A stretch of DNA of 30,557 nt from a virus. A model generated the notes under the pieces. It worked only from the letters and a program-made list of their open reading frames with translations. It had not been told where the DNA came from and did no database searches. The DNA lies in IMG/VR virus record IMGVR_UViG_3300044615_001035, positions 1 to 30,557 of that record; one strand, given 5' to 3'. Shown in pieces: positions 1-30,557 of the stretch. Numbering within the stretch: position 1 is the first letter of the stretch; each line of letters starts with the position of its first letter. The translations under genes were made by a program, and so were the position numbers.

Positions 1-354
1 GCCACTTTTGGTGTGACGCCTGAACTGGCAAGGACCATTGATGGCTTGAAGCACAAATATGGCGATGAAGCTTTCCGTCAAATTGGCATCTTCTGCCTAG
101 GAAAATGGCTAGAAGTTCATCAGGAAATATTGAACCAGCACATTGAAAACGACGCAATGGATGGAGCGTTGTTGACAATGAATGACATCAGCAAGCTGAC
201 ACTAACCATTCAAACCGTTGATGGCATTGGCAGTTTTGGTGGTGATGAAGATTGGAAGCGCATGCTGAAAAACAGCGTTGGGCAAGCGTTTCTGGAACAC
301 CTTGAAGAAGATGGTCTTGACCCTATGTCCTTTTTTGGCAGGAGGAAATCATGA
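1..354 (+). CDS. hypothetical protein, 5' end open at window edge
   Basis: The frame is already open at base 1, so the gene probably starts upstream. The first in-window start option is GTG at 13, which would give 113 residues. I do not recognise the family. The product is acidic, mostly helical in appearance, and shows no membrane segment or cysteine motif. Its stop overlaps the ATG of the next gene (ATGA at 351-354), which implies translational coupling in the early gene string. Confidence 0.7.
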   Translation, partial: ATFGVTPELARTIDGLKHKYGDEAFRQIGIFCLGKWLEVHQEILNQHIENDAMDGALLTMNDISKLTLTIQTVDGIGSFGGDEDWKRMLKNSVGQAFLEHLEEDGLDPMSFFGRRKS

Positions 355-524
355 TCAACAGCAACGTGATGGACACTTACGCCATCTACTTTGAAGACGG
401 TGATCAGTTTTCACTGACGGCCAAAGACAGCTTCTATGCCCATCAAATGGCTTTAGAACTCGTGCCCAACAAAAAGGTGGTCAAGATAGAAAAGCTTGGG
501 CAACAAGAGGGTGGTGAACCATGA
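351..524 (+). CDS. small hypothetical protein, 57 aa
   Basis: The ATG at 351 overlaps the stop of the upstream gene, and the stop at 522-524 overlaps the ATG of the next gene at 521. GGAGG at 341-345 sits five bases before the ATG and is a good ribosome binding site. The protein begins MINSNVMDTYAIYFEDGDQF and ends KLGQQEGGEP. An N-terminal strand-rich part and a mid-protein helix (AHQMALELVP) are suggested. The function is unknown. Tight overlap on both sides supports it as a real gene despite its size. Confidence 0.65.
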   Translation: MINSNVMDTYAIYFEDGDQFSLTAKDSFYAHQMALELVPNKKVVKIEKLGQQEGGEP

Positions 525-865
525 CTTCCCCATCGCTCCCTCCCATGATTAGCCTTTGCATTCCACCAGTGCTTAAGGCTGAAGCAGAGCGCTTGGCTGC
601 TGAAGAGCCATCGGTGCATCCAGCATGGAGCAAGATTTCAGCACGAGGCAAGCACTTTGTTCTTCGCACTTCCTCCATTGAAGACATTGAAGAAGTGGCC
701 GACTGGGCGCGATCATGGCTGACAGAGCCTGCAGAGCCTCTAGACAAGGCTCGTAGGCAGGCTTTTCAGAACGTTGTAGAGCGAGCAGGGCGCCATGTGC
801 ATTTGGCTCCCATTGGCTCTTGCCACTTCCTGGCAACTGGCTGGAAGCGCAAGGAAAGCCAGTAA
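521..865 (+). CDS. hypothetical protein, 114 aa
   Basis: The ATG at 521 overlaps the previous stop. The protein starts MTSPSLPPMISLCIPPVLKA, with a central charged helix (EDIEEVADWARSWL) and a basic C-terminus (TGWKRKESQ). I do not recognise a family. Two long minus-strand frames over the same bases are judged shadows because this gene is coupled by overlap to its neighbours and follows their reading direction. Confidence 0.65.
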   Translation: MTSPSLPPMISLCIPPVLKAEAERLAAEEPSVHPAWSKISARGKHFVLRTSSIEDIEEVADWARSWLTEPAEPLDKARRQAFQNVVERAGRHVHLAPIGSCHFLATGWKRKESQ

Positions 866-887
866 CACATAAGGACAAGTGATGGTT

Positions 888-908
888 CCAGGGATTGACA
901 GGGCCTGG
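888..908 (+). promoter_or_regulatory. hairpin carrying a consensus -35 box in its loop
   Basis: CCAGG (888-892) and CCTGG (904-908) form a stem. The 11-nt loop contains TTGACA at 895-900, a perfect sigma-70 -35 hexamer. About 18 bases later CAGTAT (919-924) is a weak -10. The element lies in the only gap in this gene string, so it may be both an end signal for upstream genes and a promoter for 949-1284. It resembles the layout near 5030 and 6119. Confidence 0.4.
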
Positions 909-948
909 GGCTAGGCGGCAGTATTGGCAAGTGTTCTTCACCACCACC

Positions 949-1284
949 ATGACCACCATCATTGATCAGCGAGCTTACGGCACCAATGCCTTCGTCAAGT
1001 ATGACTACGGCATGCAAATTGTTATGAACGCAGGATCCCCTTGCGTGGAATGGAGCTTTCGCGTGAAAGATTTGCAGCAGTGGCTTACCACCTTGGAAGA
1101 AACCATGGTGAGAGAAGAGAATGCTGGCAATCGTCGTGATCTGGAAAGCATGTATTTCAGCCTTAAGGCTGCTCACAATCTCCATTTGAAGCAACACAAA
1201 GAGATTGTCACTGAAGCGCCCACGGCTGATGATCTTCTGGCTTACTTGGCTGACTATGCCGCTGCCGTGGGAGGACAAGGCTGA
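949..1284 (+). CDS. hypothetical protein, 111 aa
   Basis: I place the start at ATG 949 (MTTIIDQRAYGTNAFVKYDY). The in-frame TTG at 895 lies inside a -35 box and is less likely. The protein has an N-terminal strand-rich half containing NAGSPCVEWSFRVKDLQQWL and a helical C-terminal half. The family is not recognised. The stop overlaps the next ATG by one base (TGATG at 1282-1286). Confidence 0.65.
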   Translation: MTTIIDQRAYGTNAFVKYDYGMQIVMNAGSPCVEWSFRVKDLQQWLTTLEETMVREENAGNRRDLESMYFSLKAAHNLHLKQHKEIVTEAPTADDLLAYLADYAAAVGGQG

Positions 1285-1649
1285 TGACTGATTCCTTTAT
1301 CGCACCACCGCCGGAGCTGATGCAGCAGTGGTGGGAGCAAGCCGATCAGTATCAAGACGATCCAAAGACTTACTTCGACTTTATAGTTACCGAAGTAGCC
1401 CAATGGGGCGCCGACCAAGAACTGGAGGCGTGCTGTGAATTATTAAGACAATTCGGTTCTAATGAAACACTGCCAAGACTTCAACGTGTTCGTCGACCCG
1501 AGCCGCCGAGCTTGAAGGAAGAAGCACTCAAGGGATTTGACACTATAGCGAGCATTGTCCTTGACGAATATAGTGGAACTACATTCTACGAGCAATATAA
1601 AAAGGTTACTGATACCGTCATCCGCGCACTGGAGGCGCTACCTGAATGA
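1284..1649 (+). CDS. conserved hypothetical of picocyanobacterial type, 121 aa
   Basis: It begins MTDSFIAPPPELMQQWWEQA, then QWGADQELEACCELL, then RRPEPPSLKEEALKGFD, and ends RALEALPE. From memory this pattern belongs to a small family common in Synechococcus and Cyanobium genomes and their phages; no function is known to me. It is mostly alpha-helical, with no membrane segment. Its stop overlaps the next start by four bases (ATGA at 1646-1649). This gene is one of the main reasons I suggest a picocyanobacterial host. Confidence 0.75.
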   Translation: MTDSFIAPPPELMQQWWEQADQYQDDPKTYFDFIVTEVAQWGADQELEACCELLRQFGSNETLPRLQRVRRPEPPSLKEEALKGFDTIASIVLDEYSGTTFYEQYKKVTDTVIRALEALPE

Positions 1650-1915
1650 CTGAACTATCACCACAAGCGCAGGCGGTGTTGGATGCAGTGGCCTCCCAAA
1701 TGGAAGGCGAATGGATCTCTCCTGACTTCATTCCCTATGAAGCAAAGAAAATCGCCGCCGCCCTGCGGGCTGCTGCTCATCAGGTGGTGCCGGAGCCTCC
1801 GATGATCGTTGAGGGTGGTCGCACTTATGAGGAAGCGTGGACCGCCACCGTCCATGACGACATTCGCCGCCGTTTTCTCGCCATCGCCGCCGAGCTGGAG
1901 GGTGGCAATGACTGA
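1646..1915 (+). CDS. conserved hypothetical of picocyanobacterial type, 89 aa
   Basis: The protein starts MTELSPQAQAVLDAVASQME, carries AAALRAAAHQVVPEP in the middle and ends FLAIAAELEGGND. I recall this N-terminal and C-terminal pattern from a family frequent in Synechococcus phages and genomes; the role is unknown. It overlaps its neighbours at both ends, four bases upstream and eight bases downstream, so it belongs to the same translationally coupled string. Confidence 0.72.
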   Translation: MTELSPQAQAVLDAVASQMEGEWISPDFIPYEAKKIAAALRAAAHQVVPEPPMIVEGGRTYEEAWTATVHDDIRRRFLAIAAELEGGND

Positions 1916-2264
1916 CTTCCGTGCGCTGTGCGCTGAGCTGGTTGAGCTAGATCAAGCAGAGCCAGGCGATTACGCCAACTGGAGGCAAAACTGGAACGCT
2001 GCCATAGCCCGCGCCCGCGCCGCGCTGGAGGCCCAGCCCGAGCCGCAGGGGCCGACCCAGGCTGAACTTAGAACTTTTGCTTGTAAGTGGTGGCACTCAT
2101 TTGGTTTCGTTAAAAACAAAGCGACTTGTACTTGGGTAATTGATCAGATTGCGCCAGAGCATTTTGTTGATTTCTCTCGCGATCTACTTGCCCGCTGGGG
2201 CCGCCCCGCCATCGAGCCGGTGCCGGTGAGCGAGCCCCTGCCGGGGCCCGAGGGGAACATGTGA
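1908..2264 (+). CDS. conserved hypothetical with DFRALCA-type N-terminus, 118 aa
   Basis: The start is placed at ATG 1908 (MTDFRALCAELVELDQ), overlapping the previous gene by eight bases. An earlier in-frame start at 1809 lies deep inside that gene and is unlikely. The middle has ARARAALEAQPEPQGPTQAE. The end, WGRPAIEPVPVSEPLPGPEG, looks like a shortened form of a PVSERLPGPED-type tail I associate with picocyanobacterial phage proteins. No function is known. The N-terminal motif recurs in the next gene, so the two look like diverged paralogues or share a module. Confidence 0.7.
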   Translation: MTDFRALCAELVELDQAEPGDYANWRQNWNAAIARARAALEAQPEPQGPTQAELRTFACKWWHSFGFVKNKATCTWVIDQIAPEHFVDFSRDLLARWGRPAIEPVPVSEPLPGPEGNM

Positions 2265-2494
2265 TGACCCAAGAGCCTGATTTTCGCGCATTATGCGCCA
2301 AACTCATGGACCGATGGACTAAAGGAAAAGACTATTGGTCTGTTCTAGCTCAAATCCAAAGCGCACTAGCTTATGATCCTCGTAACGACGACGACTACGA
2401 CTCCTACGAATACGCTACAGAACCTATTCCCTATGACACAACATGGGCGAAAACAAACCCCCCTGACGATGGAGGAATGGAAGGAACTATATGA
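2264..2494 (+). CDS. hypothetical protein, 76 aa, shares DFRALCA module with the previous gene
   Basis: The ATG at 2264 overlaps the upstream stop by one base. The protein begins MTQEPDFRALCAKLMDRW, matching the module at the start of the previous protein. The rest is acidic with a DDDYDSYEY stretch. It could be a paralogue worn down by deletion. Its last 62 bases overlap the next small gene in another frame, an overlap longer than others in this string, so one of the two 3' ends may reflect a past frameshift. Confidence 0.6.
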   Translation: MTQEPDFRALCAKLMDRWTKGKDYWSVLAQIQSALAYDPRNDDDYDSYEYATEPIPYDTTWAKTNPPDDGGMEGTI

Positions 2495-2537
2495 ATGGTA
2501 CGTTTACATTCTGTATCGAAATGCTGTTGACTATTAA
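2433..2537 (+). CDS. small hypothetical protein, 34 aa
   Basis: An ATG at 2433 inside the previous gene opens a frame reading MTQHGRKQTPLTMEEWKELY and then EWYVYILYRNAVDY to TAA at 2535-2537. The aromatic-rich composition looks protein-like rather than random, and the stop lies just before a strong terminator. The function is unknown. A start at the internal ATG (MEEWKELYEW) at 2469 is an alternative and would shorten the overlap. Confidence 0.45.
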   Translation: MTQHGRKQTPLTMEEWKELYEWYVYILYRNAVDY

Positions 2538-2540
2538 CTA

Positions 2541-2562
2541 AGGGCCGTAAGGCCCTTTTTTC
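2541..2562 (+). terminator. rho-independent terminator ending the first gene string
   Basis: AGGGCC-GTAA-GGCCCT is followed by a T run. The loop is a GNRA-type tetraloop. It lies four bases after the stop at 2537 and closes the 1-2537 transcription unit. Confidence 0.85.
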
Positions 2563-2591
2563 TTGCCTAATCACGCCCCGCCTATTGCAAG

Positions 2592-2620
2592 ACAAAAGAA
2601 AAGAGGAGCTTTCGCTCCTC
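2592..2620 (-). terminator. hairpin best read as a minus-strand terminator
   Basis: GAGGAGC (2603-2609) pairs with GCTCCTC (2614-2620). Read on the minus strand the loop is GAAA and is followed by TTTTCTTTTG, a good terminator tail. On the plus strand the tail is only CTTCTTT. It could act in both directions. Confidence 0.5.
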
Positions 2621-2625
2621 CTTCT

Positions 2626-2733
2626 TTACAAGCCTCCGATGAGCTTCTTTTCTTGGCGCATCTTCAACCAAGAGAATGGAAACCTCACTCGCCCAATGCG
2701 CGATGGAGGCCCTTGCGGAATCCTCCTTTCCAT
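2626..2733 (-). CDS. possible small basic protein, 35 aa
   Basis: A minus-strand frame from ATG at 2733 to TAA at 2626-2628 encodes an arginine- and lysine-rich peptide beginning MERRIPQGPPSRIGRV. The stop is five bases upstream of a hairpin that looks like a minus-strand terminator, which is the only contextual support. There is no recognised family and no clear ribosome binding site. It may be chance. Confidence 0.25.
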   Translation of the reverse strand: MERRIPQGPPSRIGRVRFPFSWLKMRQEKKLIGGL

Positions 2734-2915
2734 TCAAACCCGTCCACCCTCACGGCTCAAAGAGGAGGTTGTTACGCCTCAGGACCGACTTGCTTGGAAA
2801 GCATAGCACCTCCTGCGTCGAAACAGTCCATTGGCAATGGAAAGGGAAAATGTGGTACGGTGAACACTGTCAGGAGGCGACTCCCTGACCCTCGCTATTT
2901 ACTTTCTCTTTACAA

Positions 2916-3275
2916 ATGCTTCGTTTCTTTTCCATTGCTTCCATTGCTCTCAGCGCCTTGGCGCCCCTTGCAGTGGAGGCTAAATCGTCGTGCGGCACTG
3001 CCAGCTACTATGGTCTCAATGATGGCTTTGCAGGCCGTCTCACTGCCAACGGAGAGCGCTTCGTTCCCTCCAGGCTTACCACTGCCCATCCATCGCTTCC
3101 TTTTGGCACCAGGCTTCGCGTGACTAACCAAAACAACGGCAGGAGCGTTGTGGTTAGCGTGAATGATCGTGGCCCCTACTATGGCAGCCGCATCATTGAT
3201 CTTTCTCATGGGGCGTTTGCTCAAATCGCCAGCACCAGTCAGGGACTTGCCAGTGTCTGTATCAGCAGGCTGTAA
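2916..3275 (+). CDS. RlpA-like secreted double-psi beta-barrel protein, 119 aa
   Basis: Residues 1-22 look like a signal peptide: short basic start, hydrophobic SIASIALSALAPLAV, then a cleavage site near EAKS. The mature part is a compact double-psi beta-barrel: CGTASYYG at 26-33, AGRLTANGERF at 39-49, TTAHPSLPFGTRLRV at 55-69, then VNDRGPYYG at 82-90 and RIIDLS. Bacterial RlpA proteins with this core are septal lytic transglycosylases or related cell-wall proteins, with the Asp of NDRGP as key residue. Here the protein is only the barrel, with no SPOR domain. In a phage it could weaken or remodel host peptidoglycan from the periplasm. Cysteines near both ends of the mature domain could pair. 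It is followed by a terminator, so it may be a single-gene unit. Confidence 0.85.
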   Translation: MLRFFSIASIALSALAPLAVEAKSSCGTASYYGLNDGFAGRLTANGERFVPSRLTTAHPSLPFGTRLRVTNQNNGRSVVVSVNDRGPYYGSRIIDLSHGAFAQIASTSQGLASVCISRL

Positions 3276-3296
3276 TTCTTAGCGCAAGCTCTGCAA

Positions 3297-3328
3297 GGCG
3301 TCCCTCGACTGGGGGGCGTCTTTTTTTT
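3297..3328 (+). terminator. rho-independent terminator after the rlpA-like gene
   Basis: GGCGTCCC and GGGGCGTC form an eight-pair stem with two G-U pairs, followed by eight T residues (3321-3328). It lies about 20 bases after the stop of the RlpA-like gene. Confidence 0.75.
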
Positions 3329-3360
3329 GCGTTACATTGACTTGGCTAATTTCGTTTTCA

Positions 3361-3774
3361 ATGCAATTAGAGTTAATTCCTGGAATTGGAGAATGCTTTT
3401 CGGACTGCATTGCGACAAAAGAATGCAGCACCTGTCGTCGTCGATTGCCGGAAAATTGCTTTGAAGTAAATTATTTGAACTTAAAAGGACAACCTCGCTA
3501 CTCATCGCGTTGCAATAGCTGCAAAAAGAACGCTATAGATCACCTTAAAAAATTAAAAAAAATACATCCCCCACCGCCGAAGGGAACGCTTTGTGCAGTA
3601 CCTGGCTGCGTAAGACTAGGCACATGCCTTGATCATGATCATAATTCTGGAAGGGCTCGTGGATATATCTGCGGTCCTCATAATTCCGCTTTTGCTTACT
3701 GCAATGATTCTGTTGGTGGAGTACAGGCACTTTTGGAATACGCGCAGCAATGGGAGGCTAAAGGGTCTGGCTAA
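3361..3774 (+). CDS. recombination endonuclease VII-like nuclease, 137 aa
   Basis: The start is placed at ATG 3361 (MQLELIPGIGECFSDC); an in-frame TTG at 3337 is less likely. The first half carries two CxxC pairs (ECSTC and RCNSC) typical of a zinc-binding region. The second half has the endonuclease VII signature CLDHDHNSGRARGYICGPHN, an HNH/beta-beta-alpha-metal site with paired His-Asp-His. T4 endonuclease VII cleaves Holliday junctions and branched DNA before packaging; many phages carry shorter relatives such as this. One variation is GPHN where many relatives have a CN pair. Codon use here is more AT-rich than in neighbours. Confidence 0.85.
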   Translation: MQLELIPGIGECFSDCIATKECSTCRRRLPENCFEVNYLNLKGQPRYSSRCNSCKKNAIDHLKKLKKIHPPPPKGTLCAVPGCVRLGTCLDHDHNSGRARGYICGPHNSAFAYCNDSVGGVQALLEYAQQWEAKGSG

Positions 3775-3847
3775 CTTTGTAATAGTCCTTTACAAACCCC
3801 GCAGGATCCGGCCGATCGTGTAATGTGCTCTCGTCGCCTCGCTTCCG

Positions 3848-4045
3848 ATGAACAACCTCCCCTCCATTGTTTCTTTCTTCTCCATCTCCTGTGGCATGAG
3901 TATGCTCACTCTGGCCGCCTTAGTGCATACGCCCGAGCCGCAAGATAGCCCGGCAATGCTTCGCCAATGCCTAAACATTCACCCTGAGCGCTATTGCCGC
4001 CTCACTTACGCTCCGTCTACAGTGAAGGCAATGGAAAGTAAGTGA
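3848..4045 (+). CDS. small secreted or membrane-anchored hypothetical, 65 aa
   Basis: The N-terminus has a hydrophobic stretch (SIVSFFSISCGMSMLTLAAL) that could be a signal peptide or membrane anchor. The rest, with RQCLNIHPERYCRLTY, contains two cysteines that may pair outside the cytoplasm. The family is not recognised. Its stop overlaps the ATG of the next gene (TGATG at 4043-4047), so the two are probably co-translated. Confidence 0.65.
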   Translation: MNNLPSIVSFFSISCGMSMLTLAALVHTPEPQDSPAMLRQCLNIHPERYCRLTYAPSTVKAMESK

Positions 4046-4251
4046 TGTTTGAGCCTGGCGCAATTGTTGATCTCAACGACCACATCTTTGGCTGGAGAGG
4101 ACAATATAAAGTGCTCCCTAAGAAGGCAGAAACCTCCCTAGTCAAGATTAAGAATCTGGGGACAAACAGTGAGCAGTTTGTCAGTGCTGACAGGCTTCGC
4201 AGGAGTCGTTTGTCACAATTCTTCATCAAGGGCCTTGCGCCTAAACGATAA
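4045..4251 (+). CDS. small hypothetical protein, beta-rich, 68 aa
   Basis: The start is taken as ATG 4045, one base into the previous stop; GTG at 4042 is possible. The protein reads MFEPGAIVDLNDHIFGWRGQ, then KVLPKKAETSLVKIKNLG, with short strands and turns like a small SH3-like or KOW-like barrel, ending in a basic tail. That fold suggestion is inference only. It is the last gene before a clear promoter at 4274. Confidence 0.65.
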   Translation: MFEPGAIVDLNDHIFGWRGQYKVLPKKAETSLVKIKNLGTNSEQFVSADRLRRSRLSQFFIKGLAPKR

Positions 4252-4273
4252 ACAACTCTGATGGTTCAGGGGC

Positions 4274-4302
4274 TTGACCGGGGCTCCGTCCATGGGCATT
4301 AT
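4274..4302 (+). promoter_or_regulatory. sigma-70-like promoter
   Basis: TTGACC (4274-4279), a 17-base spacer and CATTAT (4297-4302) match a sigma-70 promoter. The predicted start point is about 4309, so the transcript would begin only a few bases before the GAGGC stem-loop at 4312. Confidence 0.6.
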
Positions 4303-4311
4303 GGCTTCAAC

Positions 4312-4325
4312 GAGGCGCGAGCCTC
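4312..4325 (+). promoter_or_regulatory. GAGGC-GCGA-GCCTC stem-loop, copy 1
   Basis: A five-pair stem is closed by a GCGA (GNRA) tetraloop. It starts nine bases after CATTAT and ends 16 bases before ATG 4342, with a CT-rich stretch and no Shine-Dalgarno site between. Identical 14-mers occur at 4711, 6168 and 6557. Confidence 0.7.
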
Positions 4326-4341
4326 TCATTCCTTTCTTTCC

Positions 4342-4647
4342 ATGACCACCTACCTCCTCGGCTACGCAACCAAAACCCCCATCGTGCGCGGTTTCCTTCG
4401 CCACGCTGGTAGCAGCATCGTCAGCGTGGAATTCGTCAAGGCTGACGGCAGCCTCCGCAAGATCCAATTCAATCCTTGCGACCGCCAGGAAATCAAAGGC
4501 ACTGGCAAGCCCTCTACCAATGCTTCCATTGTTCGCTGCCGCGACTTTGCAGTGGCCCGCAAGGATGGGCAGGGCGCTTGGCGTTCCTTTGACTGCGAGC
4601 GTGTGGTGAGCATCACTGCCAAAGGCGAGACGCTGGTGCTGGCCTGA
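4342..4647 (+). CDS. hypothetical protein, 101 aa, first gene with the GAGGC leader
   Basis: The frame is open further upstream, but ATG 4342 follows the shared leader (stem-loop then CCTTTCTTTCC) and is the sensible start: MTTYLLGYATKTPIVRGFLR. The later part, FAVARKDGQGAWRSFDCERV, is strand-rich and ends KGETLVLA. The family is unknown. It is the first of four genes with near-identical 5' leaders, implying shared control. Confidence 0.7.
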   Translation: MTTYLLGYATKTPIVRGFLRHAGSSIVSVEFVKADGSLRKIQFNPCDRQEIKGTGKPSTNASIVRCRDFAVARKDGQGAWRSFDCERVVSITAKGETLVLA

Positions 4648-4665
4648 TCGTTTGTAAACAATTGT

Positions 4666-4693
4666 GACAGGGGCCAATCCAGGCCCCTCTGTC
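4666..4693 (+). terminator. GC-rich hairpin between small genes
   Basis: GACAG-GGGCC (4666-4675) pairs with GGCCC (4682-4686) and CTGTC (4689-4693) around a 6-nt loop, with a two-base bulge. No T run follows, so termination would be weak. TATTGT at 4697-4702 lies immediately downstream and is a -10-like box for the next gene. Confidence 0.4.
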
Positions 4694-4710
4694 CTGTATT
4701 GTTCTCTCAC

Positions 4711-4724
4711 GAGGCGCGAGCCTC
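4711..4724 (+). promoter_or_regulatory. GAGGC-GCGA-GCCTC stem-loop, copy 2
   Basis: The element is identical to copy 1. It begins eight bases after TATTGT (4697-4702) and ends 18 bases before ATG 4743. The intervening leader is CT-rich. Confidence 0.7.
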
Positions 4725-4742
4725 TCCTTTCCTTTCCTTCCC

Positions 4743-5003
4743 ATGGCAACCATTCCCACTGTCCACCTCAACGGCACCGGCTTCACCGATCTGCGCGACG
4801 GCTACGCTGCTGCGTACGATGCCATTGACAAGGCCATTGACGCCCTGGCGAAAGCCGAGCTCAATGGGAGGGATTTCTATCCGCAGGGCCCTGATGCCTA
4901 CTATCACGCTCGCAAGGAGCGCGATCAGGCCTTCTACCGCCTGCATGCTGTTCACGACTACGTGGGCGAGATGCTGGCTGGCATTTGCGACCAACAGCGC
5001 TGA
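4743..5003 (+). CDS. hypothetical protein, 86 aa
   Basis: It starts at ATG 4743 after the shared leader: MATIPTVHLNGTGFTDLRDG. The middle AIDKAIDALAKAELNGRDFY and the end AVHDYVGEMLAGICDQQR suggest two or three helices. It contains no cysteine motif or membrane segment. The family is unknown. It is a single-gene unit bounded by hairpins. Confidence 0.7.
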   Translation: MATIPTVHLNGTGFTDLRDGYAAAYDAIDKAIDALAKAELNGRDFYPQGPDAYYHARKERDQAFYRLHAVHDYVGEMLAGICDQQR

Positions 5004-5008
5004 AGCGC

Positions 5009-5049
5009 CAAAGCGTGAAGCTTTGTAACGGGGCTTGACCTCAGGCCCC
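5009..5049 (+). promoter_or_regulatory. two hairpins with TTGACC in the second loop
   Basis: CAAAGC-GTGAA-GCTTTG (5009-5025) is a perfect six-pair hairpin. GGGGC (5030-5034) and GCCCC (5045-5049) form a second hairpin whose 10-nt loop starts with TTGACC (5035-5040). A weak -10 (ACTAAT or TAATTT) lies 15-17 bases on. The block may end the upstream transcript and start that of the DUF932 gene. This gene lacks the GAGGC stem-loop. Confidence 0.4.
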
Positions 5050-5095
5050 AAATGAACTAATTTTCCTTTCGTCAGCCAACTTTCCTCTCAAAGCC

Positions 5096-6097
5096 ATGAG
5101 CCACCAATTCACCTCCGGCGTGTTCTTCAACAATGAGCCCGCCTGGCACAAGCTTGGCACCGTCCTCGACGGCACCCAGCCCGCCCGTGAAGCTTTCGCC
5201 ACTGCCAACGCAGACTGGGGCACCATCAGCACTCCCGTGTTTGATCCTGCTGGTGAGCCCATCCCTGGCTACCAGGCCATCACTCGCGGCGACACTGGCA
5301 ATGTGCTCTCCATCCAAAGCGAAAGCTATGCCATCGTTCAAAACGAACAGCTCATCAGGGTGGCAGAAGCCCTGCATGAAGATGCAACGATGGATGCCGT
5401 GGTGGTGCTCAACGAAGGGCGCAAGGTTGCATTCACCGCCAAGGTGAACAATTCCGAAGCTGATGTGCTCCCTGGTGACACCATCCACCAATACCTTGTT
5501 GGTTGCACTTCTCACGATGGCACTATTGCCTTCCAGGTGATGTTCAGCCCCATTCGTGTGGTGTGTCAGAACACGCTTTCCTACGCTCTGGGCCGTGCTG
5601 CTGCTGGTGCATCCACCAAGAAGATGCGCATTCGCCATACCAAGAACGCCAACGCTCTCATTGATCACCTCCCCTCGATCATTGATATGCAGCGCCAGCA
5701 GTTCACTGCGGGCATTGATGAGCTGAAGGCAATGGCCGCCAAGCCCTGCACTTCCGCTCTGTTCCGTCAGTATTGCGAAAGCGTGTTTGCTGACCAACTG
5801 GTGGGCATGACCAACGACAAGCGGGGCGACAAGAGCACTGCCCGCTCCAAGAAGCTGGAAGACCTCACTGCCTGGGACAACGTGGCCAACAAGTTCCATG
5901 GGGAAGGCATTGGCTTTGATATTCCTGGCGTGCAGGGCACCATGTGGGGCGCCTATCAAGCCATCACGGAGTATTTCTCGCACGATGCAGGCCGTGCCGT
6001 GGATTCCATTGATGCTGCCCGCCAGCGGCTGGAAAGCCTCTACTGGGGCACTGGTGCTGCCACCATCGCCAAGGCCCACTCCCTGGCTCTGGCCTGA
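5096..6097 (+). CDS. DUF932 / TIGR03299-type phage-plasmid protein, 333 aa
   Basis: The protein opens MSHQFTSGVFFNNEPAWHKL, then follows the pattern of the DUF932 (TIGR03299, phage/plasmid-like) family: AWHKLG near 16-21, SYAIVQNEQLIRVAEAL near 78-94, HQYLVGCTSHDGTIAFQV, then SPIRVVCQNTLSYAL. Length fits the family. The biochemical role of DUF932 proteins is not established; they are frequent in phage and plasmid replication or early regions. Codon use is GC-rich compared with the glycan module. The leader TTTCCTCTCAAAGCC is CT-rich with no Shine-Dalgarno site. A 344-residue open frame on the other strand is a shadow. Confidence 0.85.
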   Translation: MSHQFTSGVFFNNEPAWHKLGTVLDGTQPAREAFATANADWGTISTPVFDPAGEPIPGYQAITRGDTGNVLSIQSESYAIVQNEQLIRVAEALHEDATMDAVVVLNEGRKVAFTAKVNNSEADVLPGDTIHQYLVGCTSHDGTIAFQVMFSPIRVVCQNTLSYALGRAAAGASTKKMRIRHTKNANALIDHLPSIIDMQRQQFTAGIDELKAMAAKPCTSALFRQYCESVFADQLVGMTNDKRGDKSTARSKKLEDLTAWDNVANKFHGEGIGFDIPGVQGTMWGAYQAITEYFSHDAGRAVDSIDAARQRLESLYWGTGAATIAKAHSLALA

Positions 6098-6118
6098 GCG
6101 TTGCAATGGAGGGAAATG

Positions 6119-6148
6119 GGGCTGGGGGCTTGCGCTCCTGGCCCTTTT
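6119..6148 (+). terminator. terminator after the DUF932 gene, overlapping a promoter
   Basis: GGGCTGGGGGC (6119-6129) and GCTCCTGGCCC (6134-6144) form an 11-pair stem with three G-U pairs, followed by TTTT. The loop begins TTGC; TTGCGC (6130-6135) with TACTGT (6153-6158), 17 bases apart, forms a plausible weak promoter for the next gene. Confidence 0.65.
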
Positions 6149-6167
6149 CGCTTACTGTTCTTTCAAC

Positions 6168-6181
6168 GAGGCGCGAGCCTC
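6168..6181 (+). promoter_or_regulatory. GAGGC-GCGA-GCCTC stem-loop, copy 3
   Basis: The element is identical to copy 1. It begins nine bases after TACTGT (6153-6158) and ends 15 bases before ATG 6197. Confidence 0.7.
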
Positions 6182-6196
6182 ACCGCCTTTCACTCC

Positions 6197-6502
6197 ATGG
6201 CTGCTTCCTTCTCCACCCTGACCGCCACTGAGCGTTGCCTTGTCGCGGCTCCCGCCAACGCATGGGAGGTGTGCGCCGCTGTTCACGACTTTGGCGGCAT
6301 CGTTGACTGTGCAGTGCGTAGCTTCAACGGCAAGAAAGTGCTCAATGCCGTCAAGCTGGGCAACGACTGCTTCGACGTCACCCTGGTGAATCACAACCAT
6401 CTCCAAGGCAGGCTTGTTAAGGGCTCCACCATTCGCTTCACCACCACCGGCACTTGGCTCAAGGAATGGCTGGAAGCAGTGGGTTCCACCGTCACTTTGT
6501 GA
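6197..6502 (+). CDS. hypothetical protein, 101 aa
   Basis: The start is placed at ATG 6197 after the shared leader, not at the open frame's first ATG. The protein reads MAASFSTLTATERCLVAAPA, then IVDCAVRSFNGKKVLNAV, then strand-rich GSTIRFTTTGTWLKEWLEAV. The family is unknown. The strand-rich ending recalls the 4342 gene in style, but I see no alignable motif. A terminator follows directly. Confidence 0.7.
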   Translation: MAASFSTLTATERCLVAAPANAWEVCAAVHDFGGIVDCAVRSFNGKKVLNAVKLGNDCFDVTLVNHNHLQGRLVKGSTIRFTTTGTWLKEWLEAVGSTVTL

Positions 6503-6513
6503 AGAAACAACGG

Positions 6514-6537
6514 AAGGGGCGCTTGGGCGCCCTTTCT
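6514..6537 (+). terminator. rho-independent terminator
   Basis: AAGGGGCGC (6514-6522) and GCGCCCTTT (6527-6535) form a nine-pair stem with one G-U pair and a 4-nt loop, with a short T-rich tail (CT). It lies 12 bases after the stop at 6502. Confidence 0.65.
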
Positions 6538-6556
6538 GGCTTATTATTCCCTCAAC

Positions 6557-6570
6557 GAGGCGCGAGCCTC
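6557..6570 (+). promoter_or_regulatory. GAGGC-GCGA-GCCTC stem-loop, copy 4
   Basis: The element is identical to copy 1. TATTAT (6542-6547), the best -10 of the set, ends nine bases before it. ATG 6587 follows 16 bases after it. Confidence 0.7.
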
Positions 6571-6586
6571 TCCCTTCCTTCTTCCC

Positions 6587-6823
6587 ATGACCTCCTCCTT
6601 CATCCAAGACCAGCTCATTTCCATGGTTGCTCGCTTCATCTGCGAAGCCAAGGCTGGTGACATGCTCATGCTTCCTGCCATGGCAGCCCTCCACAAGCGT
6701 GAAGATGGCCGCATCTGCATGAGCCGCCGAGGAAGCCTGCCCATGCCACTGTGGGAGCCCCTGAGCCACGATATTGTTGCCACCATTGTTAGGTGGAGCA
6801 AAGAAGACCTGCAGGCCGCCTGA
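6587..6823 (+). CDS. hypothetical protein, 78 aa
   Basis: The ATG at 6587 follows the shared leader. The product begins MTSSFIQDQLISMVARFICE and ends DIVATIVRWSKEDLQAA. It appears helical, with methionine-rich AGDMLMLPAMAALHK in the middle. The family is unknown. This is the last of the four GAGGC-leader genes, and the following genes are packed without hairpins. Confidence 0.68.
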   Translation: MTSSFIQDQLISMVARFICEAKAGDMLMLPAMAALHKREDGRICMSRRGSLPMPLWEPLSHDIVATIVRWSKEDLQAA

Positions 6824-6876
6824 GCGGCCTCTCCCCCCTCCGCACCCTCCGAACCCTCCGCAGCCTCCCTAGAACC

Positions 6877-7065
6877 GTGCAAGACACCATCAACATCCTG
6901 GCCATCAGCAATAAAGGCCGTAGCCGCATCGGCACCACCATCACCACTGCCATTGTTGAGCAGAATTTCCACGACAAGCTTTTCATTGTGCTTCCGCAGT
7001 TCAATCAATGCCGATGGATTAAAAGGAACAACGATCCTGACTTTCGCATTATCCCTGAGGATTGA
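6877..7065 (+). CDS. small hypothetical protein, 62 aa, GTG start
   Basis: I choose GTG at 6877 (VQDTINILAISNKGRSRIGT) because upstream frame extension runs through a low-complexity CCTCCGNA-type tract (about 6835-6869) that looks like another CT-rich leader. The end, FRIIPED, overlaps the next start region (TGATCATG). The protein is strand-rich and slightly basic; the family is unknown. The long version starting at 6793 would overlap the previous gene by 31 bases. Confidence 0.5.
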   Translation: MQDTINILAISNKGRSRIGTTITTAIVEQNFHDKLFIVLPQFNQCRWIKRNNDPDFRIIPED

Positions 7066-7067
7066 TC

Positions 7068-7262
7068 ATGCCTTACTCTCTCGTTCTTGATGATGAATGG
7101 GGCATTCCATTCACTGCTAAAACCTTCGCTTCTATTGAAGAAGTGCAAGATGAAATTAAGACAATGGACGAAGCATTGGACGATGCAGGACTAAGCGCCG
7201 CTCATGACATTCGTTGCATTATTGACCAGCTCAAAGAAATTATTGAGGCCGAAAAAGCCTGA
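7068..7262 (+). CDS. small acidic hypothetical protein, 64 aa
   Basis: The ATG at 7068 lies two bases after the previous stop; TTG 7062 is an alternative. The protein is MPYSLVLDDEWGIPFTAKTF followed by acidic helices (SIEEVQDEIKTMDEALDDAG) and a lysine-glutamate tail. The family is not recognised. The small acidic helical character is common among phage host-takeover proteins, but nothing here shows a target. Confidence 0.62.
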   Translation: MPYSLVLDDEWGIPFTAKTFASIEEVQDEIKTMDEALDDAGLSAAHDIRCIIDQLKEIIEAEKA

Positions 7263-7267
7263 AACCC

Positions 7268-7573
7268 ATGCACACCATCCGCAACTACAACAGCAACGGG
7301 CCTTACTTTCCTTCCACCCAGGGAGTGTATCAAGCAGCGCGTCTCCGTGAATTGATCATGCACGTCAGAGTGTGCATGCAAGATGGAGACTACCAAATTG
7401 GCGTGTTTGATGATGATGGTCAATGCAAAGGTATTTGGACTGATGAAGCAGAGCCTGAGCCTGATGGTGAAGGAGGCATGGTTCTAGGAAGACCCGCTTA
7501 TGTGCTATATCGCCCTGGTGACATCCCTGCAGGCTTGTGGAACTTGATGCTTTCTAAATTCAAGAGGGTTTGA
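7268..7573 (+). CDS. hypothetical protein, 101 aa
   Basis: It starts at ATG 7268 (MHTIRNYNSNGPYFPSTQGV), five bases after the previous stop. The middle VCMQDGDYQIGVFDDDGQCK and the end PAYVLYRPGDIPAGLWNLML are strand-rich. The family is not recognised. It precedes the MGTNYYL-type gene by only two bases, so co-translation is likely. Confidence 0.62.
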   Translation: MHTIRNYNSNGPYFPSTQGVYQAARLRELIMHVRVCMQDGDYQIGVFDDDGQCKGIWTDEAEPEPDGEGGMVLGRPAYVLYRPGDIPAGLWNLMLSKFKRV

Positions 7574-7575
7574 CC

Positions 7576-7989
7576 ATGGGAACCAATTATTATTTGCATG
7601 CTCCTAAATGCTTGCACTGTGGTAAAGAAGTAGAAGAACCATTGCATCTTGGCAAAAGCTCGGCAGGGTGGTGCTTTGGCTTGCACGTGTATCCCGAAAA
7701 AGATTTACACAATTGGGGCGATATGTGGAGCCATATTCATTACAAGGTGGAAGAAAAAGATTATGAAATTAGAAACGAGTATGGAGATTCCATTGATCCT
7801 GCTCTTTTCTTTTCCATTGTTTGGGATAGAAAAGGACGGTCGGAAAAGCTTTTCGACAAGAAATGGTTAGCAGATAATCACGCCACGATTGGCCCTTGTG
7901 GTCTCGCCAGGCATGCTTTGTATCCTGGCCATTGCATTGGCCATGGTGGCGATGGCCCTTTTGATTACATCATTGGAGAATTCTCATGA
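7576..7989 (+). CDS. MGTNYYL-type conserved phage protein with zinc-ribbon-like motif, 137 aa
   Basis: The start is at ATG 7576: MGTNYYLHAPKCLHCGKEVE. The opening MGTNYYL, the CxxC pair, then PLHLGKSSAGWCFGLHVYPE define a conserved family that I recall from many phages and prophages. The role is unknown. Later cysteine and histidine residues (GPCGLARHALYPGHCIGHGG) may complete a metal site. An in-frame TTG at 7570 is less likely. The stop overlaps the next ATG (ATGA at 7986-7989). Confidence 0.78.
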   Translation: MGTNYYLHAPKCLHCGKEVEEPLHLGKSSAGWCFGLHVYPEKDLHNWGDMWSHIHYKVEEKDYEIRNEYGDSIDPALFFSIVWDRKGRSEKLFDKKWLADNHATIGPCGLARHALYPGHCIGHGGDGPFDYIIGEFS

Positions 7990-8165
7990 TTGACGATGAT
8001 TCGCTTTCACACTTCGTTGAGGACTGGTGGAGAGGCATGGTGCTTTACGATCCTGACACTAAAGAATATGTGGACAATATCTTCAAAAACATTCACAAAC
8101 AGCATTTTGTTGATTTTTTGCGGGATGCTTTAGTTGAACTTGGTGGCCAGTATGATTCTCATTGA
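7986..8165 (+). CDS. small hypothetical protein, 59 aa
   Basis: The ATG at 7986 overlaps the preceding stop. The protein reads MIDDDSLSHFVEDWWRGMVL and ends FLRDALVELGGQYDSH. It is acidic and helical with aromatic residues. The family is unknown. Its 3' end overlaps the next small gene by 14 bases, keeping the tight packing of this unit. Confidence 0.6.
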   Translation: MIDDDSLSHFVEDWWRGMVLYDPDTKEYVDNIFKNIHKQHFVDFLRDALVELGGQYDSH

Positions 8166-8307
8166 TTATTTCTCAGAAGCTTGCTGCAAGGGCACAGAGC
8201 TTGTAGAGGGCTGGTACTGGTATGAAGACGATGGGGAAGAAGTGGGAGGGCCGTATAGAGACGAAAAAGCCGCCATTGCGGCGGCTCAATCAGGGCTTAA
8301 ATGGTGA
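8152..8307 (+). CDS. small hypothetical protein, 51 aa
   Basis: The ATG at 8152 lies 14 bases inside the previous gene. The product, MILIDYFSEACCKGTELVEG then WYWYEDDGEEVGGPYRDEKA, ends AAQSGLKW with TGA at 8305-8307. The GGPYRDEKAAI pattern looks like a small phage domain seen in other short proteins, but I cannot name it. It is the last gene before the 0.9-kb gene-poor block. A 65-residue frame from ATG 8222 overlaps it and runs into the tandem repeat. Confidence 0.58.
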   Translation: MILIDYFSEACCKGTELVEGWYWYEDDGEEVGGPYRDEKAAIAAAQSGLKW

Positions 8308-8309
8308 GG

Positions 8310-8393
8310 GTTCGGCTGGCTATGTATTGGGTCCGGCTGAAAGTGTATTGGACCCGGCTAGAGGCGTATTGGGTCCGGGCAAAGGTGTATTAG
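8310..8393 (+). repeat. four tandem 21-bp repeats
   Basis: Units at 8310-8330, 8331-8351, 8352-8372 and 8373-8393 share the frame GTCCGGCT-n7-GTATTGG with changes mainly in the middle. The unit is a multiple of three; one forward frame reads as seven-residue repeats of the type PAxxVLG. Iterons or a short repetitive peptide are both possible. Confidence 0.85.
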
Positions 8394-8422
8394 TGCGTTT
8401 GTACTATTTTTCTTGGTGAGAA

Positions 8423-8437
8423 TGAGAATCGTTCTCA
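8423..8437. promoter_or_regulatory. palindromic operator-like site 1 (Fur-box-like)
   Basis: TGAGAA-TCG-TTCTCA is a perfect inverted repeat. The 19 bases at 8418-8436 match 15 of 19 positions of the bacterial Fur box. The same sequence type recurs at 8478 and 10532. Confidence 0.5.
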
Positions 8438-8438
8438 A

Positions 8439-8469
8439 TAGTACTGGTGTACTGTAGTACTGGTGTACT
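8439..8469. repeat. 15-bp direct repeat, two copies
   Basis: TAGTACTGGTGTACT occurs at 8439-8453 and 8455-8469 with one base between. Each copy contains an imperfect inverted repeat (AGTAC-n5-GTACT region). It lies exactly between two operator-like palindromes. Confidence 0.75.
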
Positions 8470-8477
8470 ACTGATAC

Positions 8478-8492
8478 TGAGAATCATTCTCA
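8478..8492. promoter_or_regulatory. palindromic operator-like site 2 (Fur-box-like)
   Basis: TGAGAA-TCA-TTCTCA is a perfect inverted repeat. The 19 bases at 8473-8491 match 16 of 19 Fur-box positions by eye. Its centre is 55 bases from site 1, about five helical turns. Confidence 0.5.
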
Positions 8493-8820
8493 ATAATGGC
8501 ATCCATAAGCTGAGCTTATCAATCCGGGCCGAACCATCAGCATCCCTTATCTTATAAGGCATCCTGATCATTCCAGGCCAAACAATCAGCCCAGCTTATC
8601 AGCGCCCGACTAGTACGTTTGCACTTGTGCCGATTGGCGGATTGGCACAATCCCCGGATTCCCGACCGACTCGCCGTAGTATTGCGAAATGTGACAATCG
8701 CTTGCCCATGGCAGTGCATTATCACGATGCCGTTATGTCCCAGTTCTTTACCCTTAGGAGCGCTGTTGTTAGCTATACCTTTCGGCCTTTCCAGTTCTTT
8801 ATACTGCAGCGAACCATAAG

Positions 8821-8858
8821 CAGCGCTGATCAGCGCTGAGAGGCTCCCAGGAGCCTCT
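8821..8858. repeat. adjacent perfect palindromes
   Basis: CAGCGCTGATCAGCGCTG (8821-8838) is an 18-bp perfect palindrome. AGAGGCTCC-CA-GGAGCCTCT (8839-8858) follows with no gap and has nine-pair arms. No T run follows, so this is not an ordinary terminator. Confidence 0.7.
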
Positions 8859-9081
8859 GTGAGGCGTTTCAGGCCTTCCCGGCTATCCCCACACCTAGAA
8901 GCGCTTTCCGCAGCTTTCCAGATGGGGCAAGGCGTTTCGGCCGTTACGGTTCGCCTCGCTACTTTTTGGGCAATGGTTGACAGGATGGCGGGAGGCATGA
9001 TTTGCGCGCGCATGCGCGTTCTTTCCTTCCCTGCAGGATCCTCCCAACCACGGGCGCCAGACAATGGGCCAAACCATGAAA

Positions 9082-9098
9082 GCGGCGCAGTGCGCCGC
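9082..9098. repeat. GC-rich palindrome
   Basis: GCGGCGCA-G-TGCGCCGC has perfect eight-base arms around one base. A second one, GCGGCA-n5-TGCCGC, lies about 20 bases downstream. They are about 120 bases before ATG 9214. Confidence 0.55.
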
Positions 9099-9213
9099 AT
9101 TGTGTGCCGGTGCTGGAGGCGGCACAGCATGCCGCGCCCTGGTCCGTTCTGGCGGCAACAATGGGCCCATGGCAGGGAAGCGATTCCCGGCCGATTCCCT
9201 CCGCTTTCCTCTC

Positions 9214-9534
9214 ATGACCTTCTGCAATCGCCCGGACGCCTTTGAATTTCTGTCTGCCGTATCACGTGGCCAGAAACGTGGCACCGTGAAAGCCATTAAG
9301 GCAGCGGCCAGAACCCTCGGGCTGATCGACAGCATCTCCCACGCACAGCACGGCTACCACGTAAGCAAGGGATGGGAGATCAGCCCTTGCCAGACCCTGA
9401 GGGACGTTGCTGAGGCTCTCCTATGGTCGTTTGCTTCTGCGCCCGTTCTGCCTGCTGAAAAGGCGCGTGCACTCTATCGGCAGACCGTGAAAGGTCACCG
9501 CGTGGCGTGGGATGAACCGTCCGAGAACTTCTGA
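9214..9534 (+). CDS. hypothetical protein, 106 aa
   Basis: I choose ATG 9214 (MTFCNRPDAFEFLSAVSRGQ) because it follows a CT-rich leader (CTCCGCTTTCCTCTC); the open frame extends to 9064 but that part is low-complexity and GC-palindromic. The protein has KAIKAAARTLGLIDSISHAQ and ends WDEPSENF. It appears helical with a basic centre. The family is not recognised. It is the first gene after the regulatory block. Confidence 0.62.
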   Translation: MTFCNRPDAFEFLSAVSRGQKRGTVKAIKAAARTLGLIDSISHAQHGYHVSKGWEISPCQTLRDVAEALLWSFASAPVLPAEKARALYRQTVKGHRVAWDEPSENF

Positions 9535-9579
9535 GCCTTTCTTTACTTTCCTTTCTTTCCCTTTCTTTCCTTCTGAATC

Positions 9580-9732
9580 ATGACAAGTCTCACCCCCGGC
9601 CAACTCATCGAACTGATCGCCCTGGTGGATGACAACAACCAGTTCAATGATGAAGAGGATGCTTTCAACTATTGGCAGGAGGTTTCCGATGCGTTGAAGG
9701 CAGATTATCGCAAGTGGTTTGAAACTTTCTAG
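9580..9732 (+). CDS. small acidic hypothetical protein, 50 aa
   Basis: ATG 9580 follows a long CT tract (9535-9574) with no Shine-Dalgarno site. The product is MTSLTPGQLIELIALVDDNN followed by QFNDEEDAFNYWQEVSDALK, ending KWFETF. It is a small acidic two-helix protein of unknown function. Its end and the following leader are again CT-rich. Confidence 0.6.
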   Translation: MTSLTPGQLIELIALVDDNNQFNDEEDAFNYWQEVSDALKADYRKWFETF

Positions 9733-9763
9733 CCTTTCTTTCTTTCCTTCTTTCTTTCTGATC

Positions 9764-10459
9764 ATGAAACTTTCTTCCCTTTCTTTTCACCTTTCTACTG
9801 TCAGCTCTAACGCTAAGACTGGGCCCATAGCCGTTAGCACGTCCTCCCGCGCCACGTGTTCTCCTTCCTGTCCTTTCTTTCAGAACGGATGCTACGCAGA
9901 ATCGGGCCCACTTCTCCTACATTGGCGAAAGGTTACCGAAGGTCTGCGCGGTGTTACATTCTCGGAATTCCTTTCTAGTCTTCTCAGCTTAGAAAGTGGG
10001 CGTCTGTTTCGCCACAATCAGGCTGGAGATTGCCCGCATACAAACGGCAGAATCAGCCGCACATTCATCCGCCGCATGGTAGCAAGTGTGCAACACTTAA
10101 AGGCCTTCACCTACACTCACCATGACATAAAGTTGGGAGAGAATCTTCAGCTTCTGAAATACGCTAACCGCAACGGTTTTACAATCAATCTCAGCACTGA
10201 GTCAGAAACAGCCGCCGATGATGCAATCGCCGCCGGATTACCTGCCGTGATGGTAGCTAACAGCGATGAAGAGCGCACAACGTGGCACACGCCGGCCGGG
10301 AACACTGTTCTAGTGTGTCCTGCGCAACGTTCAGACACTACCACTTGCGCCGATTGCAAGCTGTGCCATCATCGCGGCCGCAGGGTAGTGATAGCTTTCC
10401 TCGCCCATGGCACTGGAAAGAAGAAAGCTAACGCCGCAATCGCTCCCACTAGCCTATAG
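9764..10459 (+). CDS. cysteine-rich conserved phage protein (resembles DUF7227 / Gp37-Gp68-type), 231 aa
   Basis: The start is at ATG 9764 after a second CT tract; a TTG at 9719 inside the previous gene is unlikely. Near residues 17-46 it has NAKTGPIAVSTSSRATCSPS then CPFFQNGCYAESGP, a C-x3-C-x6-C cluster of a kind I recall from a widespread phage family (DUF7227 from memory) and, more loosely, from phage Gp37/Gp68 proteins suspected to be iron-sulphur proteins. A second cluster near the C-terminus, CPAQRSDTTTCADCKLCHHR, could bind another metal. RLFRHNQAGD and FTYTHHD are further conserved-looking motifs. The biochemical role is unknown; family naming is moderate confidence. Confidence 0.7.
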   Translation: MKLSSLSFHLSTVSSNAKTGPIAVSTSSRATCSPSCPFFQNGCYAESGPLLLHWRKVTEGLRGVTFSEFLSSLLSLESGRLFRHNQAGDCPHTNGRISRTFIRRMVASVQHLKAFTYTHHDIKLGENLQLLKYANRNGFTINLSTESETAADDAIAAGLPAVMVANSDEERTTWHTPAGNTVLVCPAQRSDTTTCADCKLCHHRGRRVVIAFLAHGTGKKKANAAIAPTSL

Positions 10460-10473
10460 GCTGCGAAACGATC

Positions 10474-10508
10474 GGGCCCTTACTTTATAGTGAGGGCCCC
10501 TTTCTTTC
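10474..10508 (+). terminator. rho-independent terminator
   Basis: GGGCCCTTAC (10474-10483) pairs with GTGAGGGCCC (10490-10499), ten pairs with one G-U, followed by CTTTCTTTC. It closes the 9214-10459 unit. Confidence 0.75.
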
Positions 10509-10531
10509 TATGGTTGGGAGACAATTAGCCT

Positions 10532-10550
10532 ATTGAGAGGCGTTCTCAAT
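10532..10550. promoter_or_regulatory. palindromic operator-like site 3
   Basis: ATTGAGA-GGCGT-TCTCAAT matches 16 of 19 bases of site 1 in the CrTTCTCAATA orientation. Sites 1 and 2 lie before, and site 3 after, the three genes 9214-10459. Confidence 0.5.
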
Positions 10551-10761
10551 AAGACATTTTTATCAGCATTGCTTATCAGTTGCAAAATGTTACAGGGAGC
10601 AGTAGTACGGGCGTTCTATCGCAGGGGGTCGGGGATACCCAAATTAGGAGCGACGTAATTTTCAATCCATTTTTTCCCCATATGCCACTTCCCAGTGCGC
10701 ACTGACCGAACGATCTAGAGCTGAACGATGGGGAGTGAGGTCACCAAGATTGTTCGTCGTC

Positions 10762-10875
10762 TTATGGTTCTTTCAGGATGAGAGCTATGGCAAGGAGGAC
10801 GAAAGTAAGGAGGATTAGGAGAGCAATAATTACGCTCCAGGAGGGATCAGTTGGTGAGGCGAGGGGATGAAGCAT
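10762..10875 (-). CDS. candidate single-pass membrane peptide, 37 aa
   Basis: A minus-strand frame from ATG at 10875 to TAA at 10762-10764 encodes MLHPLASPTDPSW, a continuous hydrophobic helix of about 22 residues (SVIIALLILLTFVLLAIALI), and LKEP. Such a clean transmembrane helix with a short polar start and a charged end is unlikely by chance. The frame lies in a block with no other gene and is preceded by a plausible promoter whose start point is covered by a palindrome. It could be a holin-like, superinfection or photosystem-associated small protein; I cannot choose. No good ribosome binding site is visible. Confidence 0.45.
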   Translation of the reverse strand: MLHPLASPTDPSWSVIIALLILLTFVLLAIALILKEP

Positions 10876-10948
10876 GAATTTATGAAGGCCGCTTGCGAGA
10901 GGGTAGCTCCCCCAGGAGCGTCATTCATGCGGCCTTAGTCTTACTATT

Positions 10949-10992
10949 GTCTCATTTGAGACTGTTTTAAGACTGGCGATAGCTACGCACAA
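10949..10992 (-). promoter_or_regulatory. minus-strand promoter with palindrome at start point
   Basis: On the minus strand TTGTGC (10987-10992) and TAAAAC (10964-10969) are 17 bases apart. The palindrome GTCTCA-TT-TGAGAC (10949-10962) lies over the predicted start point, nested within a second inverted repeat AGTCTTA/TAAGACT (10937-10974). This is the layout of a repressed promoter facing the small membrane peptide gene. Confidence 0.45.
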
Positions 10993-11057
10993 TATGGGCG
11001 ATCAAAAGAAAAGAAGAAAGCGAAAGGAGGTGGTAAGGAAGGAGCCCAGGAATGTAC

Positions 11058-11193
11058 CGCCTTGGGGGCTCAGCTCGTAGGGCTCCTAGCAAAGGCTTCT
11101 TAAAAGAAGGGAGTTGAGAGGAGGATGGTGGAGCTGAGCCGCTTGTTATCTATCGCCTTGGGGGCTCCTGCTCGTAGCGGCTCGCGGAGGCTT
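11058..11193. repeat. imperfect direct repeat and inverted repeat, possible structured RNA
   Basis: CGCCTTGGGGGCTC occurs at 11058-11071 and 11154-11167 (96 bases apart), each followed by CTCGTAG, GGCTC and AGGCTT. GGCTCAGCTC (11067-11076) is also perfectly complementary to GAGCTGAGCC (11131-11140), and GGAGCCC (11041-11047) to GGGCTCC (11080-11086). The mutually exclusive pairings suggest a foldable RNA or a duplicated DNA site. Confidence 0.5.
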
Positions 11194-11251
11194 GAAAGCT
11201 GCTCGTAATGGAGCACACGCTACGCCTATTGTTATTGTAGAGCTAAATCTT

Positions 11252-11273
11252 ATGAGTCTTAAATGAGACTCAT
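11252..11273. promoter_or_regulatory. palindromic operator-like site facing 11379
   Basis: ATGAGTCT-TAAATG-AGACTCAT has perfect eight-base arms. Its core GTCTTAAATGAGAC differs by one base from the reverse complement of the palindrome at 10949. A weak promoter (TTGTTA 11229-11234, TATGAG 11251-11256) overlaps it. Confidence 0.42.
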
Positions 11274-11378
11274 GCTATAGCAAGGAAGTGACAGTTAGGA
11301 AAGTGTCTTTTATTGGCAAATCAAGACAAAAGCAAGGAAAATAAGCGCTGTTAGCATTACTTTCCCTTCTCCGCAACC

Positions 11379-11618
11379 ATGGGATATAACAACAGTCGCA
11401 CGGGCTATGCCACAGTCGTCAGCTTTTGGAGAGTGTTCGTCTCTTCAGAAAGAGCATGGCCTCGCACCATTCGGGACTTGCCTGCCATGGTCAAGCCCCC
11501 TAAGGAGCAGTTCTACCGTCCACGCGTGGCAGCGCATAGCGGCCATCAAATTGACCTCCTGGATTGGCACTTATCTTTAGATGAGACGCCACCGGCATGC
11601 TGCTATCCTGATTGGTAG
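11379..11618 (+). CDS. hypothetical protein, 79 aa
   Basis: The ATG at 11379 follows a CT-rich leader (CTTTCCCTTCTCCGCAACC) like those of confirmed genes. The product begins MGYNNSRTGYATVVSFWRVF and has basic and tryptophan residues; the end is PPACCYPDW. I see no family resemblance. The support is the leader and position, after a regulatory block and before the next small gene. Confidence 0.5.
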   Translation: MGYNNSRTGYATVVSFWRVFVSSERAWPRTIRDLPAMVKPPKEQFYRPRVAAHSGHQIDLLDWHLSLDETPPACCYPDW

Positions 11619-11631
11619 TTCCTCGTGTCCC

Positions 11632-11994
11632 ATGAGCTTCGCCAGTTCCCTGCTCTTCTCCATTGCAATGGATGCCTGCAAGGAAGACTTAGACGAAGCG
11701 CGAGAGCGTCTTGAAGCTTTTGAACTATGTAATGACAAGGTGACTGCTGCTGCGCTTGGCTATTTGCTTGCTAAGCAAGAAGAAAAAAGGAAGGAAGAGC
11801 AGGAAGAATGGATTTATGACCGCTTGTGTTCCATCATTGATAGTTGCATGGAGTGTGATGGCACCTACTACACAGAAAGTGCAGTGGAAGCCATTTTTGA
11901 AGTGTTTTATGATTGGTTAATTCACCACACTGAAAAGGACTGCGAAAAAGAACTTACCAAATTGTTTAAGCCTTATATTGTGCAAAAGCACTAA
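11632..11994 (+). CDS. hypothetical acidic helical protein, 120 aa
   Basis: The frame is open from 11581, but ATG 11632 (MSFASSLLFSIAMDACKEDL) avoids overlap with the previous gene; ATG 11668 (MDACKEDLDEARERLEAF) after a CT-rich stretch is an equally reasonable start. The middle, AKQEEKRKEEQEEWIYDRLC, is a charged helix, possibly coiled coil. SCMECDGTYYTESAVEAIFE follows. The family is not recognised. Confidence 0.6.
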   Translation: MSFASSLLFSIAMDACKEDLDEARERLEAFELCNDKVTAAALGYLLAKQEEKRKEEQEEWIYDRLCSIIDSCMECDGTYYTESAVEAIFEVFYDWLIHHTEKDCEKELTKLFKPYIVQKH

Positions 11995-12024
11995 TTGCTA
12001 CCATTTTCTTTTTCCATAGCCTTT

Positions 12025-12056
12025 AGCCTTAAGGAGCTAGTCTCTTTAGGGCTTTT
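12025..12056 (+). terminator. terminator whose T run touches the next ATG
   Basis: AGCCTTAA (12025-12032) pairs with TTAGGGCT (12046-12053), with one G-U, followed by TTTT ending at 12056. ATG 12057 comes directly after. Confidence 0.6.
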
Positions 12057-12245
12057 ATGTGGGATGATCTTCCTAGCCCCTTTATGGTGGGAGCCATTAA
12101 GGTGTGGCCGGTCCATTCCAGGCCAGATTTTTCTTGGTTTGTAGCTTACGAAGGTAAGCCGTTCTATTTCAAAACCAAGAGCAGCGCCATGCTCTTCGCC
12201 AGGGACAAGCAGTCCATGGAAGACCCAGACGGGCTGTGCGACTAG
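12057..12245 (+). CDS. small hypothetical protein, 62 aa
   Basis: It starts at ATG 12057 right after a terminator-like hairpin: MWDDLPSPFMVGAIKVWPVH, then AYEGKPFYFKTKSSAMLFAR. The strand-strand-helix look with a basic centre is common in small phage proteins; I cannot name a family. How it is translated if the hairpin stops transcription at its start codon is unclear. Attenuation or a promoter inside the hairpin are possible. Confidence 0.55.
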   Translation: MWDDLPSPFMVGAIKVWPVHSRPDFSWFVAYEGKPFYFKTKSSAMLFARDKQSMEDPDGLCD

Positions 12246-12320
12246 CGCCAATTGTGCAAAGATGTTGTGATTAAAGCTGGCACGATGGAAGTTTGAGCTA
12301 GGCTTTTTCCTGTTGTCACC

Positions 12321-12342
12321 AGCCCGCATGAGCGGGCTTTTT
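12321..12342 (+). terminator. terminator just before nrdA
   Basis: AGCCCGC-ATGA-GCGGGCT is followed by TTTT. It lies six bases before ATG 12349. The open frame of nrdA formally extends through it, but no sensible start is inside. Confidence 0.8.
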
Positions 12343-12348
12343 CGTCTC

Positions 12349-13794
12349 ATGAAGCTGAAGGAAGGAGCCAAGGCAGACAAGATTGCTCGCACAGGAAGAG
12401 TCCAAAATTGGATGGATGATACCAATGGACGCTTGCCCGTATCTTGCACAGTTTTTGTAGTTGAAGATTCAATGGAAGGGGAGGAAGGCATTGAAGCATC
12501 TTGGCGCTTTGTTTCCCATGGTCTGCGTAATGGTGCAGGAGTTGCTGTTCATTTATCTAATTTGCGCGGCAAAGGGCATGAAAATGGCAAAGGGCTTGTA
12601 GCAAGTGGTCCTGTAAGTTTTGGCAAGATTTATTCCACTCTCAATGAAATTCTTCGTCGCGGCGGCGTCTATAAAAACGGGGCTGTAGTATTGCATCTTG
12701 ATTATGACCATCCTGATGCGCTTGATTTCCTGCAAGCTTCTAGGCAAGAACTTCCATGGGTGAAACGTTGTCTAAACGTAGACGAAAATTTCCTTGAACG
12801 TTCTTCTAAGGAGCTGATTGATACTCTCCTTAAAGGCATTGGCACTGGCGACATCTGGCTTAATAAGATTCGCTACAACGAAAAAGGCGAGCGCATTCGT
12901 GCCAATGTTTGCCTGGAAGTGTATCTCCCCCATCGTGGCACCTGCCTGCTGCAGCATGTCAATATGGGCGCCTGCTCCATTGAAGACGTGACAGGGGCCT
13001 TTGTGGAGGGCATGGAGCAGCTCTGTGAGCTTCATGGCAAAACGGGCGTGGGCGCCACAGGCGAATATCTTCCTTCTGTGATTGATAGACAAGTGGGGCT
13101 TGGCATGCTTGGGCTTGCTAATTTCCTTTCCCTCCATGGCATTTCTTATGCTGACTTCGGCAAAGCCCTGAAAGCCTTCAATCAAGAAGATCCGCGAGAC
13201 TGGTATGAAATTATGGACAAGCCAGTGGGTAATGCCGTATTTGCCATCTTCCAAGGTATTAGTGGTGCTGCTGAAGTGGCTCGTGAAGCTGGAATGGAAC
13301 GCGCCTTCTGCATTGCTCCTACAGCCTCTTGCTCCTACCGCTATTTAGATTCCAAAGGCTTTACGACAGCCCCTGAAATCGCCCCTCCCATTGCTCGTTT
13401 AGTTGATCGGGATAGTGGCACTTTCGGCGTGGAAAGCTTTGACTATGGGGAAGTGGAAATTGCTGCTGAAGTGGGCTGGGACAATTACAAACTGGTCGCA
13501 GATGAGCTGGTACGTCTGTATCAAAACACTGGTCTTTTCCATGGCTATTCGTATAACTCATGGAGCGACATTGTTATTTACGACGAGGCCTTCTTGAAAG
13601 ATTGGCTAGAATCTCCTCAGACAAGCCTCTACTATTCGCTGCAAGTTCTCCCGGACACGCAACGAAAAGATGATGCTTACGCTGCCTTAGACGACGAATT
13701 TAAGACCATGTTTGGACTCAGCGATACTGAGCCCTTAGGAGAGACTGTCTCTTGTGGCATAGATGCTGGTTTCTGCGCTGCATGCGCGGAGTGA
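12349..13794 (+). CDS. nrdA: compact class I ribonucleotide reductase alpha subunit (NrdA-like), 481 aa
   Basis: It would reduce ribonucleotides to deoxyribonucleotides for phage DNA synthesis, with the beta subunit encoded next. The start ATG 12349 follows the terminator. Landmarks: VSCTVFVVEDSMEG with C33 as first redox cysteine; SGPVSF at 86-91; ANVCLEV with N186, C188 and E190 as the active-site Asn-Cys-Glu; GTCLLQHVN with C199 as the second redox cysteine; APTASCSYRY; TSLYYS with Y428-Y429 matching the radical-transfer tyrosine pair of class I enzymes; and a C-terminal CGIDAGFCAAC with C469, C476 and C479. Typical class Ia subunits are about 750 residues; here the ATP cone and most of the N-terminal region are missing, so allosteric activity control should be absent. 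Family assignment is confident, fine subclass is not. Confidence 0.88.
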   Translation: MKLKEGAKADKIARTGRVQNWMDDTNGRLPVSCTVFVVEDSMEGEEGIEASWRFVSHGLRNGAGVAVHLSNLRGKGHENGKGLVASGPVSFGKIYSTLNEILRRGGVYKNGAVVLHLDYDHPDALDFLQASRQELPWVKRCLNVDENFLERSSKELIDTLLKGIGTGDIWLNKIRYNEKGERIRANVCLEVYLPHRGTCLLQHVNMGACSIEDVTGAFVEGMEQLCELHGKTGVGATGEYLPSVIDRQVGLGMLGLANFLSLHGISYADFGKALKAFNQEDPRDWYEIMDKPVGNAVFAIFQGISGAAEVAREAGMERAFCIAPTASCSYRYLDSKGFTTAPEIAPPIARLVDRDSGTFGVESFDYGEVEIAAEVGWDNYKLVADELVRLYQNTGLFHGYSYNSWSDIVIYDEAFLKDWLESPQTSLYYSLQVLPDTQRKDDAYAALDDEFKTMFGLSDTEPLGETVSCGIDAGFCAACAE

Positions 13795-13821
13795 CCCATC
13801 CTTCTCCTCCTTTTGTTGACG

Positions 13822-13845
13822 GGGCCGCTTTGACGGCCCTCTTCT
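13822..13845 (+). terminator. hairpin between nrdA and nrdB
   Basis: GGGCCG-CTTTGA-CGGCCC (13822-13839) is followed by TCTTCTG, only a weak T tail. TTGACG (13816-13821) lies directly before it. Partial termination or RNA processing between the two subunits is possible. Confidence 0.5.
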
Positions 13846-13881
13846 GTCTGTTTTCATTCCTTTCCATCGCGCTTTCTAATA

Positions 13882-14616
13882 ATGACCGTCCTTGAAAAGA
13901 GCCCCTATTCAGCAATGATCGCCAAGAAGCGCCCCTGGCAAGCCACGCCAGTGGACAATTCGCCTGTGAAGGAAGGCGCTGAATCCACGCTTTTCAAGAC
14001 CATTGCTTTGCGCCACCTTGAACTGCCCGTGAAGGACTTGCTTGAGCAAGGCTTACAGAAGGAACTGCCTTCCACTCCTGGCATCATTGAGGCGTTGCGC
14101 TCCAACCAGAAGGATGAAGAGCGTCATGATGAAGCGCTGAACTATGTTGCTGCCGCCTATGGCACTGACGAGAAGGCAGAGCGAGAAGTGCAAAACATCT
14201 TGAAGGTGTGGATGGAGCACCCCGCCCATCCAATTCATAAAGTGTCCATTATTGAGCGTTCTATCTTCTTCGTTGCCCTGCCGTTCTTCCGCTTCAATGG
14301 CAACATCGGCATGCGCACGGTGTCAGCAGACATTAGCCGTGACGAGCAAGTGCATTGTGGCGTTCATGGTTTGGTGGCCAAGGAACTGGGCGAAACGGAA
14401 ACGGAAAGCCTTAATAAGCTGCGCATTGCCACTGCTGGCTGGCTGTTTGAGCACTTGGGCAAGAGCGATGATCAATGGCTCGACAAAAACGCTTGGATGC
14501 AGCGCTCTGAGCGCCTGTTCTGGGAAGGAAAGGCTTCTGGCATGGAAGACTCCCGTCGTAGCCGTCAAATCGCGTTCTTTGAAAGTTCAAACGTAAATCT
14601 TCCATGCTATGGTTGA
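13882..14616 (+). CDS. nrdB: compact class I ribonucleotide reductase beta subunit (NrdB-like), 244 aa
   Basis: This is the ferritin-like radical-generating partner of NrdA. Metal-ligand candidates: E47 or a neighbour, E79 and H82 in DEERHDEAL, E125 in IIERSIFF, and E155 and H158 in RDEQVHCGVH, giving two ExxH motifs. Standard NrdB is about 350-375 residues; here the distance between the first ExxH and the next Glu is 46 rather than about 89. The residue four after H82, where E. coli has the radical Tyr122, reads Leu86, so a stable tyrosyl radical at the usual place is not evident. The C-terminal tail (SSNVNLPCYG) should bind NrdA and recurs at the end of the HNH gene downstream. A CT-rich leader precedes the ATG. 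Confidence 0.82.
   Translation: MTVLEKSPYSAMIAKKRPWQATPVDNSPVKEGAESTLFKTIALRHLELPVKDLLEQGLQKELPSTPGIIEALRSNQKDEERHDEALNYVAAAYGTDEKAEREVQNILKVWMEHPAHPIHKVSIIERSIFFVALPFFRFNGNIGMRTVSADISRDEQVHCGVHGLVAKELGETETESLNKLRIATAGWLFEHLGKSDDQWLDKNAWMQRSERLFWEGKASGMEDSRRSRQIAFFESSNVNLPCYG
14590..14603 (+). repeat. 14-bp repeat, copy A, in the nrdB tail
   Basis: AACGTAAATCTTCC occurs here and at 15283-15296 in the same reading frame (ANVNLP/SNVNLP). Both copies are followed by a Tyr-Gly codon pair and a stop within 20 bases. Confidence 0.85.
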
Positions 14617-14644
14617 CATTTGATTCCCTTCTTATGCTATGATT

Positions 14645-14670
14645 ACGGGGTTAACCACCCCGTTTTTTTT
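14645..14670 (+). terminator. strong terminator after nrdB, touching the next ATG
   Basis: ACGGGG-TTAACCA-CCCCGT is followed by a run of eight Ts ending at 14670; the HNH gene's ATG is at 14671. It ends the nrd transcript. TTGACA at 14613-14618, overlapping the nrdB stop, with TATGAT 19 bases later is a possible promoter upstream of it. Confidence 0.85.
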
Positions 14671-15312
14671 ATGGAAGAAATCTGGAAACCTATTCCTGGC
14701 TACGAAAATTTATACGAAGCCTCAAGCTTGGGTAATATTAGATCTGTAGACAGGACTGTTTTAGATGAGCGAAATCAGAAGCAGCGCACGCGCACATTCA
14801 GGGGGAGACAATTGTCCCCAAATATCAATAAAGATAGCGGCCGTCATTCTGTCATGCTTTCTAAAGAAGGAAAGACAAAAAGATTCACAGTCGCTCGTTT
14901 AATTTGCCTGGCTTTTCATGGCTTGCCTCCAGAAGGGAAAAATTTAGTATTGCATTATGACGACATTCATACAAATAATATGCCAGAAAACTTAAGGTGG
15001 GGCAATCACTTGGAAAATCTAGAAGATTGCGTTCGCAATAGAGGCTCTCATCCCCGTTACATTGATGGCAGAAGCAATCGCAAGAGAGGACCAGTCGGGG
15101 GCGCCATCTTAAATGAGTATCAAGTAAGAGTGTTGAGGCGACTTCCTGACCTACGCTCACTGCGAGGGTTGAGGGAAGACCTGGCCGAAGAGTGGGGAGT
15201 CGCTCCTTCTAGCATATCCAGCGCCAAATACAAACAAACAGCGTGGAACACGCTATCTCCTGTGCCGCTATGGGAAATCGCCAACGTAAATCTTCCTTCC
15301 TACGGCTCTTGA
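14671..15312 (+). CDS. NUMOD4/HNH homing endonuclease-like protein, 213 aa
   Basis: The start is at ATG 14671: MEEIWKPIPGYENLYEASSL and GNIRSVDR form the NUMOD4 DNA-binding motif (residues 1-28). RFTVARLICLAFHGLPPEGK leads into the HNH core LVLHYDDIHTNNMPENLRWG (92-111), where the first His is retained. Residues about 145-190 (LNEYQVRVLRRLP to SSISSAKYKQTAWNTL) look like a helix-turn-helix DNA-binding tail. Such enzymes cut allelic sites lacking their gene and spread by repair. The extreme C-terminus, WEIANVNLPSYGS, matches the nrdB tail. AT-rich codon use differs from nrdB, suggesting recent arrival. Confidence 0.85.
   Translation: MEEIWKPIPGYENLYEASSLGNIRSVDRTVLDERNQKQRTRTFRGRQLSPNINKDSGRHSVMLSKEGKTKRFTVARLICLAFHGLPPEGKNLVLHYDDIHTNNMPENLRWGNHLENLEDCVRNRGSHPRYIDGRSNRKRGPVGGAILNEYQVRVLRRLPDLRSLRGLREDLAEEWGVAPSSISSAKYKQTAWNTLSPVPLWEIANVNLPSYGS
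15283..15296 (+). repeat. 14-bp repeat, copy B, at the end of the HNH gene
   Basis: The sequence is identical to 14590-14603 and in frame with it. It looks like a second copy of the nrdB 3' end left by insertion of the endonuclease gene. Confidence 0.85.
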
Positions 15313-15318
15313 CGCTGT

Positions 15319-15356
15319 GGGGCTTCCGCTATTGCTACATCGGAAGCCCCGCTTTT
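15319..15356 (+). terminator. strong rho-independent terminator after the HNH gene
   Basis: GGGGCTTCCG (15319-15328) and CGGAAGCCCC (15341-15350) form a perfect ten-pair stem followed by GCTTTT. Confidence 0.8.
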
Positions 15357-15415
15357 CCCGCATAGAAAGCCCCGTCTTTCTTGTCTAGAGTTGATTAAAG
15401 ACTTCTTCAAAAGCC

Positions 15416-15628
15416 GTGGGCGAGCGCAGGACGTTTGACACCCCCATTCGCTGCAAATGGAACGCGCCCATTCATAATTTATTGAAAGCCATTGATAATC
15501 ACACTGAATTATTTCTTCTCCATGGAGACCCTTGGCATGCCAAAAAGGCAGCAGAACTCAGGGCTTATGTTCACGAACTAAAAACTTGGATTCACAAAGA
15601 AGAACAAAATACCCTTGGTCAGATTTGA
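15416..15628 (+). CDS. small hypothetical protein, 70 aa, GTG start
   Basis: The only in-frame start is GTG 15416 (GERRTFDTPIRCKWNAPIHN), since TGA lies upstream at 15392. The pattern WNAPIHNLLKAIDNHTEL, then GDPWHAKKAAELRAYVHELK and WIHKEE looks like a helical conserved protein, and I trust it as coding. Its last 19 bases overlap the 3' end of the minus-strand tRNA gene. No family is known to me. Confidence 0.6.
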   Translation: MGERRTFDTPIRCKWNAPIHNLLKAIDNHTELFLLHGDPWHAKKAAELRAYVHELKTWIHKEEQNTLGQI

Positions 15629-15683
15629 ACTGACACTTGTCTGAGCTTAAATCAGATGCCTCTTCCTATTGGGCTACAAGGGC
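15610..15683 (-). tRNA. tRNA with anticodon UAA (Leu by code), short variable loop
   Basis: Read on the minus strand: acceptor GCCCTTG/CAAGGGT with discriminator A; D-arm GCC-loop with GG-GGC; anticodon stem TCTGA/TCAGA with loop TTTAAGC, giving anticodon TAA; variable loop CAAGT of five bases; T-arm GTCAG-TTCAAAT-CTGAC. CCA is not encoded. Total 74 bases. Leucine tRNAs normally have a long variable arm; this one does not, so its charging identity is uncertain. It would favour UUA codons. Confidence 0.82.
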
Positions 15684-15712
15684 GTGAGACAGAACTTATC
15701 CCGCATTAGGGA

Positions 15713-15742
15713 ATTAACAGGTGCGGCCTGTAGTTCTGTCAA
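15713..15742 (-). promoter_or_regulatory. promoter for the tRNA
   Basis: On the minus strand TTGACA (15737-15742) and GTTAAT (15713-15718) are 18 bases apart, pointing at the tRNA whose 5' end is at 15683. A perfect -35 and a 4/6 -10. Confidence 0.6.
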
Positions 15743-15784
15743 CAAGAACCATGAATGCTTCAACTCATCCACGGCATCTCCGAA

Positions 15785-15808
15785 ACCAGCATTGACGAGG
15801 ATGCTGGT
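15785..15808 (-). terminator. hairpin after the terL-side small genes
   Basis: ACCAGCAT and ATGCTGGT form a perfect eight-pair stem with an 8-nt loop. On the minus strand it is followed only by TTTCGG, so it is a modest terminator for the unit 18329-15848. Confidence 0.45.
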
Positions 15809-15847
15809 GCCGTTGGCCAACGGGCTCCTGCAGGAAGCCCCAAAATC

Positions 15848-15976
15848 TTAGCAGCGCCAGCTCCAAAACACAACCGCTCCTTCTGAGCACAATTGCTTAT
15901 GTACGTGCCTTGCCTCTCGCAGGGGCACTACAACTTCCCTTTTCTGACCATGAAGGATAAACAACAGTCCAACCAT
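15848..15976 (-). CDS. small hypothetical protein, 42 aa
   Basis: Two bases after the stop of the previous minus-strand gene, ATG at 15976 opens MVGLLFILHGQKREVVVPLR, continuing EARHVHKQLCSEGAVVFWSW and ending RC with TAA at 15848-15850. The strand then helix then strand pattern and the coupled start make it credible. No family is known. It closes the terL-side transcription unit. Confidence 0.5.
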   Translation of the reverse strand: MVGLLFILHGQKREVVVPLREARHVHKQLCSEGAVVFWSWRC

Positions 15977-15978
15977 GG

Positions 15979-16209
15979 CTAGATGTCATAAAGCTTGCAT
16001 CGCGGAGAATCAGGGAACAGCGAACATTCCTTGTCCCACCAATCCCCTCTGTCTTTCTCTCCATTGAGCCAATAATATTGCTGCATGTGGTGAGCGTAGG
16101 CCTTTTCAGCCAACTTGCGATCTTCCATGCTCACGCCAGGCTCTTGCATGGCATAAGCGGCTTCAATGGCAGCGTGAAACGCCTCTTCAGCAGCCCGAGA
16201 AAGAACCAT
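15979..16209 (-). CDS. small hypothetical protein, 76 aa
   Basis: It begins MVLSRAAEEAFHAAIEAAYA and continues with a helix-rich acidic and aromatic sequence (AYAHHMQQYYWLNGEKDRGD), ending CSLFPDSPRCKLYDI. The family is not recognised. It sits in the same minus-strand unit as terL, 24 bases after the previous gene, so a packaging or late role is possible but unproven. Confidence 0.65.
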   Translation of the reverse strand: MVLSRAAEEAFHAAIEAAYAMQEPGVSMEDRKLAEKAYAHHMQQYYWLNGEKDRGDWWDKECSLFPDSPRCKLYDI

Positions 16210-16233
16210 GGTGGAAACGCAAGTACGGCTAGT

Positions 16234-16422
16234 CTATTCAACGCTTTCTTTCTTTGCAAGTTGCTCCACCTTTAACTGCTGCTGCAGCTTTTTCAAGCGT
16301 GGCAGGAGCGAGGGTTCGTAAAAATGATCTGCTGCTAGCAGTTGAAGAGCAGTTTGCCTATCAGCTTCTAACAATGCAACAAGATACGACACCTCCTTCA
16401 AGGAAAGATAAAAATGCTTCAT
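16234..16422 (-). CDS. small helical hypothetical protein, 62 aa
   Basis: The protein is MKHFYLSLKEVSYLVALLEA then DRQTALQLLAADHFYEPSLL and a C-terminal helix (RLKKLQQQLKVEQLAKKESV) that could be a coiled coil. AGGAAAG-type purines precede the start. It lies just downstream of terL, where some phages have small packaging partners, but no family match is evident. Confidence 0.65.
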   Translation of the reverse strand: MKHFYLSLKEVSYLVALLEADRQTALQLLAADHFYEPSLLPRLKKLQQQLKVEQLAKKESVE

Positions 16423-16470
16423 TTTTCAAAAAAGTCGATAATTCTAAATTCCTGAAAATTCTAGTGGTGA

Positions 16471-17847
16471 TCAGCGTACCAGACTGTTCAGCCAATCAAT
16501 ATCATTATCCTTAGAGGCTTCAAGAATGGCACCAGCCAAGGCAAAAGCGTAGTCATCTACTCCCACTTCTTTACCACCAGTTACTGCCCATTGCCCACTG
16601 CTTCTGTAGATAACACTGAGGTTTTTCAGTTGCTTGACGGCTTTCTCGTGAGGATACATTTCAATAAGGCCAGCATTAAAGAGCTCCTTCATCTTGCTAA
16701 ATGCTTTCATCTTGGTGCTAACGGACCAAGCAAGTTCAGCAATGGGGAAGTCTTTAGACATGCTTTGAATGGTGCCAGAACTGTTGAACTGGTCAAGCAC
16801 AATACTTTGAAAATCGTAAATGCGGTGGTGCTCCCTAATCCATTCTTCTACCTTGGCAATATTCACTTCTTTCTTTCCGCCAATATCAAAATCAGGCTCA
16901 AAGGCGTGAAATTTGTCCACCACTAGGCGCTCACCTTCGTAATGCACAATGCAAGCAGTGTAATCATCTCGACCCACGCCACCACGAGCAGGGTCAAGGG
17001 CCAATACATATGTTCCCATTAGTTCACGCTGCGGAAACAAAATGCCCCTTTCTTTATTCACGGAAATGTCAACAATCTCCGCTGCCAACAATGCAGAGTT
17101 GTTCTTGGCAAACTGAGCACCATATTCCACCCAGAACTTATCAGGGTCGCGTTTTAGTTCAGCTTCAAGGAACGGACACCCCCATGGCAAATTTGGATTG
17201 ACTGTCCAAGTGGCCAGGTTTTCCGCTTGCATGAACGGGTAGTCACCAGACGTGGCTTCGCAATAGTGTTGATAGAACAAGCCATCAGTGAGCCATGGCG
17301 AAGACAGTTCCAGGATGCGACCGTGCTTGCCAAACTGAGCGATGGAGGGAGACAGGGCTTGGTAGATGGCACCGGCGCCACGGTTGGCATCGCCTTCAAT
17401 GGCAAAGCTCAGCTCGTCCATGATTAGCATCACCACGGCTTTACCACGAGAAGCACGAGCTGATGCGGGAATGGCCTGGAACACGCAATTATTGCTCACT
17501 TCAATCTCAGTGGCCGTCTCCCTAGTGATCTCACCCACCAAGGGAGAGTCCATCAACAATTGACGGATGTTGTTCAGGGCAAGCTTGGCCTGGCTTTGAT
17601 CGTTTGCAATGGTGAGGATGTAAAACTTTTCCGACTTTCTTACGCGCCTCTTGTATTGATCTTCCAGAACAAAGCAGGCATAGAGCGCTGCAATGGAGGC
17701 CATGAGCGTCTTACCACAGCGTCGGCCTAGTGCCCACACAGCGTGCGTCTTGTCTCCACCAAAATAAGAATCAAGAATGCGCTTCTGCTCAGGCCACAAC
17801 TCTAATTGCAGAACTAGCTTGGCAAATTCACTGCATTTAAGCTTCAT
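16471..17847 (-). CDS. terL: terminase large subunit, 458 aa
   Basis: This is the ATP-driven DNA packaging motor and nuclease that docks on the portal. N-terminal ATPase: adenine-side LWPEQKRIL at 17-25, Walker A GRRCGKT at 41-47, Walker B VVMLIMDE with D144 and E145, and a SSPW-type coupling region near 190. C-terminal RNase H-like nuclease: LALDPARGG, then IVLDQF, then DDYAFAL, the three acidic positions expected. Length is normal. The ATG overlaps the stop of the upstream nuclease gene (ATGA). It is on the opposite strand to the portal gene. No small terminase is recognisable nearby. Confidence 0.95.
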   Translation of the reverse strand: MKLKCSEFAKLVLQLELWPEQKRILDSYFGGDKTHAVWALGRRCGKTLMASIAALYACFVLEDQYKRRVRKSEKFYILTIANDQSQAKLALNNIRQLLMDSPLVGEITRETATEIEVSNNCVFQAIPASARASRGKAVVMLIMDELSFAIEGDANRGAGAIYQALSPSIAQFGKHGRILELSSPWLTDGLFYQHYCEATSGDYPFMQAENLATWTVNPNLPWGCPFLEAELKRDPDKFWVEYGAQFAKNNSALLAAEIVDISVNKERGILFPQRELMGTYVLALDPARGGVGRDDYTACIVHYEGERLVVDKFHAFEPDFDIGGKKEVNIAKVEEWIREHHRIYDFQSIVLDQFNSSGTIQSMSKDFPIAELAWSVSTKMKAFSKMKELFNAGLIEMYPHEKAVKQLKNLSVIYRSSGQWAVTGGKEVGVDDYAFALAGAILEASKDNDIDWLNSLVR

Positions 17848-18329
17848 GCAAGTTCATCCATGCTGCGCAACTTTTCTTTAGGGACAAAATATGCAGGGCG
17901 TCCACGGGCAGGATCAGCCCAATATTTCTCCTCCATCGCCTCTTCTCCATAGCACCAGCCATGGATGAGGGTGGTCTTGTCTTCAATCGTAACCAAGACA
18001 AACTTCTTTTTCGGACTTTCGTTTTTTTGGACGATCAAGTCATATTTATGCTTGCTTCTGGTTTTTACGTCAATGCCAGGCAGATCATCAGAGCCGCGCT
18101 TAGCTTCAGTTTCTTGATAAAGCAAAGGTTTCATGCCCAGATAAGAGGCCACTGCCATTTCCCCCGCCGCGCCCAGTAGATGAATATCCAGAGCCTTGCT
18201 TCCCTTCCAGGCTCCGCCATTACGCCCGCGCAAGCCTTTGCTTTCATTAAAGCCCTGGCGCCTCAGTCCTTCCTCCATGGCCAATTGACGTTCTTCATCA
18301 GTGAAGACAAATTCAATGGGAGTGGGCAT
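17844..18329 (-). CDS. PD-(D/E)XK-like nuclease upstream of terL, 161 aa
   Basis: I start it at ATG 18329 (MPTPIEFVFTDEERQLAMEE); the open frame reaches further but into the portal gene. E57 in LLGAAGEMAVASYLG, D81/D82, and D87 and K89 in GIDVKTRSK give the spacing of a PD-(D/E)XK active site, followed by the core strand FVLVTIED and a GWCYGEE / RPAYFVPKEKLRSM ending that I recall from phage endonuclease-like proteins. It probably cuts DNA. Being translationally coupled to terL, it may help packaging, or it may be a selfish or exclusion nuclease. Confidence 0.72.
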   Translation of the reverse strand: MPTPIEFVFTDEERQLAMEEGLRRQGFNESKGLRGRNGGAWKGSKALDIHLLGAAGEMAVASYLGMKPLLYQETEAKRGSDDLPGIDVKTRSKHKYDLIVQKNESPKKKFVLVTIEDKTTLIHGWCYGEEAMEEKYWADPARGRPAYFVPKEKLRSMDELA

Positions 18330-18344
18330 GATTAAATGGACATC

Positions 18345-18361
18345 GTGGCTACTGTAGCCAC
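18345..18361. promoter_or_regulatory. palindrome in the divergent terL-side/portal gap
   Basis: GTGGCTAC-T-GTAGCCAC has perfect eight-base arms. It sits in the 66-bp gap between two divergent transcription units, where a shared operator would act on both. CATAAT (18382-18387) is a possible -10 towards the portal gene. Confidence 0.5.
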
Positions 18362-18395
18362 CAGTTAGCATGGATGCAACACATAATGCGGGAAA

Positions 18396-20441
18396 ATGTC
18401 GGAAGAAATCGTCAATCTTGGCCACAACGGCAATGAGAGCCTGCGAGTGGACGGTCTGGTGAATGCCCTCACAGGCATGGGCACTGGTCGCGACAAAAGC
18501 CAATTCACTTCCGCCCAGCCCATCGTCTTTCTCACACAGGAAGAACTAGAAAACCTTTATTCCGAGTGGATTCCCAAGCGAATTGTGGACATTGTTGCCG
18601 AACAAGCCACTAGAAAGGGTTTCAAGGTGCTGTTTGGTGGAGAAGGTGCTGCCGCTGAAGAGGTGGCTGGCATTGAGCAAATTATCGAGGATTTATACAT
18701 CCTTGAGAACCTCGGTCTTGCTTGTAAAAATGCACGACTTTTTGGCGGCGCAGTTATTCTTCTGTACATCGACGACGGGCGCCCTGCAAACCAGCCCGTA
18801 GATCGACGGAACATCCGCAGTATTGAAGGTATGGAAGTGCTTGATCGCTGGCAGATTGCCCCAGTGATCAGCGAGGAAAGTCTCTACGACTATTCCAAGG
18901 CCACTTACTATCAAATCATTTCTGGCGACCTCATTCGCCAGCCACAACTCACTTACATCCACAAAGACAGGATCCTGAGGTTTGATGGGGAATGGCTTCC
19001 CTACAGGATCAGGCAGCGGAACTATGGGTGGGGGATGAGCAGTCTGCAGAGTGTTTATGACAGCTTTCGCTTCTATTCCACTGGCATTAGTTCTGCAGCC
19101 ACGCTTCTTACTGAATTTGACATCTTTGTGCATAAACTTCGCGGCCTGTCCACGATGCTTGCTGCTGGCAAAGAAAAGGACGTGCGCGATCGCCTGATCT
19201 TGAACGACATGAGCAAGAGCGTGTATCGCGGCTATGCAATTGACGCAGAGAAAGAAGAGCTGGAATTCATTAGCCGCAACTTTGGTGGCATTGGAGAAAT
19301 CCTGGAGAAACTGCGCATTGATATTATTGGCGCCTCACAAATTCCTCACACCATTCTTTTTGGGGAAAGCCCTAGCGGATTGGGCTCCACTGGCCGGAGC
19401 GAAGAGCGTGACTTTGCAAAAATGTTGGGTGACTATCAGGCATCTCGATTCAAGCGCCCAATCAAGCATCTCATGGAGATGATTCTTCTGAGCAAAGACG
19501 GTCCCACCAATGGACAAGTGCCTGATTCATGGCGCATTCATTTCAACGACTTGTTTGAACTGAATGAAAGGGAGAAGGCCGACGTGAGGGCTCGCGTGGC
19601 GGCAGTAGACGGCCGTTACATCCAACTTGGCGTGCTCCACCCGAAAGAAGTGGCAGAGGCCCGTTATGGCGGTTCTGAATGGTCAATGGAACTCACTCTC
19701 GACCCATCGCTTCCCCGTGAACTGCCGCAGCCCGGCGGTGAGATGAAAGTGCCTCCTGGTGGGCGCGACCCAATGAACGAAGAGAATGGCACTCTGCCGA
19801 TGGACGGAAGCCGTGAGGTGCAAGATGCAGCAGGATTGTTCTTGCCTCGCGACCTTGAAAAGGTCAGGGGCGACGTGCAGTTCAAAGACAAGGATCTTCA
19901 CCAGCAAGCCATTGCTGCTACAAAGTCAAAGTTCAAAGTATGGCCGAGCGCTTATGCCAGCGCATACATGGTTCAGAAATACAAAGAACTTTATTCCAAG
20001 AAGCACGGTGGTGGCAGTGGCTTCAAGGGGGACGATGGTGACGTGAATTACGACGATCTTGACAAGTGGTTCAAGGAAGAATGGGTGAGGATTGGAGCCA
20101 ATGGAGAAATCCTTGGCGAATGCGGCGGTCGCGAAGAGAAGGAAGGTAAGCCCAAGTGCCTACCCAAGGCAAAGGCCCAAGCCATGAACAAGGAAGAGCG
20201 ACAGACGATTGTAGCCCGCAAGCGTAAAGCTGACCCTGATCCTGATCGTCGGGGACCAGCAAAGCTTGTTAGCAGCAAAGTGGATGCTATTGAGCCCATG
20301 AAAGTGGAAGGGCTAATGCTTGCTGACATTGACGAGGCTGCGTTTATTTCGGACGAAGACATCGAGGATGCTATGAAGCAATGGAAGGAAGAAGCTCCAG
20401 CACAGTTCAAAGAGCTGCTAGAGGCTGACAATGCTGAATGA
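18396..20441 (+). CDS. portal protein (DUF1073-type) with extra C-terminal domain, 681 aa
   Basis: It forms the dodecameric vertex channel for DNA entry. Residues 1-450 follow the DUF1073 portal pattern: ENLYSEWIPKRIVDIVAEQA TRKGF near 50-73, ARLFGGAVILLYIDDG near 110-125, the long clip and stem region, and QIPHTILFGESPSGLGSTGR SEERDF near 310-335. After a Pro/Gly-rich linker, residues about 500-640 form a separate domain: FKVWPSAYASAYMVQKYKEL, DDLDKWFKEEWVRI, GECGG, CLPKAKAQAMNKEERQTIVA and PDPDRRGPAKLVSSK. This matches a small phage domain I know from stand-alone proteins (DUF5872/DUF6321-like). The fusion makes the protein longer than usual portals. The last bases overlap the MuF gene. Confidence 0.88.
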   Translation: MSEEIVNLGHNGNESLRVDGLVNALTGMGTGRDKSQFTSAQPIVFLTQEELENLYSEWIPKRIVDIVAEQATRKGFKVLFGGEGAAAEEVAGIEQIIEDLYILENLGLACKNARLFGGAVILLYIDDGRPANQPVDRRNIRSIEGMEVLDRWQIAPVISEESLYDYSKATYYQIISGDLIRQPQLTYIHKDRILRFDGEWLPYRIRQRNYGWGMSSLQSVYDSFRFYSTGISSAATLLTEFDIFVHKLRGLSTMLAAGKEKDVRDRLILNDMSKSVYRGYAIDAEKEELEFISRNFGGIGEILEKLRIDIIGASQIPHTILFGESPSGLGSTGRSEERDFAKMLGDYQASRFKRPIKHLMEMILLSKDGPTNGQVPDSWRIHFNDLFELNEREKADVRARVAAVDGRYIQLGVLHPKEVAEARYGGSEWSMELTLDPSLPRELPQPGGEMKVPPGGRDPMNEENGTLPMDGSREVQDAAGLFLPRDLEKVRGDVQFKDKDLHQQAIAATKSKFKVWPSAYASAYMVQKYKELYSKKHGGGSGFKGDDGDVNYDDLDKWFKEEWVRIGANGEILGECGGREEKEGKPKCLPKAKAQAMNKEERQTIVARKRKADPDPDRRGPAKLVSSKVDAIEPMKVEGLMLADIDEAAFISDEDIEDAMKQWKEEAPAQFKELLEADNAE

Positions 20442-21108
20442 CTTATCTTCGTTCAGCAGCGTCGTTATGTCTATCAGGATGGACGCTGAATGGTCTTATG
20501 ACCGCCGCAGTGGACGTTATCGTGACGAGAAAGGCCGATTCCTAAGTAAAACATCAGTGGGTAAGCTTGTTGATGGTCGCATTGACAAGCTGGAGGCGCA
20601 ACTAAAGCGTTTCACGCGGATGTTAGGAGACGGTTCAATTACGCTTGATCAATGGCAGGGAAGCGTTCGTGAAGCAATTAAAGCAGCGCACATTCAAGCA
20701 GCGACCATTGGCTACGGCGGAAGGGCCGAAATGGGCAGCGCGGAATATGGTCGCATCGGCCAACGCCTCCGTGCGGAATACACTTATCTACAAGGTTTTG
20801 TACGTGACCTTTTGGATGGCCGTATTTCTGCCCCTATGGCTGTTGCTCGTATTGGCCTCTATGCTCAGAGCGTGCGGGGCTCTTATTGGCAAGGCACAGA
20901 AATGCGCGAGCAACAACGTGGGTTTTCGTTGATGCGCCGCATCTTGGATGCTCAAGCAGTGCATTGCCAAGACTGCCTTGGCTATGCAGCGCGTGGCATC
21001 GTGCCTATTGGCAGCGTTCCCATGCCTGGTGTGCGTTGTGCATGTGGAGCACGCTGCAAATGCACGGTTAAATACTTTAGGCAGCAACCACAAGCTGTGC
21101 CAGTATAG
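20431..21108 (+). CDS. MuF-like minor head protein, 225 aa
   Basis: It starts 11 bases inside the portal gene at ATG 20431 (MLNDLSSFSSVVMSIRMDAE). A basic N-terminal section (YDRRSGRYRDEKGRF) leads to a helical body and a C-terminal cysteine motif: HCQDCLGYAARGIVPIGSVP then MPGVRCACGARCKCTVKYF. This ending and the place after the portal fit the phage Mu F / SPP1 gp7 head morphogenesis family, minor capsid proteins carried in the head near the portal. There is no fused toxin domain. Confidence 0.8.
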   Translation: MLNDLSSFSSVVMSIRMDAEWSYDRRSGRYRDEKGRFLSKTSVGKLVDGRIDKLEAQLKRFTRMLGDGSITLDQWQGSVREAIKAAHIQAATIGYGGRAEMGSAEYGRIGQRLRAEYTYLQGFVRDLLDGRISAPMAVARIGLYAQSVRGSYWQGTEMREQQRGFSLMRRILDAQAVHCQDCLGYAARGIVPIGSVPMPGVRCACGARCKCTVKYFRQQPQAVPV

Positions 21109-21128
21109 TAAGGCAAAGCTTGAAGCCC

Positions 21129-21881
21129 ATGAAAGTCCTTTTAGGAGACACTGGTTTAATTGGCAGAGTTTTGCAGCAATCTACTAACTTTGATGCCACC
21201 TTTAATTCCAGCAACATTCACGAGCTGCCGAATATTGCCAATATGCCGGGGCAAGTAGACGAGCTGTATCTTGCATGTCTGCCCGCGACGAAGTGGCTAG
21301 TTAATCAAGACCCAGCAAAAGATTTAAACAATATTCTTTCCATTGTCGATGTATTGACGACAGTTTGGGCGACAAAAGTAATTCTTATTTCTACCATTGA
21401 TATTTATCAACATACTGACTGCGGAGCAAGTGAAGACTTTTGGACACATTTTGGCCCATTGGGTTACGGCTCCAACAGGCTTCTATTTGAAACACTTATC
21501 CAAAACACGCTTGCTTTTAACACTTGCATTGTGCGGCTCCCCGCTGTCTTTCATCCGCTCATTAAAAAGAACATTTTATTTGACTTGCTTAATGATAATA
21601 ATGTGGAGCAAATCAACGGCAACTCGGCCTATCAGTGGTATCCACTTAATCGTCTATGGCAAGACATTCAATCGGTAAAAGGCGAAGGTGTAATCAATCT
21701 GTTTCCGCCTCCCATTGAAACTTTGGACATTATTGACAAGTTTTTTCCGAATGCGCAAATCGCTTCTGGGGATCGAATTTCTTACGATTACAGCACCATG
21801 GCCACGCAAAGTGGTTATTGGCTTTCCAAGGATGAAGTGATGCAAGAGATGGAGGCATTTATCAATGAAGCTCGGAGTTAG
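21129..21881 (+). CDS. NAD-dependent epimerase/dehydratase-like protein, 250 aa
   Basis: The start is placed at ATG 21129 (MKVLLGDTGLIGRVLQQSTN); TTG 21120 is an alternative. GDTGLIG near 6-12 is the Rossmann nucleotide-binding loop, and KVILISTIDIYQHTD resembles the extended SDR strand with the catalytic Ser region. FGPLGYGSNRLLFETL carries the Y-x3-(K/R)-like position, here Tyr followed by Asn-Arg rather than Lys. It likely acts on a nucleotide sugar, perhaps with altered chemistry. It is the first gene of the glycan module, 20 bases after the MuF gene. Confidence 0.75.
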   Translation: MKVLLGDTGLIGRVLQQSTNFDATFNSSNIHELPNIANMPGQVDELYLACLPATKWLVNQDPAKDLNNILSIVDVLTTVWATKVILISTIDIYQHTDCGASEDFWTHFGPLGYGSNRLLFETLIQNTLAFNTCIVRLPAVFHPLIKKNILFDLLNDNNVEQINGNSAYQWYPLNRLWQDIQSVKGEGVINLFPPPIETLDIIDKFFPNAQIASGDRISYDYSTMATQSGYWLSKDEVMQEMEAFINEARS

Positions 21882-22584
21882 CGCGATTGGCTGGGAAGCC
21901 GAGGACCATTCTGAAATCGTGCTGCATCTTCCCGATGGCATTGAACTATTAGAAGCAGTGCCTTTTAAAAGGCACAGTCGTTTTTCTGGCTGTCTACAAA
22001 AATATTCTGCTCAATCGTTGTTCTACGGCATGGACATTGATGCGTTTTGGAATGAACAGGCTTTTGATCTGTGCTTGGCAAAGTTAATAGCAATGGCGCA
22101 AAAATATGAATGGAAAAGAATGGTACTTGGCAGTCCAGGGTTGCGCAAAGATGACAGGCGTTATTTAATGGACGCGCTTGCAAGAAACAACGATGCGCTT
22201 GCCGCCATTGATTGTATTGTTTGCATTGAGCCCGTGGCTAAGCCATATGGTGGTGAATACTTTTTCACGGTTGAAGAAATTGTTCAAAGCCTTGCCGAGT
22301 ATTCTTTATCGCACGTAGCAACAATGATCGACACAAACAGTGCATGGCTAGAGAGTCAATGGCCAGAAGACGTGCTTCTTCAATACTTTCCATACATTAA
22401 GCATGTCCACATTAGTGACCAAAACATTGGCGCCATTATTTGCCAGGACAAGCACGAACGTTTTGCAGAGGCGTTGCGCAATACCGAGTATGAAGGCGGA
22501 GTGATTCGCGAGCTATTAAAGGCAAAAAACTATCCAGGTGAGTACGATTATTTCGCTCAAATTTACAAGCCATCCAGCATTTGA
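21865..22584 (+). CDS. TIM-barrel sugar-phosphate isomerase/epimerase-like protein, 239 aa
   Basis: The protein begins MKLGVSAIGWEAEDHSEIVL and has the xylose isomerase-like TIM-barrel pattern: GIELLEAVPF, KRMVLGSPGLRKDDR, IVCIEPVAKPYGGEYF with a metal-binding Glu, VATMIDTNSAWLE with Asp, and KHVHISDQNIG with His. These Glu, Asp and His positions fit the divalent metal site of the family. It overlaps the epimerase gene by 17 bases, so the two probably act in one pathway. Its 3' end overlaps the convergent FAD gene by 22 bases. Confidence 0.75.
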   Translation: MKLGVSAIGWEAEDHSEIVLHLPDGIELLEAVPFKRHSRFSGCLQKYSAQSLFYGMDIDAFWNEQAFDLCLAKLIAMAQKYEWKRMVLGSPGLRKDDRRYLMDALARNNDALAAIDCIVCIEPVAKPYGGEYFFTVEEIVQSLAEYSLSHVATMIDTNSAWLESQWPEDVLLQYFPYIKHVHISDQNIGAIICQDKHERFAEALRNTEYEGGVIRELLKAKNYPGEYDYFAQIYKPSSI

Positions 22585-23546
22585 CGCACTCGCTCTTCAA
22601 TTAAGTAGATGCCTTGAATTTTGCCTGTGTAGCAAGACAGAAGATTGTCTTGCTGTTTGAATAATGGCGCTCGATAGGCACTGGCATTACTTCGCTTGCT
22701 TTTCATTGAAAGCACAATGCTGTGCTGAGAGAGATGGTTTGAAAAATCAGGCCAGTAATGACAAACGTGATTTTCTGCTTTACGTCTAAGCTGTTCCAAC
22801 TGTTCCCTTGATGGTTCTTCGTTGACAGGAGCGACTGATTCCGTCGCAACGCTATGCACCACATGACTTAAAGAAACGGTGCCATCATGAAATGGATAAA
22901 AAGAAAACAATGGCCCGTCAATATAAGTAAGAGCGCCAAAAGGCAAAGGCTTTTGAACGCTATAAAGAAACATTGCCACTGCTTCAAAGTATTCATTCTT
23001 TGATGGTTTCAATAGCGCATTATTAGTGCAATCAATTACCAAATCAAAGTCGCTTTTTAATCTTTCTACATCCTTGCTTGTAATTTCGCTTTGCTTGAAC
23101 AATGGAGATAGCCGCTCAGAAAAGAATTTTTTGGCCTCTATGGGGGAAATGTAGCGCTCCTGTGTGCGCCAGACCATAGAAGTGTCACGGAGGAAGCTAG
23201 TCTCAACTTCTTCGTGTTGCCAAAGCAATGGAGGGAAAATAGTCTTAATAGTTCCAGCATCTAAAAGGCTCTCGTCCTCTGGCACTGCGTACAAATTATT
23301 TTTTACAGCATAAGTAAGTGCTCCATATTCGTGCATAAAACGATCAAAAGTGAGCCGACATAATGCGCGTGTGGCGGAATTTCTAGCGTAGTGGTAGCCA
23401 AGGTGAAGGCGGTTTTGGTTTACCAGTGAAGCGCCGTGGAATGGCTCATGCTCGCGATCAAAAAGCGTGATGCAATATTCATTTCTAAGCTGATAGGCCA
23501 AGTGACATCCCACCCAGCCAGCTCCAATAATTGCCAAGCGTTTCAT
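22563..23546 (-). CDS. FAD-dependent oxidoreductase, 327 aa
   Basis: The N-terminus MKRLAIIGAGWVGCHLAYQL is a GxGxxG dinucleotide-binding fold, followed by LFDREHEPFHGASLVNQNRL HLGYHY, the second FAD-contact region. The VNQNRLHLGYHYARN motif recalls oxidoreductases in bacterial polysaccharide clusters. SDFDLVIDCTNN and a C-terminal GKIQGIYLIEERV region complete the fold. The substrate is unknown, perhaps a sugar or sugar-linked amine. It is on the minus strand, end-to-end with the TIM-barrel gene and directly downstream of the glycosyltransferase-like gene 23546-24241 (one base shared). Confidence 0.78.
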   Translation of the reverse strand: MKRLAIIGAGWVGCHLAYQLRNEYCITLFDREHEPFHGASLVNQNRLHLGYHYARNSATRALCRLTFDRFMHEYGALTYAVKNNLYAVPEDESLLDAGTIKTIFPPLLWQHEEVETSFLRDTSMVWRTQERYISPIEAKKFFSERLSPLFKQSEITSKDVERLKSDFDLVIDCTNNALLKPSKNEYFEAVAMFLYSVQKPLPFGALTYIDGPLFSFYPFHDGTVSLSHVVHSVATESVAPVNEEPSREQLEQLRRKAENHVCHYWPDFSNHLSQHSIVLSMKSKRSNASAYRAPLFKQQDNLLSCYTGKIQGIYLIEERVRQMLDGL

Positions 23547-24241
23547 TAAATGTCAATACAAAGGTGAGGTTGAACGCCTTGCCAATTACTTTTTGCTTTG
23601 GCTAGGTCCAATTGAGGGAAGTATTCAATGCGGCGTTGTGAGCCAGTGCCATACGGGTCGGCGTGCCCCTGGTAATTCCACTCGTCAGGGCCATGACTAT
23701 CTAGATGGTAAACATGGCAATGTGCGTCTTGGAGTTTCCAAAGCATGTAATCCTCGTTTGGCACTCCCCATTGCTTCCACTGTTGAAGTGCTTCTGGAGA
23801 GCTGTCCATGTTTTTGATGGCCATTAAGCGATCTCGATGCTGCATGAGATAGTCGTGGCGATACAGGCCAATACTCATTGACGGCGTGTATTTCATTGCA
23901 ACCTTTTCTGGTGCATCCACAGGAGGCTCATAGGCTAATTGCTTAAAGGCCGCGCCTGCAATGCAGGTGTCATGCAGAAGGAACCAATATTCGCTTTCCA
24001 TGGATTGCTCAACAATTTCAATGAGCGGGGTGTATTCAAAAGAATTTTGCTGCGTTAGCAACATTGGAACGCCTTCGCAGTCTGTCAAAGTATGAGCAGT
24101 CTGTCCACCATTCACAATTAATATTTCCTCTGGTTCGATACCAGCCGCAAGCAAGCTTGGAATAATTACTGGAATGGTATGGGGCGCAAACTTTTTGCAA
24201 GTACTGATACAGAAGCGAATCGAGCCCTCTGGAAGTGCCAT
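23546..24241 (-). CDS. glycosyltransferase-like protein, 231 aa
   Basis: It begins MALPEGSIRFCISTCKKFAP with an early strand and turn, then EEILIVNGGQTAHTL and ESEYWFLLHDTCIAGAAFKQ, the nucleotide-sugar and DxD-like region of a GT-A fold (HDT in place of DxD). GVPNEDYMLWKLQDAHCHVY is the later acceptor-side segment. It probably transfers a sugar, but the assignment is by pattern only. It shares one base with the FAD gene downstream and diverges from the GT4 gene across a 61-bp gap. Confidence 0.6.
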   Translation of the reverse strand: MALPEGSIRFCISTCKKFAPHTIPVIIPSLLAAGIEPEEILIVNGGQTAHTLTDCEGVPMLLTQQNSFEYTPLIEIVEQSMESEYWFLLHDTCIAGAAFKQLAYEPPVDAPEKVAMKYTPSMSIGLYRHDYLMQHRDRLMAIKNMDSSPEALQQWKQWGVPNEDYMLWKLQDAHCHVYHLDSHGPDEWNYQGHADPYGTGSQRRIEYFPQLDLAKAKSNWQGVQPHLCIDI

Positions 24242-24302
24242 TTAGTCCCCTTTTGTCATCAGTATAAAAGCCCACTAGGATGGCGAAGATTCACGAAGGA
24301 TT

Positions 24303-25526
24303 ATGGCTCGCGTTCTTTATTGCGGTGACGCATTCGTTCAAACGGGCTTTGGACGAGTGGCTGAATACCTGCTCCCTGCGCTTGCTGAGAAGCACGAAGT
24401 GCATGTGCTCGCCACTAATTACCATGGCGACCACGATGAGGAGGCCATTAAATACAAAACTTACCCAGCCATGGTGCATGGCTCCGACCCATTTGGCGGC
24501 CATCGTATTGCCGAACTAGTTCAAACCATTAAGCCTGATCTCGTATGGGTGACGAATGATCTGTGGGTGGCTATTAACTTGTGGGGGGCAGTAAAGACTC
24601 TCAGGGAAACAATTCCCTTTAAATTTTTTGTATATACGCCCATTGACAGCTATGGCATTTTCCCTGAGCTAAATGGTCCAGTGAGCGAATGGGATGGACT
24701 CGCCACTTACACAGAATTTGGCAAAGAAGAGCTAGTCAAGATGGGCTATGAAAAGCCTATCGCCGTCATTCCACATGGCACGGACTTCACTAAATTCTTC
24801 CCCATTGACCCTCTTGAATGCCGCAAGGAGCTAGGCGTGCCAGGGGATACGTTTATTGTCTTCAATGGCAATAGGAACCAACCACGCAAGCGCATTGACT
24901 TGACCATTAAAGGCTTCGTTGAATTTGCCAAGGACAAGCCTGACGCTCGCCTGTGGCTAAATATGGGAGCTAAGGATATGGGCTGGGAGTTGATTCCATT
25001 GTTTAAGCGCGTGGCGCGTGATGCAGGGTATGACGCTGCTGGCAAGCTTATTCTCACTAGCCCGCATTTCTCCACGCATAACTGCCTTCCCATTGAACAA
25101 TTGAACAAGGTTTACAACTCTGTTGATATTGGCCTAAACACCTGCATAGGCGAAGGATGGGGCCTGGTGAACAGTGAGCACGCTGCTACAGGCGTTGCGC
25201 AAGTAGTACCCGACCACACAAGTCTTAAGGAGATTTTTAATGACATTCCACGCATCGCTTGTAACGGTTCCGAAACTGATAGAAACTATGGTTTAGAGCG
25301 TTTACTGCCTGACCCCAGTAGCGTTGCTGACATCCTTAATTACTACTACGAGGATCGTAATGCTTTGAAGGCTGCTGGTAATTGGTGCTACGAGCGCATT
25401 CACGAAAAGCAATTCACCTGGCCTGTCATCACCAAAAAGATGTTGCGCATCGTAAATGAAGTGCTTAATCAAAAGCCAAGTGATCAAGAGTTTAAAGGTT
25501 TTGGCACCCCCGCAAAAATTGTTTAA
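24303..25526 (+). CDS. glycosyltransferase family 4-like (GT-B), 407 aa
   Basis: This is a GT-B enzyme. N-terminal domain: MARVLYCGDAFVQTGFGRVA with the acceptor-side loop TGFG, then KPDLVWVTNDLW. The hinge and C-terminal domain have IPHGTDFTKFFPIDP, VFNGNRNQPRKRIDLTIKGF (the GNRNQPRKR phosphate-contact region), and GLNTCIGEGWGLVNSEHAAT GVAQVVPDH, the E-x7-E donor-binding signature. Length is normal for GT4. It likely builds a surface glycan or decorates phage or host polysaccharide. It is the first plus-strand gene of the second half of the module. Confidence 0.85.
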   Translation: MARVLYCGDAFVQTGFGRVAEYLLPALAEKHEVHVLATNYHGDHDEEAIKYKTYPAMVHGSDPFGGHRIAELVQTIKPDLVWVTNDLWVAINLWGAVKTLRETIPFKFFVYTPIDSYGIFPELNGPVSEWDGLATYTEFGKEELVKMGYEKPIAVIPHGTDFTKFFPIDPLECRKELGVPGDTFIVFNGNRNQPRKRIDLTIKGFVEFAKDKPDARLWLNMGAKDMGWELIPLFKRVARDAGYDAAGKLILTSPHFSTHNCLPIEQLNKVYNSVDIGLNTCIGEGWGLVNSEHAATGVAQVVPDHTSLKEIFNDIPRIACNGSETDRNYGLERLLPDPSSVADILNYYYEDRNALKAAGNWCYERIHEKQFTWPVITKKMLRIVNEVLNQKPSDQEFKGFGTPAKIV

Positions 25527-25531
25527 TCATC

Positions 25532-26245
25532 ATGCAAGTATCACAAATTTTTCTTTCTGATAACGGCGCCGAACTGTCACCATTCCTAGGACACGCCACG
25601 GGCACTGTACGTCAAGCATTTCCTGACGCAGACCATCACATTTACACCAAGGAAACCCTTCGCGCCTTCATTGAAGCTAACTATTCAGGGGAAGTGCTAT
25701 GGGCCTACGACTGTCTAAAGCCCTATTCGTATAAAGCTGATCTTGGCAGGTTTTGCTTGTTGAATAAGCTTGGAGGGTGGTACATGGACATTGCCGTCAG
25801 AATGGTAAATCCAGTGGAGGTGGGAGATCGTATTGAATTTTTGGCCTTCCGCGATATTCAACGATTTAGCTACACCACTTGGGCCTGCGCGACCACTGTT
25901 CTTTATTCAAAGCCCGACAACATAGCACTGACTACTGCCATTGAAATGATTGTCAACAACTGTCACGAACAGTACTACGGAATCACTCCATTGTGCCCCA
26001 CTGGCCCAACATTACTAGGAGCAGCTCTTGCTGCAAATGGCGGCAATGCCAATTTCGTCTACGGCGATTATCTAGAACTGACACCCACGCACGAACAAAA
26101 GAATCGTGCCTTTGTGCTGCCCGATGGCACGATCATGGCGTGGAGCAAGCCTTCGGGAGGGGGCGACTTGACTGGCGTTGGGGCCAAGGGTGTAAACAAT
26201 TACAACGAACTTTGGGCTGCGAGGCAGGTATATGCAACCGTCTGA
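25532..26245 (+). CDS. GT32-like glycosyltransferase with altered DxD, 237 aa
   Basis: The central SYKADLGRFCLLNKLGGWYM DIAV is the GT32/capsular transferase core, in which DxD normally binds metal and nucleotide sugar. Here the second Asp position is Ala (Asp-Ile-Ala). Following motifs TTVLYSKPDN and CPTGPTLLGAALAAN support the family. The protein may use another residue or be a weaker enzyme. The gene starts five bases after GT4 and overlaps the next by 14, so the three are one operon. Confidence 0.72.
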   Translation: MQVSQIFLSDNGAELSPFLGHATGTVRQAFPDADHHIYTKETLRAFIEANYSGEVLWAYDCLKPYSYKADLGRFCLLNKLGGWYMDIAVRMVNPVEVGDRIEFLAFRDIQRFSYTTWACATTVLYSKPDNIALTTAIEMIVNNCHEQYYGITPLCPTGPTLLGAALAANGGNANFVYGDYLELTPTHEQKNRAFVLPDGTIMAWSKPSGGGDLTGVGAKGVNNYNELWAARQVYATV

Positions 26246-26948
26246 TTGCGCAATTTATGCCGTGTGCATTCCTGGCGAAGAAGTGCGTTACCAAGCGCAG
26301 TCTCAAATTATTCCCATCATGGGAGGAAGTTATAGTCTTAATGAAAAAGAACGAGAAAAGTTGCGACTAAAGGGTTACGCTTTTGACGATGAAAACGCTG
26401 ACTATTCCTCCTTGAATAAATATTGGGGGGAGCTGTCTTGTATTCATTGGATGCTTAAAAATGCAAAACAAAGTAATATCGGAAATGCTCAATATCGGCG
26501 CAACTGGATAGAGCCAGCGGAGATTTGGTATGTAAAAGATACTTTATATGTGCCAGAATTTGCAGAGTTTAGCTGCAGCCTTGAGCAGCAATTTTATGGC
26601 GGACACTCGGGCTTTGATGCACCTGCTATCACGAAAGAGCTGGCGGATAGTGGCGCATGGGTATTTACCAGAGAAGAGATTGATAAGCTGTGGGCTCAAA
26701 ATTTATTCATTGGTTGCAACATGGCGCGTGGCCCGAGGATTCATTATCAATTATTCATGGAAACATTATTCACCTGTTTGTCACCTATATGGAGCCGATA
26801 CAAGGAGCGCTTTCTTTCTATTGATGGTTATGACAAGCGTGCCTTAGCCTTTATAGCTGAACGATTGATAACAGGCCTGGTGCTATATCGCGACAAATTC
26901 TTCCCTAATATGAAAATTGAAACAGCCCCAATAGGCTTTATTTCTTAG
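26232..26948 (+). CDS. DUF4422-type putative glycosyltransferase, 238 aa
   Basis: LNKYWGELSCIHWMLKNAKQ and IGNAQYRRNW match the DUF4422 hallmark (a YxELTxxYWxWKN then GxxHYRR pattern), and KRALAFIAERLITGLVLYRD fits the usual C-terminal part. DUF4422 proteins occur in capsule and LPS loci and are thought to transfer sugars. It overlaps the GT32-like gene by 14 bases and ends the glycan module, 15 bases before the DUF6496 gene. Confidence 0.8.
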   Translation: MQPSDCAIYAVCIPGEEVRYQAQSQIIPIMGGSYSLNEKEREKLRLKGYAFDDENADYSSLNKYWGELSCIHWMLKNAKQSNIGNAQYRRNWIEPAEIWYVKDTLYVPEFAEFSCSLEQQFYGGHSGFDAPAITKELADSGAWVFTREEIDKLWAQNLFIGCNMARGPRIHYQLFMETLFTCLSPIWSRYKERFLSIDGYDKRALAFIAERLITGLVLYRDKFFPNMKIETAPIGFIS

Positions 26949-26963
26949 AGCGAAATTTTTATC

Positions 26964-27221
26964 ATGACCAAAAAGCAAAAGCAAGCAAAAGTGTCTCGCG
27001 TCATGAAGGAATTCAAGGCAGGCACGCTGAAAAGCAGTAGCGGCGACCCCATTAAAAACTACAAGCAAGCGGTTGCAATTGCCCTCTCTGAAGCCGGCAT
27101 GAGCATGCCAAAGAAGGATGCAAGCGAAGAGTACATGCGGGCATTCATTCGCCAAGTGCTTCAAGAAGAAGAGGCGATGGAAGAAGAAGGAGAAGAGGAG
27201 GAAGAACAGGGAAAGGATTGA
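26964..27221 (+). CDS. DUF6496-type small phage protein, 85 aa
   Basis: MTKKQKQAKVSRVMKEFKAG, TLKSSSGDPIKNYKQAVAIA and LSEAGMSMPKK match a small family (DUF6496 from memory) with a basic helix and a conserved KQAIAIALSEA stretch. Function is unknown; members are common in phage head and accessory regions. The C-terminus is a run of acidic residues (EEEAMEEEGEEEEE), so the protein is strongly two-sided in charge. Confidence 0.75.
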   Translation: MTKKQKQAKVSRVMKEFKAGTLKSSSGDPIKNYKQAVAIALSEAGMSMPKKDASEEYMRAFIRQVLQEEEAMEEEGEEEEEQGKD

Positions 27222-27565
27222 GGGGAGATGCCCAGTCATTCTCCCCTCCATCGTCTGTACGGTCTTCCGCTCGTCGCGGCCTAGAACTGCGTAAGAAGCA
27301 CGGCAAAGGCGGTCTTAGCACGCAAGAGGCTGGCAAGCAGGGCATTGGAAGTGGAGTGGCAAGAGCTTCTGATTTGGCTGGTGGCGGCGCCGTGAGCTAT
27401 GCAACGATCAAAAGGATGGCTGCATTCTTCTCTCGCCATGAAAAGAACAAAAGCGGAGGGGAAGATGATGCTGGTTACATCGCATGGTTGCTATGGGGAG
27501 GAAACGCGGGTAAGGCATGGGCCAATCGCATTATTAAGATGGTTGAAAGCGCTAAAGATCAATGA
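27218..27565 (+). CDS. conserved small phage protein (SARRGLELRKKHG type), 115 aa
   Basis: There is no in-frame ATG early; TTG 27218 overlapping the previous stop is the likely start. The core SVRSSARRGLELRKKHGKGG, VARASDLAGGGAVSYATIKR MAAFFSRHEKN, AGYIAWLLWGGNAGKAWANR is a pattern I know from phages, where it is either stand-alone or fused to structural proteins. The role is unknown. It has the same kind of context as DUF6496 and the extra portal domain. Confidence 0.75.
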   Translation: MRGDAQSFSPPSSVRSSARRGLELRKKHGKGGLSTQEAGKQGIGSGVARASDLAGGGAVSYATIKRMAAFFSRHEKNKSGGEDDAGYIAWLLWGGNAGKAWANRIIKMVESAKDQ

Positions 27566-27870
27566 GCGAATACGTGCGGGTGATTGAAGAAGAGGAGGAT
27601 GGCATTGGCGTTATGAAAGCGCTTGCCATTCTTTCTGCCAACGAGCACCGCAACACCTCACAGTGGCGCCTCGTCGAAGAACAGCATTTCAAAAATGGAC
27701 GCCTCGATGAAACCCACATTTTTGTCATCAATGCCTATGACAAGCCTGACGAGCATTTTGATCAGGTGAAGATGCTGGTTTTTGAGGCTGAGGCTATTGC
27801 AAAGTCTTATGTGATGGAAGGTATTGAAAGTCAACTTGCAGAACTGTCGGATGAAGAGGACGATGATTAA
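27562..27870 (+). CDS. hypothetical acidic protein, 102 aa
   Basis: It starts at ATG 27562 overlapping the previous stop (ATGA). It begins MSEYVRVIEEEEDGIGVMKA, has WRLVEEQHFKNGRLDETHIF in the middle and ends LAELSDEEDDD. No family is recognised. It closes the three-gene run and its end meets the opposing regulator gene tail-to-tail (overlap of four bases). Confidence 0.65.
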   Translation: MSEYVRVIEEEEDGIGVMKALAILSANEHRNTSQWRLVEEQHFKNGRLDETHIFVINAYDKPDEHFDQVKMLVFEAEAIAKSYVMEGIESQLAELSDEEDDD

Positions 27871-28166
27871 TCTTCGCTTACTGCGGAGACTACAAATGTG
27901 GGATAGCCAAGAAGATACAAAATTGAAAGCTGAAAAGCAGAACTAAGCAAGCGTATCTCCGCACAGTCAGGCGAAATAATACCTCGCTCCATTCGCGAAA
28001 CGGTGGTTTGGTCGCAATGAAGAATGGCCGCTATGTCGCATTGTGACATGCCGCTGTTGAGACGAGCTTCTTTTATGCGCTGTCCAATCACTTGCCTACT
28101 TTCCTGCATGGAAAGCATGGGAGCTTTTACTTTTGTGGTGATGCGCCGATGCTGAATATGCTGCAT
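27867..28166 (-). CDS. XRE-family helix-turn-helix regulator, 99 aa
   Basis: Residues about 27-80, IGQRIKEARLNSGMSQCDIA AILHCDQTTVSRMERG, form a classic HTH_3/Cro-C1 domain with SxxDIA and TVSRMERG recognition helix. MLSMQESRQ (ATG near 28115) is a possible later start. It lies alone on the minus strand inside the structural gene block, sharing a 61-bp gap with the DUF2213 gene. It could repress itself and the capsid genes, but the target is unknown. Confidence 0.8.
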   Translation of the reverse strand: MQHIQHRRITTKVKAPMLSMQESRQVIGQRIKEARLNSGMSQCDIAAILHCDQTTVSRMERGIISPDCAEIRLLSSAFQLSILYLLGYPTFVVSAVSED

Positions 28167-28191
28167 TTTTAGGCTGTATTTCCTAAGTTAG

Positions 28192-28219
28192 TCTATCTCG
28201 CGTTTTATTTCTTGATAGA
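28192..28219. promoter_or_regulatory. inverted repeat in regulator/DUF2213 gap
   Basis: TCTATC (28192-28197) and GATAGA (28214-28219) are complementary with a 16-bp AT-rich centre, between the divergent regulator and DUF2213 genes. It is a modest candidate operator. Confidence 0.35.
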
Positions 28220-28227
28220 GTATTGCC

Positions 28228-29421
28228 ATGAGCGACACCTGCTTTCGTTACGATGTAGCGCCGATTGACAAGTACGAAGTGACCCCTGAGGGTTATCTTC
28301 GTGCCTGGGCAACCATTGCGCGTACTGGTGTACAACATTACACCGACGCTGATGGCTCCATTCGTCGCGAATATCGTCCCGAAACCGAAGTGGCGTCTCC
28401 TGAAAGCTTGGCCTCATTTGCGGGCAAAGCAATCACTCTTGAGCACCCGCCAGTCTTATTAGATAGTGTTAATACCAAGGACTATCAAATTGGCTTCAGT
28501 GGCACTGAAGTGGTATATGACAACGGCTTTGTCCGTGCAGTTATGACTATCACTGATAAAGATGCCATTGAGCGCATTATGCGTGGTGATGCGAAGGAGG
28601 TCAGCGCAGGCTATCGCGTCAATTACGAGGCGACTCCTGGTGTAACTGACAGTGGTGAGAATTACGATGGCATCCAAAAGGAAATCAACGGAAATCACAT
28701 TGCTGTTGTTCGCAGAGGTCGCGCTGGCCCGCAAGTGAAGCTTCATCTAGATCGTCTGGATGCTGCCGATCCTTCTCTATTTACTCCCATTGAGGAACCA
28801 TCTATGACTGCAAAAGTCAATTTTGATGGCGCTGAGTTTGAGGTGACCGAGAGCGTAGCTCTGGCGATCACCAAAGAACGGGAAGACGCCAAAATGTCCT
28901 ACGAGGACATGAAGAAAATGTACGATGGCATGATGGCCAAAGCTTCCGAGATGAAGGAAGAAATGGACGCCATGCAAAAAGAAATGAAAGGTAAGTGCGA
29001 CTCTGCCGAAGGGCGGGCCGATGCCCTTGCCGAAGAAGTGGAAAGCCTCAAGACTGACCTTGACACTGCCAAGCAAGTGAATGTTGACAGCCTTGTTGAA
29101 GAGCGCATTGCGCTAATCGACAAAGCTCGTACTTCCCTTGACTCCGCTTTTGACTTTGCTGGCAAATCTGCCCGTGAAATCATGGAAGCTTCCATCAAGG
29201 CTATTCGTGGTGATGCTGATCTGTCGGAACGCTCCGATGATTATGTGACTGCGATGTTCGACACCTTGGCCGAATCTGCTCCTCGTGGCGATTCTGCTGC
29301 TACGGAAGAACTGCGTAAAGCCGTTGCTTCCATTGCTTCCCCAATGTCTGCTCCTTCGTCCTATATGGATAAGCTGCAGAATGCTTGGAAATCCCCTCTC
29401 TCCGTCTCTAAGGAGCGCTGA
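28228..29421 (+). CDS. DUF2213 prohead protease/scaffold-like protein, 397 aa
   Basis: N-terminal domain (1-170): ITLEHPPVLLDSVN with H73, KEVSAGYRVNYE with S126, and NGNHIAVVRRGRAGP with H157, the hallmark of DUF2213, a family regarded as head maturation protease in many phages. Residues about 225-300 are a Glu/Lys/Met-rich coiled coil that suits a scaffold. A C-terminal section (ASIASPMSAPSSYMDKLQNA WKS) may bind capsid. It is the first structural gene after the regulator, three bases from the cement gene. Confidence 0.85.
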   Translation: MSDTCFRYDVAPIDKYEVTPEGYLRAWATIARTGVQHYTDADGSIRREYRPETEVASPESLASFAGKAITLEHPPVLLDSVNTKDYQIGFSGTEVVYDNGFVRAVMTITDKDAIERIMRGDAKEVSAGYRVNYEATPGVTDSGENYDGIQKEINGNHIAVVRRGRAGPQVKLHLDRLDAADPSLFTPIEEPSMTAKVNFDGAEFEVTESVALAITKEREDAKMSYEDMKKMYDGMMAKASEMKEEMDAMQKEMKGKCDSAEGRADALAEEVESLKTDLDTAKQVNVDSLVEERIALIDKARTSLDSAFDFAGKSAREIMEASIKAIRGDADLSERSDDYVTAMFDTLAESAPRGDSAATEELRKAVASIASPMSAPSSYMDKLQNAWKSPLSVSKER

Positions 29422-29424
29422 CCC

Positions 29425-29985
29425 ATGGCCGTAACTTTTACCACGTCAGGGACCGCTTCCGCTGGTGGTGTGCAACAGAGCTATGCTCTGACCCACGCTG
29501 CGCTTCTGGAAGGCCAACTCACTGACATCCGCGACAACACCATTGGCACCTATATCAACGAAACCGCAGTTGTCCTGCCTTTCGGTGATGTACAAGTGTA
29601 CAACTCTGCTGGCACCGTTGCCAACTCTGCTAAAACCCTTTCCGCTAGTGGCGACACCGTAGTTGGCATCAACGTGCTCACCTACGTTGACGAAACTGCG
29701 CTTAATAGCGACAACCGTCCTGGCGTAAAGATTGATCAAGTGCTGAACGTTGCCAACGAAGGCGCAGTGGCTGTCTATGTGACTGGCGCTGTCAATCCTT
29801 CGTCTGTGGTTCGCGTGCTGTTCTCAGCAAGCGGCACTGGCAAAGCTGGTCAATTTAGCCATGCCTTTGCTTCTGGCAAAACTGTTCGCCTTTCCAATGC
29901 TCGTTTCCTTTCTGCTACCACTGGTAGCGGACTGGCGATCCTGGAACTGAATGGTCCTAGCTTCACTCTCTCCGCTGATTCTTGA
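29425..29985 (+). CDS. capsid cement/decoration-like protein (DUF2190-type), 186 aa
   Basis: Begins MAVTFTTSGTASAGGVQQSY ALTHAALLEGQLTD, then strand-rich sequence with PFGDVQVYN, PGVKIDQVLNV and GAVAVYVTGAV. This, plus position between protease and capsid genes, fits phage structural cement proteins (DUF2190 / gp24-like), which stabilise the head by adding beta-rich trimers. A GGAGCG motif lies before the ATG as a weak ribosome site. Confidence 0.72.
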   Translation: MAVTFTTSGTASAGGVQQSYALTHAALLEGQLTDIRDNTIGTYINETAVVLPFGDVQVYNSAGTVANSAKTLSASGDTVVGINVLTYVDETALNSDNRPGVKIDQVLNVANEGAVAVYVTGAVNPSSVVRVLFSASGTGKAGQFSHAFASGKTVRLSNARFLSATTGSGLAILELNGPSFTLSADS

Positions 29986-30000
29986 TAGGAGGCCCTACTA

Positions 30001-30557
30001 ATGTCTGATTTTCGCATGGACGAAGCGGGCCTGTTTCTTGAGCGTCAGCTTGAGTTCATCCGCCCCCAAGTATTTGAAGTCACTTATGCCGACATCAAAT
30101 ACCCCACCCTGCTGCCTGTAACCAGCGAAGCTGGTCCTGGCGCACAAACCTTCACCTTCCGCATCATGGACTCCACTGGAGAGTTCAAGCTGATTGCGGA
30201 CGCTGCTGATGATCTGCCCCGTGCCGACATTAGCCAAGTGGAGAAGAGCATCAACATCCGTTCGTTCGGCGGTAGCTTCGGCTACACCGTGCAGGAATTG
30301 CGTGCCGCTCAAATGGCAAACATTGCTCTTGAGCAACGTCGCGCTTCTGCCGTTCGTCGTGCTTACGAAGAGAAAGTTGAAGCCGTTGCAATGTTCGGTG
30401 AATCGAGCGTTGGCCTGGCTGGTTTCTTCAACAACGCCACTGTTGACGTTATTGCTGCTGACAAGTGGTTTGATACAGCCACTGCCCAAGAAATGCTGGA
30501 ACTGTTGAACTATGGCGTTAGCGCCATCATCAACGCCTCCAACATGAAGGAGCAGCC
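30001..30557 (+). CDS. major capsid protein, DUF2184-type, 5' part
   Basis: The window cuts this gene; 185 codons are visible. MSDFRMDEAGLFLERQLEFI, VFEVTYADIKYPTLLPVTSE, then SFGGSFGYTVQELRAAQMAN and RRASAVRRAYEEKVEAVAMF GESS match the DUF2184 capsid family (HK97-like fold). A strong Shine-Dalgarno (AGGAGG at 29987-29992) lies eight bases before the ATG, unlike the CT-leader early genes. It is the most expressed virion protein by expectation. Confidence 0.85.
   Translation, partial: MSDFRMDEAGLFLERQLEFIRPQVFEVTYADIKYPTLLPVTSEAGPGAQTFTFRIMDSTGEFKLIADAADDLPRADISQVEKSINIRSFGGSFGYTVQELRAAQMANIALEQRRASAVRRAYEEKVEAVAMFGESSVGLAGFFNNATVDVIAADKWFDTATAQEMLELLNYGVSAIINASNMKEQ

What the first reader, a model, noticed from the sequence alone, without database searches (positions are those of the whole stretch)
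4312..6570. Identical 14-nt GNRA stem-loop at fixed distance before four small genes
GAGGC-GCGA-GCCTC occurs at 4312, 4711, 6168 and 6557. Each copy lies 8-9 bases after a -10-like hexamer and 15-18 bases before the ATG, with a CT-rich stretch and no Shine-Dalgarno between. If the -10 boxes are real, each mRNA would begin within a few bases of the stem. A five-pair stem with a GCGA tetraloop at the 5' tip is a typical way to protect RNA or recruit a protein. The DUF932 gene at 5096, in the middle of the set, does not have it. This looks like a phage-specific 5' cap-like RNA element or translation signal controlling a set of genes.
Basis: partly seen in the sequence, partly recalled or inferred. 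Interest (0 to 1): 0.78.

Follow-up and report, generated by a model that had tools for sequence, protein, structure and literature searches.

The report
Hairpin starting cyanophage messenger RNAs
Viruses of aquatic cyanobacteria related to this one place a small, structurally conserved RNA hairpin right behind the promoters of many small genes, so those messenger RNAs probably begin with a folded cap that may shield them from decay or mark them as viral.

Summary
GAGGC-GCGA-GCCTC occurs exactly four times, 8-9 nt after a -10-like hexamer and 15-18 nt before the ATG of a small gene, far above chance. It is wider than the window: in relatives of this cyanophage (nearest named isolate Synechococcus phage S-CBS4) the same hairpin precedes many different small genes. 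Its stem letters change in compensating pairs while the loop stays GCGA or GAGA. G.U pairs outnumber A.C mismatches 43 to 9, so selection acts on RNA of the gene strand; 133 of 154 unique leaders after TATTGTT carry it. The stem should start about 3 nt from the mRNA 5' end, followed by a C/U-rich leader without Shine-Dalgarno; a terminator-like repeat often lies just upstream. I read it as one module: terminator, promoter, 5'-terminal GNRA hairpin, start codon. Function is inferred: most likely a shield against 5'-end-dependent mRNA decay, less likely a tag for a phage RNA-binding protein. No transcript 5' end is mapped. Closest kinds: promoter-terminator cassettes (PeSLs) of T4-type phages and stabilising 5' stem-loops (ompA, papA, T4 gene 32). 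New variant of a known kind.

The parts
4274..4302 (+). promoter of gene 1: -35 TTGACC (4274-4279), 17 nt, -10 CATTAT (4297-4302)
   Evidence: consensus match only, no mapped transcript
4312..4325 (+). hairpin copy 1, GAGGC-GCGA-GCCTC
4342..4647 (+). gene 1, 101 aa; weak WYL_2 (Sm-like barrel) resemblance
   Evidence: (E 0.018, below cut-off)
4669..4688 (+). terminator-like inverted repeat AGGGGCC-AATCCA-GGCCCCT upstream of gene 2
4697..4702 (+). -10 TATTGT of gene 2
4711..4724 (+). hairpin copy 2
4743..5003 (+). gene 2, 86 aa, no Pfam or PHROG family
5035..5063 (+). promoter of the DUF932 gene, TTGACC-17-TAATTT, no GNRA hairpin behind it in this window
5096..6097 (+). gene 3, DUF932 protein, 333 aa
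6118..6145 (+). terminator-like hairpin upstream of gene 4
6153..6158 (+). -10 TACTGT of gene 4
6168..6181 (+). hairpin copy 3
6197..6502 (+). gene 4, 101 aa, no Pfam or PHROG family
6511..6538 (+). terminator-like hairpin upstream of gene 5
6542..6547 (+). -10 TATTAT of gene 5
6557..6570 (+). hairpin copy 4
6587..6823 (+). gene 5, 78 aa, no Pfam or PHROG family

Best explanation
The 14-mer is a 5-bp RNA stem with a GCGA/GAGA (GNRA) tetraloop at the very 5' end of short mRNAs of S-CBS4-like cyanophages. It is the third part of a compact module: often a terminator-like repeat ends the previous unit; a -10 promoter (mostly TATTGTT, sometimes with a TTGAC -35) starts transcription at a purine about 7 nt further on; the hairpin begins about 3 nt into the RNA; 15-18 nt of open C/U-rich leader lead to the AUG. 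Shown: recurrence, placement, covariation, gene-strand (RNA) signature. Inferred: the transcription start and the function. Most likely function: the stem-loop denies 5'-end-dependent decay enzymes (RNase E in its 5'-sensing mode, RNase J, the unknown triphosphate-removing enzyme of cyanobacteria) a free 5' end, so these phage mRNAs last longer, while the open leader lets ribosomes load without a Shine-Dalgarno.
For: Sites chosen only by a -10-like hexamer, a GNRA tetramer and an ATG: 103 of 142 GCGA and 51 of 60 GAGA sites have a stem of 4 bp or more, against 136 of 2367 and 74 of 1709 elsewhere. 121 unique leaders not chosen by stem: 91% of stem cells paired against 63% shuffled; 165 both-side changes against mean 45, largest 81. 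G.T 43 to A.C 9. Predicted unpaired 5' nucleotides 1-5 in 98 of 109, mode 3. 133 of 154 unique leaders after TATTGTT carry it. Leader 7% G, Shine-Dalgarno-like in 4 of 176. Stem placed more tightly to the promoter than to the ATG. RNase E and RppH depend on single-stranded 5' ends and 5' secondary structure stabilises mRNA (PMC3997798, passages).
Against: No transcript end is mapped, and 146 of 176 elements have no good -35. B. subtilis RppH needs two and prefers three or more unpaired 5' nucleotides, so 3 free nucleotides may not block such an enzyme. Loops are almost only GCGA/GAGA (GAAA 0 of 7, other GNRA 1 of 32 with a stem) and agree within genomes (72 of 104 pairs, permuted mean 50.8), more than plain stability asks. 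11 of 90 loci show none with this rule. The gene 1 leaders of some relatives have a broken inner pair or a shorter stem near the ATG.
Confidence: 0.5

Rival explanations
1. Recognition tag: a phage (or host) RNA-binding protein reads the GNGA loop and 5-bp stem on nascent phage RNA, for antitermination (boxB/N-like), stabilisation or translation control of the gene set.
For: Narrow loop choice: 119 GCGA, 52 GAGA, 5 GCAA of 176 although any GNRA was allowed. Loops agree within a locus across different stems: 72 of 104 pairs, permuted mean 50.8, 0 of 2000 permutations as high. Constant stem length of 5 (pairs 6-7 mostly unpaired). Promoter-proximal place, terminator-like repeats around.
Against: Stem letters vary freely within one genome. 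boxA-like sequence within 2 mismatches in 10 of 149 leaders only. Tetraloop, not the boxB pentaloop (boxB details recalled). No reader protein identified; relatedness of contigs could also give the loop agreement.
Confidence: 0.27
2. Translation element: the hairpin sits at the upstream edge of the initiating ribosome and keeps the C/U-rich leader open, replacing a Shine-Dalgarno.
For: Stem to ATG is 15-18 nt for the middle half of 149 elements; leader nearly free of G and largely unpaired in the window's four folds.
Against: Stem position is tighter relative to the promoter (sd 1.5) than to the ATG (sd 2.38), and the two distances do not compensate well (r -0.2). A ribosome effect would not by itself need GCGA/GAGA.
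Confidence: 0.15
3. DNA-level operator (dyad bound by a repressor or activator just behind the start), or a promoter-proximal attenuator.
For: A dyad at about +4; a HTH_3 repressor-like gene lies in the window (27870-28166, minus strand); two of the four hairpins pass a loose terminator scan.
Against: G.T outnumber A.C 43 to 9 and the GNRA loop keeps its polarity, not expected of a DNA dyad; several stem sequences in one genome; a run of 4 T follows in 7 of 149.
Confidence: 0.05

Closest known systems
PeSLs, promoter early stem-loops of T4-type phages (Arbiol 2010, Comeau 2014: not held, seen as references and described in PMC4503421, passages)
   Same: Composite terminator plus promoter units placed before small genes in a variable region.
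   Different: Not a T4-type phage; the added, covarying GNRA hairpin at the mRNA 5' end is to my recollection no part of a PeSL; mobility not tested here.
Stabilising 5'-terminal stem-loops of ompA and papA mRNA (PMC3997798, passages) and the 5' CUUCGG hairpin of T4 gene 32 (PMC8948821, passages)
   Same: Stable tetraloop hairpin at or near the mRNA 5' end.
   Different: Those are described for single transcripts or scattered sites; here a GNRA hairpin is coupled to one promoter type before many genes.
Start Associated Sequences of Cluster K mycobacteriophages (PMC3203893, passages)
   Same: Short repeat before the starts of many small non-structural genes, different genes in different phages.
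   Different: SAS is a fixed 13-bp sequence within a few nt of the start; little support there for mRNA hairpins; here sequence varies and structure is kept.
HGTV-1 promoter plus inverted repeat motif (PMC3950731, passages) and halovirus HF2 promoter repeats (PMC8707807, passages)
   Same: Repeated intergenic promoter units in tailed viruses.
   Different: Archaeal viruses; no covarying GNRA hairpin reported in the passages seen.
Lambda boxB (recalled)
   Same: 5-bp stem with GNRA-type fold near an early promoter.
   Different: Pentaloop and boxA; neither met here.

Membership tests
PeSL cassettes | carried by a T4-type phage | tested here: not met
   portal 66% identical to S-CBS4, annotated with tape-measure and minor tail genes; no T4-type gene set seen
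PeSL cassettes | stem-loop (terminator) followed by promoter | tested here: met
   inverted repeat within 52 nt upstream in 101 of 176 (random windows 118 of 1000); 3 or more T in the next 7 nt in 59 of 92 unique; so met for a part only
PeSL cassettes | mobile, mediates gene shuffling | not tested
   element precedes 103 distinct N-termini, which is compatible but no test
Stabilising 5'-terminal stem-loop | stem within a few nt of the mRNA 5' end | tested here: inconclusive
   predicted 1-5 nt in 98 of 109; start sites not mapped
Stabilising 5'-terminal stem-loop | longer mRNA half-life | not testable with these tools
   needs experiment
boxB/nut site | boxA beside it | tested here: not met
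   within 2 mismatches of CGCTCTTTA (recalled consensus) in 10 of 149 leaders; only the leader after the stem was looked at
boxB/nut site | pentaloop with GNRA-like fold | tested here: not met
   tetraloop in the aligned elements
Intrinsic terminator | T-run right after the stem | tested here: not met
   7 of 149
Cluster K SAS | conserved 13-bp sequence with Shine-Dalgarno-like core | tested here: not met
   stem letters vary, Shine-Dalgarno-like tetramer in 4 of 176 leaders
Known RNA families (Rfam 15) | match above gathering score | tested here: not met
   window 3500-7500 only: two weak matches below gathering, one of them (sucC, minus strand 6135-6193, 20.7 of 50 bits) over hairpin copy 3

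The most novel reading that the evidence does not exclude
A phage-wide 'self' mark on mRNA: small-gene transcripts of these cyanophages start with a GNGA hairpin that a phage-encoded or phage-altered protein reads, so that phage mRNA is spared or favoured while host mRNA is destroyed; loop and reader co-evolve within each phage, as the loop agreement within genomes would suggest.
Probability: 0.22. Interest if true: 0.82.

Novelty: new variant of a known kind. Interest (0 to 1): 0.56.

Why it matters
It gives a short RNA element with clear covariation, tied to one promoter type and shared by many uncultivated cyanophages and one isolate (S-CBS4). How cyanophage mRNAs survive while host RNA is degraded is open, and this element is small enough to test in a reporter. 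It also marks likely transcription and gene starts where annotation is poor, and could serve as a portable mRNA-stabilising leader for cyanobacterial expression if the shield reading is right.

Tried and rejected
Chance repeat: rejected. The exact 14-mer as a marker across all viruses: rejected.

A phage RNase E in S-CBS4 (gp086, annotated 'Rnase E') looked like a partner but is not supported: among Pfam matches up to E 0.1 all are helix-turn-helix type, one of them the winged-helix domain of ribonuclease R at E 0.097, none an RNase E domain. Not used.

Gene 1 as the protein that reads the hairpin: AlphaFold model mean pLDDT 78.3; no PDB match at E <= 0.001, best ones Sm-like and WYL proteins. 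Left open.

-35 box inside the terminator loop: 10 of 25 upstreams with a -35 against 267 of 1630 random placements; modest, not used.

Host genomes: the one genome-contig scan used a lytic-transglycolase-like protein and returned 40 loci, none titled as a cyanobacterium, so whether hosts use such leaders was not tested. (photosystem family) only showed that one control genome is a cyanobacterium.

Negative controls: no R1 match at E <= 1 in S-CBS1 (whole), S-CBS2 (1-50000 of 72332) and PSS2 (50000-99999 of 107530); nothing better than E 0.4 in parts of S-H1 (27954 of 39158), B23 (30273 of 243633) and S-CRES2 (30240 of 73707). In S-CBS4 the plain hairpin scan gave 11 rows; six lie in the 63.6-68.8 kb cluster, the other five are scattered and lack the layout.

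Rows dropped and limits: one search dereplicated 219 anchored rows to 155; 161 to 109; 176 to 149. A1 has 68 sequences: 64 that I picked from the 97 and four S-CBS4 pieces (checked). A1 was chosen for stems, so its 98.2% pairing is circular; the unselected counts are those. The loci come from related, partly overlapping contigs (116 loci fall into 15 clusters by shared 60-mers), so counts are not independent. Of 25 loci meant as held-out, L342 proved identical to training loci and is taken out of the count.
Full report
What is there. The window is a virus record of 30557 bases whose portal protein is 66% identical, over 86% of its length, to that of Synechococcus phage S-CBS4. The four exact GAGGC-GCGA-GCCTC copies are real, in one orientation, and far above chance. 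Each sits 8-9 nt after a -10-like hexamer and 15-18 nt before the ATG of a small ORF. In RNA folding the hairpin forms in all four leaders, but whole-stretch z-scores are modest (-0.82, -1.46, -1.22, -1.87), so the case rests on conservation and not on energy.

Recurrence and covariation. Searches of the viral collection brought in related loci with the DUF932 protein (28), gene 4 (4), gene 5 (12), gene 2 (80 kept of 85) and gene 1 (63). Before orthologous and unrelated small genes the same layout returns with other stems: GGGCC/GGCCC, GGGCA/TGCCC, GGGCG/CGCCC, GTTGG/CCAAC, GGCCG/CGGTC and more; 42 distinct pairs of arms were counted among 155 unique rows. To avoid circularity, sites were chosen only by a -10-like hexamer, a GNRA tetramer at the right distance and an ATG: 103 of 142 GCGA and 51 of 60 GAGA sites have a stem of at least 4 bp, against 136 of 2367 and 74 of 1709 elsewhere in the same loci; tetramers other than GNRA and UNCG at the same place have one in 62 of 3469. 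In 121 unique leaders not chosen by stem, paired cells (91% against 63%), pair types (26 against mean 20, largest 25) and both-side changes (165 against mean 45, largest 81) exceed all 500 shuffles; shuffles do not keep relatedness. G.T outnumber A.C cells 43 to 9 in 104 stems selected symmetrically, so selection acts on the RNA of the gene strand.

Held-out test. A covariance model (R1) from 68 leader pieces was run on 25 of the 63 loci brought in with gene 1, from contigs not used for training. It found 49 matches at E <= 0.1, all on the gene strand, in 21 of 25. A check showed that L342 is identical to training loci; without it 47 matches in 20 of 24. The 49 are 40 different sequences, 6 of them identical to stretches of training loci. 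In 13 of 13 records, S-CBS4 among them, matches exist, and in the 11 with two or more they lie within about 3 kb on one strand; several of these records contributed to the model. Three other cyanosiphoviruses, two searched in part, gave none.

Anatomy of the module. Among 176 elements the loops are GCGA 119, GAGA 52, GCAA 5, although any GNRA was allowed; the -10 is TATTGT in 129; 30 have a -35 (2 at a control offset); 101 have an inverted repeat upstream (random windows 118 of 1000); the leader is 47% C, 28% T and 7% G with a Shine-Dalgarno-like tetramer in 4. 133 of 154 unique leaders after TATTGTT carry the hairpin; of the 21 without, at least two keep the stem with another loop (GAGG in L193, AAGA in L218). 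Stem position varies less relative to the -10 (sd 1.5 nt) than to the ATG (sd 2.38 nt). Taking the start at the purine about 7 nt after the -10, 3 unpaired nucleotides precede the stem in 44 of 109 elements and 1-5 in 98 of 109.

How it most likely works. Place at the 5' end, freedom of the stem letters, a stable loop and an open leader fit a 5'-end shield. [quoted passage not shown] Cyanobacteria have RNase E and RNase J but no close RppH homologue (PMC10989914, passages), so which enzyme would be blocked is unknown; and since B. subtilis RppH accepts two or three free nucleotides, a 3-nt overhang may not stop such an enzyme. A cyanophage of Prochlorococcus raises host RNase E, and antisense RNAs are proposed to spare its transcripts (PMC9692554, passages); a 5' hairpin would be another way to that end. 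Against a plain shield stands the narrow loop choice and its agreement within genomes: 72 of 104 within-locus pairs with different stems share the loop, permuted mean 50.8, none of 2000 as high. That suits a reader protein, though relatedness of the contigs could also give it. I put the shield at about 0.5, the tag at 0.27 and a translation element at 0.15.

Compared with what is known. It works like a PeSL with an added 5' hairpin, and like the 5' stem-loops of ompA, papA or T4 gene 32. It is not filed as a PeSL because the phage is not T4-type. I found no report of a covarying GNRA hairpin coupled to promoters in cyanophages; this rests on the library searches (listings, with passages of eight papers read) and on Rfam for window 3500-7500. 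The two original PeSL papers are not held, and most subscription papers are outside the library.

Verdict. Observation confirmed, interpretation partly supported, a new variant of a known kind.

Noticed in passing
L158 36532, 38171 and 38622 (S-CBS4): Hairpins stand right before + strand ORFs of 131, 125 and 128 aa, where the record annotates gp095 and gp100 on the other strand and a later start for gp101; the annotation there may be wrong.
   Followed up: partly
L158 32649-33380 (S-CBS4 gp086): Annotated 'Rnase E', but Pfam shows only helix-turn-helix type matches.
   Followed up: yes
window 14613-14671: TTGACA promoter followed at once by a perfect hairpin (14645-14663) and a run of T just before the ATG of a NUMOD4/HNH endonuclease gene: a terminator directly behind a promoter.
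   Followed up: no
L300, L302, L304, L308-L311, L315, L317, L319, L321, L322, L330, L332, L334 upstream of gene 1: A shorter hairpin with the same loop, CCTG-GCGA-CAGG or GCTG-GCGA-CAGC, ends only 5-6 nt before the ATG: a variant placed at the start codon.
   Followed up: no
L318, L326, L327 and L329, L333 upstream of gene 1: The innermost pair is broken (GAGGC-GCGA-CCCTC; GGGC-GAGA-TCCC), so the loop is larger.
   Followed up: no
loci: Loop type (GCGA or GAGA) agrees within a locus across different stems more than permutation gives.
   Followed up: partly
window 4342-4647: Gene 1 weakly resembles WYL_2 Sm-like barrels (E 0.018; homologue in S-CRES2 4.6e-5, both below cut-off) and stands behind the hairpin itself.
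   Followed up: partly
window 12313-13794: The ribonucleotide reductase ORF matches only parts of the family models; it may be shortened.
   Followed up: no
L128 8137, 8189, 8233: Another repeated hairpin, ATGCGGCTATGCGCAT, three times within about 100 nt.
   Followed up: no
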